Source: Haladaptatus caseinilyticus (lineage in GTDB: Archaea > Halobacteriota > Halobacteria > Halobacteriales > Haladaptataceae). Taken from it: DNA of 64,000 bases. Under the pieces are notes generated by a model. That model saw only the letters and a program-made list of their open reading frames with translations. It was not told the origin of the DNA and ran no database searches. Position numbers and translations under genes: made by a program. Shown piece after piece: positions 1 through 64,000 of the stretch. Numbering within the stretch: the stretch's first letter is position 1; each line of letters starts with the position of its first letter. Where the stretch lies: NCBI RefSeq assembly GCF_026248685.1, contig NZ_CP111042.1:310001-374000 (forward strand), written 5' to 3'.

Positions 1-259
1 TAGCACGCGTTGCTGCACGAGACGCTCAAACTATGCGTTGATTTGATCACGTTTTCCGACCACAGACGCGGTGGCCGGTACCAGCTCTCTCCCTCCCGCT
101 GGCTTTGAGCCGATAGCCGCCGATACAACTGCCGTACTCACAAGTAGCCGTACGGCGTCAGTCCCGAACTGTGTCAATTTGAGACGTCCACGACCGCGGT
201 TGTGTGGGGTTCCGTGTTAGATTTGTGTCCCTCTCGGGCGTGATTTCGTCCCGACCACG

Positions 260-490
260 CTACTCTCCGGCACCCCCGTCTGTGGTCGGGTTATCGTCCG
301 CGTCCGTGTTCTTGTTCTCCTTCGAGACTTCACCGGGAAGCTCGACATCAGCTTTCAGGACAAGACGCGTCTCTTAGTAGCTTAGTCCGTCTTTGGACCG
401 TTGGCCTTTGATCTTCCCGAGCCGTCCATTCGAGAGTTCATGCATTGCGTCTATTGTCTGTGTTGATCTATACTCATGAAGCCACAATCG
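260..490 (-). pseudogene. C-terminal remnant of an unidentified gene, broken by an in-frame stop
   Basis: On the minus strand an open frame containing STQTIDAMHELSNGRL and KIKGQRSKDGLSY reaches TAA at 376-374. The same frame continues without a shift through ETRLVLKADVELPGE and an acidic tail to TAG at 262-260. The composition on both sides is that of an ordinary haloarchaeal protein, so I read one gene tail interrupted by a nonsense codon. Its 5' part is not recognisable and would run into the HAD gene on the other strand. I do not recognise the family. The remaining 1-259 shows nothing I can support. Confidence 0.4.
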
Positions 491-519
491 GCTTATTGTG
501 CGACCCGAAGGTTTAGAAC

Positions 520-1179
520 ATGCCCCGGTTTCAGACCGTCCTGTTCGATATGGATGGCGTCCTCGTTGATTCGGAATCGTTTTGGCAGCAGTTCTGGCGT
601 GACCAGGTTTTTGCACATGCAGAAATTGGTGACCCAGGTCTGGAGGACGTGAATGGCCGCAATTTCCGTGAGAGTCTCGAAGATCTTGCAGCGACGTATG
701 GTCTTCCGGGTGAACCCGAGCGGTATGCACGACAGTTCGAAGAGGCTGCAGAGACGGTGTATGGCGAGCAAGTATCGATTACACCTGGAATATCGGACTT
801 TTTTGAGAGACTTCGTGATCAAGGAATCGACGTTGGAATTGTATCCTCAGCGGATTGGATTGAAAGGGTCATTAAGCGGTTTGACTTGGCACCAATCGAC
901 GTGATGGTGAGTGCAGAACATATCGATCTACCAGGCAAGCCAGAACCCTTTATTTATGAACATGCAGCCGCTGAACTTGGTGTGAAACCTTCTGCCTGCC
1001 TCGTTATCGAAGACTCTGTCAACGGTGTCCGAGCAGCAGCCCGAGCAGGCTGCACTGTGATCCGGTTTTGTCAGGGGACGACTGTGCAAGCGACCGATAC
1101 ACTGATTTTGTCGCCAACTCTCCAGACGATCTTCAGCAAACGATCCTCGAATTACTTTCTTAGAACCGTTTCAGCATAA
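520..1179 (+). CDS. HAD-superfamily hydrolase, beta-phosphoglucomutase-like
   Basis: A 219-residue cytosolic phosphatase or phosphomutase of the HAD superfamily. Motif I is FDMDGVLVDSES at residues 9-20 (the two Asp are nucleophile and acid/base). Motif II is VSSA near residue 110, motif III is the Lys in GKPEP near 139, and motif IV is VIEDSVNGVRAA near 162-173. The cap lies between motifs I and II, as in the CbbY/beta-PGM/GPP subfamily, whose members act on small sugar phosphates. The substrate cannot be read from sequence. The ATG at 520 is the first in frame and sits directly before motif I. The gene stands alone, and the final 20 residues look non-conserved. Confidence 0.9.
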   Translation: MPRFQTVLFDMDGVLVDSESFWQQFWRDQVFAHAEIGDPGLEDVNGRNFRESLEDLAATYGLPGEPERYARQFEEAAETVYGEQVSITPGISDFFERLRDQGIDVGIVSSADWIERVIKRFDLAPIDVMVSAEHIDLPGKPEPFIYEHAAAELGVKPSACLVIEDSVNGVRAAARAGCTVIRFCQGTTVQATDTLILSPTLQTIFSKRSSNYFLRTVSA

Positions 1180-1528
1180 ATCGCCAGCAATGATCACAAG
1201 TCTGCGCACTGGATCCGAAGCAGACTGTGATGACCTCCGAATTGAAATTCTATTGATCAAATAACTAGTAACGTCCGAGACTAATCGCCAGACAGCTCCG
1301 ACTATTCAACTAAGATAATAGTTTCGATATATGTAATTAGACTATCGTAGGATATTCAAAATTAGTAGTTTTAATTATATGGGATAAATTTGAACTCAGT
1401 TTGTTTTAGTTCACTATCCCTCGATACCTGCCGCTATTGGCGATTTCACGCTCTGATTCGCGGCTCAACACAGAACTGTGGACGGCCAATACATTCATAT
1501 TACCATCGTACTTGAACTCATCGAACTC
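1180..1528. other. AT-rich intergenic region
   Basis: About 350 bases between the HAD gene and the winged-helix gene. The stretch 1310-1395 is strongly AT-rich and probably holds the promoter of the downstream gene. I see no ORF or repeat that I can support. Confidence 0.5.
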
Positions 1529-2182
1529 ATGAGCGCATCCTCCAAGCCGGCTGACTCCGTTGGTGGCGCTACCTCGTCCTCCCAAGACACCGCGTCGTCT
1601 CAACCCCTGTCGAAGGATACGATTTTTCATATCTTGCAGGTACAGCGCCGTCGATTAACCTTGCAGTACCTCCATGGGCGAACAGACGCCGTTTCGTTAC
1701 GCAATCTTGCCGAGCAGGTAGCAGCCTGGGAGAACGAGATGTCGGTCATGGAACTAACTTCGAAAGAACGCCAACGCGCCTACATTTCACTGTATCAAAC
1801 TCACCTTCCGACACTCGATACGGAGGGTATTATCGAGTACGACAAAGATCGCGGAACAATCAGACGAACGTCCCGTGCTGACCAATTTGACCCATATTTG
1901 TTTGATACCGCTCCACAGGACTCATCCGATTCGTCCACGGACAGTGCGTTGAATCGTCGATGGAGACGGTATTATCTCGGCGGGACGCTTTTCAGCACGA
2001 GTCTGTTGGGTGCTAAATTGCTTCAGCTTCCACTTGTGTCACAAGTGGCGTCTCAACTCATTGTCCCAATTGTTTTGTCTGTCTTCTCCATCCTTACGGC
2101 GGGCCACTACTATACTCGGTCTGTACTTCCAGAGACCAATCCTATTGAGAGCGTTACTCAGTTATTCTCACGCCAGGGATGA
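1529..2182 (+). CDS. DUF7344-type winged-helix protein with C-terminal membrane anchor
   Basis: A probable DNA-binding regulator tethered to the membrane, about 217 residues from the ATG at 1529. An in-frame ATG at 1478 would add 17 residues of poor composition. Residues ~25-125 match the haloarchaeal DUF7344 winged helix: ILQVQRRRLTLQYLHG, then LAEQVAAWE, then the recognition segment ISLYQTHLPTLDTEGIIEYD. After an acidic linker, two hydrophobic segments near the C-terminus (FSTSLLGAKLL... and LIVPIVLSVFSILTAG) form a hairpin anchor. The target is unknown. Three further DUF7344 proteins occur at 31.5-36.5 kb. Confidence 0.75.
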   Translation: MSASSKPADSVGGATSSSQDTASSQPLSKDTIFHILQVQRRRLTLQYLHGRTDAVSLRNLAEQVAAWENEMSVMELTSKERQRAYISLYQTHLPTLDTEGIIEYDKDRGTIRRTSRADQFDPYLFDTAPQDSSDSSTDSALNRRWRRYYLGGTLFSTSLLGAKLLQLPLVSQVASQLIVPIVLSVFSILTAGHYYTRSVLPETNPIESVTQLFSRQG

Positions 2183-2393
2183 AGTAAATAATAGGATATA
2201 AATGGTTTCTCTGGTACAGCAGAGTTGTCGTGTCTGAAGAGCTGATGATGGTCTTTCGTCGGTCATTCGGTACAACGGTGGGTATACGATTTTCGTTGCG
2301 AATTACTTCCTTCCAGTCTTCCTATAGACTGCTGTAACTTTATTGGTGGTGCTATTATTATATGGCGGGAAAGATTGCGCTACGAAACCCACC

Positions 2394-3269
2394 ATGCCCG
2401 ACTCGATCAACGAAGAAGACCGCGAGATCCAATCGCACTTCGGTCTCGACACCACTGACCTCCTCGATCGAACCGCTACCACACTAACCGAGGGAACTGC
2501 CGTCAGTCGTCAACTCGGCGTCGTTGCAGCCTGCCACGCCGTCAGTAGTGCAGACGACCGCGAAGGGCCACTTCATGTCCTTGCCACGATCCCGACTGTT
2601 GCACAACCCCACCGCTTTGTGAACACACTTGCTGACCGTCCATCGGAACGATCGATCAGTAAAGCAACCTATAGCACCCTCATCGGGTCGTCAGCAGGTA
2701 AGAGCTTCACACCCGGCGCTGTATTCGACACAGGCGACGACATGGGAACAGATACGAGGACGACACACCTGTATCTCGGGAATATCGACGAGTACGACTC
2801 AAAAACCGTCCGTGCACTCACGGAATTGATGCAGGTCGGTAGCTACTCCGTCGGGTCGACCCCAGAACCGGTTCGAACCAACGCCGCACTCTTCTGTTAC
2901 GCGCCACCAAAATACGGCACCTGGGGCGAGTATGAATCGATCAGAGAGCAAATTCCGGGAAAGATAGACCTCCAACATGCCGTGGACGTTGTCGTACCTA
3001 TGTTCGATACATCTGAACAACGCGACGTAGACCCGATGGCACCCGACGAACTCGAGATGGTTCTCACTACCGGTCAGACCAACTCGGTAACAATCTCAGA
3101 CGACGTTCGAGCATACGCCGAGAGAGAGGCTTCGGAGATTACGCCGACAGGAGACGACTCCGGCGCAGATGCGTGGCCACAGATTCGCGTCACCCGGACG
3201 ATACTGAAGCTGGCCGTGTCAATAGCAAAATTCGATGTCAGTGACGTAGTTACGACCGAATTATCCTGA
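2394..3269 (+). CDS. Degenerate MCM AAA+-domain protein, predicted ATPase-dead
   Basis: This 291-residue protein keeps the layout of the C-terminal MCM helicase core but lacks its catalytic residues. GPLHVLATIPTVAQPHRF (residues 59-74) sits where MCM has its Walker A strand, without a GK[ST]. STLIGSSAGKSFTPGAVF (~94-111) matches the MCM GSSAAGLTA segment. YLGNIDEYDSKTVRALTE (~127-144) matches Walker B and keeps Asp-Glu. CYAPPKYG (~168-175) matches sensor-1 ANPKYG with Asn replaced by Pro. LQHAVDVVVP replaces the LSRFDL arginine finger. The C-terminus resembles the MCM winged-helix-proximal helices. The MCM N-terminal DNA-binding domain is absent. It may be a regulatory or structural relic. 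The ATG at 2394 is preferred over one at 2343. Confidence 0.6.
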   Translation: MPDSINEEDREIQSHFGLDTTDLLDRTATTLTEGTAVSRQLGVVAACHAVSSADDREGPLHVLATIPTVAQPHRFVNTLADRPSERSISKATYSTLIGSSAGKSFTPGAVFDTGDDMGTDTRTTHLYLGNIDEYDSKTVRALTELMQVGSYSVGSTPEPVRTNAALFCYAPPKYGTWGEYESIREQIPGKIDLQHAVDVVVPMFDTSEQRDVDPMAPDELEMVLTTGQTNSVTISDDVRAYAEREASEITPTGDDSGADAWPQIRVTRTILKLAVSIAKFDVSDVVTTELS

Positions 3270-3479
3270 AGAGTATAGACGTGACGAATTTAGCAAGTCG
3301 CTTAGTATTGCGTATTTTCACCACCTACCGATCGGATACTTTCGGTACCCTGCTTGCCTCAACCAGCCTGAGTCTATTCGCAACTCTAGTATTCGAAACT
3401 GCATTTATTCAATACTGTTCTGAGATTACCAGAATGTCTGACATATATTTATCTACTCATCAACTAATTCCATGGTTGC

Positions 3480-4199
3480 ATGAAGCAGACACGACGAAGC
3501 GTTCTTGGCGCAATCGGAGCCGTAGCAACAGTGGGTATCGGTGCAACGCAAGTGCTTGGTGCAGACTCTAATGTTCCACTCCTCCTTGAACCACATCCCG
3601 ATGAAGAGTACCTCTTCGTCAAAAACACGACCGATTCGCCGTTCAGCCTTGACGGGCACTACGTCGACTTTGAGTACGTTAACGACGGGGAAGATCAACG
3701 GTATTCGATTCCCTCCGGCTATACGATCCCTGCCGGTGGCACAATCAAAATCGCAACTGGTGCGGGGGAGGTCCCGGAAGGCGCTATTGATATGGATCAG
3801 CCCGGTAATGAGATGAACAACTCCGAAGCCGACGTGTACGCGATCCTCGATGCTGACGAAAACGTCGTTGCTCGTAGTGACCAAGAGAAATACCGGGCGT
3901 CGATCGATCCGAACGAGGAAACAACGACTGACGAGACCACCACTGAAGAGGAAGATACCACCGACGACACCTCTGACGAAACCACGACCGAGGAAGAGAC
4001 GACTGCCGAAGACGACTCGGACGAGTCCACGTCGGAGGAGACAACCGACGACAGCGAGTCGAGCGATAGCTCCTCGAACGACACACAGTCGGATGATGAC
4101 ACTGAATCAGATGAGAGCGAAAGCTCAGGAAGCGATGACTCCGAAAATTCCGATTCGGAGGACTCGTCTACTGAAGACGATTCCCAAGACGACTGCTGA
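3480..4199 (+). CDS. Tat-exported protein with lamin-tail-like domain and acidic tail
   Basis: A 239-residue secreted protein. It starts with a Tat-type signal (KQTRRSVLGAIGAVATVGIGA, cleaved near LGA). Residues ~30-135 read like a lamin-tail/LTD beta-sandwich: EYLFVKNTTDSPFSLDGHYVDF, SIPSGYTIPAGGTIKIATG, YAILDADENVVARS. The last ~100 residues are almost entirely Asp, Glu, Ser and Thr, a low-complexity tail that could act as a hydrated linker or a glycosylation zone at the cell surface. The ATG at 3480 follows an AT-rich promoter region. It is followed 26 bases later by another Tat-exported Thr-rich protein, so the two may be co-expressed. Confidence 0.7.
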   Translation: MKQTRRSVLGAIGAVATVGIGATQVLGADSNVPLLLEPHPDEEYLFVKNTTDSPFSLDGHYVDFEYVNDGEDQRYSIPSGYTIPAGGTIKIATGAGEVPEGAIDMDQPGNEMNNSEADVYAILDADENVVARSDQEKYRASIDPNEETTTDETTTEEEDTTDDTSDETTTEEETTAEDDSDESTSEETTDDSESSDSSSNDTQSDDDTESDESESSGSDDSENSDSEDSSTEDDSQDDC

Positions 4200-4225
4200 G
4201 ACAGCCAGTCGATAACCCTATTTTC

Positions 4226-5230
4226 ATGACCAACAGATCACGGCGACGGTTTCTCACATCGGCATTGGCCACCACGAGTCTCGGTATGCTATCTGGGTGT
4301 TCGGACATCCTCGGGTCCATCGAAACCAACACACCAGAGACGTCCTCGAAAGCGCCAGACTCGACGACAGCAGTTACAGAAACGATTGCAACGACCGTTG
4401 AAACGGTGACTGCCACAACACGGTCACCCACCAGTGAGTCATCAGAGAATACCGCGGCAGAACCATCCTCGAAAAAGACCCAGCAGGACGAAACAACAAC
4501 ATCAGAACCATCTTCGACGTCGAACTCACAAGCAACAGAACAGACGACATCAGCTGAATCGACAACGTCAACGATCACCGCCTATGTTCCCGTTGAGAAA
4601 CCGACAACAACATCGGAAGATACGATGTCCGTCGAGAGTGCATTAGAGTGGTTGATTGACAGCCTCCAATCAGAAGGTGTCAATGCCTCTAACCCGACTA
4701 CGTGGCGTGATATTGCGAAAATCACCCATACGACCAAAGAGACAACCCTCCTCGATGGATTGGCTGGAGAAATCGGAACCGTGGCTGGCCATTGGGTCCA
4801 ATTCACCACCAAAGTCGAGAACCCACCATCCGAACTTCGAGTCACCCTGCAAGACAAGGATGGTGACGATATCGGAGGCTATTCGGTGATGACCAAGGAT
4901 GCAGACGCCGTGTTGGACGGATTCATGACAACCAATGAGTTCTCTCGCCGAATCGTCTCGACAATTCGATTTTCACCTGGTGTTCCGACGACTATGACGA
5001 CGCGGGCTCCATCGACCACTATGACCACGACTACCACAGCGACAACACCGCCGGAATCAACAACAACGTCGTCTCAAACGACTTACGAGCCTCCAACGAC
5101 CACAACAGAGAGCCGATACACGACAACACGCCAGACATCCTCATCTAGAACCACTACGACGACAGAAACGAGCAAATCGACAACGACTGCAACGGCCAGG
5201 GAAGCACACACGACCAAGTCATCCAGATAG
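4226..5230 (+). CDS. Tat lipoprotein with Ser/Thr-rich linkers
   Basis: A 334-residue predicted surface lipoprotein. The N-terminus has a twin-arginine motif (RSRRRFLTSALATTSLGML) followed by the lipobox SGC at ~23-26. A long Thr/Ser-rich stretch follows, then a compact domain at ~residues 130-255 (SVESALEWLIDSLQ, TTLLDGLAGEIG, PPSELRVTLQDKDGDDIGGYS). A Thr-rich tail of about 80 residues ends the protein. The tail resembles O-glycosylated stalks of archaeal surface proteins. I do not recognise the central domain. It lies 26 bases after the lamin-tail-like gene and probably shares its transcript. Confidence 0.65.
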   Translation: MTNRSRRRFLTSALATTSLGMLSGCSDILGSIETNTPETSSKAPDSTTAVTETIATTVETVTATTRSPTSESSENTAAEPSSKKTQQDETTTSEPSSTSNSQATEQTTSAESTTSTITAYVPVEKPTTTSEDTMSVESALEWLIDSLQSEGVNASNPTTWRDIAKITHTTKETTLLDGLAGEIGTVAGHWVQFTTKVENPPSELRVTLQDKDGDDIGGYSVMTKDADAVLDGFMTTNEFSRRIVSTIRFSPGVPTTMTTRAPSTTMTTTTTATTPPESTTTSSQTTYEPPTTTTESRYTTTRQTSSSRTTTTTETSKSTTTATAREAHTTKSSR

Positions 5231-5263
5231 TCAATACCAGTCGATAAACTACTCAGTACGACT

Positions 5264-5509
5264 CTACTTGAGGAGCTTCTTCACCGTTGACCGCACCTTC
5301 GACTTTGCTTTGCGTTTTGCATATTGTTTTGGGTTCTTGGCCTTCCGTGCGGTTCCAGACGCTTTCGAGACGCCTGTTTTCTTTCGAACCTTCCGTTTTA
5401 CTTTCCCTGTCGTCTTTCGTTTGGCGTATTTTTTCGGGTCTTTGGCTGCTCTTACAATTTTCTCAGCTTTCGATTTCTTACGACGGGTGCGAAATGGACC
5501 GATTTTCAT
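5264..5509 (-). CDS. Small, extremely basic two-repeat protein
   Basis: An 81-residue protein from ATG 5509 (a GTG at 5530 would add seven). It is roughly one third Lys plus Arg with almost no acidic residues, the opposite of normal haloarchaeal composition. Two tandem repeats of about 35 residues share the core PKKYAKRK...GKVKRKV and PKQYAKRK...SKVRSTV. Helical, lysine-faced repeats like these are usual in nucleic-acid-packaging proteins, so chromatin or RNA binding is a reasonable inference. It is convergent to the preceding lipoprotein gene and divergent from the histone-fold gene at 5710. I know no named family for it. Confidence 0.55.
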   Translation of the reverse strand: MKIGPFRTRRKKSKAEKIVRAAKDPKKYAKRKTTGKVKRKVRKKTGVSKASGTARKAKNPKQYAKRKAKSKVRSTVKKLLK

Positions 5510-5709
5510 CCCTATTCTAATTGTTTTCACACTCGATAAAGATTACTCTCGTCACATTACGAAGAGAATCGACGTGTATGCGTGTATCATTCAAGCTATT
5601 TCTTACTACTGTACGGTGATGATGAGAAATGTGTTTCCCAGGCTCAGAGTCGTCTGTCCCCGACTATTTTACCACTGTTTTTTGTAGTATTATACCGTCT
5701 GGGGCTTGT

Positions 5710-5877
5710 ATGGCTGATTTGATTGTGAAATCCGCAGTGAAAGAACAGCTCGAAGGTCAAAATGTGGCGAGTGACTTCTACGATGCACTTGATGAAGAAG
5801 TCGCAACAGTCCTCGACAACGCTTCCCGACGAGCCGAAGAAAACGACCGCAAAACCGTCCAAGCGCGCGATCTATAG
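5710..5877 (+). CDS. Short histone-fold protein (DUF1931-like)
   Basis: A 55-residue protein starting MADLIVKSAVKEQL, with the histone-fold alpha-2 helix VASDFYDALDEEVATVLDNA and the loop-2 signature NDRKTVQARDL typical of archaeal histones and CBF/NF-Y folds. It stops where helix alpha-3 would begin. Haloarchaeal DUF1931-type proteins are about this length. The start is set by homology: an in-frame ATG at 5629 adds 27 residues of non-haloarchaeal character. It may bind DNA or act as a partner of a longer histone. A lysine-rich protein gene lies 200 bases upstream on the other strand. Confidence 0.7.
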   Translation: MADLIVKSAVKEQLEGQNVASDFYDALDEEVATVLDNASRRAEENDRKTVQARDL

Positions 5878-5956
5878 CTGCTCACCGACTCCTATTTTTG
5901 ATGACCGGATGATCAATCTCTTCTCTCCGAACGTTGGCTATGCGAAACGCTTAGTC

Positions 5957-5973
5957 ATATACGAATATTTCGT
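5957..5973. promoter_or_regulatory. Palindromic operator/TATA region upstream of HTH-PIN module
   Basis: The sequence ATACGAAtATTTCGTAT, about 18 bases before the ATG at 5991, is an almost perfect inverted repeat and is AT-rich. It is well placed to overlap the TATA box and serve as the autoregulatory site of the winged-helix antitoxin. The coordinates are approximate by one or two bases. Confidence 0.5.
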
Positions 5974-5990
5974 ATATTCGTGAATTCCGT

Positions 5991-6467
5991 ATGAGCGTCA
6001 CAGACGATACTCCCATCTCACGAAAACGCCTCCAAACCGTGTTTGAACAACTGGCAAACGACCGAAAACTCGACATCCTCAGCTACGCGGCCGACCACGA
6101 GCAGTTCACCGTAACGGCCCTCAAAGACGACCTCGGAATTCCACATACGACAGCACACGACTATTGCCGTGAATTGCACCAAGCAGGTCTTCTGCATCGC
6201 GAGCAAATGAAGCCTGCAACCTACAGCGCAGTTGATTTCGACATTCAACTGTCACTCGATGCCATTGCGACAGCTGTCGAGACCGAGTCCGAAACAATCG
6301 ACTACATGCTTGCGACGTATGGTGAAGGTATCATCGACGAACTCCTCGATATCTGGGGGCGTGTCGAAGCAGGTGAACTCACGTACCGCGAGGCGAGTGG
6401 TACGCTTGACATGCAGCATGCTGACTTCCTTCGGCTGGCGGCTGAACTCGAGTTGTTCAACCGATGA
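5991..6467 (+). CDS. Winged-helix antitoxin-like regulator paired with a PIN protein
   Basis: A 158-residue protein with an ArsR-like winged helix in its first 75 residues (LANDRKLDILSYAADHEQFTVTALKDDLGIPHTTAHDYCRELHQAGLL). A helical C-terminal part follows (TIDYMLATYGEGIIDELLDIWGRVEAGELTYREA) that probably contacts the toxin. The last codon overlaps the ATG of the PIN gene (ATGA at 6464), giving translational coupling. This is the usual order for haloarchaeal HTH/PIN toxin-antitoxin modules. It presumably represses its own promoter; an AT-rich element with ATACGAATATTTCGTAT at about 5957-5973, a near-perfect palindrome, lies just upstream and is a likely operator/TATA region. Confidence 0.8.
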   Translation: MSVTDDTPISRKRLQTVFEQLANDRKLDILSYAADHEQFTVTALKDDLGIPHTTAHDYCRELHQAGLLHREQMKPATYSAVDFDIQLSLDAIATAVETESETIDYMLATYGEGIIDELLDIWGRVEAGELTYREASGTLDMQHADFLRLAAELELFNR

Positions 6468-6937
6468 GTGTCGTTGTACTGGATGCAAACGCAGTTATCA
6501 TGCATGGTCGAGCGTTTCCGGATCGCGTTCGTACCGCCGTTGAAAAAGGGTCTACTCTCATCCTCCCGCGGTCGGTCAAGCAAGAACTCGTTGACGATGG
6601 CCTTGCGAATGACGATGCACCAGTCAATCATCGTGCCTCAGCACGGGCAATCCAAGACCTCGTCGACGAAGGGTTCCTCGTGCTTCGGACACCGGATTTC
6701 GAAACGTACAGCGGTATCATTGATGAAGCGCGTCGACGCATTGCAGATGATACGCTCCCGGAACATACCGTCAAAGCCGATCAATACATTCCAGCCCTTG
6801 TCTGTGGTCTCGCTACTGACAATACCGTCCACCTGGTAACCGCCGATACAAAACTGCGTACTATCGTCCAAGACATTGCTGCTCGGAACGGGGTAACAGA
6901 GAACGTTATTTTGCGTGATCCGTTGACGGTGCTGTAG
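6464..6937 (+). CDS. PIN-domain RNase toxin
   Basis: A 157-residue PIN-domain protein, predicted Mg2+-dependent endoribonuclease. The first acidic residue is in VVLDANAVIMHG (residues 4-15). A conserved acid lies in SRSVKQELVDDG-type sequence near 43-50. The third site is TVKADQYIPALVCGLA near 107-122, and the last is LVTADTKLRTI near 128-138. It is translationally coupled to the upstream winged-helix protein and forms a toxin-antitoxin module with it. The length and motif spacing are normal for VapC-like proteins, so it looks intact. Confidence 0.85.
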   Translation: MSVVVLDANAVIMHGRAFPDRVRTAVEKGSTLILPRSVKQELVDDGLANDDAPVNHRASARAIQDLVDEGFLVLRTPDFETYSGIIDEARRRIADDTLPEHTVKADQYIPALVCGLATDNTVHLVTADTKLRTIVQDIAARNGVTENVILRDPLTVL

Positions 6938-6966
6938 TAATCAAGATCTGTTTTCCATCCTCTTGG

Positions 6967-7233
6967 TCATTCTTTGGGAATCCACCAAATAACTACCCGT
7001 GGACTCAATTTCCCACGTTCTAACGCACCCTGTTCATGCAACTCCTTGAGCCGCTGATGCACTGGCCGCCGTTCCATCTCCACCGTATCTGCAACCCACC
7101 GAGCAGTCACTGCTGGAAATTCGGACTCACGAATCACGCGAAGAAAATCGCCATCAGTCGTTTGCTCCGCAAATCGTCCCTGCTCATCGCGTTCACTCTT
7201 GTCCTCGGTCAGAGCGCGTACTGAGACTATCAC
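6967..7233 (-). CDS. Small winged-helix regulator, GTG start
   Basis: An 88-residue winged-helix protein ending GKLSPRVVIWWIPKE. The helix-turn-helix is FPAVTARWVADTVEMERRPVHQRLKELHEQGALERG. The same C-terminal motif (xVIWWI) recurs in the antitoxin at 10549-10902, so both belong to one family of PIN-associated or membrane-protein-associated regulators. I chose GTG at 7233: it overlaps the TGA of the upstream membrane gene (GTGA) once that gene's frameshift is corrected, the usual coupling for this pair. Confidence 0.6.
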   Translation of the reverse strand: MIVSVRALTEDKSERDEQGRFAEQTTDGDFLRVIRESEFPAVTARWVADTVEMERRPVHQRLKELHEQGALERGKLSPRVVIWWIPKE

Positions 7234-7606
7234 GGAATCCCGATATGCCGATGCCGAAAGTACAGATAGAGGCATGCAATTGGGACATTGAGCAGCGGAA
7301 TGACCATGAGATGATAGAGAATAGTTGGCTTCCACTCGGAGTGCTTCTGGACATATTGGCGGTCAGAATACACGGCAGGGAGAGAAGCGCCGCTGCATAG
7401 CTAATGAGGATGATTCCCTCAGCAAGATACGTCGTCAAATACCCTGAAACATTGAGCGGAACAAATCTAGCAATACCCATCGTGAAAACAGTCACAACGA
7501 ACCAGAGAGCGAATAGAACAGGAATTGCGAGGATCACCAGCCACCATCCTCTCGAATGAAGATATCGCCTAAACAAAGCTCTTGAAAACAGTTCTGTAGT
7601 AACCAT
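7230..7606 (-). pseudogene. Small membrane protein gene with a 2-base frameshift
   Basis: Translation from ATG 7606 gives a membrane protein (WWLVILAIPVLFALWFVV, YLAEGIILISYAAALL) and then runs into an implausible tail that ends at 7193. Shifting frame near 7385 gives LPAVYSDRQYVQKHSEWKP and LYHLMVIPLLNVPIACLYLY, then RHRHIGIP and a stop at 7232-7230. That is the expected continuation: two further hydrophobic segments and a YLYFRHRHIG-type end. The cause looks like a duplicated CT dinucleotide in CTTCTCTCCC. The corrected stop overlaps the GTG of the downstream regulator, which supports the correction. Either a decaying gene or a sequencing error. Confidence 0.6.
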
Positions 7607-7895
7607 AGATGTTATATTGCTCTCCGGAGGTAAATCCATTCCTAGAGTGATGAGTAACTACTCGGATCCGCCAGCTGACTCAGAACATCCACGATCTCGA
7701 GTACATCCGCTGGGTTTCGTTCTTGAACGAACTCGCCTCCATCTCCTCTCGTGCACTCTCATTTAGCTCTTTTTCTGCACTTGGGTAGTCCCGAAGTTAG
7801 TATATAATACAGACACAAGCTGTTCCCAGATCTTGATCGTTCCTGTGATCACTCCCTTTCGTTTACCGAGCTATCGTGCCCTCAAAGTGATCTAC

Positions 7896-8684
7896 TCATG
7901 CTTCATCATGACTCGCCTCGATAAGCGTAAAACCGACCGTCCACTCAATAGCCTCCGATGGTGGTTCCTCTGCAAGCCGTGACGTGAGTGACTCAGAAAT
8001 CACGTACTCTCCAGGTGCCAATCCGTCTGTCCCAGCGCGAATCTCATACGTTCGAGTGATCGTCTCACCCGGTTCGATCCGTGTTCCGATCCCAACTGAA
8101 TTGACTTCCAATTCCCCATCTCTGAACGATATATGGCCACTCGACGCATACTCACCCCACAATAAAAATGACCGATCGCCACTGTCTGCTTCAGCCCACA
8201 AGACACTCAGTGGTGGGGACGGTCCACTCACAATGATTCGTTCCTCGTCACTTCGATTGGTCACACAAAATTCAATCGCACCGGGCGATTCTGGTGTGAC
8301 TTGCTCATTTTTCAGTTCGGCAGTTATGGTAAGAGCTGACGGCGCGTCGGGCGATCGTCGGTAGAGCACAACGCCGATATGCGTCCATACATCATCGGTT
8401 CCAACTTCCCAGGTGAAGAAGTCGGTCTCCTCAATGAGTTCAGCAAGCCCAGTCGGAATGTTGTTTGTCCAGATCTCTCCCTCTTGGAGTATCGTCTGGA
8501 GCGTTTCGCGATGCTCTCGATTCTCGAGCGACGGGATATCGACGATCGTTGGATTCGTGAACTCGTCAGAAACAGCCTCATCAGAATAGTAGGCGGACGG
8601 TCTGAGATGATACGAGTGTGTCGGCATCACAGTCGTCGTGGTGACCGTAAAATTAGAGATAGTGTAGTCATCGACGGAGTTCAT
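7896..8684 (-). CDS. Conserved haloarchaeal beta-sandwich-like protein
   Basis: A 262-residue soluble protein with no signal peptide. Residues 1-110 include SYHLRPSAYYSDEA and a repeated Glu-rich helical part (NREHRETLQTILQEGEIWTNN). Residues ~115-255 look like an immunoglobulin-type beta domain: SALTITAELKNEQVTPESP, IEFCVTNRSDEERIIVSGPSPP, GTRIEPGETITRTYEI, LAPGEYVISESLTSR. The second half recalls the BsuPI/Ig-like fold used in proteinase inhibitors and exported proteins, but I cannot assign a function. The region 7607-7895 upstream of the previous gene shows no supported gene. Confidence 0.55.
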   Translation of the reverse strand: MNSVDDYTISNFTVTTTTVMPTHSYHLRPSAYYSDEAVSDEFTNPTIVDIPSLENREHRETLQTILQEGEIWTNNIPTGLAELIEETDFFTWEVGTDDVWTHIGVVLYRRSPDAPSALTITAELKNEQVTPESPGAIEFCVTNRSDEERIIVSGPSPPLSVLWAEADSGDRSFLLWGEYASSGHISFRDGELEVNSVGIGTRIEPGETITRTYEIRAGTDGLAPGEYVISESLTSRLAEEPPSEAIEWTVGFTLIEASHDEA

Positions 8685-8806
8685 ACCTACTCATGACGCT
8701 TGCACCGCTCATAGTCATTCGGAACACGATCATTAGCAACGTTACGCTAAGCGAGAGAGATTTCAAAAAGCAGTACTGCTATAGTTTAAGACGACCATTA
8801 GAGGAT

Positions 8807-8989
8807 ATGAAACAACTGTACCAATTCCTTCTCGTTGCATTCCTTGTCTTCTTCATTATTGCCGGTGTCGGTGCGATCCTACTTCCCCCGGATCCATTCT
8901 CGACGCTTCCTGTTAGTATCCTTGCCCTTGTCGTCTGTTGGCCAATTGCATACTGGTTCACGTATCGTCGGAACCCACGTCCCACGTAA
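8807..8989 (+). CDS. Small two-helix membrane protein
   Basis: A 60-residue protein starting MKQLYQF. Two transmembrane segments (FLLVAFLVFFIIAGVGAIL and LPVSILALVVCWPIAYWFTY) are joined by a short PPDPFST loop, with a basic tail RRNPRPT. The ATG at 8807 is preferred over the first ATG at 8693, since the extra 38 residues are not membrane-like. Haloarchaea encode many such proteins of unknown role. Confidence 0.6.
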   Translation: MKQLYQFLLVAFLVFFIIAGVGAILLPPDPFSTLPVSILALVVCWPIAYWFTYRRNPRPT

Positions 8990-9034
8990 GCCAAGCTCGG
9001 TCTCAATTGTCTCAGTCGCTCGGTTCCCACCTAT

Positions 9035-9229
9035 TCACTGTATGGTCACAAACGCCATGATAAACCCGAGGATCATCAAGAGCGGCCCACCGACATAGCG
9101 AACCATGTTGATCGCTCCTTGTGTCGGAGTCGGATCTGATGCACCTTTCAGCCGATCGCGAGCAATCCGTTCTGGATAGACGATGAAGAGTATGCCAATA
9201 AAGATAAAGAGAATCCCAATGAGGCTCAT
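9035..9229 (-). CDS. Small two-helix membrane protein
   Basis: A 64-residue protein with two transmembrane segments (SLIGILFIFIGILFIVYP and YVGGPLLMILGFIMAFVTI) separated by a positively charged cytoplasmic loop (RIARDRLKGASDPTPTQG). The pattern resembles DUF6199-type proteins, but the family call is tentative. No obvious operon partner. Confidence 0.6.
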   Translation of the reverse strand: MSLIGILFIFIGILFIVYPERIARDRLKGASDPTPTQGAINMVRYVGGPLLMILGFIMAFVTIQ

Positions 9230-9314
9230 ACTGAGCTATTCTTCCTCATAATTTAGTGAGTGACACAGCTACGTATTCTACCGTGTTCAATTAACCCTTT
9301 CTCCACCGCAAGTA

Positions 9315-9476
9315 TCATATGACAATACTCAACACACCCAATAGAAAAACTGCGAGCATCGCACTACACCAGTCAGGTCGGCATGTTCTGCGACGCTCGA
9401 GCATCGTCAACGAACAAACCGCCATGTCTGACGTTGAGATGATGGATAGAGAGTAGAGCAGAAATCCGCCAAGCAC
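9315..9476 (-). CDS. Possible small membrane protein with GTG start
   Basis: An open frame of 53 codons from GTG 9476. A Shine-Dalgarno-like GAAGGA lies 7 bases upstream. It encodes two hydrophobic segments (LGGFLLYSLSIIS and SAMLAVFLLGVLSIVI) joined by a loop with RRRTCR. This is the only gene-like signal I see in the otherwise empty 9230-9767 interval. It could be a chance frame. Confidence 0.3.
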   Translation of the reverse strand: MLGGFLLYSLSIISTSDMAVCSLTMLERRRTCRPDWCSAMLAVFLLGVLSIVI

Positions 9477-9767
9477 AGTAATGTCCTTCGGAAATTGCTT
9501 AGAGATCCGTTTACGTCGTTTCTACGTAGCAGAGACGGTCGTACGGAATATATCCAACAAGATCTTTCTCCTCGTTACGAAGTTGTAAACCATTGTCTCC
9601 TTCTCTTATATCGTGACATTCTATTTCCTTGTTATCAGTCGTTATAGCTACTAACTTTCCCATGGATTAAGAGGTGACTCCAGAACTAATGAAGGTTTCC
9701 AGCAGGCAGTACTTGCCTACACGTTTGTTCATGTTCAGTTTCAATACCAGCTAGTGGCGAATGTATC

Positions 9768-9959
9768 TCACAACGCGACGACGAATCCAAATACACCGAG
9801 TAACAGAAGTGGGACACCAGCCGTAGATGATCCAGCACCTATCTGTGGAGAGAGTATGAAGTAGACGCCCAGAAGAGTAAATGTGGCCGCAAGCACCAAG
9901 TTCCACCGTTGATTCGGGAATAGCGACGTTTCCTCGGACGTGGAATCTGACGTTGACAT
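9768..9959 (-). CDS. Small two-helix membrane protein
   Basis: A 63-residue protein with a polar, acidic N-terminus (STSDSTSEETS) followed by two transmembrane helices (WNLVLAATFTLLGVYFIL and VPLLLLGVFGFVVAL). Unknown function. It is separated from the toxin-antitoxin pair downstream by about 150 bases. Confidence 0.55.
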   Translation of the reverse strand: MSTSDSTSEETSLFPNQRWNLVLAATFTLLGVYFILSPQIGAGSSTAGVPLLLLGVFGFVVAL

Positions 9960-10106
9960 ACTCTTCCACTGTTTAGGATATTCAAAATTGTTTCTGTAAA
10001 ATAGACTCTAGTTTCCCCACCAAATTGACTTTCGAATATCTATGCAGGACATAGCACCTACTTACACTTCATCCAGGTAGAGCTCTTCTTGCACTCCTAA
10101 CTAAAC

Positions 10107-10556
10107 TCACTCCGGGAAGTGAATATCAGCAGGCACACGAGTCAGCCCGAGCGTCGTGAAATCCCGATCAAAGGCAAAGATATTGTCGATATCGTACTCA
10201 CGAGCCAGTACCGCACTCGTGTGATCAACAAACGAAATCTGCTGGTCGTCATAGCGCTCGAACTCATCACACACCGCCGCAAACACACCCTCCTCCACGG
10301 GAAGAATAGTGAAACTCTCCGAGCGGCGAATCGTCTGAAGCACATCCACCGCCGTCTTGTGGTTGACCTTCCGAGTGGTGAGGGTAGCTAACTCCGAGAG
10401 CACGTACCGACTCGTGAACAACGGCTGGTACGGAATCGCTTCACGGCGAAGCGCATCAAATACAGACTGCGCAATCTCGTGCCGTCCAGCACGGGTGTTA
10501 ACCCACGCAAAGAACGCCCCTGTATCGATGAACAGCGGCTGTGGTTGTTCACTCAT
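10107..10556 (-). CDS. PIN-domain toxin (VapC-like)
   Basis: A 149-residue PIN protein starting MSEQPQPLFIDTGAFFAWVN, where the Asp is the first catalytic acid. RYVLSELATLT carries the conserved Glu near residue 53, ISFVDHTSAVLARE the third acid near 108, and IFAFDRDFTTLG the last acid near 127. It is a predicted endoribonuclease. The ATG at 10556 overlaps the end of the upstream winged-helix gene by 8 bases, so the two form one toxin-antitoxin unit. A start at 10604 is in frame but would lie deep inside the antitoxin gene. Confidence 0.85.
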   Translation of the reverse strand: MSEQPQPLFIDTGAFFAWVNTRAGRHEIAQSVFDALRREAIPYQPLFTSRYVLSELATLTTRKVNHKTAVDVLQTIRRSESFTILPVEEGVFAAVCDEFERYDDQQISFVDHTSAVLAREYDIDNIFAFDRDFTTLGLTRVPADIHFPE

Positions 10557-10902
10557 CAGTACCGTAAAGGATATCGTCGATCTCGTCTTCCTCGACTGGC
10601 TCACCAGCAGTTGGCTTCAGCGACCAAAATGGATCGTCCGCATCGATTCCGCTCGGTTCCGCTGTATCCTCGTCGATCCACCAAATGACTGCCCCCGCAC
10701 CAACCTTCCGACGTTCGATCAGTCCCTGCTCATGAAGTTGAACGAGTTTCTGGCGGGCTGCTTCCGACGAGCAATCCAATCGTTCGCTCAGTTCCTTCGC
10801 CGTGACGACCGGGTCACTGGCCTCACGCATCGCCCGTAGGACGGCGTCGAGGGTGAGTGTCTGGACGTACCGACCAGTATCTCGATTCCGTTCTCGGCTC
10901 AT
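10549..10902 (-). CDS. Winged-helix antitoxin for the adjacent PIN toxin
   Basis: A 117-residue protein starting MSRERNRDTGRYVQ. The winged helix is LDAVLRAMREASDPVVTAKELSERLDCSSEAARQKLVQLHEQGLIERRK, followed by AGAVIWWIDED and an acidic tail ending EIDDILYGTDE that can wrap the toxin. The ATG at 10902 is the start used by this family; an open frame continues upstream to 11388 but is the shadow of the SWIM gene. The gene overlaps the PIN toxin gene. A palindrome TACCATTTGGTA lies 64 bases upstream and is a candidate operator. Confidence 0.8.
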   Translation of the reverse strand: MSRERNRDTGRYVQTLTLDAVLRAMREASDPVVTAKELSERLDCSSEAARQKLVQLHEQGLIERRKVGAGAVIWWIDEDTAEPSGIDADDPFWSLKPTAGEPVEEDEIDDILYGTDE

Positions 10903-10965
10903 ACTTACCTCTAGTATTTCGACCGGTGTAAGCCTATTGGTGCGAAACAAGAGGACAAGCTTTAT

Positions 10966-10977
10966 TACCATTTGGTA
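10966..10977. promoter_or_regulatory. Palindrome between divergent antitoxin and SWIM genes
   Basis: TACCATTTGGTA is an inverted repeat with arms TACCA/TGGTA. It is followed by a second half-site, AATTGGTAA, and is preceded by the TATA-like CTTTATTA. It lies between the divergently transcribed winged-helix antitoxin and the SWIM protein gene, so it is a likely regulator binding site. Confidence 0.45.
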
Positions 10978-11000
10978 CGTAGCAATTGGTAAGGAAGAAC

Positions 11001-11050
11001 GGTGCCCTCGGGCGTTTTGAAACGCGCCGGGTGCTAGTACACCCGGCACC
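11001..11050 (+). promoter_or_regulatory. Highly structured leader before the SWIM gene
   Basis: Three perfect stems nest here. An outer stem pairs GGTGCC (11001-11006) with GGCACC (11045-11050). Hairpin 1 is GCGTTT-TG-AAACGC (11012-11025). Hairpin 2 is GCCGGGTG-CTAGTA-CACCCGGC (11026-11047), competing with the outer stem at its last bases. As RNA this would be a compact multi-stem leader 25 bases before the ATG at 11075. The outer-stem sequence GAAGAACGGTGCC recurs at 16472 at the 5' edge of another SWIM copy, where the rest of the leader is missing. Confidence 0.5.
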
Positions 11051-11074
11051 GGTCTTCTGTATCCCGTGAAGACC

Positions 11075-11446
11075 ATGTCAACGAAAACGCCTAGTGAACT
11101 TGAAGCTGACGAGACGGCACAGAAACGCGCACAGGCCGAACAATTTTCCTTCGACGTCGATGCGCCTGGACTCATCGAAGTCACCAACGAGAGCCACGAG
11201 AACCCCGAAGAGCACCAATACACCGTGTCCATCGACGACGTGACCAACGAACTGATGGCCTGTACGTGTCCGCACCACGTCCATCGGAACGCCTTTTGCA
11301 AACACATGCCCGCCGTTGAGAATGCGATTGACGACGAGACGCTCGACGCATTCCCCTCGGAGGACGACAACGAGACCGAACCGGACAACGGCGACTTCCC
11401 GTGCTGGCCATGCGTACGGGCGGGACAGAAGGAACTACCGAACTAA
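11075..11446 (+). CDS. SWIM zinc-finger protein, intact copy
   Basis: A 123-residue protein and the only apparently intact member of a gene family repeated six times in this window. The SWIM motif is ACTCPHHVHRNAFCKHM (CxC...CxH, ligands near residues 66-80 of the product). It is preceded by a beta segment (FDVDAPGLIEVTNESHENPEEHQYTVSIDD) and followed by an acidic stretch and a terminal CWPC pair with RAGQKELPN. SWIM domains bind DNA or proteins. The gene has a structured leader and is followed after a short spacer by the start of an SprT-like gene, an association repeated in other copies, so the two proteins probably worked together. Confidence 0.8.
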   Translation: MSTKTPSELEADETAQKRAQAEQFSFDVDAPGLIEVTNESHENPEEHQYTVSIDDVTNELMACTCPHHVHRNAFCKHMPAVENAIDDETLDAFPSEDDNETEPDNGDFPCWPCVRAGQKELPN

Positions 11447-11470
11447 CGATCGCCTCAGTCGTTTTTATCC

Positions 11471-11548
11471 ATGGCACGCCAAGTGACGTTCTCGGATATT
11501 ACCGACCAGCGGACACTCTCGATGAGGTCTGATAATCCGCTCGGATAG
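11471..11548 (+). pseudogene. N-terminal remnant of SprT-like gene (copy 1)
   Basis: ATG 11471 opens MARQVTFSDITDQRTLSM and stops after 25 codons. The first 16 residues match the N-terminus of the SprT-like fragment at 13855 (MTHQLRFSEITDQRTLTE) and more distantly that at 21823 (MSRQTTLSDGVQRTLTE). The rest of the gene is gone. The spacing to the SWIM stop is the same as in the other copies (about 24 bases, with TTTTTATCCATG). Confidence 0.65.
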
Positions 11549-11689
11549 TGACTATTATTCATTTCTGATTCTCTTGCATTTCTTCCCGATAACTTCTCTA
11601 GTTCCTACTAGTTGTATACCGACATTCCATCATTCTCGATTATTCAAGAGCATACAAACATATATGAGACTGCGCTACAAACACTGTAG

Positions 11690-11697
11690 GGAGGTGA
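11690..11697 (+). promoter_or_regulatory. Strong ribosome binding site deciding the 11703 start
   Basis: GGAGGTGA ends 5 bases before ATG 11703. It selects that ATG over the in-frame ATGs at 11574 and 11664. Strong Shine-Dalgarno sites are uncommon on first genes of haloarchaeal transcripts, which are often leaderless. Confidence 0.6.
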
Positions 11698-11702
11698 AGA
11701 GG

Positions 11703-12254
11703 ATGGCTACCCCACCACAAAACGGTGTCACATCATGGACCGAGACGATGAGTGCACGCGAACGCATTCGCTCGGTGGTTGAAACGCTTCGTGAACCTCG
11801 GTCGACCAACTGGATAAGCGAGCAAGCCGATGCAGCTTGGAGCACGACGAACCAAGAGCTACAAGACCTTGTTGACCAAGATCGCTTGCAGCGCGTCGAG
11901 GTTGGTGACACCACACTTTATCAACCGGATTATACTCGATTACTCTTCGATGAGATCCGCACCCTCATCGAAGAGAACGCTCGCGAGGAACTCCGGAGCG
12001 AACTAACAGCGATCACCGAGGAAATTGAGGCGTGGCAGGAAGCGTATGCTATAGAGACGTGGGAGGAACTCGAACAGTCACTCGCGGATAGCGACCTGTC
12101 GAGTGCCGAACTCCGCGAACGGCGTGATGTGATCGGATTCTGGCATGAAAACGAGCAAGACCGACAGCTTATCAAGCACGCACTGGAGCTCTATTCGGAT
12201 GTTGAAACAGCTCGTGAGCAGATGACGGACGCAGTTGATCGAGCGACAAGCTAA
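11703..12254 (+). CDS. Winged-helix/coiled-coil antitoxin-like protein (DUF7342-like)
   Basis: A 183-residue protein. The N-terminal winged helix is RERIRSVVETLREPRSTNWISEQADAAWSTTNQELQDLVDQDRLQRVEVG (residues ~18-68). A long charged helical region follows (LFDEIRTLIEENAREELRSELTAITEEIEAWQEAY) and ends ELYSDVETAREQMTDAVDR. The architecture matches haloarchaeal DUF7342-type regulators, which typically precede a second small gene. Here that partner begins 20 bases downstream. A toxin-antitoxin role is inferred from this arrangement only. The start is fixed by the GGAGGTGA site. Confidence 0.65.
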   Translation: MATPPQNGVTSWTETMSARERIRSVVETLREPRSTNWISEQADAAWSTTNQELQDLVDQDRLQRVEVGDTTLYQPDYTRLLFDEIRTLIEENAREELRSELTAITEEIEAWQEAYAIETWEELEQSLADSDLSSAELRERRDVIGFWHENEQDRQLIKHALELYSDVETAREQMTDAVDRATS

Positions 12255-12274
12255 TCTATTTCTCGGTATCATCA

Positions 12275-12763
12275 ATGATCTTCCTCGCTAATCGTGATCG
12301 GTATACCCAACGTACACTCCTCAGGGAAACCCATAACCGCCTTTCAAAACAAGCTGGCTGCGAAGCCATCCGATATCAGCCATCTGGTCGTCGTCCTCGG
12401 TACGTAATCGCAGATATTGACACAGCGGTGTTCCTTGGTGAATCCTATGAAGTTGAGAACGCACGGCTGGAACTTCGCTTTTGGTATCCAGTCGGCGTCG
12501 ACCATGAGTATTATCGAATCAACTGGATAGAACCACCACGCAACCTCATGGTTGGATTTCATCAGGATGCAGATCACCCTGATTTGGGCCCATGCCACAT
12601 TCAACTCAATTTTGAAGAAACAGCGGTTGATCGATATGAGGCTGCGTTTCTTGATGCACATCCTCTCACTGTCCTTGATAATCGACTTCAGCAACTCCCG
12701 ACTGCATTAGAATCGATCCACTGGCAGGATGGCCAACCATCACTCCCTGACTGGCCAATGTGA
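12275..12763 (+). CDS. Partner of the DUF7342-like regulator, unknown function
   Basis: A 162-residue acidic protein with no recognised catalytic motif. Features are QPSGRRPRYVIADIDTAVFLGESYEVENARLELRFWYP near the N-terminus, then YYRINWIEPPRNLMVGFHQDADHPDLGPCHIQLNF and WQDGQPSLPDWPM at the end. The HPDLGPCHIQ segment with two His and one Cys is a plausible metal or active-site region. Haloarchaeal genomes pair this type of gene with the preceding winged-helix gene, so it is a candidate toxin or effector. No signal peptide or membrane segment. Confidence 0.55.
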   Translation: MIFLANRDRYTQRTLLRETHNRLSKQAGCEAIRYQPSGRRPRYVIADIDTAVFLGESYEVENARLELRFWYPVGVDHEYYRINWIEPPRNLMVGFHQDADHPDLGPCHIQLNFEETAVDRYEAAFLDAHPLTVLDNRLQQLPTALESIHWQDGQPSLPDWPM

Positions 12764-12855
12764 ACTACTCGGTTCATTTCGTGTTGCGGAGAGTGGCAAA
12801 CAGTAACCATATGCCGCCATTCTCAGAATTGCCTTACTAAACGAACGCGATTCCT

Positions 12856-12875
12856 CCCCGCCGTAAACGGCGGGG
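12856..12875. repeat. GC-rich hairpin resembling an IS200/IS605 end
   Basis: CCCCGCCG-TAAA-CGGCGGGG is a perfect 8-bp stem with a 4-base loop inside TTCCTCC...GGTTTCCTCGC. This flanking is characteristic of haloarchaeal IS200/IS605 (TnpB-type) right ends, which carry a subterminal hairpin. No tnpA or tnpB lies within several kilobases, so it would be a solo end or miniature element. A simple bidirectional terminator after the gene ending at 12763 is the alternative. Confidence 0.5.
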
Positions 12876-12957
12876 TTTCCTCGCTACCGCAAAGATGATT
12901 GGTGTTACGATTGGCGGGTCACTCTTTCTCTTGGATGTGTAAATAGCGGGAAGAATG

Positions 12958-13200
12958 TTACAATCGCTCCATTCTCTTGGAATTCGTCCTGTGTTGTCCG
13001 TGTTTTCGATACTGGACGAAACTGACTAACAAGAGAAAGCCCGTTACAACGGCAAAGCCAGTTCCAATATAGGTCGCCCTCACGGCAAAGATTAGTCCAG
13101 CGAGAAAGAGGGTCATCAATGCGCAGGATTGAGAGATGCGATACGGTTCTTCGACTAATATCATGTGAAGGTTCCGGCGAAGAGAACGGGACCTACTCAT
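12958..13200 (-). CDS. Small two-helix membrane protein
   Basis: An 80-residue basic-ended protein (SRSRSLRRN at the N-terminus, RKHGQHRTNSKRMERL at the C-terminus) with two transmembrane segments (SCALMTLFLAGLIFAV and TGFAVVTGFLLLVSFV). Function unknown. Confidence 0.5.
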   Translation of the reverse strand: MSRSRSLRRNLHMILVEEPYRISQSCALMTLFLAGLIFAVRATYIGTGFAVVTGFLLLVSFVQYRKHGQHRTNSKRMERL

Positions 13201-13329
13201 CGTTCAGTAATCTGTAGTCAAACCTAATTATCGTTTGCAATCTGCGCCTCCCTCGCCGTTTCTGTGGTTATGGTATAGCAAGAATGCCGGTTGTCCCCGA
13301 CAACTGGACTGACAGAGTCATCCAATGAA

Positions 13330-13830
13330 ATGCTTTACTCGATTGGATGGTTTGTACTCGCGCTTTTCGTCTTCAGCACCGCTCCCTTTCTATTCTCATT
13401 TCACTATACGAGATCGCTCACATCCACGCTGGTCATCGTCTCAATTGAAATAGGAATCGCATTCGGAACTATTCTAATCTATTTCTTGCATACAAATGAT
13501 TTCGTTCAATTCTTCTTCGACGTCGATGCCCCTGGACTCATCGAAGTCACCAATGAGAGCCACGACAAGCCCGCTGACCACCAGTACACCGCTGCCATCG
13601 ACGACGTGACCAACGAACTGATGGCCTGCACGTGCCCACACCACGTCCACCGCAACGCCTTCTGTAAACACATGGCTGCCGTCGAAACCGCGACGGACGA
13701 CGGAACACTCGAGGCCTTCCCCTCCGAGGACGAAGACGAGACCGAACCAGACAACTGCGATTGCGACGGTCTCGGGGACTTCCCGTGCTGGCCATGCGTG
13801 CGGACGGGTCGCAAAGAACTGCCAAACTAA
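13330..13830 (+). CDS. Chimeric membrane-anchored SWIM zinc-finger protein
   Basis: A continuous frame of 166 residues. The first ~58 residues hold two transmembrane segments (MLYSIGWFVLALFVFST and STLVIVSIEIGIAFGTILIYFL). From FFFDVDAPGL (base ~13512) the sequence is a SWIM family copy through ACTCPHHVHRNAFCKHM to the CWPC/RTGRKELPN end. The intact copy reads EQFSFDVDAPGL at the junction; here it is VQFFFDVDAPGL. The fusion therefore joined a short membrane-protein gene in frame to residue ~29 of the SWIM protein, removing its own start and leader. It is either a functional new membrane-anchored SWIM protein or a chance open frame. Confidence 0.55.
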   Translation: MLYSIGWFVLALFVFSTAPFLFSFHYTRSLTSTLVIVSIEIGIAFGTILIYFLHTNDFVQFFFDVDAPGLIEVTNESHDKPADHQYTAAIDDVTNELMACTCPHHVHRNAFCKHMAAVETATDDGTLEAFPSEDEDETEPDNCDCDGLGDFPCWPCVRTGRKELPN

Positions 13831-13854
13831 CCGCCGCTTCAGCTCTTTTTATCC

Positions 13855-14175
13855 ATGACACACCAATTGAGGTTCTCGGAGATCACCGACCAGCGAACGC
13901 TCACGGAAAGTGCGAACACAACGACCGACGATACACCGGAGACACCGACAGCCTTGCTCGACCGAGCACAACAGCACGCAATGAACGTCGCCGCCGAGCA
14001 CTTCCCGAATCTGCCGATCGAAACGATCGACTGGGAAGTCTCACACCGAGTCCAACGGAAGGCAGGCGTCACGAAGTACGATCACTCCTGGAGGGTCGGT
14101 TGTGTTTCGAGCGGTGGAAGCGCATTAATTGCGCCTGAAAAATTCAGAGACTATGGTTGGTACTTAGCGAAGTAG
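13855..14175 (+). pseudogene. N-terminal half of SprT-like metalloprotease gene (copy 2)
   Basis: ATG 13855, 24 bases after the SWIM stop, opens MTHQLRFSEITDQRTLTE. A Thr-rich linker follows, then ALLDRAQQHAMNVAAEHFPNLPIETIDWEVSHRVQRKAGVTKYD (to ~14080). That is the N-terminal part of haloarchaeal SprT-like proteins up to the strand before the HExxH helix. The last ~30 residues (SWRVGCVSSGG...) are unrelated, and the frame then meets the 3' end of the carbonic anhydrase gene (overlap at 14164). The catalytic half is missing. Confidence 0.65.
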
Positions 14176-15066
14176 GCTCCGAACAAACGATTCATATTGA
14201 TTTGGAACTCGGTGCTTGAGTTGACACTGGTCGGTTTCACCATCGATATTGACCAAATACGTTCGTCCTCGTGTACCTCCATACGCTCCTTGGAAGTCGT
14301 AGACGAATCCATAGAGATTCCGTTCCTTGGACACAGCATCACTGTCGGCAAGGAACTGAATCTGTCGATGAACATTGTATTCGACGAGTTGATTAATAAC
14401 TTCGAGATCCGTCGTATCGGTGTCAACACGGTCGGATTTGAGCCCATCATCGACGATGTCTACGAGTACTTCCAGTTCTTGGCTGATCCCAGGTGATTCA
14501 TCGAGCTGTTTTCCAATTGCAATTTCATAGGCCGCAGTAATCGCACCGCAGTCAGTGTGTCCGATAACAACTCCGTTCTCGGAATCCGCTTTTTCGAGTC
14601 CATAGAGAAAATCACCGTCGACAACTCGTTCACCATCTACTAGACTGATAACCTTATTCCCGATATTACTCGGCTTAAACAAAAACCCTGCTTCAAGTGC
14701 TCCAAGAAACATACCCTCTTGGGATACTCGCGAATCAGAACAACAGACAGAGGTTACAGAGGGCGCTTGATTGTTTTGCACATCGCTGAAATAGTCGCCC
14801 GGTAATGCGTCTGTCCACAGTTGGTTTCGCTGGAGCAGACCAGTAAGACCGTTGCTAAAAGAGCGTTTATTTAGAGAACTGTGAGAAGCAGTGTTCGTAC
14901 TGGCTCGTTGTGTTGTTTTAGCTTCTGCTACCCCAAAGGTTTCCCATCCTCCCAGCATCGTGAGACCCATTGCCCCCGATCGGACGAATCTCCGTCGTGT
15001 GGTCTCGTTTTCATCTATTTCTCGGGCTCGTTTCAGGTTAGCGTCTGTCTCTGATTTCTCGCACAT
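14164..15066 (-). CDS. Tat-exported beta-class carbonic anhydrase
   Basis: About 300 residues. The Tat-type signal is TTRRRFVRSGAMGLTMLGGW, placing the enzyme outside the membrane. The beta-carbonic-anhydrase zinc site is complete: Cys and the Asp-Arg dyad in VCCSDSRVS, and the His/Cys pair in IGHTDCGAITAAYE. The enzyme hydrates CO2 to bicarbonate. The C-terminus (YLVNIDGETDQCQLKHRV) is unremarkable. An exported beta-CA in a haloarchaeon suggests CO2/bicarbonate equilibration at the cell surface. The first ATG at 15090 is possible, and 15066 is also plausible. The gene is wedged between a truncated SprT gene and a decayed SWIM copy, so it probably arrived by, or survived, rearrangement. Confidence 0.85.
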   Translation of the reverse strand: MCEKSETDANLKRAREIDENETTRRRFVRSGAMGLTMLGGWETFGVAEAKTTQRASTNTASHSSLNKRSFSNGLTGLLQRNQLWTDALPGDYFSDVQNNQAPSVTSVCCSDSRVSQEGMFLGALEAGFLFKPSNIGNKVISLVDGERVVDGDFLYGLEKADSENGVVIGHTDCGAITAAYEIAIGKQLDESPGISQELEVLVDIVDDGLKSDRVDTDTTDLEVINQLVEYNVHRQIQFLADSDAVSKERNLYGFVYDFQGAYGGTRGRTYLVNIDGETDQCQLKHRVPNQYESFVRSLLR

Positions 15067-15170
15067 TGATTGCGCTTTTGTAGACCACATGCTAATACTT
15101 AAAATATATTTTTCTATTTTTTATTAAAGTAGAATATTTTGTCCACAATTGAATGATTTTGATGCCATAA

Positions 15171-15518
15171 CGAGACGGCATAGACCACGCACAATGGGAA
15201 CAATTTGCCTTCGACATTGATGCCCCCGGACCCATCGAAGTCACCAATGAAAGCCACGAGAACCCCAAAGACCACCAGTACACTGTCTCCATCGACGACG
15301 TCACTAAAGAACTGATGGCCTGCACGTGTCCGCACCACGTCCACCGCAACGCATTCTGCAAACACATGGCCGCCGTCGAAAACGCGACGGACGACGGGAC
15401 GATTGACGCGTTCTCACCAGAAGACGAAGACGAACCAGACCACTGCGGCTGTGATGGCCTTGGTGACTTCCCATGCTGGCCATGCGTGCGAACGGAACGG
15501 AAGGAACTACCGAGCTAA
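15171..15518 (+). pseudogene. SWIM gene copy 3, decayed 5' end
   Basis: Homology to the intact copy starts at ACGAGACGGCA, where the intact GCA-CAG reads GCA-TAG (a stop). A 1-base deletion before GAACAATTTGCC then shifts the frame. From there the frame is clean (EQFAFDIDAPGPIEVTNESHENP through ACTCPHHVHRNAFCKHM to CWPCVRTERKELPS), but it has no start codon before the internal ATG at 15315. No SprT sequence follows. Confidence 0.7.
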
Positions 15519-15617
15519 CAATAGAAGCTAACGTTGATTATTTTTTATCAATTGGTCGGTGAGTCCACTAACTACCGGAGAACCTTTTTGAGTCTGTAGG
15601 TACAACGTACCCACAAC

Positions 15618-15920
15618 ATGAGTACTCGGAAAGTCAACTTTCGTCTGCCGGAAGAACTTGTGACTCATGCAGATATCGCTGCTGAAGTCACGCATAAAAA
15701 CCGAACCGAACTCCTCATCGAAGCGCTTCGAGAGTACCTCAAGGAAATCGAATCAGAAGAGAGCTTTCAAGAAGCAGTCGTTGAACTCTATCTCGCAGAC
15801 GAACTTGATTTCGAAATCCTCCAGGACATAATCGGTCGCCAGGACGCAGAAGCAGTCCGTACCTCAAAGCAACTTCTTGATGAGGGAGACGACCTCGCCA
15901 ACAAACTTGCAGATCTGTAG
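15618..15920 (+). CDS. Ribbon-helix-helix antitoxin
   Basis: A 100-residue protein. The first ~45 residues are a ribbon-helix-helix DNA-binding domain (MSTRKVNFRLPEELVTHADIAAEVTHKNRTELLIEALREYL). A helical acidic C-terminus (LYLADELDFEILQDIIGRQDAEAVR) probably neutralises the toxin. The PIN gene starts at the base after this gene's stop codon, so the two are translationally linked. The TATA-like TTATTTTTTATC lies about 80 bases upstream. Confidence 0.85.
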   Translation: MSTRKVNFRLPEELVTHADIAAEVTHKNRTELLIEALREYLKEIESEESFQEAVVELYLADELDFEILQDIIGRQDAEAVRTSKQLLDEGDDLANKLADL

Positions 15921-16424
15921 ATGCTGGTTATCGATACAAGCGCATTCATTTCTCTCGCGATTGGTGATGTTCTCGATGACGTGCTAACCGAATACGACGT
16001 CGTGACGACGACACTCGTCATCGATGAACTCGAATCAACCGCAGAATATGATGATGTCCACGGTCACGGGGCAGTAACCGTCCTCGAACGTTCCGATCGC
16101 ATTAAGATTCTGGATATCCCCGCTCCAGATCTTTCTTCGAGTCGAATCGATGCTGGTGAGGCGAGTTGTGTCGCGGCTGTTGAAGAGATCGATGCAGCAT
16201 TTCTCATTACGGACGATTTTCGAGCACTTCCCGAACTCACTACTCTTGTCTCGGCTGATGTCGCTCTTTCACCAATTCTTCTTCGCGCACTCACCAAACG
16301 TGGTGTCCTTACTGATTCCGAAGCTCGATCTGCACTCGATACTATTGCACGTGATCGGGACTGGCTTGGTGCGCCAATCTATCACTATGCACAACGTCTC
16401 TTTGAAGAAGAGTCGGGAACGTAA
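15921..16424 (+). CDS. PIN-like toxin of RHH-PIN module
   Basis: A 167-residue PIN-fold protein with catalytic acids in LVIDTSAFISLA (residues 2-13), VIDELESTAEYDD (~34-46), IDAGEASCVAAVEE (~76-89) and LITDDFRALPEL (~94-105). This spacing and the C-terminal extension (SPILLRALTKRGVLTDSEARSALDTIARDRDW) are typical of haloarchaeal VapC-like proteins of about 165 residues. It is a predicted endoribonuclease inhibited by the upstream ribbon-helix-helix protein. Confidence 0.85.
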   Translation: MLVIDTSAFISLAIGDVLDDVLTEYDVVTTTLVIDELESTAEYDDVHGHGAVTVLERSDRIKILDIPAPDLSSSRIDAGEASCVAAVEEIDAAFLITDDFRALPELTTLVSADVALSPILLRALTKRGVLTDSEARSALDTIARDRDWLGAPIYHYAQRLFEEESGT

Positions 16425-16466
16425 TCACCCAAGAGTGGTTACTGAATACGGGTCACAAAAGACATT

Positions 16467-16784
16467 GGGAGGAAGAACGGTGCCCCCGGACTCATCGAAA
16501 TCACCAATGAGAGCCACGAGAACCCCGCAGACCACCAGTACACCGTCGCCATCGACGACGTCACTAAAGAACTGATGGCCTGCACCTGCCCGCATCACGT
16601 CCACCGCAACGCCTACTGCAAGCACATGGCCGCTGTCGAAACCGCAACCGACGACGGGACGCTCACGGCGTTCTCCTTCAAGGACGACAACGAGACCGAA
16701 CCGGAAGACTGTGACTGCGACGGCCTCGGCGACTTCCCGTGCTGGCTGTGCGCGAAAACAGGACGAAAAGAACTGCCGAACTAA
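16467..16784 (+). pseudogene. SWIM gene copy 4, leader fused to coding region by deletion
   Basis: GGAGGAAGAACGGTGCCC matches the leader of the intact copy at 10993-11006. It then continues directly as CCCGGACTCATCGAA, which belongs to codon ~32 of the coding region. A deletion of about 165 bases at a shared GTGCCC/GCC microhomology explains this. The frame then runs through ACTCPHHVHRNAYCKHM to CWLCAKTGRKELPN. It has no start codon before the internal ATG at 16575 and meets an upstream in-frame stop near 16443. Confidence 0.7.
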
Positions 16785-16814
16785 CCCACACTCCAGCCTT
16801 TTCGTTAGCTCATG

Positions 16815-17297
16815 TCAACGTGATCGTCGCTGGTAGTTCCACGTCGCCGCACAGAACGCAATACCACCAAGGAGCCACCATGGTCCCCATACAAACGTCT
16901 GCCAGTGGGCCGTTGTCCACGCTGCGAAAGCGGGAAAACCAATGAGTCCATTCTCGGTGAGTGCACCCTGAATGATAAAATCACCACCATGGAGAACTAG
17001 AAGTACGCTCACTCCCCATGCGAGGATAAGTACCAGCTGTCGAGGAAGCTGTTGGCCCCATGACTGAACAAGTGCGAGAGCGAGGATTCCGCCACCGATT
17101 TTCAAAATGCCAGTGAGCCAGAGGAGCGTGATGAACCAAGGGTCACCCGCAAGCTCTTGGCCGAGCGAAACGGTGTTGATTCCTGCCGTTCCACCGAGTG
17201 CCCAGTAAAAACTCATTGCGGCAAACACAATCATCCATGCGCTGGCCGTGTACCCAGCCCATACGGGTGGTAACGTGTCGTCGATGGGCTTCTCCAT
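16815..17297 (-). CDS. DUF3995 membrane protein
   Basis: A 160-residue membrane protein with four hydrophobic helices: WAGYTASAWMIVFAAMSFYWAL, WFITLLWLTGILKIGGGILALALV, LVLILAWGVSVLLVLHG and WGPWWLLGGIAFCAATW. The conserved FYWALGG near the end of helix 1 and GPWWLLGG in helix 4 are DUF3995 signatures. The role is unknown. The start at 17297 fits the short cytoplasmic N-terminus MEKPIDDTLPPVW. Confidence 0.75.
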   Translation of the reverse strand: MEKPIDDTLPPVWAGYTASAWMIVFAAMSFYWALGGTAGINTVSLGQELAGDPWFITLLWLTGILKIGGGILALALVQSWGQQLPRQLVLILAWGVSVLLVLHGGDFIIQGALTENGLIGFPAFAAWTTAHWQTFVWGPWWLLGGIAFCAATWNYQRRSR

Positions 17298-17389
17298 ATT
17301 CCTATATTTTTAGAGGTAGCTTTGCACGAAGTATCTACCTAGTCGAATTTACTGGTTGGCCGAACACAAAGCCACCGAGTTCCGTCACT

Positions 17390-17484
17390 ACCAGTCACTT
17401 TCCTAATCTGCTAGTCGAACGACTGACTGGGAAGTCTCACATCGAGCCAAACGACAGGCAGGGGGTCACGAAGTGCGATCCTTA
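17390..17484 (+). pseudogene. Internal fragment of SprT-like gene (copy 3)
   Basis: CACTTTCCTAATCTGCTAGTCGAACGACTGACTGGGAAGTCTCAC aligns base for base, with substitutions, to the HFPNLPIETIDWEVSH codons at 14002-14046. The next bases encode RAKRQAG, and an extra G in GCAGGGGGTC shifts the frame before VTKCDP. Only about 95 bases survive, about 600 bases downstream of SWIM copy 4, with the DUF3995 gene in between. Confidence 0.65.
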
Positions 17485-17556
17485 AACAGAGGCGGTAAAC
17501 CAGTTATTTGTGTTACCACCGATATACGTTGAAAATAGTTGTATTCTCACTGGTTG

Positions 17557-18186
17557 CTATAATGATCTCCTTTCAGTCGGCATTGACTTGCGCTGTTGCA
17601 GTATCTCGCGTATCGTTCTCGCTTGACTGGCCAACAAGATGAGTGCACACCCAAACCCAATGAGCGACTGTCGAAGTGCAATCGTACTTCCCCCACCCAC
17701 GACGACTTGCATCGGTACCATCAACGAGATGACGCCAAGGGAACACATTGCGCTCCCAATCGCTGCAAAGATCGGTGCATCAAAGGCACGAACAAGTCCA
17801 AAGAAGTGAAGTCCAACAATGATTGCCACCACTGACGTGATGGCACTCTCAAACCCAACGCGTGTGAGGATCGTCCCTGCAATTGGAAACGCAATCACCA
17901 TCAGTACCACTGAGATCCCGTATGCGCGGGTAGTGAATGGATTTTGCATGTTCCCACTGTCTTCTGTGGGCAGCCGTTGTGCTTTCCGATACAAGTATAA
18001 CGCAAGCGCAAGCAAAGCAAGCGTAACTCCGATCACCACAAATTGCCCCACGGTTTCGTATGGTACTGGTAAGCCGGCACTGCCATACAATCCCCATCCA
18101 AGTGCAAACACAGCGGAAATAAATGTGGAAAGTGCAATGCCTTGAACGGATTGTGCTGTCCGTTTGAGCGAGGACATAGATGGCAT
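17557..18186 (-). CDS. Six-helix membrane protein of unknown function
   Basis: A 209-residue integral membrane protein with about six transmembrane segments (ALSTFISAVFALGWGLYG, FVVIGVTLALLALALYLY, GISVVLMVIAFPIAGTIL, ITSVVAIIVGLHFFGLV, FAAIGSAMCSLGVISLMVP, LIGFGCALILLAS). The VGLHFFGLVRAFDAP stretch recurs in uncharacterised haloarchaeal membrane proteins. It lies divergent from the HTH_10 gene at 18445. Confidence 0.65.
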   Translation of the reverse strand: MPSMSSLKRTAQSVQGIALSTFISAVFALGWGLYGSAGLPVPYETVGQFVVIGVTLALLALALYLYRKAQRLPTEDSGNMQNPFTTRAYGISVVLMVIAFPIAGTILTRVGFESAITSVVAIIVGLHFFGLVRAFDAPIFAAIGSAMCSLGVISLMVPMQVVVGGGSTIALRQSLIGFGCALILLASQARTIREILQQRKSMPTERRSL

Positions 18187-18444
18187 TTCATTGCTATTGC
18201 TGATATTAACTGTATCGGATAGGATTATTGTCTGCTAAACCAGCCCAAAACTTCCTCCAAAGATTCCTCCGAACAGAAAGTACACCGCAACGTCTCTCGA
18301 TTTACAGCATGGATAACCGTCAGCGCATTTCCGACGTCAACGATGAGTGATTTGCCGAGTACTCAAATGTCACAGACTGGCGATAGACTCGAGTCACGGT
18401 GCTCTCAACAAAACGATTTGCTGCTTCATATCGTCCTCTCAGAC

Positions 18445-19095
18445 ATGAGATTTGTAACAATACTTCTCACTCCCACCGAGTCTACATTTGATCCCATCGT
18501 GCAGGCGTTTGCCGACGACTCGGCAGTGAGACGGCAAGCAGTAGATCATATACGGATGTTAGATGATGGAACCGGTGTGCTTCTCGTCCAATTCGACGGA
18601 GAGCGCGAGCGAGCGGAGGCACTATTGGACGCCCACCCTAATGTTCTCGCATACGATATCTCCGAGGTGGATAACAGCCTCTATGCGTACGTTCACCAGA
18701 AATGGAGCGAGACTGCTACATCGTTCCATTCCATCGTGCAGACGCACGGACTCGTCGTCGATACTCCGATGACATTTACCGAAGACAGTGATCTGCAGGT
18801 AACACTGCTTGGAGAGCAACAGACGATCCAGACAGCGCTCGCAGAGATACCCGACACTTTCGACTGTTCTGTTGAAACCATCGGCGACTATTCACCATCG
18901 ACCACACGGCTGTTCGAACAATTGACCGAACGCCAACAGGAGGCGATAACGGTTGCACTCAAACTAGGCTACTTTCGCGACCCACGAATGGCCACATACA
19001 AAGATATCGGCGAAGAACTCGGCTGTGGGCCTGAAACCGTAGGAGAGCACCTACGAAAAGCCCAGGCGACGATATTTGCTGAACTTGTCCCCTGA
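18445..19095 (+). CDS. HTH_10 (bacterio-opsin-activator-like) regulator, intact
   Basis: A 216-residue transcription regulator. Residues 1-145 form the sensor-like N-terminal region (MRFVTILLTPTESTFDPIVQAF, DISEVDNSLYAYVHQKWSE). Residues ~155-216 are the HTH_10 domain: LTERQQEAITVALKLGYFRDPR, then YKDIGEELGCGPETVGEHLRKAQATIF. The start at 18445 is chosen by alignment with the broken paralogue at 20628-21272; an in-frame ATG at 18343 lies further upstream. A DoxX gene follows in the same direction after about 140 bases, so this is its likely regulator. Confidence 0.85.
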   Translation: MRFVTILLTPTESTFDPIVQAFADDSAVRRQAVDHIRMLDDGTGVLLVQFDGERERAEALLDAHPNVLAYDISEVDNSLYAYVHQKWSETATSFHSIVQTHGLVVDTPMTFTEDSDLQVTLLGEQQTIQTALAEIPDTFDCSVETIGDYSPSTTRLFEQLTERQQEAITVALKLGYFRDPRMATYKDIGEELGCGPETVGEHLRKAQATIFAELVP

Positions 19096-19237
19096 GCCAT
19101 CTCACGAGCGTTGTCCCCATTCATAGGTTAAGTGTCGACGATACAGTCTCCACTCCATGCAGTGGGTTGTTTCTCGGTATATAGCCGACCCCATATATGG
19201 TGGAGCATCCTGATTCCCACTGCTGCCTTAGTCACAA

Positions 19238-19618
19238 ATGCCTATGAGCACTATTGAAACAGCCATTCTCGTCGTACAAGGACTGCTCGGACTCATCATG
19301 GTGGCGTCGGGTGGGGTGAAGTTCATTCGCACTGACTTCCATACAACGCAGTTCGAGCAGTTCGGGTACCCACAGTGGTTCCTGGTCGTAGCTGGCGGTG
19401 TCGAAGTTCTCGGCGGTCTCGGTCTCCTCGCCGGGCTCGTATTCACACCCATACTCGGTGTACTTGGTGGCTTCCTGATCGCCGTAACGATGATCGGAGC
19501 CATTCTGACACACCTCATCCGGGTTGACGATCCGCTCTCGGCATCAACCCCAGCGGCGGTCTTCCTCGTAGCCGGACTCATCGTCACGATATCCCGACTG
19601 CTCTCATTCCAGCTCTGA
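19238..19618 (+). CDS. DoxX-family membrane protein
   Basis: A 126-residue, four-helix DoxX-like protein: AILVVQGLLGLIMVASGGVKF, WFLVVAGGVEVLGGLGLLAGLVF, LGVLGGFLIAVTMIGAILTHL and AAVFLVAGLIVTISRLL. DoxX proteins are membrane components linked to redox or detoxification chemistry; no specific substrate can be read. Its stop codon (TGA 19616-19618) coincides with the first bases of a SWIM gene fragment, so the 3' end of this gene may have been set by that insertion. Confidence 0.8.
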   Translation: MPMSTIETAILVVQGLLGLIMVASGGVKFIRTDFHTTQFEQFGYPQWFLVVAGGVEVLGGLGLLAGLVFTPILGVLGGFLIAVTMIGAILTHLIRVDDPLSASTPAAVFLVAGLIVTISRLLSFQL

Positions 19619-19735
19619 GAGCCACGAGAATCCCGCAGACCACCAATACACAGTCTCTATCGATGACGTGATCGATAACCTGATGGCCTGTACGTATCCC
19701 AATCACGTCCACCGCAACGCCTACTTATCTGATTC
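19615..19735 (+). pseudogene. SWIM gene copy 5, short internal fragment
   Basis: From TGAGAGCCACGAGAATCCCGCAGACCACC to CACCGCAACGCCTACTTA the sequence matches codons ESHENPADHQY to HRNAY of the other copies, but the first two SWIM ligands read ACTYP (second Cys lost) and the motif ends before the last Cys-His pair. Both ends are abrupt. It abuts the DoxX stop codon. The following 19736-20000 holds nothing I can support. Confidence 0.7.
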
Positions 19736-20000
19736 TTAGCAGAGCTGGATACGGAAACCTACACAGATAAAGTCGCCCAGTGAGCATTGGTAGTGATCGA
19801 AACGTTGACTCGTTCGACGAACCCGTGAACCGTTTGCCGCTCCTGTTATGTAGTCACCATAATAAATACGTACATTCACTAATTTCGGATAAAGTTGGAA
19901 TGAATACCTTATGATCCTCAACGAGGAAGATTCGCTGATTCCATCTTTAACCACTGTTGTCACCCCATGTGTCGGAAAGGAACACAAATATCGGGTCCTC

Positions 20001-20498
20001 TTAGACCCACCCAGTCGCCCAGAGGAGTAAACCAATGAAGAAGAGCTGAATCACAAACCGAAACCAGATCGGGGTCGGCGGCTTTCCATTCATTTCAATC
20101 TTCTCGCGCACGGCAATCACGTTCGCTGGGAACATCATCATAAGAAGAATTGTTAGCCCAAGACCAGCCCATGAGACGAATCCTGGTAGAAGTAACCCAA
20201 TTGCGCCGGCAATTTCTGCAAGACCAGTGACCGTCACTAACAATCCCGGAGCCGGAAATACGTTCGGCACCATCTGAATGAGGGTGCCCCGAGTTCCAGC
20301 GAAGTGAGAGAGGCTCGTGAAAACGAACATTGCAGCAAGTGCGAATCGAGTGGCCATCGACCACGAGTCAAAGACCGTCACGCCGAGCAAGCCGAGACCA
20401 CGGAGGGCTATCAGTACAGCGAGTAGCAGGAGAAACGGCACGACAAAGTATGGGTTGCCGCGTCGATTGTCTACGTTCACGGTTGCAGTTTCTTCCAT
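20001..20498 (-). CDS. DoxX-family membrane protein, longer paralogue
   Basis: A 165-residue protein with about five hydrophobic helices (FVVPFLLLLAVLIALRGLGLLGV, ATRFALAAMFVFTSLSHFAG, LLVTVTGLAEIAGAIGLLLPG, GLTILLMMMFPANVIAV, RFVIQLFFIGLLLWATGWV). SLSHFAGTRG and the GLAEIAGAIGLL helix are DoxX-type signatures. The neighbouring broken HTH_10 gene (20628-21272) is on the same strand upstream. The pair mirrors the intact HTH_10/DoxX pair at 18.4-19.6 kb. Confidence 0.75.
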   Translation of the reverse strand: MEETATVNVDNRRGNPYFVVPFLLLLAVLIALRGLGLLGVTVFDSWSMATRFALAAMFVFTSLSHFAGTRGTLIQMVPNVFPAPGLLVTVTGLAEIAGAIGLLLPGFVSWAGLGLTILLMMMFPANVIAVREKIEMNGKPPTPIWFRFVIQLFFIGLLLWATGWV

Positions 20499-20627
20499 AA
20501 TACTCCAATATCATGATCGAGAATGAGCGCGGTGCCGAACAGTTCTGGTTCCGGAAGCTAACTCAAAACATTGGTAACAACCGTTGAAAGTGACGTAGAA
20601 AGGCATATCACTGTTTCATAAACCGAA

Positions 20628-21272
20628 TCAAAGCGCAGCTTGGGAGAGAATCCTTGCCTCGATTTTCTGGAGGTGCTCGCCTACCGTCGCTACACTGAGA
20701 TCAACTTCATCAGCGATATCCCTGATCCCTGCCTGTCTCAGATAGTCATAATACCCTTGTGCGGTAGCGGCAATCAGTATCTCACGCTGACGATCAGTTA
20801 GTAAAGATTTGAGGCGACGACTTTCCGAGTGATATTCACCTGTTCGTTCAAGTTTAGCGTCAGCGAGTTCTTCGATTCCATCGAAAACTTGACGCAGTAG
20901 CTCGTCTTCTCCGATAAACGTAATTCGGAGATGACCGTTGCGGAGAAACTCGATCGGCATATCGAGAATTACTTCGACACTCTGGAGCCCTATTAGGAGT
21001 GATTAAAGTGGGTCATCTAGCTCACAGTGAATATACACAAGCCCATCACCATGTTCCGGAACATCGCACTGCAATACGTCTGGATTTCCGTCGAATATTG
21101 CTCGCGCGTGGGTGAGGTCACCGCGAAGTTGGTATAGCAAAACGACAGTTCCATCAGCTAAAACGTTGAAATGATGTAGATATTCTCGAATCACCGTATC
21201 GTCATTCATCGAATCGAAAACCGATACGAACCCCTTTTCACTCGATCCAACTACGACCGTCATGTACCTCAT
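20628..21272 (-). pseudogene. HTH_10 regulator interrupted by an in-frame stop
   Basis: The N-terminal half (MRYMTVVVGSSEKGFVSVFDS to YIHCELDDPL) ends in TAA at 21005-21003. The same reading frame continues with SLLIGLQSVEVILDMPIEFLRNGHLRITF and the HTH_10 domain (LTDRQREILIAATAQGYYD, IRDIADEVDLSVATVGEHLQKIEARIL). No frame change is needed. The layout matches the intact paralogue at 18445, so a single nonsense codon splits the sensor from the DNA-binding part. A separate start at ATG 20960 could still give a free HTH fragment. Confidence 0.75.
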
Positions 21273-21411
21273 AGTCATTTCGTAGGAAGGCTGGCAAGAA
21301 AAGCAGTTGCTAGAGTTGCCACCCATTGACAAGGAGGTTAGAAAGGCAGCGCGTTCGGCAGGCGGGACAACCTAAGAATCACCGGGAGTTTACTGAGCGC
21401 AGCACGCACCA

Positions 21412-21802
21412 CCCTTGAAGCTGACGAGACGGCACAGAAACGCGCACAGGCCGAATAACTAGCCTTCGACGTCGATACTCCCGGATTCGTAAAGTCACCA
21501 ACGAGAGCCACGAGAACCCCGCAGCCCACCAGTACACCCTCTCCATCGACGACGTGACCGAGGAACTGATGGCCTGCACGTGCCCGCATCACGTCCACCG
21601 CAACGCCTTTTGCAAACATATGGCCGCCGTCGAAAACGCGACGGATGACAGGATGCTCGACACATTCCCATCGGAGGACGAGCGTATCAGTGGCCCGTAC
21701 ACTGGCTACGACAAGTACGGCAACGTCGATCACACCTACTGGCAGTGTGAGGACTGTGGTGCGGAAGCCACCCGGAAGGGCGCACTCACCGACTGCTGCT
21801 AA
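21412..21802 (+). pseudogene. SWIM gene copy 6 with alternative zinc-ribbon tail
   Basis: Homology starts at CTTGAAGCTGACGAGACGGCACAG. The codon after GCC-GAA is TAA instead of CAA, and a 1-base deletion in GGATTCGTAAAGTC shifts the frame. The SWIM motif ACTCPHHVHRNAFCKHM is intact. The C-terminus differs from the other copies: GPYTGYDKYGNVDHTYWQCEDCG with TDCC, a Cys-rich ribbon. So at least two subfamilies of this gene are present. An SprT-like N-terminus follows at 21823. Confidence 0.7.
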
Positions 21803-21822
21803 CCCACTCACTTCTTCTATTT

Positions 21823-22023
21823 ATGTCACGCCAAACAACGCTGTCCGATGGTGTCCAGCGAACGCTGACCGAGTGTGCGGTTGATTCGACCGAACGCGAC
21901 GACACACCGACGACTGAGCAGACCTACTTGTCCGAGCACGACAGCATGTCGCGAGTTGTAACCACGGCGTATCCTGGTGGGCTGAGCGAATTTAAAGACG
22001 TGTTCTGTTTTCAATCAGTTTAA
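21823..22023 (+). pseudogene. N-terminal remnant of SprT-like gene (copy 4)
   Basis: ATG 21823 lies 20 bases after the SWIM stop and opens MSRQTTLSDGVQRTLTECAVDSTERDDTPTTEQ, matching the start and Thr/Asp linker of copy 2. After about residue 45 the sequence diverges and it ends at 22023 with no protease domain. The matching C-terminal half may be the fragment at 23236-23607. Confidence 0.55.
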
Positions 22024-22200
22024 TGTCTCGGTGAGTGTCTATTACTCGGTATAATTTCTGCTTGCACATTTCCTATCTGAGTAAATGCCGTCCATATCCA
22101 AAATTAGTTGCAAAATATTATAGAATATATTCCATTTTTTTCCTATACAAGTAATTCGAAAGACTAAAAATGGTAATTCATCAATACGGCGTACTCTGTG

Positions 22201-22530
22201 ATGTCGGATTCGCTTCGCAATCAAATTCGGGGTCTCTATGAGACTTCTCCAGCACAGTATGGAATGCTTCAATCATATTCTGAAGAACTCGAAGCACTTC
22301 TCACTGGATGTTCGCATAATTACCCTACAGTCAAACAATTATTAGCATCACCTGACACGCCAGCTATTCCACCACAAGTTGTTGGAAATCTTCTTTCACT
22401 CTGTGACCAATTCGGGATTCTTGTGACCCACAGCGAGCGAAATACGAGCAATCGATATGATCTCACTCAGTTCAACCAGAACCGAATGCAGGAGTTAGTT
22501 CACCTGCTGAATCAAGAACCGCTCGACTGA
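22201..22530 (+). CDS. Small hypothetical protein
   Basis: A 109-residue soluble protein (MSDSLRNQIRGLYETSPAQYGMLQSYSEELEALLTGCS...). The middle segment PPQVVGNLLSLCDQFGILVTHSERNTSNRYDLTQF has the helix-turn-strand look of a winged helix, so a DNA-binding role is possible. I do not recognise the family. The base composition is more AT-rich than its neighbours. Confidence 0.5.
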   Translation: MSDSLRNQIRGLYETSPAQYGMLQSYSEELEALLTGCSHNYPTVKQLLASPDTPAIPPQVVGNLLSLCDQFGILVTHSERNTSNRYDLTQFNQNRMQELVHLLNQEPLD

Positions 22531-22735
22531 ACTCGTATCCATCATTCGCACTCGAAATAGGTTATCTGCGGCATCATCACCGAATCCATTTCACTGCATA
22601 GCTCGCCACCGATGACCCCCCTGGAACAAGCGCGAATGCATACTGTAATAATGCAAGCTCGTGAATTTCATTTCACAAGTCAATATTGTGACTAAAATCT
22701 TTCTACCGCCACCGCTGGTAGCCTCTGCCTCACCC

Positions 22736-23200
22736 ATGACTGACCAACCCCGCACCAGCCGACGCACCGCCCTCAAACTGACTGGTAGTGCCCTCACAGC
22801 AACCGCTCTTGCTGGCTGTACTAGCAGTTTACCAGGCAGTGGCGAGAGCAAGCAAGAAGGCGGATCCAAAAACAAGCAGAAAGGCAAAGAAATCCGCTTA
22901 GGAGCCAAACAAAGCGGGTGGCAAGGCCGTGCGCCCAAATCCATCAAAGGCAAGAAAAACCCGACACTCACACTCCACCCCGGCCAGAAGTACACCCTCA
23001 CGTGGGAGAACCTCGACGGCAAAGAGCACGAACTCTACATCGTCAACAAGAAGGACAAACCAGTCGTCAAGAGCGAGGATGCCGAGGAGAAAGGCAAGAC
23101 CGTGAGTACGACCTTCACCGCCTCGAAAAAGATGACCCAATACTACTGTGAGTATCACCCGCAATCGATGCGCGGCGATATCAAACTCCAGCAAAAGTAG
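22736..23200 (+). CDS. Tat lipoprotein cupredoxin (plastocyanin/halocyanin-like), lysine-rich
   Basis: A 154-residue exported copper protein. Tat motif TSRRTALKLTGSALTATALAGC with lipobox cysteine near residue 27. Copper ligands are His in KEHELYIVN (near residue 102) and Cys, His and Met in YYCEYHPQSMRG (near 138-147), the classic type-1 site. It would act as a surface electron carrier. Unusually for a haloarchaeon the mature protein is very lysine-rich (KNKQKGKEIRL, KSIKGKKNP, NKKDKPVVK), giving a predicted basic pI. The ATG at 22736 is chosen because the signal starts there. Confidence 0.8.
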   Translation: MTDQPRTSRRTALKLTGSALTATALAGCTSSLPGSGESKQEGGSKNKQKGKEIRLGAKQSGWQGRAPKSIKGKKNPTLTLHPGQKYTLTWENLDGKEHELYIVNKKDKPVVKSEDAEEKGKTVSTTFTASKKMTQYYCEYHPQSMRGDIKLQQK

Positions 23201-23235
23201 AACGTCGCTTATCCAGTAGCAACCCCGAAACTCCC

Positions 23236-23607
23236 GTTTTTGTACCGTTTGTGGCTACTTTCTACGACCCGACAACAGCGGAGATCGCGTTTGCGCTGGC
23301 TCGGAAGATCTACGAATATCATAGGAAGGAGTACTTCAGTGAAACCGTCCGGCACGAACTGATTCACGCGTGGCAGTACCACGAGTTCGGTGAGGCAGAT
23401 CATGGAGCAACGTTCGCACGGTGGACGGACGCCCTCGACACAACCCAGCACTGTAAGCGGTTCACATCGCCGAACTAGTGGGTGATTTGCGAAGACTGTG
23501 GTGGACGACTCCCGCGCTACCAACGCTCGAAGGTCGCCAAACAGCCTGAGCAGTACAGTTGTGGCGATTGCGGTGGGTCGCTGCGGGTTGAGGAGGCCGC
23601 CGAATGA
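23236..23607 (+). pseudogene. C-terminal half of SprT-like metalloprotease with internal stop
   Basis: The frame encodes FYDPTTAEIAFALARK, then the zinc-protease helix VRHELIHAWQYHEFGEADHG (HExxH plus a third His), then the DALDTTQHCKRFTSP segment. A TAG at 23476-23478 interrupts it. The same frame continues as WVICEDCGGRLPRYQRSK and CGDCGGSLRVEEAAE, the C-terminal zinc ribbon, to TGA 23607. The N-terminal half is missing, but copies of it lie at 13855 and 21823. SprT/Spartan proteases cut DNA-crosslinked proteins; this copy is unlikely to be active. Confidence 0.7.
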
Positions 23608-23684
23608 GTCCACAACGCTGTCCGACGTGCGGCCAAACGGTGTTGACAATGGAGGTTTGTGATCCGTCGCCAATTATGTGGTGA
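23604..23684 (+). CDS. Tiny CxxC peptide gene overlapping the SprT remnant
   Basis: ATG 23604 overlaps the SprT stop (ATGA) and encodes 26 residues, MSPQRCPTCGQTVLTMEVC..., with a CPTCG knuckle. The overlap suggests it was the next gene in the SprT transcription unit. It may be a genuine micro-zinc-finger or the start of a longer, truncated protein. Confidence 0.35.
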   Translation: MSPQRCPTCGQTVLTMEVCDPSPIMW

Positions 23685-23918
23685 GTACTACGATATACTT
23701 TTGCTATGACTTGCTTCGAAAGAACTGGCGGACGTGAGACTACGCCGACTGATCACCAACTGACTAGACAATAACTTTTATTTAGTAGTAACGTGGCAAT
23801 AAGGTCTCCGTCAGATCATAGGGGAACTTTACTTCGAAGTTAAGTGAGAGCCTCAAATTTGACTCTTACTTAATATCGTCCAGAAATGGGGAAAGTTGAG
23901 TATTATTTTATGGGATTC

Positions 23919-24575
23919 CTATCCCATATTGTAATCTCCACCTTTGAACCTAATCTCCATGTAATTCGAAACACCACTTAGTCTAATTTCTTTAATATCA
24001 CCATAGACCTCGTATGAGTCTGAGCCCCCATCTAATACCTCTCCATCGATCCATCCGTATCCACCAACCACATCTGTGTCATCATTTCCTTCTGTCGTGT
24101 TCAATCCCCATGGTTCTCTATCGCCATAGAATAGAATTGTGTACCGTCCATCTCCCCTGACTTCCATCTGCCATCGGCGACGTTTGTCTGGATCGTTATC
24201 CCAGATGTTGACCCAGGTATCCTGGAAAGTGTGGTATCTCAAGAAACTACCGTTGTACTTGAACCGATCCTTACGGTTACCAGAAATAAACCCAGCCATC
24301 CACAATCGATCTTGAGCAGGGTTAAGAATAGGAATTCCCTGATCATAACCAATGTAGTCGTCGCCCTCGGTATAGGATCCAACTTTTGTGGCATCGCTTT
24401 TACTGCTCGCGATCACATCCATCCGGTAGTCATACTTTATACCATGATGGCCATCACCATGTTGGAATGTAACTTCTTTATCGTAGCTCTTAGCCTCGGC
24501 TGTGCTAGCAATTGCTGCAGTACCGAGTGCTGTTGCGCTTGCTTTCTTCAGAAAATTTCGTCTGCTATTGTTCAT
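23919..24575 (-). CDS. Tat-exported protein of unknown function
   Basis: A 218-residue secreted protein. The signal NNSRRNFLKKASATALGTAAIASTAEA is a Tat signal with cleavage after AEA. The mature part is rich in Gly, Asp, Tyr and Trp (VTFQHGDGHHGIKYDYRMDV, YNGSFLRYHTFQDTWVNIWDND, GGYGWIDGEVLDGGSDSYEVYG, MEIRFKGGDYNMG), consistent with a beta-sandwich. No catalytic motif is recognised. It is AT-rich compared with neighbours, including an AT-rich promoter, which suggests recent acquisition. Confidence 0.6.
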   Translation of the reverse strand: MNNSRRNFLKKASATALGTAAIASTAEAKSYDKEVTFQHGDGHHGIKYDYRMDVIASSKSDATKVGSYTEGDDYIGYDQGIPILNPAQDRLWMAGFISGNRKDRFKYNGSFLRYHTFQDTWVNIWDNDPDKRRRWQMEVRGDGRYTILFYGDREPWGLNTTEGNDDTDVVGGYGWIDGEVLDGGSDSYEVYGDIKEIRLSGVSNYMEIRFKGGDYNMG

Positions 24576-24584
24576 TTTGTCCAC

Positions 24585-25103
24585 ACTTAATCAGTAGTAT
24601 ACACTTGTTAAATACTTTCTCAAAACCATAATATTGTATTTATATTTACGCATAGATTGCATGGGTTTCTATCTTATCTATAAATATAAGTAATTTAAAA
24701 TTCCACTATGAAAACGCCGAACTTTATCGTTTGAATACAATTCAATCACATTTTCAGGGGAAATGATGGGGCCAGTGACTATCGATCGAGAAAATCTACC
24801 TCAATTGTCTACTACACTATAATGTACAGCTAATAATCACCAACCTATATAATGGGAACGGTTAGTCGAAAACAGGGAGTGGTCATGGTAGCAAATTTCA
24901 GAACAACTACAAGTGTGGGATTTGCATCTGCTGAGGGCGTGATCTTCGGGTTGATAGATTAGATGGCAGTGGGAGTCGGCACACAGATCGACATCGTTTG
25001 ATATCCGAAGTAGAACGTACGATGGCGGCGAGGTCGATTCAGAGTGCTGTCCTAGTCGTCGTAGCCAGTTCCTTACGCTGCACTATACTTTTGAGTTCAG
25101 AGA
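24585..25103. other. Intergenic region with one short repeat copy
   Basis: About 520 bases. The first 250 are very AT-rich. At 25006-25044 a stretch CCGAAGTAGAACGTACGATGGCGGCGAGGTCGATT matches repeats at 31198-31234 (plus) and 46572-46608 (minus). No gene is supported. Confidence 0.5.
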
Positions 25104-26969
25104 TTAGGCGGTAAGCTTCGAGTGGCACTGCTCAATGGCGTCATCGACCGCCTGTCTCTGCCCAATAAACGTAAGATGGTCTCCCAGTTGGACTGTAAAA
25201 TCGGGTGTTGGGATCTTTGACTTACCATTTCGGCTTACGAGCGCAATTAAGACGCCGTCAGGAAGATTTGGCCCGATATCACGAATTGTTTTCCCAGCGA
25301 AACTCTCGGCCGTAACCTCGATTTCTTGTATGTCGCCATTTCGTTCTATTTCGGACATCCAATCGGCGAGTGCCGGTCGCTCGACTGCATTATCCATCGC
25401 TTGCACAATCGAATCGTTCGCCGAGATGGCGCGTACTCCGAGCTCTTCGAATGCTTCGACATTCCCGGGCGTGTTCACGCGAGCAATCACCGTCTCAGTG
25501 TCAAATTTCGAGTTTGCGAGTTGGGCGACGAGTAAGTTTGCATCATCGTCCCCGGTTGCAGCAGCGATGATATTGGTATTCTTGGCACCTGCTGACAGCA
25601 GGACATCTGTGTCTGTGCCATTCCCATGATGAGCGGTGAATCCAGCAGTGCGTGCTTTTTCGATCTGCTCTTGATCCTCATCGATGAGAACAACGTTTTC
25701 TCCACGATCCTCCAATCGTTTGGCGAGGCCACGACCGACGCGACCTGCTCCAACTATGATAGTGCGCATTGGAATCACCTTGAGTGCTTGTGCAATGTGC
25801 CGAGCAAAACCAGCTTCGAAAACGACAGTTACGAGGATAACAAGAAACACCGTTCCGACCAAAACGGTGGCTGCGGTCGGATTTGACGGACGAAGTTCCA
25901 AGGCAAAGAGAGTGGCGACACTTGCTGGAATAATCCCGCGAGGACCGACGAAACTGATGAAGAGCTGTTCTTGGACGGTAAATCGCTTCCCATACGTGCA
26001 CAGCAATACGAGCGCCGGTCGGATGAGACCCACGACCGCAACGACGACAATCACTCCACCGAGACCAAGTGAGACAAGTTCGTCGACCGAGAGGAGGGTT
26101 GCAAGCGAGATGAAGACGAATGAGAGGACGATCAGGGTGATATCGCCCTTGAATGTTTCAATCTCGCTTTCATACGGGAGATTCGCATTCCCGAGGAGCA
26201 GACCAGCCGTTGCGACAGCAGCGATGCCGGCTTCTTGAGAAATCGCATCTGCAATCCCATAACTTCCGATAGCTCCAATGAGAACTAATAGTCGGGCGTT
26301 TTGGACAGCATTCGATGCCGAGATATCGACGTGTTCGAGCAAATACCAGAGGATGCCTGCAACCACGCCACCCACGATGATACCGACGCCAAGTCGAGAT
26401 ACAAACGGCTGCAGGACATGAACCACCTGTGTTTCGCCCGCGATAATGAATTCAAACATCGCAACTGCCAGGATCGCGGCAGTCACGTCGTTAACAATAC
26501 CCTCAGTTTCGAGTGCTGCTGCGACCCGATCACGTACCGGGACGATACTCAAAATTGGTGTAATGACCGTCGGTCCTGTTGCGATGAGCAACGACCCGAC
26601 CAAAAATGCGAGCTCCCAAGAAACACCCAACGCCAAGTGTACAATGACGGCTGTTCCGATGAGCCCAATAATTGCTCCCAGTGTCACGAGTCGGAACGCT
26701 TCTCGTGGTGCTTGTCGAAGCTTTTCGAGTTTTAAGTGAAATGCACCTTCGAAGACGATAATTGCAACACTAAGCCCGACAATCGCTGGGAGTGACGAGC
26801 CAAATGCATCAGCCGTGATCAGACCAAGACCTTCTGGACCGACAGCGATCCCTGCAAGGATAAGAAACAAGACACTCGGAATTTCTAGCCGAGCAGCTAA
26901 CACCTGGGAAGCAACACCCAATCCGAGGATGGTCACAACGAGGGGGAGTAACCCTGTTCCGGCACTCAC
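25104..26969 (-). CDS. CPA-type cation:proton antiporter with RCK (TrkA-N/TrkA-C) domains
   Basis: A 621-residue membrane transporter. Residues 1-390 form about 12 transmembrane helices of the NhaP/Kef type, with SLLIATGPTVITPIL and ETEGIVNDVTAAILAVA (the ND pair of electroneutral CPA1 exchangers). Residues ~400-520 are a Rossmann RCK/TrkA-N domain (MRTIIVGAGRVGRGLAKRLE, VVLIDEDQEQ). Residues ~540-620 are a TrkA-C domain (IEVTAESFAGKTIRDIG, LTFIGQRQAVDDA). It likely exchanges Na+ or K+ for protons under nucleotide control. The start at 26969 lies at the first helix. Confidence 0.9.
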   Translation of the reverse strand: MSAGTGLLPLVVTILGLGVASQVLAARLEIPSVLFLILAGIAVGPEGLGLITADAFGSSLPAIVGLSVAIIVFEGAFHLKLEKLRQAPREAFRLVTLGAIIGLIGTAVIVHLALGVSWELAFLVGSLLIATGPTVITPILSIVPVRDRVAAALETEGIVNDVTAAILAVAMFEFIIAGETQVVHVLQPFVSRLGVGIIVGGVVAGILWYLLEHVDISASNAVQNARLLVLIGAIGSYGIADAISQEAGIAAVATAGLLLGNANLPYESEIETFKGDITLIVLSFVFISLATLLSVDELVSLGLGGVIVVVAVVGLIRPALVLLCTYGKRFTVQEQLFISFVGPRGIIPASVATLFALELRPSNPTAATVLVGTVFLVILVTVVFEAGFARHIAQALKVIPMRTIIVGAGRVGRGLAKRLEDRGENVVLIDEDQEQIEKARTAGFTAHHGNGTDTDVLLSAGAKNTNIIAAATGDDDANLLVAQLANSKFDTETVIARVNTPGNVEAFEELGVRAISANDSIVQAMDNAVERPALADWMSEIERNGDIQEIEVTAESFAGKTIRDIGPNLPDGVLIALVSRNGKSKIPTPDFTVQLGDHLTFIGQRQAVDDAIEQCHSKLTA

Positions 26970-27107
26970 TACTGAGACACCTGCTCATGAGTACTCATCC
27001 ATCCATATATAATCTCTCGTATTGTCACCGCAGAATAATGGTTCGGTCAGCACAAATCCAAATCAATATTATATGATATATTTATTATATGACGATCTTC
27101 TACAGCC

Positions 27108-27175
27108 TAAATCCATAAGCGGAAGTGGACCCACCCCGGGACCCCCGAATCGATCTGTGTGCAATTTGTGGTGCG
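27108..27175 (+). repeat. Dispersed repeat, copy left of the xylanase gene
   Basis: TAAATCCATAAGCGGAAGTGGACCCACCCCGGGACCCCCGAATCGATCTGTGTGCAATTTGTGGTGC-type sequence. The 28440-28506 copy is in the same orientation, and copies at 48048 and 49135 are inverted relative to it. The core is CCGGGACCCCCGAATCxATC with AAGCGGAAGTGG. Confidence 0.65.
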
Positions 27176-27230
27176 AATACAGCGACCATCTGGTACATTG
27201 TTTTCACTATCAAGAGAGAAGCTACCGGAT

Positions 27231-28238
27231 TCAGGATGAACTGATGGAATAAATTCGAAACAGAAGCTGGTCACGCATCTCTGTATTTGCGGAGTACTGA
27301 TGCCATAGCCTCATACGATTGCTTTTCCTCCCTTCATCGTCGAACAGGAGCGGCTGTTGCGTATAGGTGTCAGGATACTCCCGCCACGACGTTATCCACG
27401 ATTGGTCATCAGTTACTCCCCAAACGGTGATACCTTCTACACCTGCCTCGAGACATGCTGAAACTGTCTGCTGATAGTATGCGGCTTGAGCTGTTTTCAG
27501 CTCGTTTGGTCGCTTGTCGTTGTGGTAAGCCACATCCAATTCGGTAACCCGAACATCAAGCCCAAGCTCCTGAAAGCGGTGAATCGACGCCTGTATCTGT
27601 TCCGGTGTAGGATGGACGCCAACACAATGCATCTGGATCCCAATGCCGTCGACAGGGATTCCGTGATCAAGAAGGTCCTTAAGGAGGTCGTAGACCCTGT
27701 CTTGTTTGGCTTCATTGTAGGGCAGTCCGTAATCATTGTAGTAGAGGTCAGCATCGGTGTGTTCTGACGCCCAGTAGAATGCATCGTCGATATAGTTTTC
27801 ACCTAGATGTTCCAGCCAAAACGTCTCCCGTAACTCTCCTGTATCGTCGACAGCTTCATTTACTACGTCCCAAGTATCGATGCAATCGGCGTACCGCTCG
27901 GTTATTGTATGAATGTGTGAGCGCAATACGTCAGCTAGTTCTACTGCACGCCAGTCTTCCTTGACTAGCCAATTGGGATTTTCGATGTGCCAAACGAGTG
28001 CGTGACCGGTAATTGCCATCTCGTGACGTTCAGCAAAGTCAACCAGCTTGTCCACCCGTTTGAACGCAAATGTTTCACGTTCCGGGTGAACTACCTTCCA
28101 TATCAGGTCGTTCTCTAATGCGAGTCGGTTAAATTCGTTCCCAAGAAGTTCTGTAAATCTGTCGTTCTCCAAATTCTCGAGTGATGCACATGCTCCGATT
28201 TCCAGCTCCGTTGATGCTGTGAGATCTCGAAGAGACAT
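27231..28238 (-). CDS. GH10 endo-1,4-beta-xylanase, no signal peptide
   Basis: A 335-residue glycoside hydrolase family 10 enzyme. ALVWHIENPNWL near residue 80 carries the substrate-binding His/Trp. WDVVNEAVDD near 127 contains the acid/base Glu. VRVTELDVAY near 225 contains the nucleophile Glu. EGITVWGVTDDQSW near 277 is the conserved C-terminal signature. There is no Tat or Sec signal and no binding module, so it would work in the cytosol on imported xylo-oligosaccharides, or an N-terminal signal was lost. The gene is alone and bracketed by two direct copies of a dispersed repeat. The last ~15 residues look non-conserved. Confidence 0.9.
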   Translation of the reverse strand: MSLRDLTASTELEIGACASLENLENDRFTELLGNEFNRLALENDLIWKVVHPERETFAFKRVDKLVDFAERHEMAITGHALVWHIENPNWLVKEDWRAVELADVLRSHIHTITERYADCIDTWDVVNEAVDDTGELRETFWLEHLGENYIDDAFYWASEHTDADLYYNDYGLPYNEAKQDRVYDLLKDLLDHGIPVDGIGIQMHCVGVHPTPEQIQASIHRFQELGLDVRVTELDVAYHNDKRPNELKTAQAAYYQQTVSACLEAGVEGITVWGVTDDQSWITSWREYPDTYTQQPLLFDDEGRKSNRMRLWHQYSANTEMRDQLLFRIYSISSS

Positions 28239-28439
28239 GGATAACTGGTAGTTGTTGCTGTATTAAATCATTATTCACAAAAGCTATTCTTCTGTCGTTA
28301 TATTCCGGATGTCGGGTGAGGGAGCTGCCAGTTCTACAGTGGACTGGCAAAAACCGTTAACTGGGACCTCTCTCATTGTGGCACGTCTGGTCCGAGAAAT
28401 TCACACTCTCAATTCAGCAAGAAGTTGATTTCCTACTTC

Positions 28440-28506
28440 ATAAATGCTTAACCGGAAGTAACCAACTCCCTGGGACCCCCGAATCAATCCGTGTGCGGCT
28501 TGTGGT
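28440..28506 (+). repeat. Dispersed repeat, copy right of the xylanase gene
   Basis: AAATGCTTAACCGGAAGTAACCAACTCCCTGGGACCCCCGAATCAATCCGTGTGCGGCTTGTGGTGC-type sequence, the same orientation as the copy at 27108-27175 on the other side of the xylanase gene. The rest of 28239-28597 holds nothing I can support. Confidence 0.65.
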
Positions 28507-28597
28507 GCTCATATAACATCCTAATTGGCCGAACGAGAACGAAATCACAGATATAGTAGTACAAAGATTAAAATACCATAATTCAGTATTTTTCGGG

Positions 28598-29242
28598 ATG
28601 GTGGATAAAAACGCTGTACGTGGGTCGTACGATGAACTAGCAGACATACACGCATCACAGCGAACCGATGACGATCAGGGAATGGAGATTCTTACACAAT
28701 TTCTTGATTCGATCTCGGAGTCTGATTCCGTCCTCGATGCTGGTTGCGGTCAAGGTACCCCTGTCCTTTCCCAGATAAGCACCTCTACAAACGCAGTTGG
28801 GGTGGACTTTTCACGTGGACAATTGAAGTTGGCAGTGGATAACGCACCTGACGCGTTCCTCGCACAGGGAGATATGACGACTCTCCCGTTTGCTACTTCC
28901 ACGTTCGATGCTATTGTCGCCTACTGGTCGTTGATTCACGTACCGATGGATGATCACCAAACGGTCATCGATGAATTTTCACGCGTCTTGCAGCCTGGTG
29001 GTCGGGTACTACTGTGTGAAGGAACGAACGAGTGGATCGGTGAGAACCCTGATTGGCTCGATAGTGGCATCAAGATGGAGTGGAACATCGCTGGAGCAGA
29101 GACTACACGAGCGCAACTGCTGAACACTGGTTTTACTATCGACAACGAGTGGGGGGCTCTCTCGTCATTAGAAGCGGATCGAAAAAACGAAACAGACGAC
29201 GGCTCTCCATGGACGTTCTTTTCTGCACGACTTACCACCTGA
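28598..29242 (+). CDS. Class I SAM-dependent methyltransferase
   Basis: A 214-residue soluble methyltransferase. Motif I is VLDAGCGQGTP (residues ~46-56), motif II VGVDFSRGQL (~68-77), motif III LAQGDMTTLPF (~90-100), motif IV FDAIVAYWSLIHV (~105-117) and post-motif LQPGGRVLLCEG. The N-terminus (VRGSYDELADIHASQR) and C-terminus (LLNTGFTIDNEWGAL) fit the UbiE/small-molecule type. The acceptor is unknown. It begins 92 bases after the repeat copy. Confidence 0.85.
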   Translation: MVDKNAVRGSYDELADIHASQRTDDDQGMEILTQFLDSISESDSVLDAGCGQGTPVLSQISTSTNAVGVDFSRGQLKLAVDNAPDAFLAQGDMTTLPFATSTFDAIVAYWSLIHVPMDDHQTVIDEFSRVLQPGGRVLLCEGTNEWIGENPDWLDSGIKMEWNIAGAETTRAQLLNTGFTIDNEWGALSSLEADRKNETDDGSPWTFFSARLTT

Positions 29243-29789
29243 GTTGGGTTGCTAAACAGCGTGTGCCACCTAATTTCTGAAAATATTAGTCTATTGTTTG
29301 CCACACCACGTCTATAATCGATAGGAGACTAATAACTGAGACACTTAGCGCGATTTCGGGCAAAGATTTTTATTGGCTATCTACAATATCCTATTTATAA
29401 TGAACTAGGGCCCTAGATCGAGTTCTTTTGATTTCGCGTACCGGACGCGATTGAAGAACTTCGATCGGCCTGCCACCAGTGGTCGGTCTGACACTGCAAC
29501 CGGATTCGCGATTGGTTGTAGGCTCTGTCGGAGCGTCGTGCTGACTGGCATTTGGTTCGCGCGCTGCGTCTAGCTGTGCGTGAACCACACTTTGTGCGTT
29601 CACTCACTAGTAGCGCAGCGCGTGGGCTGTCTCGTTTTGAAACCATCAGCAGTCGCCGAAACCCACGCAAATGCCAGCAACACATCGAATTCGATTAGAG
29701 CCTGCCCAGCAGCAGCTCTCACAGAATAGGATACCGACCATTCGAACTCTCGTCCCGCACTTGACAGCGCAAAAGGAGCTTTTCTGATA
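29243..29789. other. Intergenic region, G+C richer than its surroundings
   Basis: About 550 bases. From 29430 the sequence becomes noticeably G+C-rich and several minus-strand frames are open (to 29845), but their products are Arg/Ser-rich and unlike haloarchaeal proteins, so I do not call them. Possibly a decayed gene. Confidence 0.4.
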
Positions 29790-30914
29790 ATGCGCACGCC
29801 ATACCACCTTACTCTCGAATCGCGGGTCTCTAACGGAGCAGACAACTATCATTTCCAGACAGCAGACGGGGTTTGTTCGAAGCAGTCGTTTCGCACAGCT
29901 GAACTCCAATTACTGGAATCGCTCTGGAACACCGATCTCGGCGACCTCCTCTGTCCAGAAGCAAACTACGGTGTCGTGGGGACCGTCCTCTCTGATATCG
30001 CCAACTCTGTTCACATGACAGAGGCAAGTGCACGTGCTGTTCAACTCTGCGAAGCCAATATTCGGGAAAACAATGCCGATGCCACTGTCTCACTTCTTGC
30101 GGATCTTACTAGGTTGGAACGCCGATTCGATACAGTCGCGTATGCTCCAAAGCCGTATACCGCACTACCAATGGGACAACAACGAATTACCGATGCGCTT
30201 TCGATTCTCCGCCCGGGCGGATCTCTCTACCTCATTGCAGCAAAGCACACTGGCCTCTCGCGATATGAATCCTGCCTTCGAAATCTTAGTGCGGATGTCG
30301 AACATGTAGTGACGGTCGATGAGTATCGACTGCTCAAAGCACAGTGTCCACAAACAGTTGACCCTTCCACTGACATCTCTCGGCGCAGAATCCATGCGAC
30401 AGTCAACGGGTATGACCTCTCGCTAGTCACACTTCCCGGGATGTTCTCTGCTTCTGGATTAGATACCGGTACTCGCCTCCTTATGAACTCAACCACGGTT
30501 AAAGACGGTGAACGTGTCTTAGATCTCTGTTGTGGCTACGGAGCACTTGGAGTGTACGCTGCTCAGTTTGCTGACTGTGAAGTTTGGCTGAGCGATGATA
30601 ATAAAGTCGCTACGAACTGTGCAGAAGATAGTCTTCGAGCATCAGGTCTCAATGGGACTGTTGTTACTGCGAACTGTGTTGATGGGGTTGCTGGGTGGAC
30701 ATTCGACCGGATTCTCTGTAATCCACCAACCCATGCAGGGGAGGGTGTACTCGATGAACTATTTAGCGGTGCACATAGTGTGCTTGCTTCAGATGGAACA
30801 CTTAGCATAGTGCACCATCGAAGTCTCGATCTTCACACGAATCTCACTCATTACAACAGTGTTGAAAGACACTGTATTGGAGAAGAACATGTTGTTCTCG
30901 ATGTGAAACCCTAG
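29790..30914 (+). CDS. RsmC/MTS-family methyltransferase with degenerate N-terminal half
   Basis: A 374-residue protein with two tandem methyltransferase folds, like bacterial RsmC (16S rRNA guanine-N2). The C-terminal fold has motif I VLDLCCGYGALGVYAA (residues ~248-263) and the catalytic NPPT box FDRILCNPPTHAG (~307-319). The N-terminal fold lacks a clear SAM motif (CPEANYGVVGTVLSDIA) and keeps only AYAPKPYTALPMGQQ, as expected for the substrate-binding half of this family. It probably methylates a guanine in rRNA or another RNA. The start at 29790 is followed by an ordinary N-terminus. Confidence 0.75.
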   Translation: MRTPYHLTLESRVSNGADNYHFQTADGVCSKQSFRTAELQLLESLWNTDLGDLLCPEANYGVVGTVLSDIANSVHMTEASARAVQLCEANIRENNADATVSLLADLTRLERRFDTVAYAPKPYTALPMGQQRITDALSILRPGGSLYLIAAKHTGLSRYESCLRNLSADVEHVVTVDEYRLLKAQCPQTVDPSTDISRRRIHATVNGYDLSLVTLPGMFSASGLDTGTRLLMNSTTVKDGERVLDLCCGYGALGVYAAQFADCEVWLSDDNKVATNCAEDSLRASGLNGTVVTANCVDGVAGWTFDRILCNPPTHAGEGVLDELFSGAHSVLASDGTLSIVHHRSLDLHTNLTHYNSVERHCIGEEHVVLDVKP

Positions 30915-31539
30915 TAGGAACTCGGAGCATATTTCACCTTATTTCGTTGCATTGTTCCGCGAATATGAACACCACCGGGAACTCTCGAAATTGGCTACTA
31001 CCACCTAAAATCATAACCAGTAGTAGACTTCCCTCGGATATCCTCGTGTCAATTACTGCGAATTTCGTGATACACGTATAGCGTGCTAACTGTCGTTGAC
31101 TTCGAGGATTGAATTCGGCTGCTCCGAACAATTCTGGGGAAAGTAGTCTGTGTTCTGGGATTTCGACCCGTTTTAAGATGCGTGATTGGTTCTATAACCG
31201 AAGTAGAACGTGCGACGGCAGCGAGGTCGATTTCTTGAATTCGTCCGATTTAGCGGATTCACTTCCTGTGGGCAGTATAAGCGGCAGTGGAATTGAGCGG
31301 GTTATCGTCCTCGAGAAAGTGTAGAATTTCTGCTCTCTTGCGACGAGCTTGCGCTGACGTTAGTATTCTATACTAACACTGAGTAACTCCATCTTCACCT
31401 ACTCTTTTGGGTCTGTCTATTCGATGCAAAATTAGAGTACCTGTGAGTAGCTCATCCTCACTCAAACGCCACTCATAGCCCGAAACGACCTGAATCCAAT
31501 GAGGCCACCACTCCTTTCCATCGACTAGAACACAGTCTT
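30915..31539. other. Intergenic region with repeat and small hairpin
   Basis: About 625 bases. It contains the 31186-31310 repeat and a hairpin TTAGTAT-TCT-ATACTAA at 31360-31376, a possible terminator or operator. No gene is supported. Confidence 0.5.
31186..31310 (+). repeat. Dispersed repeat, about 125 bp, inverted partner at 46.5 kb
   Basis: TTCTATAACCGAAGTAGAACGTGCGACGGCAGCGAGGTCGATTTC..., then GCGGATTCACTTCCTGTGGGCAGTATAAGCGGCAGTGGAATTGAG. The reverse complement of nearly the whole stretch occurs at 46458-46614, and its left 40 bases occur again at 25006-25044. The right part shares AAGCGG-AGTGG with the repeats beside the xylanase gene, so these may be parts of one miniature element. 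Confidence 0.6.
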
Positions 31540-32247
31540 TCACTCGATTTCCACGGTATCAAGCGTAGTCAGATACTCGGGAAGCCGCCGTGCAGCTGGC
31601 GTTGTCGTCAGTGCAACCATCCCCAACTCCTTTCGATAGGTAATGAGGTTGCTTGCGTCGAGCCGGGGAAGATGCTTATGAACGAGGACGGTTTGTGCTC
31701 GCCGGAATTCCCGACCGGACACTTCGGGAGGGACTCGACCCTCTTCGTCTCCCATGACCACGAGTGTGAGAGACGTTAGTGCACATGCATCGTCAGCATC
31801 GACTACTCCCGAGAGAATGGTCCGCCGCTGCGGATGTCCAAGCGCACCAAAAAGCCGATTTTGGACTGACTTCGAATCCTCGCGTGCATGCACAAGCAGA
31901 TTCGTCAGCCGTGGGTCTGGACGATACTGTATTTGAGACGTTTCATCTTCGTGGTCAAGAACACCAACATCAAGGAGCTTTGGCAAGAGCAGATGACGTA
32001 ACTGAATGCTCACATCCTCCCGGTTGTACGGCAATTCCGAAACGAGTACTTCGACTACTGTCGACTGTTCAAGCGTTGATTCACTTGATCGGTCAAATGC
32101 TCGCAAGACAGCTCGTACTCGTGGATCTGCAAGGAGTGTACATAGTGATTCGACAGGGAAGGACGTTACTGGACAAGTGCCAGTCGGTGGTTTCGTTGGT
32201 GGTGCACCGTCGTCTGGGCCGTTGGAGTGGCGATGGGTATCTGACAT
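31540..32247 (-). CDS. Tandem DUF7344-type winged-helix regulator
   Basis: A 235-residue acidic protein with two related winged-helix units. The first is CTLLADPRVRAVLRAF to LRHLLLPKLLDVGVLDHED (residues ~30-110). The second is LFGALGHPQRRTILSGV to VLVHKHLPRLDASNLITYRKEL (~125-215). The LxH(x)HLPxL element is the DUF7344 recognition signature. It opens a regulatory cluster of DUF7344 and HalOD1 genes reaching to 36.5 kb. The start at 32247 follows the family; ATG 32313 would add a Cys-rich stretch. Confidence 0.75.
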   Translation of the reverse strand: MSDTHRHSNGPDDGAPPTKPPTGTCPVTSFPVESLCTLLADPRVRAVLRAFDRSSESTLEQSTVVEVLVSELPYNREDVSIQLRHLLLPKLLDVGVLDHEDETSQIQYRPDPRLTNLLVHAREDSKSVQNRLFGALGHPQRRTILSGVVDADDACALTSLTLVVMGDEEGRVPPEVSGREFRRAQTVLVHKHLPRLDASNLITYRKELGMVALTTTPAARRLPEYLTTLDTVEIE

Positions 32248-32646
32248 GCATTCCTCCAGTCTCCGTGTGACAAGGACAGCCGTGCAACCGCGTGGAGCTG
32301 TGCACGCGGACATGCGTCACGTTTTAACCGGATCACATGTTGTCCGTTCCCTCTGTAGGAATTGAACGCAGTGGTGTGTCCCGTACCATAACAGAGGTGT
32401 AGAATCAGTATATAACCTATGGGTACTATTTGAGAGCTGTTTTAGCAAGCAATTCCTCGCTCGTGAAAGATACCGAATCGCTTGATTTCGTTGGTTTTAG
32501 CCCGAACCGTACAGGAATACGATAACGAAAGTACCCAAAGGAGCTATGTATAGAGGGATAGTGAGAGCGATAGAGTACTCGAGGTGAATGCTCGACTACT
32601 ACACGACCCGTATTGGTATTCAACCTCTTGTCCTCTGGAGAACCTA

Positions 32647-32940
32647 ATGTCACACGCGCCTGATTCACCATCCGTTTCCACGCCACCCTCACAGTCGTCT
32701 GCGAATCCACCGCTCAGTCTCACAATCACAGAGGCAATCATCGCTCACACAGATACACCACGCGAGGAATTGCCTCCTCTGTATACTGTAATCGACCCTG
32801 ATTCCCTCGAAAACCTGTTTGCAAACACGATGAATGGAGCATCGCGAACCACCGGCAACGTGGTGTTTCAGTACGCCGGGTGCACTGTGACGGTCCGTGC
32901 GGATCGCACAGTAGTGGTTGAATCGTCACCCGACAATTAA
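32647..32940 (+). CDS. HalOD1 output-domain protein 1
   Basis: A 97-residue protein. After a Ser/Pro-rich N-terminus, residues ~28-93 form a HalOD1 domain: LTITEAIIAHTDTPREELPPLYTVIDPDSLENLF, then NVVFQYAGCTVTVRADRTVVVE. HalOD1 domains are haloarchaeal output modules often linked to phosphorelay or transcription control. It is one of five in 4 kb. Confidence 0.8.
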   Translation: MSHAPDSPSVSTPPSQSSANPPLSLTITEAIIAHTDTPREELPPLYTVIDPDSLENLFANTMNGASRTTGNVVFQYAGCTVTVRADRTVVVESSPDN

Positions 32941-33044
32941 GACACCGTCCCATTCGTTCGGTGTCGTGCCTAACTCAGTCAGACATCTCGTTTCAGGATA
33001 CGGCCAGTCGATATTTCCGATTAGCACTCGTCACCAGCCACCAC

Positions 33045-33524
33045 ATGTCTCGCGTGTATCGACTCATACTACCCGCTGAGGAGGTCAATCTCGTGTACCC
33101 TCAGCTCCAAGAGTCGGACGCGTTTCTCGAATTTGCCACCCTTGGGACTCCCAATACCGGCTTACTCCCGCAATTCTGGGCGTATGGTACTGATCGCGAC
33201 CAACTTGCCGAGCAGCTCAGCACGACTCCAGCACTCCGATCGATCTCCAAACAGGTCGCGTGTACCGATCGCGTGCGCTATGACGTGAAGTGGAACAATA
33301 GTGCAGGGGCAATCGTTGATCTTGAATGTCTCAGAACCCTCCTTCGTGACCTCGAAGCCACCGTTCTGTTTGGCCGGATCACCCCTGCTGAATGGGTTAT
33401 TGTCTGCCAGTTTCCAACCCAGGAAGCTGTGATCCACTGCTACAATAAGTGTGAGTATCCCGACTCTCAACTCTCCCAATATACTAATCTTGATCTCAAA
33501 GAGCATTATCCTGAGAACCAGTAG
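33045..33524 (+). CDS. Bat-like sensor domain protein lacking the HTH_10 domain
   Basis: A 159-residue protein whose whole length matches the N-terminal sensor region of bacterio-opsin-activator-like proteins: MSRVYRLILPAEEVNL, FWAYGTDRDQLAEQLSTTPALRSI, VRYDVKWNNSAGAIVD, and VIVCQFPTQEAVIHCYNKCEYPDSQL. It ends where an HTH_10 domain would normally begin, and no HTH sequence follows in any frame. It could act as a free sensor or a competitor within the surrounding regulatory cluster, or be a truncated gene. Confidence 0.65.
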   Translation: MSRVYRLILPAEEVNLVYPQLQESDAFLEFATLGTPNTGLLPQFWAYGTDRDQLAEQLSTTPALRSISKQVACTDRVRYDVKWNNSAGAIVDLECLRTLLRDLEATVLFGRITPAEWVIVCQFPTQEAVIHCYNKCEYPDSQLSQYTNLDLKEHYPENQ

Positions 33525-33619
33525 TGAGAAACCCTGGTTTAATTCATTTCAACGACTATTTTCCAACTCATGACATTTTTGAATATGAGTATTCACTGTC
33601 TCAGAACCTCGTGAGAGCT

Positions 33620-33952
33620 TTATCGTTCGTGCTCTGCAGCGAATGCCACAACTGCCCCAAGACGATGCCCATCACGATAGCGAACGGTTTCACTTCGCGA
33701 ATCGAATTCAATTACCCCGTGATCAGCGAGTTTGGGAAGATGCCGATGGACGAGTCCTACTCGGGCCCGCTCTGGTGCATTCACGACACTGGTCTCGGCA
33801 TGCACGCATTCCACTAGCTCGTCGACCGAAGCAACATCCTGGCCGGACTCGCGCAAATAATAGATTACCTGCCGTCGCATCGGGTTCGCAAGAAGTTCAA
33901 ATGCCGTTCCGAGTGCAAGGGTCGGTGCATGATAGTTATCGGAGTTAGGCAT
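33620..33952 (-). CDS. Single-domain DUF7344 winged-helix regulator
   Basis: A 110-residue protein: FELLANPMRRQVIYYLRESGQDVASVDELVECV, then RVGLVHRHLPKLADHGVIEFDSRSETVRYRDG. The HRHLPKL element is the hallmark of DUF7344. No membrane segment. It is convergent with the sensor gene at 33045. Confidence 0.8.
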   Translation of the reverse strand: MPNSDNYHAPTLALGTAFELLANPMRRQVIYYLRESGQDVASVDELVECVHAETSVVNAPERARVGLVHRHLPKLADHGVIEFDSRSETVRYRDGHRLGAVVAFAAEHER

Positions 33953-34117
33953 TCTTTTGTTCGTCTCATTGACGCTTCGGTAAGTGTTTTGTCTTTCAAT
34001 GCTCCTCGTTTTCCCTACTAGATGTTCTAATAGCGACCCACTTCAAGATTGTCTAATGTTATCATGGAGCAATGAGTTTGAGAAAATGGATCGCTTGTTG
34101 CTGACGTAATGAGCAGA

Positions 34118-34414
34118 TTAGGTTTCGTCCACCTTGGAAGTCCCTTCGTCGCCATCTCGTACGTGGATATAAATTCCTTCATCGCCCCAAATTGTCACAT
34201 CATAGTCTTCAACCGTAAATGCAACCGTGATCGTCGCGTTCGCATCTGCTTGAAATAATGAGTTGAGTGCATCGGGGTCAATGTGGTCATAGAGGGTGAA
34301 CTCGGCGTCAATGAGTGGTGTTTCGTGCGTTTCTTCCAGCGCACTCAAAACAGCCTGACTCAGTGAGCGGTCTTCATGTGGATAATACAGCTCTGTTTCG
34401 TCTGTTTCTCCCAT
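34118..34414 (-). CDS. HalOD1 output-domain protein 2
   Basis: A 98-residue acidic protein with the HalOD1 core LSQAVLSALEETHETPLIDAEFTLYDHIDPDALNSLF, then ITVAFTVEDYDVTIWGDEGIYIHV. Acidic tail EGTSKVDET. It is divergent from the HalOD1 gene at 34709. Confidence 0.8.
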   Translation of the reverse strand: MGETDETELYYPHEDRSLSQAVLSALEETHETPLIDAEFTLYDHIDPDALNSLFQADANATITVAFTVEDYDVTIWGDEGIYIHVRDGDEGTSKVDET

Positions 34415-34708
34415 GGTCTCTTCCTCGCACCTCCCTTGAGGTTGATGGGTATAACTCCTCTGGCCCTTCGTTTGAAATTACTCGAAGACGAGTACTGTTT
34501 GCTCAAGAGCCCCGGATTAGAGTCACAATCAATCGAGTGGGTCGCTCCGTTTGGAATCATCAATGCTGGTATTGAGAGTTGTGCATGAATATGCAGGCAG
34601 AATTACTTTACATTCACTCATCTCAATTGAGAGCAAACTCGTTCAGCACCACCGATAAGTGAGATGGATGTTGGCGTGCAGTTCGAAATTCACGAGAAAG
34701 TTCGTATA

Positions 34709-34996
34709 ATGACGTTTCGACGTATTCCTGATGGTGGATCACGAAACAGCGACTCAGAAAGCTCACTCAGCGTTGTAGTCGTCAATGCAATTGCCGAACA
34801 CGATGGACGGGCAATCCAAGAGAGCGAGCCGCTATTCGAATACATCAATCCTGATGCCCTTGATGCCTTGTTCGCTCCCACATGGAGAGGAACTCCACGA
34901 CAAGGGTCGGTGAGCTTTCGATACGACTCCTACTGGGTGACAGTCAACAGTGACCGAAACGTCACTGTCAAACCGCTCGATGAGCTCGAAGAGTGA
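34709..34996 (+). CDS. HalOD1 output-domain protein 3
   Basis: A 95-residue protein: SLSVVVVNAIAEHDGRAIQESEPLFEYINPDALDALF, then GSVSFRYDSYWVTVNSDRNVTVKPL. The start at 34709 is preferred; the ATG at 34664 adds 15 residues. The INPDAL variant replaces the usual IDPDAL. Confidence 0.8.
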   Translation: MTFRRIPDGGSRNSDSESSLSVVVVNAIAEHDGRAIQESEPLFEYINPDALDALFAPTWRGTPRQGSVSFRYDSYWVTVNSDRNVTVKPLDELEE

Positions 34997-35178
34997 AAAT
35001 ATTCTACTGCTGTTTGCACTAGCCGAGTGGGTCGGTGGCGGAGGGAGAAAGTGAGACAGCGGTGAACAGACAGCGCCTTAAAGCAGTCATCAGTTCACAG
35101 AGCCCTCTCACGTGCTAGAAACATAGGTTACATGCTCACTCCGATGCTCAGGTCGTGCCTGCCGATCGTCGACGTTAT

Positions 35179-35436
35179 CTATCGCTCAGAAACGGTGATC
35201 GTCCGGTCGGGATGGATGGTTACCCACTTGTCTGCGTACTCAAAGCTTACTTCTGGCGAGCCATGCTGATACAGATCCTCGAGTGCATCAGGGTCGATAG
35301 CTTCATAGAGCAGTGTCGAGGGTTTCGTGCCGTTAGCTTCGGTCACAGCCGTGAGAACAGCAGCAGTGATCGACTCGGTGTCTGTTGGTGACGCGTGGAG
35401 GGATGGCTCTGGGTGTGAAGGTGACGTGTTTGGCAT
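35179..35436 (-). CDS. HalOD1 output-domain protein 4
   Basis: An 85-residue protein. A Pro/Ser-rich N-terminus precedes ITAAVLTAVTEANGTKPSTLLYEAIDPDALEDLY, then VSFEYADKWVTIHPDRTITVSE. It is complete, one of the shortest HalOD1 proteins. Confidence 0.8.
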   Translation of the reverse strand: MPNTSPSHPEPSLHASPTDTESITAAVLTAVTEANGTKPSTLLYEAIDPDALEDLYQHGSPEVSFEYADKWVTIHPDRTITVSER

Positions 35437-35594
35437 ATCCTCTGTGAGTGGATGCCAGGAATATAATTTTTAGGTGGCTCGTGTTACCGTGGACCATGAT
35501 CTGCATGGATGATTTGCCATCTCAGTATGCCTGTGGTAAGCCACTATCTGTCGCTCTGGGTCATTTTGTTAGGGGAGAATCAGATGTACCAAAA

Positions 35595-35984
35595 TCACAA
35601 ACCGTCGGAATCTGGCTGATTCCCATACTCAGCGGGTTCAGACACCGTGATCCACCCATCACTGGCCACCTCAACGTGATACTGATTATATCGGAAGGAA
35701 ACACTCCCCTCGCTATCACGAGTATGCCCGGCGACCTTCGGCCCGAAGAAGCCGTCTTCGATCGCAGCAATATCCACGCACTCGTATAACGGGGGATCCT
35801 TGAGATCCACTGGCGCAACATCTGCGGCATCCGCAATCGCGAAGATGATTTCGGTGGTGAGATCGCGGTGACTCTCCCGTTCGTAGCGAGCCTGTGTTAC
35901 AAACGTCATGTCGGGATCATCGGGTTCGTTTCCGTCCTGTGCAAGTTTGGTGCCATCATCAGTGTGGTCATTACTTGAGGTCAC
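35595..35984 (-). CDS. HalOD1-like output-domain protein 5
   Basis: About 129 residues from GTG 35984 (ATG 35909 is the alternative). HalOD1 core: LTTEIIFAIADAADVAPVDLKDPPLYECVDIAAIEDGFF, then GSVSFRYNQYHVEVASDGWITVSEP. The normal IDPDAL motif is altered to VDIAAI. It is on the same strand as the DUF7344 gene upstream (36061-36537), 76 bases apart, and may be co-transcribed. Confidence 0.7.
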   Translation of the reverse strand: MTSSNDHTDDGTKLAQDGNEPDDPDMTFVTQARYERESHRDLTTEIIFAIADAADVAPVDLKDPPLYECVDIAAIEDGFFGPKVAGHTRDSEGSVSFRYNQYHVEVASDGWITVSEPAEYGNQPDSDGL

Positions 35985-36060
35985 CTGTCGTCCTCCGTGT
36001 GAACGTGTCCTATCGTACTGTCGAGCCCGAGGCAGTGATACCTCTTTGGGCAGCCATGGG

Positions 36061-36537
36061 TTACCGAGAGTCCTCGTGGTCGTACTCGCTGCGAGCATGC
36101 GTTTCTTGCCGATTGTCGAGACTGCCACCGGCACCCTCCAACGCCGTTAACACCTGGATCGCATGTGGACCGGGGGTAATCGTCTCAGTCTCGTCATCAT
36201 ACTCGATCACGTCCAGATCGACGAGTTTCGGAACGTGGGAGTGATAGAGTGACGTATATATCTCGTGGCGCGTGAGCGTCGCGATGTTCGCCTCTACGGT
36301 GTCGGTCTCCCATGCTGCAAGTTTGGTCGCAAGGTCATCAAGCGACCATTCAGTCTCTTCGGCGAGAGTGTAGACGAGATAGCGTCGTCGTGGATGTGCA
36401 ATCGCCTCGAAGACGGGTTGTAACTCGAGGATGGTCTCCGAAACATCGATGTCGAGATCGCGCTCGGCGACGCTCTCTTCGTCGGTCCGGCCAGGGTCTC
36501 TCTCCCATTCGTCGGGAGGTAACTCGTCTCCCGCCAT
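36061..36537 (-). CDS. DUF7344 winged-helix regulator
   Basis: A 158-residue protein: acidic N-terminus, then LQPVFEAIAHPRRRYLVYTLAEETEWSLDDLATKLAAWE and IYTSLYHSHVPKLVDLDVIEYDDETETITPG (residues ~45-125). SLYHSHVPKL is the DUF7344 signature. The ATG at 36537 is used because the preceding open frame (to 36678) has a non-haloarchaeal composition. It is the upstream partner of the HalOD1-like gene at 35595. Confidence 0.8.
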   Translation of the reverse strand: MAGDELPPDEWERDPGRTDEESVAERDLDIDVSETILELQPVFEAIAHPRRRYLVYTLAEETEWSLDDLATKLAAWETDTVEANIATLTRHEIYTSLYHSHVPKLVDLDVIEYDDETETITPGPHAIQVLTALEGAGGSLDNRQETHARSEYDHEDSR

Positions 36538-36791
36538 AGCCGGCCTAGAGGCGTGAAACCTATTAAAAACTCGGTGTAGAGTGTATTTCTCGACCATATT
36601 GGACAGATACGTACTTCGTCGCCGTATCATACTATCTATGGGTACTGGTATGTTCCAAACGCGACCATTTGGAGTCACCTAGTAATGACCAGCGGTGCTG
36701 TCCTTCTGTCGGTAGCAGAAGTACCCATGTCTGCTTAGTGCACCAACCAGCAGTGAATGTTCAATATAGAATGTTCGTCGACTGAGGGTGG

Positions 36792-37451
36792 TTAGACTGA
36801 TGTCGAGGTGGTGTTCCAGAGCCCGTAGCCGCGTTGTTTGGCCTGCTGCTGTTTGCGCATGAACTTTTGGCGTTTGCTAAACTGGCCGTCTAGAATACGA
36901 GCATAGCCGATACGGACCAAATCAGTATTGAACATGAAATTCCCGATGTAGACGTACGCTTGCATGCGACCGTTATCTGTTGCATTCACCTGTGGATCAG
37001 AGACAACTGTCACGACTTGGTGATCCATTTGGGACTTCGTATAGCGGACTGCCTTCTTGTGGATTGGACTGCTCTCAGGGACGCTCACACCGATCAAATC
37101 GATGGTCCGATTCTTCCCATCGTATTTGATCGTGAGCGTCGTCGGATCGATGACTTTGGTCACACGCGCTTGGAAGCGCTCGCTATCCTCTGGTGTATCA
37201 ATATTCGCGGTCGTTGGTTGCCGTAGAAACGTCGTCTGCGTTCGTGGCTGTGTCTGGGTTTCCGTGATTGTCGTGGTCGCTGTTGTTGGATCAGCTGGTG
37301 CTGTGGTCGAGCTAACGATTGAGGTCGTCTGTGTTTCTATTCCCGTCGTCGTTGTTGCGGCGTCGCTACTACCACCGAATCCAAGCCCACCGAGACAGCC
37401 TGCGAGAACGATAATCAGGACAAGTCCGAAAAGAGGGAGAGATCGCTGCAT
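36792..37451 (-). CDS. Lipoprotein with a degenerate staphylococcal-nuclease (SNase/TNase) domain
   Basis: A 219-residue surface protein. Sec-type signal with lipobox LAGC (residues 16-19), a Thr-rich linker to ~85, then an SNase-like OB fold: FQARVTKVIDPTTLTIKYDG, TIDLIGVSVPESSP, NGRMQAYVYIGNFMFNTDLVRIGYARIL, QAKQRGYGLW. Compared with the nuclease, the catalytic Arg of FRLLLVD is Asp here (TIDLIGV) and the Ca2+-binding Asp is Ser, while the Glu after VP and the Arg of NGRMQAY remain. It is probably not an efficient nuclease; binding nucleic acid at the surface is an alternative. Confidence 0.75.
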   Translation of the reverse strand: MQRSLPLFGLVLIIVLAGCLGGLGFGGSSDAATTTTGIETQTTSIVSSTTAPADPTTATTTITETQTQPRTQTTFLRQPTTANIDTPEDSERFQARVTKVIDPTTLTIKYDGKNRTIDLIGVSVPESSPIHKKAVRYTKSQMDHQVVTVVSDPQVNATDNGRMQAYVYIGNFMFNTDLVRIGYARILDGQFSKRQKFMRKQQQAKQRGYGLWNTTSTSV

Positions 37452-37581
37452 ACTGGAGATGATTGCTCTGTTTAGTTCAACATTGGGGGTGCCGAATGAT
37501 GACCGACGGCGAACGGAAACAGATCAAGTTGCCTTGCCCGAATACTCGTTGCCGAGCGAATAACCGCTCCTCGTGACCACT

Positions 37582-38979
37582 GGACAGCCGGCCGGCAGAA
37601 ACCAGACGGGGTGCCCACCCAGCTGCAACACAGCAGTTTTCATCTGCTTTTCCACCGGCTAGACAGTCAGTTGGTGTTCTTCTAACCGTCCTCCTGGTAA
37701 CACACCGGATTTCCTTTGCTTTGAATCGGATAGACAGTCAACCCTGCTCCTGACAATCCCGCTAGTGAGACACCAGAGTTCCGCTGTAAACAGCACCCGC
37801 TCGACAGTCCTCCCGTCACTAAACCTAACACTCTCCTGCTGGTACGCAGAGGACAGTCCACCGGCCTCTAACCGGCTCATTTCTCCTGTGCTGTTCATCC
37901 TGGACAGTCCCTACAGCGGGACACCGCCGATGTCCGGGCTGTGCTGGTCGCCAAATCTGACAGTCCATCTGAAGTGATCGGCGGACACGGTGATCTGTCG
38001 TTGGTGGATAGTCCTCTGTGCTAATCTTCTCCCGTTGGCGTGGGTCGCTTCATTGAAACTGCGGTGTCCCGCAGGAGACGGCACCCCACTGATGTGCTTA
38101 GGGTGGCACCCAAGTGATACAGGCACACCGGCACCTCAGTCGGTGCGTGCTCTTGTTAGCACCCGGATCTGCGTGAAGACTGTGGGCACCCAATCAGTAT
38201 CCACTGGCACCCCTCTAACGTCGCTCATCGGATTTTGTCGTCCTGTCCAGGTATGGTGGACTGTCAAACCTCGTCGCTCTTACTGACTGTCCTGTGCTGT
38301 CTCATAGCCTTGGTGTCTCGTACGTCATCACTCAGTGTTGAGGGTGGATCGCTCCTCGAGGTTCTCTCGCTCTGGTGGCTGTCGTCCTCTCGCAACGCTG
38401 CACGTCCTTCCCGTCGGTACTGCCGGCTAGCTTCTCGTCGTCCTGGTCATTCCGTGTTTTCAGCCACCTTTCTCGCTCCCCCTTCACTGTCTGTAGCTGT
38501 CTCGCTCTCATTGACTATCCACTGTTCTCTGGGTAGCTGTCTCTGCACCTTCGGTACGCTAGATCGGTCACTATTTCGGCCTTCTATTTGCACTTCCGGA
38601 CTGTCCCATCTCGCGTTATTCTGTGTTCTGTGGCTACTGTTTTTGCATGATGGGACTGTCCCCCTAGTCTTGCACTGGCCTCTCTCGTTGTCTCGCCTTG
38701 GTGGACTGTCTTCCAGCCCTCACACCAGTTGTGCAGAAATCTCGCTTTCGGGGGGACTGTCCCCCACACCATGTTTCATTTGTTCTCCGCTTCCATTTCG
38801 GGCGGGCACTTTCATCTATATCTCAGAAATTTGACTGTCGCCATATTCGTGGAATTAGTGACTGTCGGCCCTGTTGCTTCGCCCCATTGTGTCACAGTCT
38901 TTAATACAGTCATGGGTGCCCTCTCTATCAGTCTCACGCAGTGGGGGTGCCCTCCTCGCTATGCTCATCTGGGGTGCCC
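37582..38979. repeat. Iteron/centromere-like array of near-palindromic sites
   Basis: There is no credible gene in 37.45-39.24 kb. Left half: GACAGTC sites at 37662, 37733, 37803, 37851, 37902 and 37959 (the last four with a following C; full GGACAGTCC at 37851 and 37902), plus GACAATCC at 37752, GGATAGTCC at 38006 and GGACAGCC at 37582. Centre: GGCACCC sites at 38080, 38105, 38185 and 38206, and GGCACC at 38130. Right half: the complementary GACTGTC at 38259, 38285, 38599, 38655, 38705, 38756, 38833 and 38860 (full GGACTGTCC at 38598, 38654 and 38755). Far right: GGTGCCC at 38915, 38946 and 38973, with one at 37610. Many neighbours are 48-57 bases apart. The right half is CT-rich. The two orientations face each other across the centre. 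Confidence 0.7.
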
Positions 38980-39182
38980 ATGTCTCGTCGCTGAGTTCAT
39001 TCTCAGTCTCTCTTCAGTTGTGGGTTTCGTTGGTCGCTCTTCGTTTGTTTTCTAGTGTGTTTTTGCAGGGATATTGCCATGGTTTTCGTTCTCTTTTTTC
39101 TTACACGTTGTTTCTCTCGGTGGTTGTTCTGTCTGCTGTTGTTTGGGGTGTGTTTCAGCTATATGTGTCGGGGTGTTCTGAA

Positions 39183-39240
39183 AAGGCCTTATTACAGGCA
39201 TAGAAACTAAGGCCTTGGAGTGAATAAAGCCTATAGAAAC
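39183..39240 (+). promoter_or_regulatory. Repeated operator-like sites before the winged-helix gene
   Basis: AAGGCCTT palindromes occur at 39183-39190 and 39209-39216. They alternate with the direct repeat AGGCATAGAAAC (39196) / AGCCTATAGAAAC (39228). The last copy ends 5 bases before ATG 39246. The spacing of 26 and 32 bases and the overlap with the promoter suggest autoregulation by the encoded winged-helix protein. Confidence 0.55.
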
Positions 39241-39245
39241 ACAGT

Positions 39246-39719
39246 ATGGAAAGTGATATTTCTAGCCAAGAACAGGCATCCTTTGAGGCCATTGATGACC
39301 AGATGAGTGAGGATCGTGCCGCACTCCTAGCCGCCGTGGCACGGGCCACAGAAGATGATGGTGACGGCATCCCCACCGGCCAGTTACGGGAAGCAGTCGG
39401 CATCCCATCGGGCAGCATGCCCTATCATATGGGTGCACTCACGGAGTGGGAGCTGATCGAAGTTGTCGGAAATGAGAAAGAGGGTGGTGGGTCGCCATCG
39501 AAGGTATTTGCCTTGACTGAACGTGGGGAGAAATTCCTCAACCAATCCACTATCAGACAATTTCTCTCTGTCGAAGACGTGCATCATCTTGAGGAGCGCG
39601 TTGCGGAGTTAGAGACGGAACTGGAATCGATTCGAGATGAGCAACGGCGGATGCGTGAAGCCTATAATCAGATGGCCGATCTCGTTGAAGATCTCCGTGA
39701 TACCTCTCGTAACGCATAG
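39246..39719 (+). CDS. Winged-helix/coiled-coil DNA-binding protein beside the repeat array
   Basis: A 157-residue acidic protein. Residues ~25-100 are a MarR/PadR-like winged helix (LLAAVARATEDDGDGIPTGQLREAVGIPSGSMPYHMGALTEWELIEVVG, wing GSPSKVFALTERGEKFL). Residues ~112-155 are a coiled coil (VHHLEERVAELETELESIRDEQRRMREAYNQMADLVEDL) likely to dimerise it. The combination, together with the adjacent array of near-palindromes, resembles archaeal centromere-binding or plasmid regulator proteins (for example the AspA-type winged-helix partition proteins), though no ParA-type ATPase is nearby. The function is inferred from context. Confidence 0.65.
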   Translation: MESDISSQEQASFEAIDDQMSEDRAALLAAVARATEDDGDGIPTGQLREAVGIPSGSMPYHMGALTEWELIEVVGNEKEGGGSPSKVFALTERGEKFLNQSTIRQFLSVEDVHHLEERVAELETELESIRDEQRRMREAYNQMADLVEDLRDTSRNA

Positions 39720-39816
39720 GGTCGCGGCTCAGTTGAACCAAATTTTGACTCGCGCTAGATCCGCTGAACGAGAGGAATAGATAGCCCGCTTGGGAATCAA
39801 ACCAACAGGGATTTTG

Positions 39817-40308
39817 TTAGTCATCCGTGGAGACAAACCCAGTCGTATTCTGATCCGGTCGTGGTAGGAACGCAATCCCACGCGCAAGTACGTAGAGTAT
39901 CGCAGTTAGAATCCCTGCTCGGGTTGAAGCGAGAACGATGGTTTCGATAGCTGAATTCAATGTGCTGTCTGCCTGGAGCATCGTCGAAAGTCCAGCGACT
40001 GTAAACCACAGAATCACCGGGATCGAGAGGGTAACTGCCTCACGAACAAATTCGGCAGTGCCAGGGGAAAGCTGCGTTTCTGTGTTAGGGAGAGTGCGAG
40101 CAAGAGAGATGCTTCGGACCAAAACGTATAGAATCGCGATCGCTGTCCCGGCAAGCACAAATCCACTTCTAATAAAATCGCCAGTCGATTCGAGAATCCC
40201 TACCTCACTAATTGTGTTCATCACCGCGCCAACGGTGTACGTGACAAACAGAATTACACCAATACCGAGACTTTCTTTCAATAACGTTCGAGCGCTAATT
40301 GGATACAT
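39817..40308 (-). CDS. Four-helix membrane protein of unknown function
   Basis: A 163-residue membrane protein: LGIGVILFVTYTVGAVMNTI, SGFVLAGTAIAILYVLVRS, VTLSIPVILWFTVAGLSTML and IVLASTRAGILTAILYVLARGIAFL, with an acidic C-terminus. The two halves resemble each other (VLAGTAIAILYVLVRSI and TRAGILTAILYVLARGI), which suggests internal duplication. Family not recognised. Confidence 0.6.
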   Translation of the reverse strand: MYPISARTLLKESLGIGVILFVTYTVGAVMNTISEVGILESTGDFIRSGFVLAGTAIAILYVLVRSISLARTLPNTETQLSPGTAEFVREAVTLSIPVILWFTVAGLSTMLQADSTLNSAIETIVLASTRAGILTAILYVLARGIAFLPRPDQNTTGFVSTDD

Positions 40309-40363
40309 AGATGTATAATTCTCTTCAAGGGATAAGTATATTTGCTAAACTAACTCGAGAACA

Positions 40364-41032
40364 TTAGAATCGCGGAAGTACTGAACCATCACTCCTATCT
40401 AGCGCTGATTCTTTAGCTGTATCACTACCCTGTGAATCAGATGGTTGAGTTGAGGCCGATGTCTCGTCTTCGCCTGCTTTCGTGTCTCTGGGCAGAATAT
40501 CCGTGAGAGGTGTCTGGTTTCCATCCACGTAGAGTTGAAGATCCATCGGCGTTGTTGTCTCTAGTGGGACCACAATCACGTCCCACTCTACATCACACAA
40601 GTCACCATTCATCTCGTATTCCGGAATGATCGGTGGTTTCACGTTTCGATCACCACCTGTCGGGTAGTCATTCGCGTCGGTGAAGATATCCGCCGCGGAA
40701 TCAAACCGGGCGTGAACCGTCCCATCCCCGTCTCGAAGGACGTACTTCCCTGTTTGTTCATCGTGAATCCACACGTTCTCACGGCCTCCAGGCCGGGTAA
40801 TCGTCTTGCCCTCGATACTGAGTGTATTCGTTCCCGTGTAGAAGCGTCGTTCGCCCTCGACGCCGTGATTGCTCCGACAACAGAACGGCTCGTGTGCGAC
40901 CGTATTGTATACCTGTTCAGCCACATCTTCCCGAGCAAAGAAGAGGCATCGATGCCCATCATTGTGTGCCTGGGCGAGATTCTTCACCGTCTGCGATGGC
41001 TGCGTACTACCGGTCGTGTGCTCGCTTTCGAT
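40364..41032 (-). pseudogene. C-terminal remnant of a haloarchaeal plasmid-type ATPase/DNA-transfer protein
   Basis: The open frame starts just after a TAA without a proper start and reads TTGSTQPSQTVKNLAQAHNDGHRCLFFARE, VYNTVAHEPFCCRS, RENVWIHDEQTGKYVLRDGDG and EWDVIVVPLETTTPMDLQLYVDG. The tail is Asp/Ser-rich. I associate this region with the C-terminal part of the large ATPases (TraC/VirD4-like) carried by haloarchaeal plasmids and integrated elements, but this is from memory and not certain. The N-terminal NTPase part is missing. It supports a plasmid or element origin for 37-42 kb. Confidence 0.45.
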
Positions 41033-41282
41033 TTATGCGGTTTAGCCCCGACAGGTTGGTAGACTCAAGAGCGAATAAAAATGCAGAAAATTCGGATGTA
41101 GTTGACGTAGACATAACACGCCAGTGAAATCCACGGCGAATTTGTTTCCTCCTGGATTACAGCGGAGAAACAGCCACTACGCTGGCGATACGGGTTTCGT
41201 GCTTCCCCGTGGGCGGCGACCCGCCTGATTCTACTCCTGTTTATGGATTTCATGAGTAGTGATTCTCGGATCAATTAGCTGC

Positions 41283-41888
41283 TCACAGCTCAACGGCGCT
41301 CATCGACGCAATAATATTGGCTTCGGTAGGAGCAGCGAGATACGGTTCAATCGCGTCATAGCTTGACCAGCCACCGAGCGCCATCACAATCCGCGGTGAC
41401 ACGTTCTCTTCAACAAGTAGGTGGTTCGCCCAACAGCGGCGCAAATCGTGGGTAGACACCCGCCGATAATCGTCGTTGCCCGTTTCATCGGCAGCACGGT
41501 CGGCAGCATTCTCAACCCAATACTGAACGGTACGTTTCGACCGTCCAATCAGGGGGTCACCGTCCCGAAGACCGGTCTCCCGAACGTACCGATTGATCGT
41601 CGCCTCAACCTCGACCGGCAACCATGTCTCACGTTGCTTCCCACCGTCGTAGCTCCCGGTCGTATCCTTGCCGTTCGTCACCTCTAGTTCGTAGTGGCGT
41701 CCATCGTCCATCCGCGAAATGTCCGAGGGGGTAACGCCGAGAACTTCGGTCACGCGAAGGCCGCCGTCGCCCATCAAACGAATGGCGATCTCGTGTTCGA
41801 ACGAATCAGCGGCGCGCGGGATTGCGCGGTACTCCTCTCGACTGAGCCAGACATTGTAGGTGCCGTCTTTGTTCCGTTCCGTCCTCAT
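41283..41888 (-). CDS. Tyrosine recombinase/integrase, catalytic domain
   Basis: A 201-residue XerC/D-like recombinase consisting mainly of the catalytic domain. The first Arg is in GDGGLRVTEVLGV (near residue 44). HDLRRCW carries the His-x-x-Arg (near 148-151). LGGWSSYDAIEPYL carries the Trp (His/Trp position) and the nucleophile Tyr (near 184). The usual N-terminal SAM-like core-binding domain is absent, as in several haloarchaeal integrases, or the gene is shortened. It would catalyse site-specific integration or dimer resolution. No attachment site or tRNA gene is visible next to it. Confidence 0.8.
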   Translation of the reverse strand: MRTERNKDGTYNVWLSREEYRAIPRAADSFEHEIAIRLMGDGGLRVTEVLGVTPSDISRMDDGRHYELEVTNGKDTTGSYDGGKQRETWLPVEVEATINRYVRETGLRDGDPLIGRSKRTVQYWVENAADRAADETGNDDYRRVSTHDLRRCWANHLLVEENVSPRIVMALGGWSSYDAIEPYLAAPTEANIIASMSAVEL

Positions 41889-42201
41889 TGCGTGTTAGTC
41901 ATGAGTTTCGTGCAATATAGAGGTTGGGGACGGCGCTATCGAAATAGTAAATCGCGTGGTTTCGGGCGTTTCACGGGTTGGAGGTGGTTTGGTTTGCACG
42001 TTTGTGGATAAACACGAAATGAAGTCTTCTACGAGATCCGATTGGCTCCTCACAGGAATCAGAGTTAGTAGATCATACTAACCAATGAGCATCAGATAGT
42101 GGCGGAATATCCGGAAGGAGAGGCATTGGGTAGCCCAGAAGACACCATCGGTTCCCAAGAGTTCGGTAGGGGGGTAATCCCATTGCTAGCCATGATTTTA
42201 G
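41889..42201. other. Intergenic region between integrase and VapBC cassette
   Basis: About 310 bases with a G-rich plus strand. I see no gene or repeat before the direct repeat at 42202. Confidence 0.4.
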
Positions 42202-42252
42202 ACGACAGTGTACACGGAATAACTTAATTGAGGTCTGTTCGTCTCACTACCG
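42202..42252 (+). repeat. Left imperfect direct repeat flanking the VapBC cassette
   Basis: ACGACAGTGTACACGG..ATAACTTAATTGAGGTCTGTTCGTCTCACTACC. Most positions match 42946-42997 on the other side of the VapBC genes, in the same orientation. Confidence 0.6.
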
Positions 42253-42323
42253 GTTGTCATCGTAATAGCACGTGTAGGATTTGACACAACACTTATCTCC
42301 GTGTACTGTGTATGTGTATGTGT

Positions 42324-42557
42324 ATGAGTACAAAGAACATTAGTCTCACAGAAGAGGCCTACGAAAAACTCAAATCTCGAAAACGGGAGGGAGAAAGCTT
42401 CACTGACGTGATTCTCCGCGAGTTCGGTAACGAAAAGGACGTATGGAAAGGCTTTGGCAAGCTCGAAGGGACGGGACTCCGAGAAGCCTACGAAGAACAG
42501 CGCGAAGAATTTGACAAGGATTTCAAAGAGAGACAGGATGAACTGTTTGGACAGTAG
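42324..42557 (+). CDS. VapB-type antitoxin
   Basis: A 77-residue antitoxin (MSTKNISLTEEAYEKLKSRKREGESFTDVILREFG, then a helical acidic tail EAYEEQREEFDKDFKERQDELFGQ). The N-terminal strand-helix-helix is a DUF217/VapB-like DNA-binding fold common in archaea. The start lies in a (TGTATG) triplication, GTGTATGTGTATGTGTATGAG, giving several in-frame ATGs (42312, 42318, 42324); MSTKN is the natural start. It overlaps the toxin gene by 20 bases. Confidence 0.85.
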   Translation: MSTKNISLTEEAYEKLKSRKREGESFTDVILREFGNEKDVWKGFGKLEGTGLREAYEEQREEFDKDFKERQDELFGQ

Positions 42558-42921
42558 CTTTCTCATCGACTATCTTGAGGGAGATGACGGTGCACAAGCG
42601 TGGTTGGACGACCATGAAGACACGATGCTGGCAACCACAACAGTCGCATTGTATGAGACGTATCGGGGTGTCTTGTGGTCGCACTCTTCAATGACGATGG
42701 ATGACGTGTTCGACACGTTTGATTGGGCGACTGTGTTGGATTTCGATGAAACTGCGGCCCGTGAATCAGCACAAATTCAGCGAGAGTTGCGCGAGAGCGG
42801 GACGCCTGTTGGTACACCCGATGTAATGATTGGTGCCATTGTTCGGTCTATCGGTGGCACTGTTGTCACCCGTGATTCGGATTTTGACTACATCCGAGGT
42901 GTCGATGTTGAGAACTACTGA
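42538..42921 (+). CDS. VapC PIN-domain toxin
   Basis: A 127-residue VapC ribonuclease: first acid in MNCLDSSFLIDYLEGDDG, Glu in VALYETYRG near residue 42, third acid in GTPDVMIGAIV near 96, last acids in TRDSDFDYIRGV near 112-115. All four catalytic positions are present, so it should be active. The ATG at 42538 overlaps vapB. The pair sits between two imperfect direct repeats. Confidence 0.9.
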   Translation: MNCLDSSFLIDYLEGDDGAQAWLDDHEDTMLATTTVALYETYRGVLWSHSSMTMDDVFDTFDWATVLDFDETAARESAQIQRELRESGTPVGTPDVMIGAIVRSIGGTVVTRDSDFDYIRGVDVENY

Positions 42922-42945
42922 ATCCACTGCTCATTTCGGATTTTT

Positions 42946-42997
42946 ACGACAGTGAACTCAGGCTGACTTAGTTGAGATCCGTTCGTATCACTATCCC
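42946..42997 (+). repeat. Right imperfect direct repeat flanking the VapBC cassette
   Basis: ACGACAGTGAACTCAGGCTGACTTAGTTGAGATCCGTTCGTATCACTATCCC, the same orientation as 42202-42252 and starting 25 bases after the vapC stop. Confidence 0.6.
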
Positions 42998-43144
42998 ATG
43001 TTGCACTAAGCAGGTGTGGACACACCTGATCACGAGTGTCGTGCAACAGGTGAGAAATGCTATTGCTAACAGTGAACCACCTGTAGATCGCTCGGATCGA
43101 ATATTATAAGACTAGATCTGCCGGTGAGTCAGTATACGCGGGTT

Positions 43145-43488
43145 TTACTGTAGTCCTGACCGAAAGACCGTAAGAACGACTATCGACCAAAGGATGAGCC
43201 CGACCCCATAGAAAATGAGAACCGCACGAGTGTTGAAGTCCCCCATCGACGGCTGTAACTGCATACCTTCAGTCACCCCACTGAGCCCCGCTCCTTCTGC
43301 TTCCCCAACCGCAGATGCACTTACTGGACCACTCGCTGCACCACCAGGGACTACCAACAGAATCCCAGCCCCCATAGCAATCAGCATATAGAGGCCAGAA
43401 TGGGCTATAAGATAGAGACAGCCAGCGTGAGCGCTCCTGCAATACCTGTATAGAAAATCGTTGCCCGAGCGAGACCATGAGTATCCAT
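43145..43488 (-). pseudogene. Small membrane protein gene with a 2-base frameshift
   Basis: ATG 43488 opens MDTHGLARATIFYTGIAGALTLAVSIL and hits TAG at 43407. Removing two bases (the TA in TTA-TA-GCC) continues as AHSGLYMLIAMGAGILLVVPGG, then a polar loop and LIFYGVGLILWSIVVLTVF to the stop at 43145. The joined product is a plausible three-helix protein of about 113 residues (helices GIAGALTLAVSIL, LYMLIAMGAGILLVVPG and VLIFYGVGLILWSIVVLT). Either a real frameshift or an error in a TATA dinucleotide run. Confidence 0.6.
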
Positions 43489-43590
43489 TATCCTGAATTT
43501 TCTTCCGAGAATAACTTAGACGGTGCCACTTTCAGAAACGAGAGCCCGTCTATTGGGTTTCGGATCAAATCCTGGGAATAGTTGGGCAAT

Positions 43591-45014
43591 TCATCGTCTG
43601 GAGAGTCGCACCTCAACCGACTCCGATGGCAAAGCATTCGCGCTCGCGGTCAGCTCAAGCGGCCTGTCGGTCAGCGATTTGACCGCGAACTTGCGGGCGA
43701 GTGTTGCCACAACTAGCTGAGCCTCCATCCGAGCGAATCGCATCCCGATACAGTGACGCGGCCGCCTCCAAAGGGATAGTAAGCATACTCAGGTCGATCT
43801 ACCGATCTATCGCTCTCATCCGCCCAGCGTTCAGGACGAAACTCAAATGGATCGTTGTACCATCGCTTGTCGTGGTGGACAATCCACTGTGGCATCGAAA
43901 CAACTGATCCTTTTGGAATCGTGTAGTCACCGATCTCAACATCTTCAATTGGCTCCCGAAATATCGTCCAGACTGGGGGATAAAGACGCATCGCTTCCTC
44001 GACGACCCATTTGGTATATTCGAGTTTCGGGAGATCCGCAGCGGTCGGTAGATCGTTGCCGAGTACGTCGTCAAGTTCGTCGTGGAGCTGTGTCTGCACG
44101 GTAGGATGGTGGCCAAGCAGAAACCAGGTATAGGTGAGCGCGAGTGCTGTCGTCTCATGACCTGCAAACAAAAACGTCGCCATATTGTCCCGCAAGGTCG
44201 TATCGTCCATCCCACCTGCATCGCTAGCGGCGACGAGGGTTGAGAGGAGATCCTCACCCATCTCATCGCTCGCCCGACGCTGTGTGACGAGTTCTTCGAT
44301 GAATCTCTGGAGATCATCTAGCGAACGTTTATACCGTCGGTTCACTGGCGTTGGAAGCCATTCAGGAAGATAGGCACCGAGCCGGGTGGTATCGAAGCGC
44401 TTCCGTACCATCATAGCCGCTGTCTGAACTGGCGATCCACGCTCACGAATGTCAACACCGAACAGCGCTCGGGCGAGAATCGTGAGGGTAAGTTTGGTCA
44501 TCGCATCGTGAATCTCTATTGGCTCGTTCTCGTCCCAGTCTTCCATCGTGGCAACAGCATGCGACACCATGGTTGGAGCATAACTCTCGATACGCTTGCG
44601 GTAGAAGGTCGGCTGTGCGGTAGTTCGCTGCTCGCGCCAGTCATCACCCTCCGCGAGCAACATCCCCTTGCCGAAGGCCGATCCAACTTGCTGCTGTTGG
44701 AAGTCTCCTTTGACGAAACGCGGCGCATCGGTCACGAGTACCTGTTCGATGTATTCGGGATGGGTAAGCAAGTATGCCTCATTACTCGTGATCCGAAATT
44801 GAGTGATATCACCGTTGTACTCGGTAGTCAGATACTCGTAGAACCCAAATGGATCGCGCATAAGATCGAACAGACTTCCAACTACGGGAAACCCCTCTGG
44901 TCCAGGTGGCTCACAGTCGGTGTTCGTGGAACGGGGTGCTACGTCCGATGCAGCCGTCAGGTTGGTCTCTGCCTCGTCGGTCGTCGAGTCGTTTTCGGTC
45001 GCCATAGTTGACAT
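43591..45014 (-). pseudogene. Cytochrome P450 with a 1-base frameshift in the heme signature
   Basis: From ATG 45014 the protein is a clear P450: FLFAGHETTALALTYTWFLLG (I helix with the acid-alcohol-type Glu-Thr pair), EEAMRLYPP (ExxR, K helix), FRPERW (PERF region). The heme loop reads YYPFGGGRVTVSG and stops at 43713. Adding one C to GGCGGCC restores FGGGPRHCIGMRFARMEAQLV with the heme Cys, and the restored frame continues to TGA 43591 (LARKFAVKSL, LPSESVEVRLSR). The restored protein has a normal P450 C-terminus. As written the gene cannot bind heme. The lost base lies in a C run, so sequencing error is a real possibility. Confidence 0.8.
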
Positions 45015-45255
45015 CGAGTTTAGCGGGCTTTCCTCGTTTGGTCGCACCCACTAGTGTCTTTATAACTACACTCACAATCATCAGATGTTCTGTCTTGTGC
45101 TCCAATATGCGCCAGTAACACAGCTCACGGGGAAAATGCATCTCACTTATATTTTATTCACTCAACAGGGATGGTAAGCTACTAACTCACAACGATTAAG
45201 CATGCAACTACTAGCGAAGGTAAACTCATTTTATTCTATTAATAGATCAAGTGAA

Positions 45256-45912
45256 TCATCCAAATACTCTTTCAACGAGCCGTGCTTCCGCTTTCCTAAG
45301 ATGATTGGAGGCAGTACTCGGTGCACAGCCGAGTTCCGCAGCCACGTCCGCGACACTCCCCGACCGAGGGACTTCGTAGTATCCAACCTGACGCGCCACA
45401 GCGAGTGCCTCGCGCTGACGTGCGGTGAGGTCGATGTCGAACGTCCCAGGACGGGCATCGTACTCGCCGACTTTTCGGACCTCTGCCGTAATTCCCTCAG
45501 GAAGCTCATTGAGGACACGTTCAAGAGCATCGGATTCACCGACCACATCGAACGCCATGATACCATGTGGTCGGTAGGCAAGCGGTGGAATGATCATTAG
45601 CGTCGGCTGTTGGAACGCCATGTAGAATTTCCGAGATTGCTCGGTTTCTCGGCCGCGAACGAAAGCGTAGAATGCCCCGTCTCGTACGGGCGTAAGGTCG
45701 TACCCTTCAACGGTTTTGACCGCAGAAAGCGCTCTTTCGTAGGGTTCGCGCTCGCCGATCACATAAAACAGCGTATATGCGAGTCCGTCCTCAACGCCAA
45801 CGTTCCACGTTACGAGCCATTCGCGCTCGATAGCATCACTTTCGGTCATGAAGCGATGCATCGGACGCTGGCACTCCGGTGCGTACCGAATTACGAGTCG
45901 GAAATACTTCAC
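45256..45912 (-). CDS. HTH_10 (bacterio-opsin-activator-like) regulator
   Basis: A 218-residue transcription regulator. The N-terminal sensor part runs from MKYFRLVIRYAPECQRPMH through TPVRDGAFYAFVRGRETEQSR and the MIIPPLAYRPHGIMAFDVVGE segment. The C-terminal HTH_10 domain is LTARQREALAVARQVGYYEVPR and VADVAAELGCAPSTASNHLRKAEARLVE (residues ~160-216). It is complete. It lies upstream of the P450 gene on the same strand, about 240 bases from its start, so regulation of the P450 is plausible. Confidence 0.85.
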   Translation of the reverse strand: MKYFRLVIRYAPECQRPMHRFMTESDAIEREWLVTWNVGVEDGLAYTLFYVIGEREPYERALSAVKTVEGYDLTPVRDGAFYAFVRGRETEQSRKFYMAFQQPTLMIIPPLAYRPHGIMAFDVVGESDALERVLNELPEGITAEVRKVGEYDARPGTFDIDLTARQREALAVARQVGYYEVPRSGSVADVAAELGCAPSTASNHLRKAEARLVERVFG

Positions 45913-45944
45913 GTTGAATCACGCAGAGGACTTCGTATTAAAGA

Positions 45945-45992
45945 TTGATTCGGTAGTTCCGGGAAGATTCCACTTCCGCCGATTATGGAACA
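45945..45992 (-). repeat. Divergent copy of the dispersed repeat
   Basis: AGATTGATTCGGTAGTTCCGGGAAGATTCCACTTCCGCCGATTATGGA matches the core of the repeats at 48048 and 49135 (AGATTGATTCGG...CCGGG...ATCCACTTCCGCTTATGGA) with several changes. Confidence 0.5.
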
Positions 45993-46028
45993 GAAACTCA
46001 ATACTGTGTTCATTACAGAGCGTCTATT

Positions 46029-46364
46029 TTACGTCGACCGTTCGTTGGTTTCGGAGTTGCCGTGCCTCCTGTAGAGCGCTTGGAAACCGAAGTAGAATGC
46101 AGTTACTACGACGGCTTCGAGGTAAAGAAAAAAGAATCCGACCATATCGTGGGGGAACGGGAAACTGCTCCCGAACAACGTGACATAGACAGTCATAGTA
46201 GCTGATGCGAGAGACAGCGCGAAATCTGTGGGAACAAAGTCCGAAAGGAGTAGCGACCCTCCAAGGAGAATTGCGAAGATAGAACCGACTCCCTTCCCCA
46301 CGAACAATCGCCGTAGTGTGCTGAAACTGAGAGCCATCAAAAATAGATACAGGTAAGAGACCAT
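46029..46364 (-). CDS. Small membrane protein
   Basis: A 111-residue protein with about four hydrophobic segments (VSYLYLFLMALSFSTL, VGSIFAILLGGSLLLSDF, ALSLASATMTVYVTLFGS, GFFFLYLEAVVVTAFYFGFQALY) and a short polar tail. The ATG at 46364 is chosen because the upstream extension is not membrane-like. Family unknown. Confidence 0.55.
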   Translation of the reverse strand: MVSYLYLFLMALSFSTLRRLFVGKGVGSIFAILLGGSLLLSDFVPTDFALSLASATMTVYVTLFGSSFPFPHDMVGFFFLYLEAVVVTAFYFGFQALYRRHGNSETNERST

Positions 46365-46457
46365 AGACTTTTCCCACGTGAAAGATTCGCGCCTTCTATG
46401 CAGCAGGACTTGACGAACCGTATCCTCAGTTGAGAATCTAGTCGATGATCGGATCAC

Positions 46458-46614
46458 CCTACGAACTGCGCATAGATCGAGACGAGGATTCCGTGGGGAG
46501 TTCACTGCCGCTTATACTGCCCACAGGAAGTAAACCACCCAAAAACGAACGAATTCAAGAAATCGACCTCGCTGCCGTCGTACGTTCTGCTTCGGTTATA
46601 GAATCAATCACGCA
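46458..46614 (-). repeat. Dispersed repeat, inverted partner of 31.2 kb
   Basis: It begins TACGAACTGCGCATAGATCGAGACGAGG and includes CACTGCCGCTTATACTGCCCACAGGAAGT, then GAATTCAAGAAATCGACCTCGCTGCCGTCGTACGTTCTGC and TTCGGTTATAGAA. It is the reverse complement of 31186-31310 over most of its length. Its first part (GAACTGCGCATAGAT) is shared with the copy at 48048. It therefore links the two repeat types into one element of about 155 bp. The surrounding 46616-46860 is AT-rich and holds nothing I can support. Confidence 0.6.
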
Positions 46615-46860
46615 TGTTAAAACAGATCGAAGTGTCTGAAAACAATCTATTTCTCATTCAATCTCTCTGTTTAAACATTGAATTTTGATGATCGGTGAGG
46701 ATAGCAGCCACATCCATGACTTCATAGGTAAATCCGCCACACATCAAATAGCCGAATATATTATTAGGATCCTATATTTATCGGATTTATGCCATACCGG
46801 CGTGGAAGATGAGTTCGTAAATAAAAAATTTCAAGGGTGATACGAGAGTAAACTCGTCAA

Positions 46861-47076
46861 ATGGAATTTGTCGGTAGCTTAAAACGGTGGAGTGCTGCAA
46901 TATCTCTGTTCTTACTCTGTATCGTCTGGGCCTCCCTTCAATGGGATACTCTTCGTTCGATTATCACCAAAGGGCCGTCTGTCATCGATACGCTTGACGA
47001 ACTCGCACTCCTCATAATGTTAGTCTTGACACTTGGAGCAATGATCCATGAGATACGACAGACAGCAACTGAGTAA
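46861..47076 (+). CDS. Small two-helix membrane protein
   Basis: A 71-residue protein (MEFVGSLKRWSAAISLFLLCIVWASLQW, then LDELALLIMLVLTLGAMIHEI). Unknown function. The start is the first codon after an AT-rich promoter. Confidence 0.55.
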   Translation: MEFVGSLKRWSAAISLFLLCIVWASLQWDTLRSIITKGPSVIDTLDELALLIMLVLTLGAMIHEIRQTATE

Positions 47077-47128
47077 ATTGTAAGCTGTGAGAAAATCCCT
47101 GAGACGATCCACTGTCGAATCCTGGATA

Positions 47129-47644
47129 TCAGACTACTTTTCTCTCGATTGATCCGTAAGCGTATACCACAGCGGTGAGACTGATGAGCGTTGCACCGAA
47201 GGTAACACCGAGGAGAACTACGGGTTCGACTCCCACCCAGATGGCAGGCGCCAAAGGAAGAACAAGAATTCCACAGAGGATTGCCACACCGCCGAGCCGG
47301 TGAGCTGTCGGGCGATCAACGTTAGGAGTAGTAAGTAGGTCTCGGCGGTCTCGGTATCGGATGAGCCAGCCCAAGATAATACACAGAACTGAACTAACGA
47401 TGACGGCACCAGTTCCAATGAGCCGCTCTGGGACATCAAAATACAATACGCCAGCGAGGATACACATGCCCAATCCGCACACACCAACAACAATAGCATT
47501 TGAGCGCACAGCGCTTTCATCCGTCGGATCAACCCCATACCAATGTCGAAAGTAACTTTCGGATCGTAGGGAGAATACTACCCAGCAAAGAAAGACAGAG
47601 CCGAAGAGAAAGAAAAGGGCCGGTACGAGGAAGTCAGGACTCAT
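47129..47644 (-). CDS. Five-helix membrane protein of unknown function
   Basis: A 171-residue membrane protein. The N-terminal helix VPALFFLFGSVFLCWVVFSL is followed by a polar segment with RHWYGVDPTDESAVRS. Four more helices follow: IVVGVCGLGMCILAGVLYF, LIGTGAVIVSSVLCIILGWLI, GGVAILCGILVLPLAPAIWV and VVLLGVTFGATLISLTAVVYA. No recognised family. Confidence 0.6.
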   Translation of the reverse strand: MSPDFLVPALFFLFGSVFLCWVVFSLRSESYFRHWYGVDPTDESAVRSNAIVVGVCGLGMCILAGVLYFDVPERLIGTGAVIVSSVLCIILGWLIRYRDRRDLLTTPNVDRPTAHRLGGVAILCGILVLPLAPAIWVGVEPVVLLGVTFGATLISLTAVVYAYGSIERKVV

Positions 47645-48047
47645 AGTTAATGTTTTCTGGGCCGAATATTAATCATAGGGGATTATTTGACACTCGAATT
47701 TGTGTAAAGGTGACCAAATCGAATTACGAACCGCACACAGGTTGCAAAAAGGTACCTCGTTCGACGCGCCGATGGGTAAGTGCACTCCTGGGTTCCGGAC
47801 CAGGCGACCGAAGACCGTTAGAATTTGAACGAGGAGGAATGAAGAATGTGATTTCGTTCTCTGTCTAGTGCTGAGCGTCTGTTCCTTCGGACGAAGTCAG
47901 CAGTGCGAAGCTGAATTGTTTGGCCGTCCAAGCAATGTCAAGCACCCGCTTGATAAACGTCGTTATCCCCGCGAGCAGGCGACGAGGGCGTCATGTTCGG
48001 CGGTCCACTCCTTAATTTGGTCATGAAGTACACCTGAAATGGAAAGA
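47645..48047. other. Intergenic region with possible gene remnant
   Basis: On the minus strand between ~48030 and 47868 two adjacent frames read QIKEWTAEHDALVA and RLLAGITTFIKRVLDIAWTAKQFSFALLTSSEG, ending TAG near 47868. Joined by a 1-2 base correction they would form one plausible C-terminus, so this may be a frameshifted remnant of an unknown gene. The rest of the interval shows nothing. Confidence 0.35.
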
Positions 48048-48114
48048 AGCACGAACTGCGCATAGATTGATTCGGGAGTCCCGGGTGAATCCACTTCTGC
48101 TTATGGATTCATGC
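48048..48114 (-). repeat. Dispersed repeat copy
   Basis: CACGAACTGCGCATAGATTGATTCGGGAGTCCCGGGTGAATCCACTTCTGCTTATGGATTCATG, one of the best-preserved copies of the family. It is inverted relative to those flanking the xylanase gene. Confidence 0.65.
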
Positions 48115-48169
48115 GGTAGAAGCTCGGCTTCATGCTGGATAGAGACCGACTCTTTCATATTCAGGTGAT

Positions 48170-48510
48170 TTAGGGAGTGAGCAAATATTCGGTTATTTCG
48201 GAGGCGATCTGTTCAACCATCGTCGACGTGAGTGTTCCCTGATACCGATCATGGTTGAGATCGTCGTGATCAGGTGAGGCAATGCCCCAGGGAACGACCG
48301 CACTCTCTCGAGGCATCCCACATGTTCCCAGTTGTCGTCAGTAAGGGTGATCGTGTGGTCATGCCAAGACTTAGTTGTGAGTGTCACCGCGATGTACTGC
48401 TCCCCATAGAACGGATGAGTCTCGTCGGAGACAACCAACCATGGGCGAGGAGCCTCACGGTCATTGAATGGATCGTCACCGAAGACGACGTCGCCTGGAT
48501 CATATTTCAT
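48170..48510 (-). pseudogene. MazF/PemK-type toxin gene with a 1-base frameshift
   Basis: ATG 48510 opens MKYDPGDVVFGDDPFNDREAPRPWLVVSDE, FYGEQYIAVTLTTKSWHDHTI and DNWEHVG, the normal first two thirds of haloarchaeal PemK/MazF-type proteins. The written frame then degenerates and ends at 48193. Adding one base near 48316 (GTGGG-ATGCC) restores MPRESAVVPWGIASPD, DRYQGTLTSTMVEQIASEITEYLLTP and a stop at 48172-48170, a natural C-terminus. The antitoxin upstream is intact. As written the toxin is probably inactive, unless the missing G in a G run is a sequencing error. Confidence 0.7.
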
Positions 48511-48881
48511 TTGTCATCCCCACGTTTCTCAGTGGGATAGTCGTCCGCTGCGTGGGTTTCCCATTCTTTGGGGTCTTCCTCTCCGAGTTGGTCGTTGAGC
48601 GTCTTGGTCGACTGGCGGAACGTTGTGAATGTATTGAGGCGTTCCTGATCATCGGTGATCGCCCAGTACGTGCCTTTGTGTCGGACGAGGTTGCGATCCT
48701 TGAGGCGACTGAGAACAGTGCCAATGGTGTTTTTCTTCACGGTAGTTTGCTCGGCGATTTCAGCAGGCTTGAACGCTCGGTCGTCGTTCTCGGCCAGAAA
48801 TCGGAGGGCACGTTCGCCGTTGGTCATTTTCTCGAGTTCCTCGCTGCTCTTTTCTTCGAAGTCTTCAATATCGATTGACAT
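48507..48881 (-). CDS. Winged-helix antitoxin of the MazF/PemK-type module
   Basis: A 124-residue protein starting MSIDIEDFEEKSSEELEKMTNGERALRFLAEND. The winged helix is AFKPAEIAEQTTVKKNTIGTVLSRLKDRNLVRHKGTYWAITDD. The C-terminus, rich in acidic and polar residues (LGEEDPKEWETHAADDYPTEKRGDDK), would bind the toxin. The stop overlaps the toxin ATG (ATGA), giving translational coupling. The start at 48881 follows from family structure. Confidence 0.8.
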   Translation of the reverse strand: MSIDIEDFEEKSSEELEKMTNGERALRFLAENDDRAFKPAEIAEQTTVKKNTIGTVLSRLKDRNLVRHKGTYWAITDDQERLNTFTTFRQSTKTLNDQLGEEDPKEWETHAADDYPTEKRGDDK

Positions 48882-49363
48882 AGATGGGAGTAGTGGCTGT
48901 ACTGGTATAGATGTTACTCTGTTAGGGGTGTCATTGCTGTCTGTAGCACTAGTGAGTGATGAGCAGTTCGACGAGAGTATCAGGATAGTCATCGTCTGTG
49001 CAGTCGTCATTATCTAGATTTGGGAGGCTCAGTTGTTGACGTCGAATGCTGAGGGATGAACACTGAGATAGCTATCGTTGTCAGAATTCTAGCTAGTACT
49101 GTGTTGGCAGAGGAAGTGTGAAATCGGTCTGCAATACGACTTGCGCATAGATTGGTTCGGGGTCCCGGGGGTTATCCACTTCCGCTTAGAGCTGTAAGAA
49201 GAAGTACCGAACACACCACTACTTCCAGTGTAATCTCTCGTTGCAGACCTCATAGCGGTGGATATCTACTATTAAGACATTTATAAATCACATGCCGCTA
49301 TATTAAATTGTTTCGACAAAAGATGAAAGACGAGGTATTGATGAATCCATGTTTCATTCTGTG
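48882..49363. other. Intergenic region with one repeat copy
   Basis: About 480 bases between the antitoxin gene and the SDR remnant. It contains the repeat at 49135-49195; otherwise nothing gene-like. Confidence 0.5.
49135..49195 (-). repeat. Dispersed repeat copy
   Basis: ACTTGCGCATAGATTGGTTCGGGGTCCCGGGGGTTATCCACTTCCGCTTAGAGCTG. It matches the 48048 copy closely and lies just before the catabolic island. Confidence 0.65.
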
Positions 49364-49368
49364 GTGGA

Positions 49369-49476
49369 GGACGACCGCTTGACATCGTGGGAACGGTACC
49401 CTCCTTGCCATTGACGGGGGGAGATTACATCACTGGTGAGATTGTCTATATCGCTGGCGGATGGTTGCTGTTCTAA
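49369..49476 (+). pseudogene. C-terminal remnant of a short-chain dehydrogenase gene
   Basis: The frame reads GRPLDIVGTVPSLPLTGGDYITGEIVYIAGGWLLF and stop. The pattern (RPxDIVGTVxFLAS..xDYITGxxxYxxGGW) is the standard end of SDR oxidoreductases. Nothing upstream continues the gene. The missing part was probably lost at the left edge of the catabolic island, near the repeat at 49135. It belongs with the sugar-oxidation genes that follow. Confidence 0.65.
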
Positions 49477-49570
49477 TCGGGGCGCCGAATCTAGTAAAGA
49501 CTTCTTTATCAAGTATATTGAACCGATAGTAACAATTATACTACTATGGGGCACTGTTGCATACATCGCA

Positions 49571-50725
49571 ATGAAGGCTGTAATTCTTGACGGCGAGTGG
49601 GACCCACGTCCCGAGTACAAATGTTCAGAGACGGAGGCAGATACTCACAAATCAAACGACGGATCGCAGACATGGAAGGACCCAACCGTTCACATCGAAA
49701 ATAAAGAGAAGCCAACACCTGAATCAGATGAAGTGATTGTGAAAGTTCGATATACTGGTGTCTGTGGGAGCGATATCTCGATGACACACACTGACGACGA
49801 CGGATACATGCGGTACTCTGCATACGTAAATCTCCCAAACGTCATCGGTCACGAGTTCTCGGGGGAGGTCGTCGAGACGGGAGAAGGTGTGCAGTCCTTC
49901 TCAAAAGGTGACCTCGTCACGTCCGAGGTAACTTCGTATTGTGGCCGATGTCACATGTGTCGAAACGGATTCAACGGACACTGTGAGAACTTCGAGCAAC
50001 TTGGATTTACCATTCCTGGTGCGTTTGCAGAGTACGTCGCGGTACCAGAGATATTGTTGTGGGACGTATCATCCCTTGAACAAGCATACAAATCAAAAGA
50101 TGACATCTTGAAGGCCGCTGCAACCATCGAACCGACCACTATTACCTATCACGGTCTGTTTGGCCGTGCTGAAGGAATCCGGCCCGGAGACTACTATGCC
50201 TTCCACGGCGTCGGACCGATTGGCCTCACTGGAATGAATGTCGCTCGTGCGGCGGGAGCGGGCGCTGTCATCGCGTTAGAACCCTCCGATGAACGGCGTA
50301 ACCTCGCTCGTGAACTCGGATTCGAATACGTGTTCAACCCAGTCGAGACCGACCCAACACAGGCAGTTGCACAGGTGACAGACGGGATGGGAGTCGACGT
50401 ACACGTAGAGACAGCAGGTGCCGTCGCCCAGACTTACCCCGCAATCAATGAGACACTTGCCGAGACTGCGAACGTCGTCCATATCAGCAATGCGGGGGAG
50501 CCAGCATCAGTCGACCTTAGACAATATCAGGCGAATGCGGCCCAGGTTTACGGTGCGGAAGGTCACACTGGGAACCGGATCTTTACTGGTGTAATCCGGT
50601 TGATGGCTGCGGGAAAGCTTGACAATCTCCCGCTCGTCACGTCGACCTTCGACCTCGAAGAAGCACCCACCGCTATCGAACAGGCATCAAAACGAGTGGA
50701 CGGGAAAGTACTCATCGAGGTATGA
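49571..50725 (+). CDS. Zinc-dependent alcohol/polyol dehydrogenase (MDR family)
   Basis: A 384-residue medium-chain dehydrogenase. Catalytic zinc ligands: Cys in GVCGSDI (near residue 68) and His-Glu in GHEFSGEVVETGEG (near 92). Structural zinc: four Cys in YCGRCHMCRNGFNGHC. NAD(P) Rossmann: GVGPIGLTGMNVARAAGAG near 218-236. About 30 extra residues at 15-45 (SETEADTHKSNDGSQTW...) are unusual for the family. It probably oxidises a sugar or polyol. The open frame extends upstream to GTG 49436, but MKAVILDGEW is the typical MDR start. It heads the catabolic island on the plus strand. Confidence 0.85.
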   Translation: MKAVILDGEWDPRPEYKCSETEADTHKSNDGSQTWKDPTVHIENKEKPTPESDEVIVKVRYTGVCGSDISMTHTDDDGYMRYSAYVNLPNVIGHEFSGEVVETGEGVQSFSKGDLVTSEVTSYCGRCHMCRNGFNGHCENFEQLGFTIPGAFAEYVAVPEILLWDVSSLEQAYKSKDDILKAAATIEPTTITYHGLFGRAEGIRPGDYYAFHGVGPIGLTGMNVARAAGAGAVIALEPSDERRNLARELGFEYVFNPVETDPTQAVAQVTDGMGVDVHVETAGAVAQTYPAINETLAETANVVHISNAGEPASVDLRQYQANAAQVYGAEGHTGNRIFTGVIRLMAAGKLDNLPLVTSTFDLEEAPTAIEQASKRVDGKVLIEV

Positions 50726-50728
50726 ATG

Positions 50729-50904
50729 ATGTCAGATAGTAATACTCGTATTACTGTTGACGGTGACACCGCCAGAACTACATTCGACCTCTCTGTCGAA
50801 AATCGGTATTCCAAGGGACAGACGTGGACTTACGCCCCGTCGACATCGACAGGGAATTCGAGTTCGAAGAACAACTAGGTGACGTGCACGACGTCATCGA
50901 CTGA
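50729..50904 (+). pseudogene. Small frameshifted ORF after the dehydrogenase
   Basis: ATG 50729, just after the ADH stop, opens MSDSNTRITVDGDTARTTFDLSVENRYSKG. The written frame ends soon after. A one-base shift near 50820 gives VDLRPVDIDREFEFEEQLGDVHDVID to TGA 50904. Total length is one base short of 59 codons. I do not recognise the product; both halves have acidic haloarchaeal composition, so it was probably a real small gene. Confidence 0.4.
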
Positions 50905-51120
50905 CTCAAAATCTGTACTGCGACTACTCGCTGGGGAATCGGATTCGACACTGTCAACAGTGTAAGTCCACTTTTCGGTATAGATATAGATGACGTGATT
51001 CTCATCCCCACGTAGCTGGTATTCGAAACAGGCAGACGAAGAACGACGAAGGGGAGCAAGGGATATCAAGCGGGTACTTAAGGGAAAGCGCCAAAGTGCG
51101 GAGTCAACGAACCGGTCTAA

Positions 51121-51954
51121 TTACCAGGTCATCCACGGCGGATCTTCGAGTCGCTCCTTCTTATTCAGAGATTCGATGGTCTCGATGTCTTCTGCGTCCA
51201 GCGACAGCGTGCGTGTGTCGAGGTTTTGTTGAATGTGAGCGTCCTTACTCGACCGAGGGATTGGGACAACTCCCTCCTTCTGTGCAAGCCATGCGAGACT
51301 CACAGCCGCGGCGGTGGTTTCGTGCTTCTCCGCGATCTCCACGAGGTCTGGAACATCGAACACCTCCCCTTGTGCAAGTGGAGAGTACGCGACGAGAGTC
51401 ATATCTTGATCCTGAAGATACGCGTAGAGTTCCTGCTGCTGGAGCAATGGGTGCATCTCGACCTGGTTAGCAACGAGTGGCGCATCGATAAGCGTTGACA
51501 CCATCTCGAGGTACCGAATTGGATAGTTACTGACCCCCACGTTTGCGACTAGACCCTCGTCAACGAGTTTGTCAAAGACTGGTAACACTGTCTCGACCTC
51601 TGACTCGTCACGTGGCCAGTGATGATACAGGAGGTCGATGGTATCGACACCAAGTCGGTCGAGACTCGCTGTGACAGCTTCCTGGATGTATGTCGGTGTC
51701 TTCTCGGGTTCTTCGAAGTGACCGACCTTCGTCGCCACGAGGACGTCTTCTCGATCGACATCTGCTCTAGTGAGGGCATCACCCACATTTCGTTCGTTCT
51801 CGTATAGGCGTGCCGTATCGACATGTCGATACCCGTATTCAAGTGCCGACTGAATAGTTTCTGTCCCTTTGCCTCCAGTCAGACTATACGTACCCAATCC
51901 GATTTGGAACACGGTGTCCTCGAATAGGTGCTGGTCAGTTCTCGAAACAGTCAT
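51121..51954 (-). CDS. Aldo/keto reductase
   Basis: A 277-residue (beta/alpha)8 NAD(P)H-dependent oxidoreductase. Catalytic tetrad: Asp and Tyr in GYRHVDTARLYENERNVG (residues ~43-60), Lys in LVATKVGHF (~79-87), and His in DLLYHHWPRDESE (~113). Cofactor-binding end: VVPIPRSSKDAHIQQNL (~235-251). It likely interconverts a sugar aldehyde/ketone and alcohol, or a lactone in the island's pathway. It is the last gene of the minus-strand operon, 5 bases after the ThDP gene. The start at 51954 is chosen because MTVSRTD is family-like. Confidence 0.9.
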   Translation of the reverse strand: MTVSRTDQHLFEDTVFQIGLGTYSLTGGKGTETIQSALEYGYRHVDTARLYENERNVGDALTRADVDREDVLVATKVGHFEEPEKTPTYIQEAVTASLDRLGVDTIDLLYHHWPRDESEVETVLPVFDKLVDEGLVANVGVSNYPIRYLEMVSTLIDAPLVANQVEMHPLLQQQELYAYLQDQDMTLVAYSPLAQGEVFDVPDLVEIAEKHETTAAAVSLAWLAQKEGVVPIPRSSKDAHIQQNLDTRTLSLDAEDIETIESLNKKERLEDPPWMTW

Positions 51955-51959
51955 CCTAA

Positions 51960-53702
51960 TCACTCCTCCGATTCGAGCTCGGCGAGATCCCACTCACCGG
52001 TAACTATCGCTCCCGAGTCAGGATTGTCTGGTTCGACGATGGCTTCGACGAGTGCAGGACCATCATACGCAATCGCATCTGAGAGGGCGCTGTCTAAATT
52101 CTCTGGTTTGATAACGCGCTCTGCAAATCCGACGTTAAACGCATCGGCGAACTTCATATAGTCAACATCCGACTCCTCATCGAATTCGGTGTCGAGTACA
52201 CGATCCCATCCGTACTTGTTGACTTGGAGATTTCGAATGGATTTCCAACCATGATTGTTAAGGACGAGATACGTGACGTCGACATCATGTTCGACCGCAC
52301 AAGCGATTTCCTGGTTGCACATCAAGAACGAGCCATCGCCTTCGATGTCGACAACGTCGCGATCTGGCGCCGCTAGCTTTGCACCGATCGCAGCTGATAC
52401 TCCGAAGCCCATCGTCGAGAAGCCACCACACGAGATGTTCGTCCGTGGCTCATATACCGGGAACTGAGGGTTTGTCGTCTCCTGTGGCTGACCTGCGGAC
52501 GAGACGACTATTCCGTCTCGGTCGAGGATGTCCCTGAGACTCGCAATAACGCGGGAGATGCTCATCGGAACGTCATCCGTCAAGCGTTGTTCAATCTGTT
52601 GTTGCCACTCATCCCACAGAGATTGTATCTCTTTGTAGTATTCGTTATCTTCCTTCTCGATAGGGTCGATTCGGTTACGGAGAGCATCGCACACCTGATT
52701 CGTAACGACCGCCGCATCGCCCTGGATACCAACCTCAACAGGGTAGTTTTTGCCGATCTCGGTTGGATCAATATCGACGTGGATTAGTTTGCTCGGTGGA
52801 ATTTCGAAACTCACACCCGATTCGAACGAAGAGGTGTGAAGGTCAGAGAATCGACACCCAATAGCGAGGACGACATCGGCATTGCTGGCGAGTTCGTTAC
52901 CAGCTGTACTTCCGATCCATCCCGCATACCCAACGAAAAGGTCGTGGTCTTCAGGAACGATGCCTTTCCCCTGGAAGGTAGGAATGATCGGGGCTTGAAG
53001 ATACTCTGCGATCTTTTGCACCTCGTCCCAGGCACCGGAAATCATCGTCCCACCTCCCGGGACGATTACTGGACGGTCTGCCTCTGCGAGGAGCTCTGCG
53101 GCTTCAGAAACCGACTCAGGGTCACCGCCGGGACGACTATGTGTTCGGCTAATCGCGGGGTTGGGAATCTCGACATCTGCGACCGCTCCTTGAACGTCCA
53201 TCGGGACGTCGACGTGAACTGGGCCTGGTCGACCGGTGACGGCGATCTGGAACGCACGTCTAAGAACCCGTGGGAGTTGCTCGACGTTGTCGACGACAAA
53301 ACTCTGCTTCGTAACCGGTTCCATCACACTCGGGAAATCCCCCGGTTTCTGTCGGTCAATTTCTTGAAGGATGCCCTGACCGTACTCGTGTGTCTGTGGG
53401 GCACCAGTAAAGATGACCATCGGGATAGAGTCCACGTAAGCGGTTGCCACACCCGTCACTGTGTTCGTCGCACCGGGTCCAATCGAGGTGAAGACAGCAA
53501 GTGGCTTTCCACTCGTTCGCGCATATCCGTCTGCAAGGTGTGTCGCCCCCTGTTCGTGCCGTGGTTGTATTACCCCTACATCGGAGTCATTGAACGCATC
53601 GAGCAGGTTCGTACTGCCATGGCCAGGGATTCCAACGAGATACTCTACGCCTTCTTTCTCGAGATATTTGGCGATAATCTCGCCACCATTCAGCTTGGGC
53701 AT
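51960..53702 (-). CDS. Thiamine-diphosphate-dependent enzyme, acetolactate-synthase-like
   Basis: A 580-residue ThDP enzyme with the three-domain layout. The PYR domain has the activating Glu in RHEQGATHLADGYAR (near residue 50). The middle domain has VIVPGGGTMISGAW and DVVLAIGCRFSD. The PP domain has the ThDP motif DIEGDGSFLMCNQE (near 435) ending NNHGW. The family includes acetolactate synthase, glyoxylate carboligase, IolD and sulfoacetaldehyde acetyltransferase. Within a sugar/polyol operon a keto-acid carboligation/decarboxylation or an IolD-like ring cleavage is possible. FAD-binding residues typical of biosynthetic AHAS are not evident. Operon member. Confidence 0.85.
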   Translation of the reverse strand: MPKLNGGEIIAKYLEKEGVEYLVGIPGHGSTNLLDAFNDSDVGVIQPRHEQGATHLADGYARTSGKPLAVFTSIGPGATNTVTGVATAYVDSIPMVIFTGAPQTHEYGQGILQEIDRQKPGDFPSVMEPVTKQSFVVDNVEQLPRVLRRAFQIAVTGRPGPVHVDVPMDVQGAVADVEIPNPAISRTHSRPGGDPESVSEAAELLAEADRPVIVPGGGTMISGAWDEVQKIAEYLQAPIIPTFQGKGIVPEDHDLFVGYAGWIGSTAGNELASNADVVLAIGCRFSDLHTSSFESGVSFEIPPSKLIHVDIDPTEIGKNYPVEVGIQGDAAVVTNQVCDALRNRIDPIEKEDNEYYKEIQSLWDEWQQQIEQRLTDDVPMSISRVIASLRDILDRDGIVVSSAGQPQETTNPQFPVYEPRTNISCGGFSTMGFGVSAAIGAKLAAPDRDVVDIEGDGSFLMCNQEIACAVEHDVDVTYLVLNNHGWKSIRNLQVNKYGWDRVLDTEFDEESDVDYMKFADAFNVGFAERVIKPENLDSALSDAIAYDGPALVEAIVEPDNPDSGAIVTGEWDLAELESEE

Positions 53703-53779
53703 ACCTAACTTGCAGATTGTGAGCAGTTCACATAAACATTCGGTCTGTCGATGTGAACTATGGAATGAAAATGCGTAAT

Positions 53780-54757
53780 TTAGAGAGACGGCACGACTTC
53801 ATCCCCCATCACCTGGAAGAATGCTTCCGGGTCGGGGCTCGTATTTGCAACCGCGATTCTGTCGAATCCCATCTCTGCGTACTCTTCGAGTTGTTCCGCA
53901 ATCGCTTCAGCACTGTCGGCGATCAGGAACTTCGACTCGATTTGTTCTCGAGTCGCCTTGTTGCCTTCTTTTTCGATAGTGAGCGGGTTCGCGAGAGCGC
54001 GGTCGAAGACGTTTTGGGTTGTTGCCCACCATGGACGAGTGCTTTCTACGGCGTCCTCGTACGTCTCGCCGTACGATGCGATTACGAGTAGGGTTGTCTC
54101 GATTTGGTCTGGATCTCGTCCAGCCTCCTCGGTGTACCGTCTCACAGCAGGGTACATCCGATCAGTGAACTCCGAGCCCTTCTTGACTGTTATGAGACCA
54201 TCACCGTACTCGGCGGTCAGCGCCGCTGTCGAGGGACCGTTCGCTGCGATATGTATCTCGGGATCTGTCTCGGGTTTCGTGTACAGTTTCGCATCGTCCA
54301 GTTCAAAACGATCACCATCGTAATCTACAAAGTTCTCATTCTCCCAGAGACCGCGTACGATTTCGAGCGACTCTTCGAGTCTGTCTCGCCGCTCAGGATA
54401 CTTTGGCCAGTCAAAGCCCAACGGAGTCTCGTTCATTGCTTCACCCGTACTCAGACCGAGGACGACCTTGTTGTCGTTCATCTCTTGGAGGGTTGCGAAC
54501 GCTTGTGCGATGACGCCTGGATGATAGTGCCCGGTTGCAGGTGTGACACATGTGCCGATAGGAATGTCAATCCGCTCTCCTGCAGCACCCATCCATGACC
54601 ACGCGAAACCTGCCTCGGCGCCCGTATGGAACCACGGGTGGAAGTGATCTGACGTCCAAACCATACTGAATCCAGCGTCCGCAGCCAGTTCTGCAAAATC
54701 CAGTAGTTGTCTTGGGCTATACTGTTCTTGGTGTGCCATAAAGTCAATTTCAACCAT
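53780..54757 (-). CDS. F420-dependent LLM-class oxidoreductase (FGD-like)
   Basis: A 325-residue luciferase-like monooxygenase-fold protein. The N-terminal strand has MVWTSDHFHPWFHTGAEAGFAW, very like F420-dependent glucose-6-phosphate dehydrogenases, whose DHxxPW contacts F420 and substrate. Further features are TGHYHPGVIAQAFATLQEM, VVLGLSTGEAMNETPLG and IHIAANGPSTAALTAEYGDGLI. It would reduce F420 while oxidising a sugar or sugar phosphate, or another alcohol. It lies between the ABC ATPase and ThDP genes in the same transcription unit, so it probably acts on the imported carbohydrate. Confidence 0.85.
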   Translation of the reverse strand: MVEIDFMAHQEQYSPRQLLDFAELAADAGFSMVWTSDHFHPWFHTGAEAGFAWSWMGAAGERIDIPIGTCVTPATGHYHPGVIAQAFATLQEMNDNKVVLGLSTGEAMNETPLGFDWPKYPERRDRLEESLEIVRGLWENENFVDYDGDRFELDDAKLYTKPETDPEIHIAANGPSTAALTAEYGDGLITVKKGSEFTDRMYPAVRRYTEEAGRDPDQIETTLLVIASYGETYEDAVESTRPWWATTQNVFDRALANPLTIEKEGNKATREQIESKFLIADSAEAIAEQLEEYAEMGFDRIAVANTSPDPEAFFQVMGDEVVPSL

Positions 54758-54826
54758 TGTCTTATTCTACTATAGATTTAGTTATGTTAATAGATAAGGA
54801 TATGTGCCCTTATACCGACCGGACTA

Positions 54827-56002
54827 CTAGTCATGGACTGTCTCTGAACGCCGTCCATCTGTGGAGGGGGTATTTGCAACCCTGTACCGTGCGTCATCGG
54901 CCTCTTCGATTCGGTCGCCCGATTCGATTTCGAATCCGTGAATTAACGCATCCTGCATCGACAGCCAGATGTCGTCGTTCCGACTGACGGTGACGTTGTT
55001 TGGAATTTTCGCTGTAATATCAAGTGACTCACCGTCCGCTGGCCCGACGACGACGTCGATGAGTTGTTCGTCACCGAGTGGTTCGGTAACTCGGACGCGA
55101 CCGGGAATGGCGTTCTCTGTCGGCGTCGTGTAGGCAGTGAAGTACTGTGGTCGAATACCTAACTTGAACGAATCATACTCATTGTATCGAGCAGCCACTG
55201 TTGGGTCCAGTTCGGCCTGGAAATCGCTTATTCCCCCGGAGTGCACAATAGTCTGATTATCGCTCCACTCGACGTCGATGAAGTTCATCGAAGGCGAGCC
55301 GATGAAGCCAGCGACGAATTGGTTGTTGGGTTCATGGTAGACATCATCGGGGGTTCCGACCTGCTGGATTTCTCCACCGTCCATAATAATGAGTTTGTCA
55401 CCAAGCGTCATCGCCTCCTCCTGGTCGTGCGTGACGTACAACGTTGTGATACCCAATTCACGCTGTAACACTTTGATTCGACTTCGCATGCTGATCTTCA
55501 GCTTCGCGTCAAGGCTGGCCAACGGTTCATCCATCAAGAAGACGGACGGACGTCGAATCATTGCTCGAGCGAGAGCGACACGCTGTCGTTGCCCTCCGCT
55601 CAGCTGGCCAACATCGCGGTCAAGAAGTTCTTCAATTTCGACCATCTCGGCGACTTCTCTGGCGCGTTCGTTTCGAGTTTTCTCGTCTTTACCAGCGACC
55701 TTCAGCGGATATCCAATGTTCTCCTGGACGTTCATGTGAGGGTAAAGCGCGAAGTTCTGGAACACCATTGCAATGTCCCGATTCTTCGGATGGACGTCCG
55801 TGACGTCGTAGTCCCCAAGATAGATGCTGCCAGCAGTCGGTTTCGTCAACCCAGCCAGACAGCGAAGAGTGGTTGTTTTTCCACACCCGGATGGACCAAG
55901 CAATACTGCGAACTCACCATCTGCAACGTCGATATCGACGTTATCGACAGCGAGAGTCTGTCCATACCGCTTTTCGACGGATTCGTATGTTACACTAACC
56001 AT
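54827..56002 (-). CDS. Carbohydrate ABC transporter ATPase (MalK/UgpC-like)
   Basis: A 391-residue ABC ATPase. Walker A LLGPSGCGKTTTLR (residues ~34-47), Q-loop in MVFQNFALYPHM, signature LSGGQRQRVALARAM (~134), Walker B SVFLMDEPLASLDAKL (~154), and the switch His in VTHDQEEAMTLGD. The C-terminal ~130 residues form the OB/TOBE regulatory domain of the MalK type (SFKLGIRPQYFTAY, VRVTEPLGDEQLIDVVVG). It powers the importer formed by the two permeases and binding protein encoded upstream. Confidence 0.95.
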   Translation of the reverse strand: MVSVTYESVEKRYGQTLAVDNVDIDVADGEFAVLLGPSGCGKTTTLRCLAGLTKPTAGSIYLGDYDVTDVHPKNRDIAMVFQNFALYPHMNVQENIGYPLKVAGKDEKTRNERAREVAEMVEIEELLDRDVGQLSGGQRQRVALARAMIRRPSVFLMDEPLASLDAKLKISMRSRIKVLQRELGITTLYVTHDQEEAMTLGDKLIIMDGGEIQQVGTPDDVYHEPNNQFVAGFIGSPSMNFIDVEWSDNQTIVHSGGISDFQAELDPTVAARYNEYDSFKLGIRPQYFTAYTTPTENAIPGRVRVTEPLGDEQLIDVVVGPADGESLDITAKIPNNVTVSRNDDIWLSMQDALIHGFEIESGDRIEEADDARYRVANTPSTDGRRSETVHD

Positions 56003-56066
56003 TGTCTATTGTTATGTTTACGTTTAATTGGTATCAGTGTTTCGCCTATTGGAAGGAATGCGCGAT

Positions 56067-56969
56067 TCATTTTTCGACTGCACCCATGCTGAACCCTCGA
56101 ATGAGTTGATCCCGAGCGACGAAAGAGAAGACGAGCACCGGAACTAGTGCGATTGTCGCCGCAACACTCATGTGCACCCACTGGACGGAGTACTTGGTGA
56201 TGAACGACGCTAGACCAACCGGGATGGTCATTGCACGTTCGTCATGAGTGAGGATAATAGCAAACAACAATTCGTTCCACGTGATGATCATGGTGAAGAT
56301 TGCGGAGGCGATTAGCCCCGGTTTCACCAGTGGGAGAACGATCTTCAAGAACGCACCAGCATGGGTGTGTCCGTCGATCATCGCAGACTCGACGATACTG
56401 TCCGGAATCTCCTCGAAGAACCCTTTCATCATCCACACGGCGAACGGAATGTTGAACATCACATACGTGAGGATGAGCGCGTGAATCGAATTCACGAGTT
56501 CTAGATTCCGGTAGATGATGAACAATGGGATGATCGTTACGATAGGTGGCATAAATCGTGTCGAGAGGATATAAAACGGTAAATGGAAATCCAAATTGTA
56601 CGGGAATTCAAAAGTGACAAATCCGTAAGAGGCGAACGCACCGACTAGCGTCGCGATAACTGTCGTGACCAAGGTGATGATGACACTATTGAAGATAAAT
56701 TGAACGAATGTTGGGCGTGAGACGAATAAGTCAATGTAGTTGGCGAAAGCCAACTGGGTTGGGATCCAGTGTGGTGGGAACGCGAGAAGTGACTCGCGCG
56801 TCTTCAGCGACGCCGTGACGAGCCAGTACACCGGGAAGAGCGTCCATACAAGGAACACCGCGAGTGCAGCGTACTTGAGGACCGTTGCAAATCCTGTTTC
56901 CACTAACTGTTCTCTGAACTGTGCAAGCTGCGACTTCTCTCGGTATGGTTTGGATCGTTCGGTGCTCAT
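56067..56969 (-). CDS. Carbohydrate ABC permease, MalG-type
   Basis: A 300-residue inner permease with six helices (FLVWTLFPVYWLVTASL, FIFNSVIITLVTTVIATLVGAFASY, LILTYVMFNIPFAVWMM, ASAIFTMIITWNELLFAIIL, SVAATIALVPVLVFSFV). The EAA loop, which docks to the ATPase, is ESAMIDGHTHAGAFLKIVLPLVKPGL (near 205-230). The C-terminus RDQLIRGFSMGAVEK is typical of the MalG/CUT1 group. Its ATG overlaps the stop of the upstream permease gene (56966-56969). Confidence 0.95.
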   Translation of the reverse strand: MSTERSKPYREKSQLAQFREQLVETGFATVLKYAALAVFLVWTLFPVYWLVTASLKTRESLLAFPPHWIPTQLAFANYIDLFVSRPTFVQFIFNSVIITLVTTVIATLVGAFASYGFVTFEFPYNLDFHLPFYILSTRFMPPIVTIIPLFIIYRNLELVNSIHALILTYVMFNIPFAVWMMKGFFEEIPDSIVESAMIDGHTHAGAFLKIVLPLVKPGLIASAIFTMIITWNELLFAIILTHDERAMTIPVGLASFITKYSVQWVHMSVAATIALVPVLVFSFVARDQLIRGFSMGAVEK

Positions 56970-57901
56970 GATGAGAACTCAATGTTTGCTGTCTTCACGA
57001 ATGTCATCGCGAGGGCCAATACAATGACTAGCAGCGATATCGCCATCGCCGACGCTTCCCCAAAGCTACTAAACCGGAATGCAGTCCGGTACATCTCCAT
57101 ACTAATGACGTTCGTTGAGTCGCCAGGGCCCCCACGGGTCAGAATATATACCTTCGCAAAGACGCGGAGTGCATCGACGATACGGATTATCAGTACGAGG
57201 ACGATGAGCGAACTCAAGTACGGTAATGTGATGTCACGGAATCGTTGGAAAGGGGATGCACCGTCCATGATCGCCGCCTCTTTTACGTGTGTGGGAATCG
57301 ACTGGAGGCCCGCAAAGAGGACAAGCACAACAAGCGGTGTCCACTGCCAGATGTCAGTGAGAATAACTGAGTATAGTGCTACCGACGGTTCACTGATCCA
57401 GCCGACGTTTCCACCGGCAACGAAGTCGAGCAGCCCGTCAGGTGTGTATAGTAACCGCCAGATGAGGCCGATAACTGTCGGAGAGAGGATCATGGGAATG
57501 AGGATCAACGTCTGCCAAAGTCCACGGAATTTCAGTTTCTTATTCAGAAGTAGGGCTATAGCAAACCCGAGCAGAAACTCGATTCCGACTGCCAACAGGA
57601 TGAATTTACCTGTCACGAGTAGCGACGTATGGAATGTCTCGTTGGAGAGCAGTTTAACGAAGTTCTCTGCCCCAACGAACGTCGTTCCGGTTGGGAGAAA
57701 CCGCTGTGTCGACATCTGCAACGCTCGCAGCAGAGGGTAAAACGTGAGCGCAAAAAGGATGGCTACTGCGGGAAGGGTCAACAACCACTTGAGTTGTTCA
57801 TCGACCCAGAGGAACACGCGCTCGGAAGTGCTATCGTTCGACTGCAGTACTCCCTCGATGTCGGTTTGCATCTTGGATTGGTCTGAGGTATCGGCTGCCA
57901 T
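56966..57901 (-). CDS. Carbohydrate ABC permease, MalF/UgpA-type
   Basis: A 311-residue permease with six helices (LLTLPAVAILFALTFYPLLRA, FILLAVGIEFLLGFAIALLL, LILIPMILSPTVIGLIWRLL, VILTDIWQWTPLVVLVLFAG, LIVLVLIIRIVDALRVF, AMAISLLVIVLALAMTFV). The EAA motif is EAAIMDGASPFQRFRDITLPYLSSL (near 208-232). RIVDALRVFAKVYILTRGGPGDSTN is the canonical segment after it. It pairs with the MalG-type permease encoded next. Confidence 0.95.
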   Translation of the reverse strand: MAADTSDQSKMQTDIEGVLQSNDSTSERVFLWVDEQLKWLLTLPAVAILFALTFYPLLRALQMSTQRFLPTGTTFVGAENFVKLLSNETFHTSLLVTGKFILLAVGIEFLLGFAIALLLNKKLKFRGLWQTLILIPMILSPTVIGLIWRLLYTPDGLLDFVAGGNVGWISEPSVALYSVILTDIWQWTPLVVLVLFAGLQSIPTHVKEAAIMDGASPFQRFRDITLPYLSSLIVLVLIIRIVDALRVFAKVYILTRGGPGDSTNVISMEMYRTAFRFSSFGEASAMAISLLVIVLALAMTFVKTANIEFSS

Positions 57902-57919
57902 TGTGGGTATTCCTTGTTT

Positions 57920-59257
57920 TTATTCGTAGTAGCCTGCATCTTTGAGAATGGACTCTACATCGTCATTGATGCTCGTGAGCGCCTTTTTCGGGGTCACATC
58001 ACCAGTCAGAGCACTATTCAGATTTTTCCCTTGCGTAACGGCGATACGATTCCAGAGCGGGGTCCGAGGCCGCCACTTAGCCTTCTGCAGGCTTGTGTAT
58101 AGTGCGTCGAACCACGGTTGAGCGTCCATGTTGTTTTTGAATGTATCGTGTCGGAAAGGGACACCGCCGAGGCCGACGTATTTGGCTTGGGCCTCCTTCG
58201 ACACTGCCGACCGTATAACCTTGCCGACGGCCTTCTTTTTGTCATCGCTAATATATTTATTGATGCCAGCGATCCAGTTACCCTGCTGTGGTGCCTGTCG
58301 CATCCCCTTTGGAATCGGTGTGAACTTGATGTTCTTAGCTTCCTTTGCCTTTTTAGGGTCAAGTAAGAGGGACGCCGCTGAAGGCCAAGCCGGTGCCTGT
58401 GCGGCACTCCCGTCGCTGAGACCACTAAGGACTCGGTCGCTATCGAACGACGAAACACCCTCTGGACTGATGGACTTTAGGTTATTGACGTAGAAGTCGA
58501 GTGTGTCCACGCCTTTCGACCCATCCCACTGATATCGCCAGTTCTTGTCAAACATATCACCTACGCGTGAGTTACCAAGTCCGAAGAAGTTCGCATTAAT
58601 GGGATTTCCGCGCTTCCCACGGATCGTGTACCCATTTACACCGTCGATTTGCTCGGAGATTTTCTTCCCTGCACGGTAGACGTCATCCCACGTCTTCGGT
58701 TCACTCTCTCCAACCTGTTTGTAGTACTTCGCGTTGTAAGCAAATAATTGGGTGTTGCCTACAACCACGAGTCCACGGAGTTTCTGCTCCATGCCCTGCG
58801 CAGACGGAACGACTGGGCCCTTTGGTGCTGGCCACGTCGCGATGTCCAGAGTGGTTTGGATATACTTGTCTTTCGGGATATCCTCCGGAAGCCACTGCTG
58901 TACGGGTTCGAGGTGCTGTGCCAGCTGTGGAAACCAGGGATCGTCCATGAAGACTAGGTCGAATGAGTCTCCCTGCGTGGTAAGTACACTGCTAGTCTTC
59001 TCGAAGAGGTTCGCGTATGGGAACAACGAGACGTCAACTTGGACGCCCGTGTCGTCTCCGACGTACTTGTCGACGAGACGTTTGAAGAGACGTCCTGATC
59101 CTTCGACAGCTGCAACGGATATCTTATTCGGACTGCTATCCGAGTTCGACGAACCACCGGGAAGGAACCCTGTACACCCAGCGAGTCCAGCGAGACCAGA
59201 CGCTCCTGTCGCACTAAGGAAGGTACGTCGAGAAAAACGATTAGTATGGGGTTGCAT
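57920..59257 (-). CDS. Extracellular solute-binding lipoprotein of the ABC importer
   Basis: About 445 residues. Tat signal RFSRRTFLSATGASGLAGLAGC with lipobox Cys (near residue 27 from 59257), then a Ser/Asn-rich linker and a family-1 sugar-binding fold (KISVAAVEGSGRLFKRLVDKYV, FDLVFMDDPWFPQLAQHLEPVQQWL, AYNAKYYKQVGESEPKTWDDVY). The Trp/Tyr-rich clefts suit carbohydrate stacking. It is the first gene of the minus-strand operon. ATG 59257 precedes the Tat motif directly; 59323 would add 22 residues. It is transcribed divergently from the TIM-barrel gene at 59464. Confidence 0.9.
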   Translation of the reverse strand: MQPHTNRFSRRTFLSATGASGLAGLAGCTGFLPGGSSNSDSSPNKISVAAVEGSGRLFKRLVDKYVGDDTGVQVDVSLFPYANLFEKTSSVLTTQGDSFDLVFMDDPWFPQLAQHLEPVQQWLPEDIPKDKYIQTTLDIATWPAPKGPVVPSAQGMEQKLRGLVVVGNTQLFAYNAKYYKQVGESEPKTWDDVYRAGKKISEQIDGVNGYTIRGKRGNPINANFFGLGNSRVGDMFDKNWRYQWDGSKGVDTLDFYVNNLKSISPEGVSSFDSDRVLSGLSDGSAAQAPAWPSAASLLLDPKKAKEAKNIKFTPIPKGMRQAPQQGNWIAGINKYISDDKKKAVGKVIRSAVSKEAQAKYVGLGGVPFRHDTFKNNMDAQPWFDALYTSLQKAKWRPRTPLWNRIAVTQGKNLNSALTGDVTPKKALTSINDDVESILKDAGYYE

Positions 59258-59426
59258 ACAAGATGCTATCTGGTCCCCTGTCTGACCAGAGGGGTCTTTC
59301 GAGGTCATGCATATGGTTGTCATATTCTATAGTAATAAAATTTGTGTAGCCATTACGTACCAATCCAGTAATGTCGAAATTTTATGTCTTTCATTTATCG
59401 GATAAAACTATCGAATCACTCCCCCC

Positions 59427-59451
59427 CAAATCTATAAATTGTCCAGATTTG
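59427..59451. promoter_or_regulatory. Inverted repeat over the promoter of the TIM-barrel gene
   Basis: CAAATCT (59427-59433) and AGATTTG (59445-59451) are perfect 7-base arms separated by 11 bases that include TATAAATT. The site is 12 bases before ATG 59464 and in the divergent promoter region of the ABC operon. It is a good candidate operator for a repressor of the island; no regulator gene is visible inside the island. Confidence 0.5.
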
Positions 59452-59463
59452 TTACTGTAATAT

Positions 59464-60282
59464 ATGGGAATTGGTTATACGACAATCCTATACGATGAAG
59501 AATCACTGTCGCATGGGATCGGGGATATTGGCGCCTGTCAGTACGACGGCATCGAGATTGGACTCGAGAAAGTTCGTGCAGTCGGCTACAAAACAGTCCG
59601 CGACGTGCTCAGGAAAAATGAACTCGACCCCTACCTTATCATGGGCGAGTGGCTCGAATCAGACGCGGCGTGTGACCGTGTCGTCGATGGTGCATATACT
59701 GCGTCAAGGCTCGATGCAGAGTTCATCGGTATTCTTCCGCCACAGCGGGGACACGTCGACGACAAAATACTTGACGAATGGATAACCCAAATCTGTGAGG
59801 CCGCCTATGATGCAGGTGTGACACCGCTTTTGCATCACCACGGCGCGACACACATTGAACAACCTGATGAGATTGCAGCGTGGCTCAAGCGAAGTCCTTC
59901 AAACCTCAAACTCGTCTGGGACACCGCACACCACTACCCGTACGGCAGACACTATCCGTCCGGTGACGTTACAGACGGAATCGAACGCTTTGCAGACGAC
60001 ATCGAATACGTACATCTCAAAGACGTCGCACCGCCGGCAGATTTTGATTCCCATATCGAGGCACTCTCCAATGCAGAGTTCCACCTCGATAATGTGATAA
60101 ATTACTTTAGGGCGTTCACCGACCTTGGTGAGGGCCGACTGGACTTCGGTGCTGTCGCTGACACCCTCGACAATATTGGGTTCGACGGCCACATCACCAT
60201 CGAGATAGAGAATCAGACGACTGATCCACTCATCCACGCAAAAAAGAACCTCGATTACTGGCAGGACGTCACGAACGACTGA
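59464..60282 (+). CDS. Sugar-phosphate isomerase/epimerase-like TIM barrel (IolE-type)
   Basis: A 272-residue member of the xylose-isomerase-like/AP-endonuclease-2 TIM-barrel superfamily. Metal and substrate residues: Glu in YDGIEIGLE, His in LLHHHGATHIEQP (near 122-130), Asp and His in LVWDTAHHYPYG (near 150-161), His in YVHLKDVAPP (near 183) and Glu in ITIEIENQT at the end (near 250). Members include inosose dehydratase IolE, hydroxypyruvate isomerase and 3-keto-sugar epimerases. It probably isomerises or dehydrates a keto-sugar in this pathway. It is divergent from the ABC operon. Confidence 0.85.
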   Translation: MGIGYTTILYDEESLSHGIGDIGACQYDGIEIGLEKVRAVGYKTVRDVLRKNELDPYLIMGEWLESDAACDRVVDGAYTASRLDAEFIGILPPQRGHVDDKILDEWITQICEAAYDAGVTPLLHHHGATHIEQPDEIAAWLKRSPSNLKLVWDTAHHYPYGRHYPSGDVTDGIERFADDIEYVHLKDVAPPADFDSHIEALSNAEFHLDNVINYFRAFTDLGEGRLDFGAVADTLDNIGFDGHITIEIENQTTDPLIHAKKNLDYWQDVTND

Positions 60283-60294
60283 CCTGGGAGATAC

Positions 60295-61524
60295 TCACTT
60301 TTCGTACTGTTCGACGACGTCCCAGTCCAGTTCGATGCCCAGCCCTGGACTGTCGGGCACTTCGATGTGACCATCCTTGATGAGTGGTTCGTCCTGAGCC
60401 GCGAGGTCATCCCACCATTCGATCTCTCGAGCATGGTACTCAAGAGCGTGGAAGTTTGGCACCGTCGCGCCGACGTGGACCGTTGCCATCGTCGCGACCG
60501 GACTCCCGATGTTGTGTGGAACGAGCGTCTGATAGTACGCCTCGGCCATCTCTGCGATCTTTTTCGTTTCGGCGATACCTCCAGTTTTCGGAACGTCGGG
60601 AGCGAGGAAGCTCGCGCCCTGCTGGGAGATCAATTCTCTGAACCCATGGCGACCGTACAGGTTTTCACCCGTCAATATCGGCACGTCGACCTGCTCTGCG
60701 ACTGCGGTCGTCGCGTCGGCATTTTCGGGTGGGAGTGGGTCTTCGACCCAGGCAAGACCGTACCCTTCGATCGCTCGACAGAGACGGGTTGCTGTCTCCG
60801 GACTGAAGTTCCAGTGCAGGTCGACGGCGACTTCGGCGTCGTAGCCGATTTCGTCGGTTACCGCTTCCACGATTTGTTGTTTGTGTTCGATTTCTGGACC
60901 GTCGAAGTGTCGGGATTTCCTATTGATACGGCGGCCTGACGGAACGTCGAGATCGAATTTGACGATATCGAACCCGTCGTCGACAGTTGCACGAGCGGCA
61001 CGGGCATATGCCGCTGGTTCGTACGTTTCAGCGGATTGGCCCTCCTGTGCAGAGGAGACCATTGCTTCTCCTGCGTGGCAGTCAGCGTAAACCTGCACTG
61101 ACTCACGCATCTTCCCACCGAGGAGTTGGTACACCGGTTGCTCGAGAATCTTGCCTGCAAGATCCCAAAGGGCAATCTCCACACCACTAATGGCGATAGT
61201 ACCGATTCCCCATTGCGAACCACGACCTGAGAGGCTTTCTCGCATCAGGTGGTACAACCGTTCGACGTCGAGCGGATTTTCACCCTCGAGGACCGGCATA
61301 AGATAGTCAGTAATCACCTCGTGTACACCAGGAGACGGATAGCACTCACCGATTCCGGTGGTCCCGTCCTCGGCTTCGATAGTCACGATGGTCCACGGGA
61401 AGTTCCCGTCGACGACGACGGTATTGAGGGTAGAGATCGTTGGTAAGTCGGTCGTCCGAGTGGGCGTCTCGTCGAAATCGGCCCACATCGTTACGGCAAG
61501 TTCAGTGGCGAAGTCTTCGTACAT
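60295..61524 (-). CDS. Enolase-superfamily sugar-acid dehydratase (mandelate-racemase type)
   Basis: A 409-residue enzyme with the capping domain followed by a (beta/alpha)7-beta barrel. Metal ligands are Asp in VAVDLHWNF (near residue 226), Glu in AWVEDPLPPE (near 253) and Glu in LTGENLYG (near 279). The catalytic His is in LVPHNIGSP (near 333-341), with the paired Asp in FLAPDVPKTGG. The barrel-1 motif FDIVKFDLDVPSG (near 182) replaces the common KxK. This layout is that of galactonate/gluconate-type dehydratases, which form 2-keto-3-deoxy acids. It starts 2 bases after the Gfo/Idh gene, so the two are co-translated. Confidence 0.9.
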   Translation of the reverse strand: MYEDFATELAVTMWADFDETPTRTTDLPTISTLNTVVVDGNFPWTIVTIEAEDGTTGIGECYPSPGVHEVITDYLMPVLEGENPLDVERLYHLMRESLSGRGSQWGIGTIAISGVEIALWDLAGKILEQPVYQLLGGKMRESVQVYADCHAGEAMVSSAQEGQSAETYEPAAYARAARATVDDGFDIVKFDLDVPSGRRINRKSRHFDGPEIEHKQQIVEAVTDEIGYDAEVAVDLHWNFSPETATRLCRAIEGYGLAWVEDPLPPENADATTAVAEQVDVPILTGENLYGRHGFRELISQQGASFLAPDVPKTGGIAETKKIAEMAEAYYQTLVPHNIGSPVATMATVHVGATVPNFHALEYHAREIEWWDDLAAQDEPLIKDGHIEVPDSPGLGIELDWDVVEQYEK

Positions 61525-61526
61525 GA

Positions 61527-62615
61527 TCAGTGTGCGTGTGTAGATTCAAGTTCGGTTTGCTGGTACGTTTTGAAGAGGTCAATGATGACTCGAAGGTCGT
61601 CACGAGCCTCATCGAAGGGTGTTCGAACGGAGTTATCGCTCCGTACGCACTCTAGGAAGTGTTCGAGTTCTCGCTTGAATGGTTCATCGTATGAGGGAGT
61701 ATGCGCCGTGTCTTCTAGATCCTTCACACCACGTTTTAGACGGAGATCTGTGGGCGTATTCCGGATGAATGGGTTCGAGAAATCAAGTTTCAACATCTCC
61801 TCTGGACCGTCGACGCGGATGAACTGTTCGAACCACTTCCGGTCCGAATCACCCGTTTCGAGGACACAACGAACGTCGTTCTCGTATTCGAGGTGTGCGG
61901 TTGCGTATCGCCCGTCGGAGAAGACATCGACGTGTGAAACATTTGTGACTTTCCCGAACAGCCCTCGAAGCGCGTTGATGTCGTGACAGACATGGTCAAG
62001 CTGGAAATCATACGCGTTGATGAGCTCGTCGTCGTCAGTGTCAATAGCCCGTGCAATCTGGTTTCGACGCTCAGTCGCACTTTCCTCAACGAATCCGTTG
62101 GAGAGATCTGCATCGACTATATTGTACACCTCGCGAATAATCCGGCCGTGATCTGGATCCACATCGTACGACGTGACAACATCGACGTTATCGAACGCTT
62201 TGAGGTGTTCGTGAGCCTGTTCGTATGCAGGGTCGAACCGTTTCATATATGCGACCATCGAGACTGCGTCGGATGCATTCGCAGTTTCAATCATCCGGTT
62301 TGCATCCTCGAGAGTCACCGCAAGCGGCTTCTCGACGAGTGTGTGTATGTCTGCGTTAAGTGTTTTTACGACTACATCTGCGTGCGTATGTGCCGGCGTG
62401 AGTACGATAGCTGCGTCTATCTGATCACTGGCGCTCGTAAGCAATTCATCGACTGTCTGGTAGCGGTGTGGGACGTTGTATCTCTCTCCCAGTTCCTCGA
62501 CCCGATTTTCGGCGGGATCGACGAGGGCGTGAATCGATGCCTCGGGGAGTTCTGCCAGGTATGGGAGATGCATTACCTGGGCGATCGTTCCACAGCCTAT
62601 AACTGCAAATTGCAT
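61527..62615 (-). CDS. Gfo/Idh/MocA-family sugar dehydrogenase
   Basis: A 362-residue NAD(P)-dependent dehydrogenase. The N-terminal Rossmann fold has FAVIGCGTIAQVMHL (residues 2-16). The conserved EKP motif is HTLVEKPLAVTLEDANRM (Lys catalytic, near 93-99). The C-terminal alpha/beta domain has QLDHVCHDINALRGLFG (His-Asp pair, near 205). It oxidises a cyclic sugar or polyol (inositol-, glucose- or xylose-like), probably supplying a lactone to the dehydratase encoded next. The ATG at 62615 starts directly before the Rossmann strand; 62636 is an alternative. Confidence 0.9.
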   Translation of the reverse strand: MQFAVIGCGTIAQVMHLPYLAELPEASIHALVDPAENRVEELGERYNVPHRYQTVDELLTSASDQIDAAIVLTPAHTHADVVVKTLNADIHTLVEKPLAVTLEDANRMIETANASDAVSMVAYMKRFDPAYEQAHEHLKAFDNVDVVTSYDVDPDHGRIIREVYNIVDADLSNGFVEESATERRNQIARAIDTDDDELINAYDFQLDHVCHDINALRGLFGKVTNVSHVDVFSDGRYATAHLEYENDVRCVLETGDSDRKWFEQFIRVDGPEEMLKLDFSNPFIRNTPTDLRLKRGVKDLEDTAHTPSYDEPFKRELEHFLECVRSDNSVRTPFDEARDDLRVIIDLFKTYQQTELESTHAH

Positions 62616-62715
62616 CGTTTCGTTAGATGTTAACATTCCTTATTAATGCTTGGTATTCGATGGTTCACTTCAGCAATTTATCCCATGTATCTGTTAATTA
62701 CCCGTATTTTTATAT

Positions 62716-62740
62716 TCTATCACTAGCAACGAATGATAGA
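62716..62740. promoter_or_regulatory. Inverted repeat between divergent dehydrogenase and aldolase genes
   Basis: TCTATCA (62716-62722) and TGATAGA (62734-62740), perfect 7-base arms with an 11-base spacer, lie in the AT-rich divergent promoter region. Arm length and spacing are the same as in the inverted repeat at 59427, although the sequence differs. Confidence 0.45.
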
Positions 62741-62748
62741 GTCAACGT

Positions 62749-62856
62749 ATGAGTCACTGTCGCAGACAATCAGGTAACCAGAGGTCACGGTACCGGCGGA
62801 ACACGAGTATCAACACGAGCACACCAAGTACGGTCCTCTTTCGTACAGCACAATGA
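62749..62856 (+). CDS. Possible 35-codon leader ORF coupled to the aldolase gene
   Basis: ATG 62749 opens a basic, Ser/Arg/Thr-rich 35-residue frame (MSHCRRQSGNQRSRYRR...) whose TGA overlaps the aldolase ATG (ATGA at 62853). It could be a leader peptide or simply untranslated sequence. The composition is not haloarchaeal, so confidence is low. Confidence 0.2.
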   Translation: MSHCRRQSGNQRSRYRRNTSINTSTPSTVLFRTAQ

Positions 62857-63662
62857 GTGCCCTCAAATCTAAACTCGAAAATCGTACATATCCGATGGGA
62901 ACTTGGCTCTCCATCGGTCACCCCCGAGTCGCAGAGGTTTCCGCGACGGACGAAACAGACTTCGTCCTCATCGATACCGAACATACAACGATCGGACTAG
63001 AGACTGTAGAAAACATGTCTCGGGCGATTGAGTCAGCCTCCTCGTCCACCGATACACTCGTTCGTGTCCCCTGGAACGACCCTGTTCGGATAAAACGTGT
63101 GCTAGATATCGGTGTCGATGGGATTATGGTCCCGATGATCGATACGGTTGCAGAAGCAAGGGACTTCGTCACTGCGATGCGGTATCCGCCAGACGGAATC
63201 CGCGGCATCGCATCTGGCCGTGCCGCTGACGAGGGTGAATCCTTCGAAGAGTATGTGAAGAACGCGAATGGCAATCATGTCACTATCGTTCAGATAGAAA
63301 CCGAACAGGCCGTCGAAAATGCACCATCGATCGCAACCGTCGACGGTGTCGATGCACTCTTCGTCGGACCTGCCGACCTTTCCGCTGCGATCGGACGGTT
63401 CGGTCAGTGGGGCTCAGATGAATTCAACGAAATTCTCGAACGAGTGGTCAACGCCGCTCACGAGGCTGGCATTCCAATTGGAACACTCACCGTGAATGCC
63501 GAGCATGTGGACCTTCGAATTCAGCAGGGTTTTGATTTTTTGATCGTTGGAAAAGATACCGCCTCACTCACGAATGCGATTTCCGCGGCACGAGCGGAAT
63601 ACGATTCTGTCCTCTCAGAGAGGGCTACACAGTCGCAAGCAGCGAGTAAATTCGAAAGCTAA
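62853..63662 (+). CDS. HpcH/HpaI-family 2-keto-3-deoxy-sugar-acid aldolase
   Basis: A 269-residue class II (metal-dependent) aldolase. FVLIDTEHTTIGLET (residues ~37-51) holds the Asp-Glu-His cluster, VRVPWNDPVRIKRVLDIGVDGIMVP (~70-94) the substrate Arg and Gly-rich loop, and VQIETEQAVENA (~150) and LFVGPADLSAAIG (~172-184) the metal-binding Glu and Asp. In this family the enzyme cleaves 2-keto-3-deoxy acids to pyruvate and an aldehyde. This completes the route from the dehydratase at 60295. It is divergent from the Gfo/Idh gene. Confidence 0.9.
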   Translation: MSALKSKLENRTYPMGTWLSIGHPRVAEVSATDETDFVLIDTEHTTIGLETVENMSRAIESASSSTDTLVRVPWNDPVRIKRVLDIGVDGIMVPMIDTVAEARDFVTAMRYPPDGIRGIASGRAADEGESFEEYVKNANGNHVTIVQIETEQAVENAPSIATVDGVDALFVGPADLSAAIGRFGQWGSDEFNEILERVVNAAHEAGIPIGTLTVNAEHVDLRIQQGFDFLIVGKDTASLTNAISAARAEYDSVLSERATQSQAASKFES

Positions 63663-64000
63663 TTTAATTCGTCCGTTGAAGTTCACACGGGTTCATACTG
63701 TAATTCGTTGTATAAAGGGGAAAGAACGAGTCTTTTCGAAATTGGTTGTGTCAGATCTCCCGTGGCCACTCTTGCTAACCAGATATACGAGCGGATGGTT
63801 ACGATTCGTATTGTAATATATCGTTTTGTGAATCAACAACCGATGGATTCTACTCGTTCGGATCTCACGAACTATAGACGAGGCTGTCGGTGTGATTTTT
63901 CTCACGATAAAAGGTAGAGTGCGACCAAATTCAGGCATTATAGCTTACTACCTCTACTGATTAGATGCCGAAGAATTCTAGATAGAGGATCCACCCATGT
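63663..64000. other. Right-edge intergenic region
   Basis: About 340 AT-rich bases after the aldolase gene. The open frames here are short with poor composition, and I see no gene, repeat or RNA. Confidence 0.5.

Follow-up and report, generated by a model that had tools for sequence, protein, structure and literature searches.

The window, i.e., the whole stretch of 64,000 nucleotides that was analyzed, contains a 291-aa open reading frame which occurs as a single copy in this 4.8-Mb haloarchaeal genome and is carried on a 389-kb contig (C7). The codon usage of this frame is that of the adjacent genes and is clearly better than that of the shifted frames. Upstream of the ATG lies a TATA-like box whose spacing would fit a haloarchaeal transcript with no leader or almost none, and we infer from the sequence both a promoter function of this box and the expression of the gene. 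The coordinates of the gene, its motif positions, and the other features of the window are collected in table 1.

The genes adjoining this ORF encode a HAD phosphatase, a DUF7344 protein, low-complexity secreted proteins, and an HTH–PIN pair, with no replication genes among them. As no tRNA, MCM, or Orc1/Cdc6 gene was found alongside the ORF, its descent from an adjacent replication module lacks support. Orc1/Cdc6-type genes are located on C7 at about 5, 240, and 288 kb, the nearest detected one being about 24 kb from the ORF, and the single standard MCM of the host is encoded on another contig (C1, 1216–1219 kb). Three DUF7344 genes were observed in the window, as were three toxin–antitoxin-like pairs, each consisting of an HTH or small antitoxin-like gene and a PIN or PIN-like gene. 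Two adjoining genes encode secreted proteins with Tat-like and lipoprotein-like N-termini and long Asp/Ser/Thr low-complexity tails. A strongly basic ORF of 88 aa, rich in Lys and Arg, bears a repeated KxYAKRK unit and no Pfam match, which is odd against the acidic haloarchaeal proteome.

Table 1. Coordinates of the pseudo-MCM gene, its motif positions, and other features of the window
Feature	Position	Strand	Observation and basis
DUF7344 genes (three)	1478–2182; 31540–32313; 36061–36678		
TATA-like box TATTATTATATGG	2353..2365	+	About 27–30 nt 5' of the ATG; read from the sequence
Short pseudo-MCM gene, MCM AAA+ core only	2394..3269	+	ATG at 2394, stop at 3267–3269; short-family profile 75 bits, AlphaFold model, host-like codons
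Walker A position, aa 66–74	2589..2615	+	IPTVAQPHR against GDPGTGKSQ of the host MCM, no P-loop; alignments
GSSAGKS, aa 98–104	2685..2705	+	Within the shortened h2i region; counterpart of the clade A GSVSGGD-type sequence in the alignment
Walker B position, aa 128–132	2775..2789	+	LGNID against VDELD, catalytic DE most likely GN; ungapped alignment, modeled strand 125–129
Sensor 1, aa 171–175	2904..2918	+	PPKYG against NPKYG, Asn gone; alignments
Arg-finger position, aa 193–199	2970..2990	+	LQHAVDV against LISRFDL, Arg gone; alignments
Sensor-2 arginine R265	3186..3188	+	Kept; invariant alignment column
Two secreted-protein genes	3480–5230		
Basic 88-aa ORF	5264–5530	-	
Toxin–antitoxin-like pairs (three)	5991–6937; 15618–16424; 42312–42921		

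Homology to the MCM AAA+ core

The Pfam MCM profile matched the window protein with an E value of 0.041, under the Pfam cut-off, and PHROG 10371 (viral MCM helicase) with an E value of 1.5e-4. Scanning 391 haloarchaeal genomes retrieved short MCM-like ORFs of 390–430 aa with E values down to 1e-11. A profile constructed from eight of them, from which the window protein was left out, yielded 75.4 bits (E = 6.4e-22) against the window ORF, compared with 25.0 bits when 18 intact MCMs made up the profile; the best of 2000 shuffled controls for the short-family profile reached 7.4 bits, and no other ORF was reported when this profile was run over the 488 ORFs of the window. Ten intact MCMs share 108 invariant columns within the region covered by the window protein, which keeps 32 of these; sensor 2 is the only catalytic motif represented among the 32. 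The MCM homology proposed in the original prediction therefore stands well above shuffled sequences.

The predicted structure points in the same direction. The best of five AlphaFold2 models, all of them biased by the MCM alignment supplied, reached a pLDDT of 74.9 and a pTM of 0.76 (pLDDT 42–49 for the other four), and its best PDB matches were MCM AAA+ domains (Z 23.9 over 268 residues, rmsd 3.5), so that in this alignment-assisted form the fold agrees with the MCM AAA+ fold that had been anticipated. Since the alignment biases the model and prediction from the single sequence without alignment failed (pLDDT 34), the fold assignment rests mainly on the sequence profile. The window protein combines a significant profile match with the MCM core arrangement and hence belongs to the MCM AAA+ fold; judged from its sequence, it is an MCM AAA+ core with homology well above chance. 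The other AAA+ matches in the same genome (L005–L007) look like MoxR-type ATPases.

Catalytic motifs and missing domains

As originally predicted, the window protein lacks the MCM N-terminal tier, and the P-loop Lys, the sensor-1 Asn, and the Arg of the SRF motif are all seen to be lost in the alignment. The losses go further, as they also include the C-terminal winged helix (the protein stops after the sensor-2 helices), the h2i hairpin, the Lys of the PS1 hairpin, and the catalytic DE of Walker B. The h2i hairpin is 8–9 residues shorter, a deletion common to the short relatives described below, whereas the PS1-hairpin Lys is lost in the window protein only. Sensor-2 R265 is the sole catalytic-site residue kept, and the PKYG...YE...Q block is preserved although the sensor-1 Asn is lost. 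A search within 6 kb of the gene for remnants of the N-tier or the winged helix, including frame-shifted ones, found none; the best match (E = 0.007) falls within the HAD phosphatase gene and was judged fortuitous.

Four motifs had been named as retaining the order and spacing of MCM, of which PPKYG does correspond to sensor 1, but GSSAGKS and IDEYD were misassigned. GSSAGKS, proposed as the Walker A counterpart, is placed about 30 residues past the Walker A position and does not represent the GSSSAGLT motif either. IDEYD (aa 131–135), proposed as Walker B, begins three residues past the respective position, the modeled strand ends at residue 129, and the ungapped alignment sets VDELD on L128-G-N-I-D132, from which the catalytic DE position is most likely G129-N130 with IDEYD just behind. 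The resemblance of these two strings to functional motifs is what would favor an active, divergent ATPase or helicase in which P-loop and Walker B have moved; given their displacement, and with the Arg finger and the sensor-1 Asn gone too, we regard such an enzyme as highly improbable.

It has been reviewed that an MCM without h2i or PS1 is unable to unwind DNA, and that the MCM ATPase is lost when almost any residue of its active site is mutated (PMC4619765). Walker A, Walker B, sensor 1, and the Arg finger are all replaced in the window protein, and the h2i and PS1 hairpins, the N-tier, and the winged helix of a functional MCM helicase are compromised or missing. The loss of the catalytic motifs, of h2i, and of the PS1 Lys, together with these mutant data, indicates that the window protein works neither as an ATPase nor as a helicase; as judged from its residues, it cannot hydrolyze ATP or move DNA.

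Short pseudo-MCM relatives in haloarchaea

The haloarchaeal relatives of the window protein comprise eight intact and two broken genes (intact loci L008/L084, L009, L011/L085, L079, L080, L010, and L013), which separate into two clades. Clade A includes Natronorubrum texcoconense (L008/L084), Haloferax profundi with two copies 1 kb apart (L011/L038/L085), genome G153 (L009), and the plasmids CP031299 of Natrinema thermotolerans and pNPA70 of N. pallidum, in both of which the gene is annotated as encoding a hypothetical protein. Clade B is confined to one genus, with intact genes in G222 and G216 and copies broken by stops in G216 (C85) and G237 (C17). We define this family by a start just before the AAA+ core, the absence of the N-tier, degenerate Walker A and B motifs, the lack of the Arg finger, and a shortened h2i, all of which are found in the window protein; the N-tier and the catalytic residues are absent from every member. 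The window protein shares with clades A and B the N-tier absence, the catalytic losses, the h2i deletion, and the TPG..D and GxYS motifs, but it lacks the C-terminal winged helix that most short relatives, including the intact members of both clades, keep.

In the phylogenetic tree, a branch with 100/100 support separates the window protein, together with clades A and B, from the full-length MCMs, and this branch persists after removal of the catalytic and h2i columns. With 19–23% identity to the clade A and B proteins, the window protein is the shortest, most divergent, and longest-branched member of the family, and its own branch of 3–5 changes per site (3.4 in the tree lacking those columns) leaves its exact place in the tree unsure.

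The dead proteins of both clades are maintained under purifying selection, given dN/dS values of 0.21/0.89 (about 0.24) for the Natrinema pair of clade A and 0.39/1.42 (about 0.27) for the G222/G216 pair of clade B. On the Natrinema plasmids, the clade A gene is flanked by a small winged-helix gene on one side and by an opposed gene of 391 aa on the other, the latter being 88% identical between the two plasmids, and the Natronorubrum contig carries both an opposed gene (41%) and a winged-helix gene (43%) related to those of the Natrinema block. The arrangement of a winged-helix gene, the pseudo-MCM, an opposed gene of 385–391 aa with no Pfam match, and a gene of about 120 aa behind was observed as a conserved plasmid block at L079, L080, and L035. 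In G222, the clade B gene is located 88 bp behind the core mcm on the same strand (L037:7320–10674), and the two may form one operon. The suggestion that the window gene is an inactive MCM derivative tied to mobile elements is supported by the modeled MCM fold and by the existence of similarly built relatives, which are under purifying selection and in several cases carried on plasmids.

No close orthologue of the window protein was found in about 500 haloarchaeal genomes. In the families searched in full, namely f1 (28 genomes), f4 (125), f5 (170), f3 (146), f9 (10), and f7 (9), there was no relative closer than clades A and B; tblastn searches of viral contigs and of phage and plasmid collections for relatives of the window protein were empty, the motif pattern had 0 matches over the genome contigs, and the clade A profile revealed no relative in viral contigs. 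The viral-contig loci matched by the family alignment turned out to be ordinary full-length MCMs. The window protein is therefore an orphan within the short pseudo-MCM family. The original prediction had held that a lack of orthologues would mark merely a dying MCM gene, of which one half applies, as a close orthologue is absent and yet a family of short dead MCMs is present.

Decay of this copy is a serious rival, in which a once-functional pseudo-MCM, imported by a mobile element and truncated at its C-terminus, decays without function on the megaplasmid. Its orphan status, its shortness and long branch, the missing winged helix, the absence of replication genes around it, and the broken family copies in G216 and G237 would agree with such a relic. 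Against it, the 291 codons contain no internal stop, the codon usage is host-like, a TATA-like box is present, and the relatives are under purifying selection. In simulations of neutral drift, at most 0.05% of the copies kept an open frame once 0.3 substitutions per site (mean identity 53%) had been reached or exceeded; since the frame is open, even though its nearest known relatives are about 25% identical, a divergence far greater than that of 0.3 substitutions per site, long neutral drift is disfavored. A recent loss of function is possible. We consider a relic possible, albeit on the whole unlikely.

Possible function and known counterparts

That the window protein is a dead MCM AAA+ core is the best-supported statement on it. 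Beyond this, we give a probability of about one half to its being an MCM AAA+ domain of the short pseudo-MCM family, stripped at both termini, that acts by binding and modulating MCM; both the binding and the direction of its effect are what we infer. Acting as a false subunit or a cap, the protein would attach to the AAA+ tier of an MCM, either that of the host or that of an element, and in this way the assembly of the helicase would be blocked, stalled, or steered to the benefit of the carrier element. Docking is proposed because the protein keeps its AAA+ fold as well as the trans-acting Arg of sensor 2, and the likewise indirect support for the MCM-binding reading also includes the maintenance of the family, its carriage on plasmids, the copy behind a host mcm, and the precedents given below, whereas the orphan status of the gene, the lack of adjacent replication genes, the loss of the winged helix kept by most short relatives, and the dependence of the fold model on an MCM alignment speak against it. 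That the protein might regulate or inhibit replication, as first suggested, is plausible.

The small winged-helix regulator genes adjoining clade A, the winged helix kept by that clade, and the reviewed tighter hold of h2i-deleted MCM on double-stranded DNA (PMC4619765) might instead suggest a DNA-binding or scaffold protein acting off MCM altogether, e.g., a regulator of the element that binds at an origin or promoter. Nevertheless, the usual MCM contacts to DNA (winged helix, PS1 Lys, and N-tier) are all absent from the window protein and its AAA+ fold seems retained, which makes this function distinctly unlikely.

Extending the MCM-binding reading to the family, we tentatively propose, as something possible rather than probable, that dead MCM cores maintained on haloarchaeal plasmids and integrated elements poison, cap, or re-program the host helicase, the window gene being a minimal AAA+-only form and an archaeal counterpart of pseudo-subunit MCM regulation. 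Archaeal MCM has been studied as a homohexamer, and we know of no dedicated inhibitor or pseudo-subunit in haloarchaea. If true, a maintained family of dead MCM cores would provide a genetically tractable model (Haloferax, Natrinema) of elements seizing or blocking the CMG helicase, as well as a comparison for MCMBP and mixed MCM rings.

In comparison with the haloarchaeal replicative MCM (Haloferax volcanii type), the window protein exhibits the same AAA+ fold, order of secondary structures, PKYG..YE..Q block, and sensor-2 Arg, but at about 20% identity it lacks the N-tier, Walker A and B, sensor 1, Arg finger, h2i, PS1 Lys, and winged helix. Among the precedents, the four MCMs of Methanococcus maripaludis co-purify (PMC3984812), and MCMBP, which has an MCM-like domain without Walker A, aids MCM2–7 assembly (PMC9018068). 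MCMBP offers a possible model of action, although it is eukaryotic and larger, and is likened here by domain features. The MCM homologue of Methanopyrus kandleri has been reported as catalytically inactive (Bae et al. 2009, cited in PMC3972481) and, likened by description only, represents another inactive archaeal MCM relative; its structure was not seen among the PDB matches listed for the window-protein model.

Extra MCM-related genes in haloarchaea have likewise been described as "outlier" MCMs (Kristensen et al. 2014, PMC3972481), of which four short ones (312–315 aa) comprise the N-terminal domain only and the other nine have intact Walker and SRF motifs. That set does not describe dead forms with the AAA+ part only, and the open-access literature searched for such forms yielded no description, so that the family of short dead MCM cores is apparently undescribed. 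The published picture is also corrected in that short haloarchaeal MCM relatives are not exclusively N-domain forms. Moreover, full-length haloarchaeal MCMs in which Walker A, Walker B, and the SRF Arg are partly or wholly lost were observed on plasmids and contigs (L003, L017, L018, L020, L022, and partly L002), contradicting the uniformly intact full-length outliers of the 2014 survey. The opposite truncation was found on a Halorussus pelagicus plasmid (G019:C4, L041:7177–10390), where a 271-aa ORF that matches the lid and winged-helix portion of MCM immediately precedes a full-length MCM whose Arg finger and Walker B Glu are broken.
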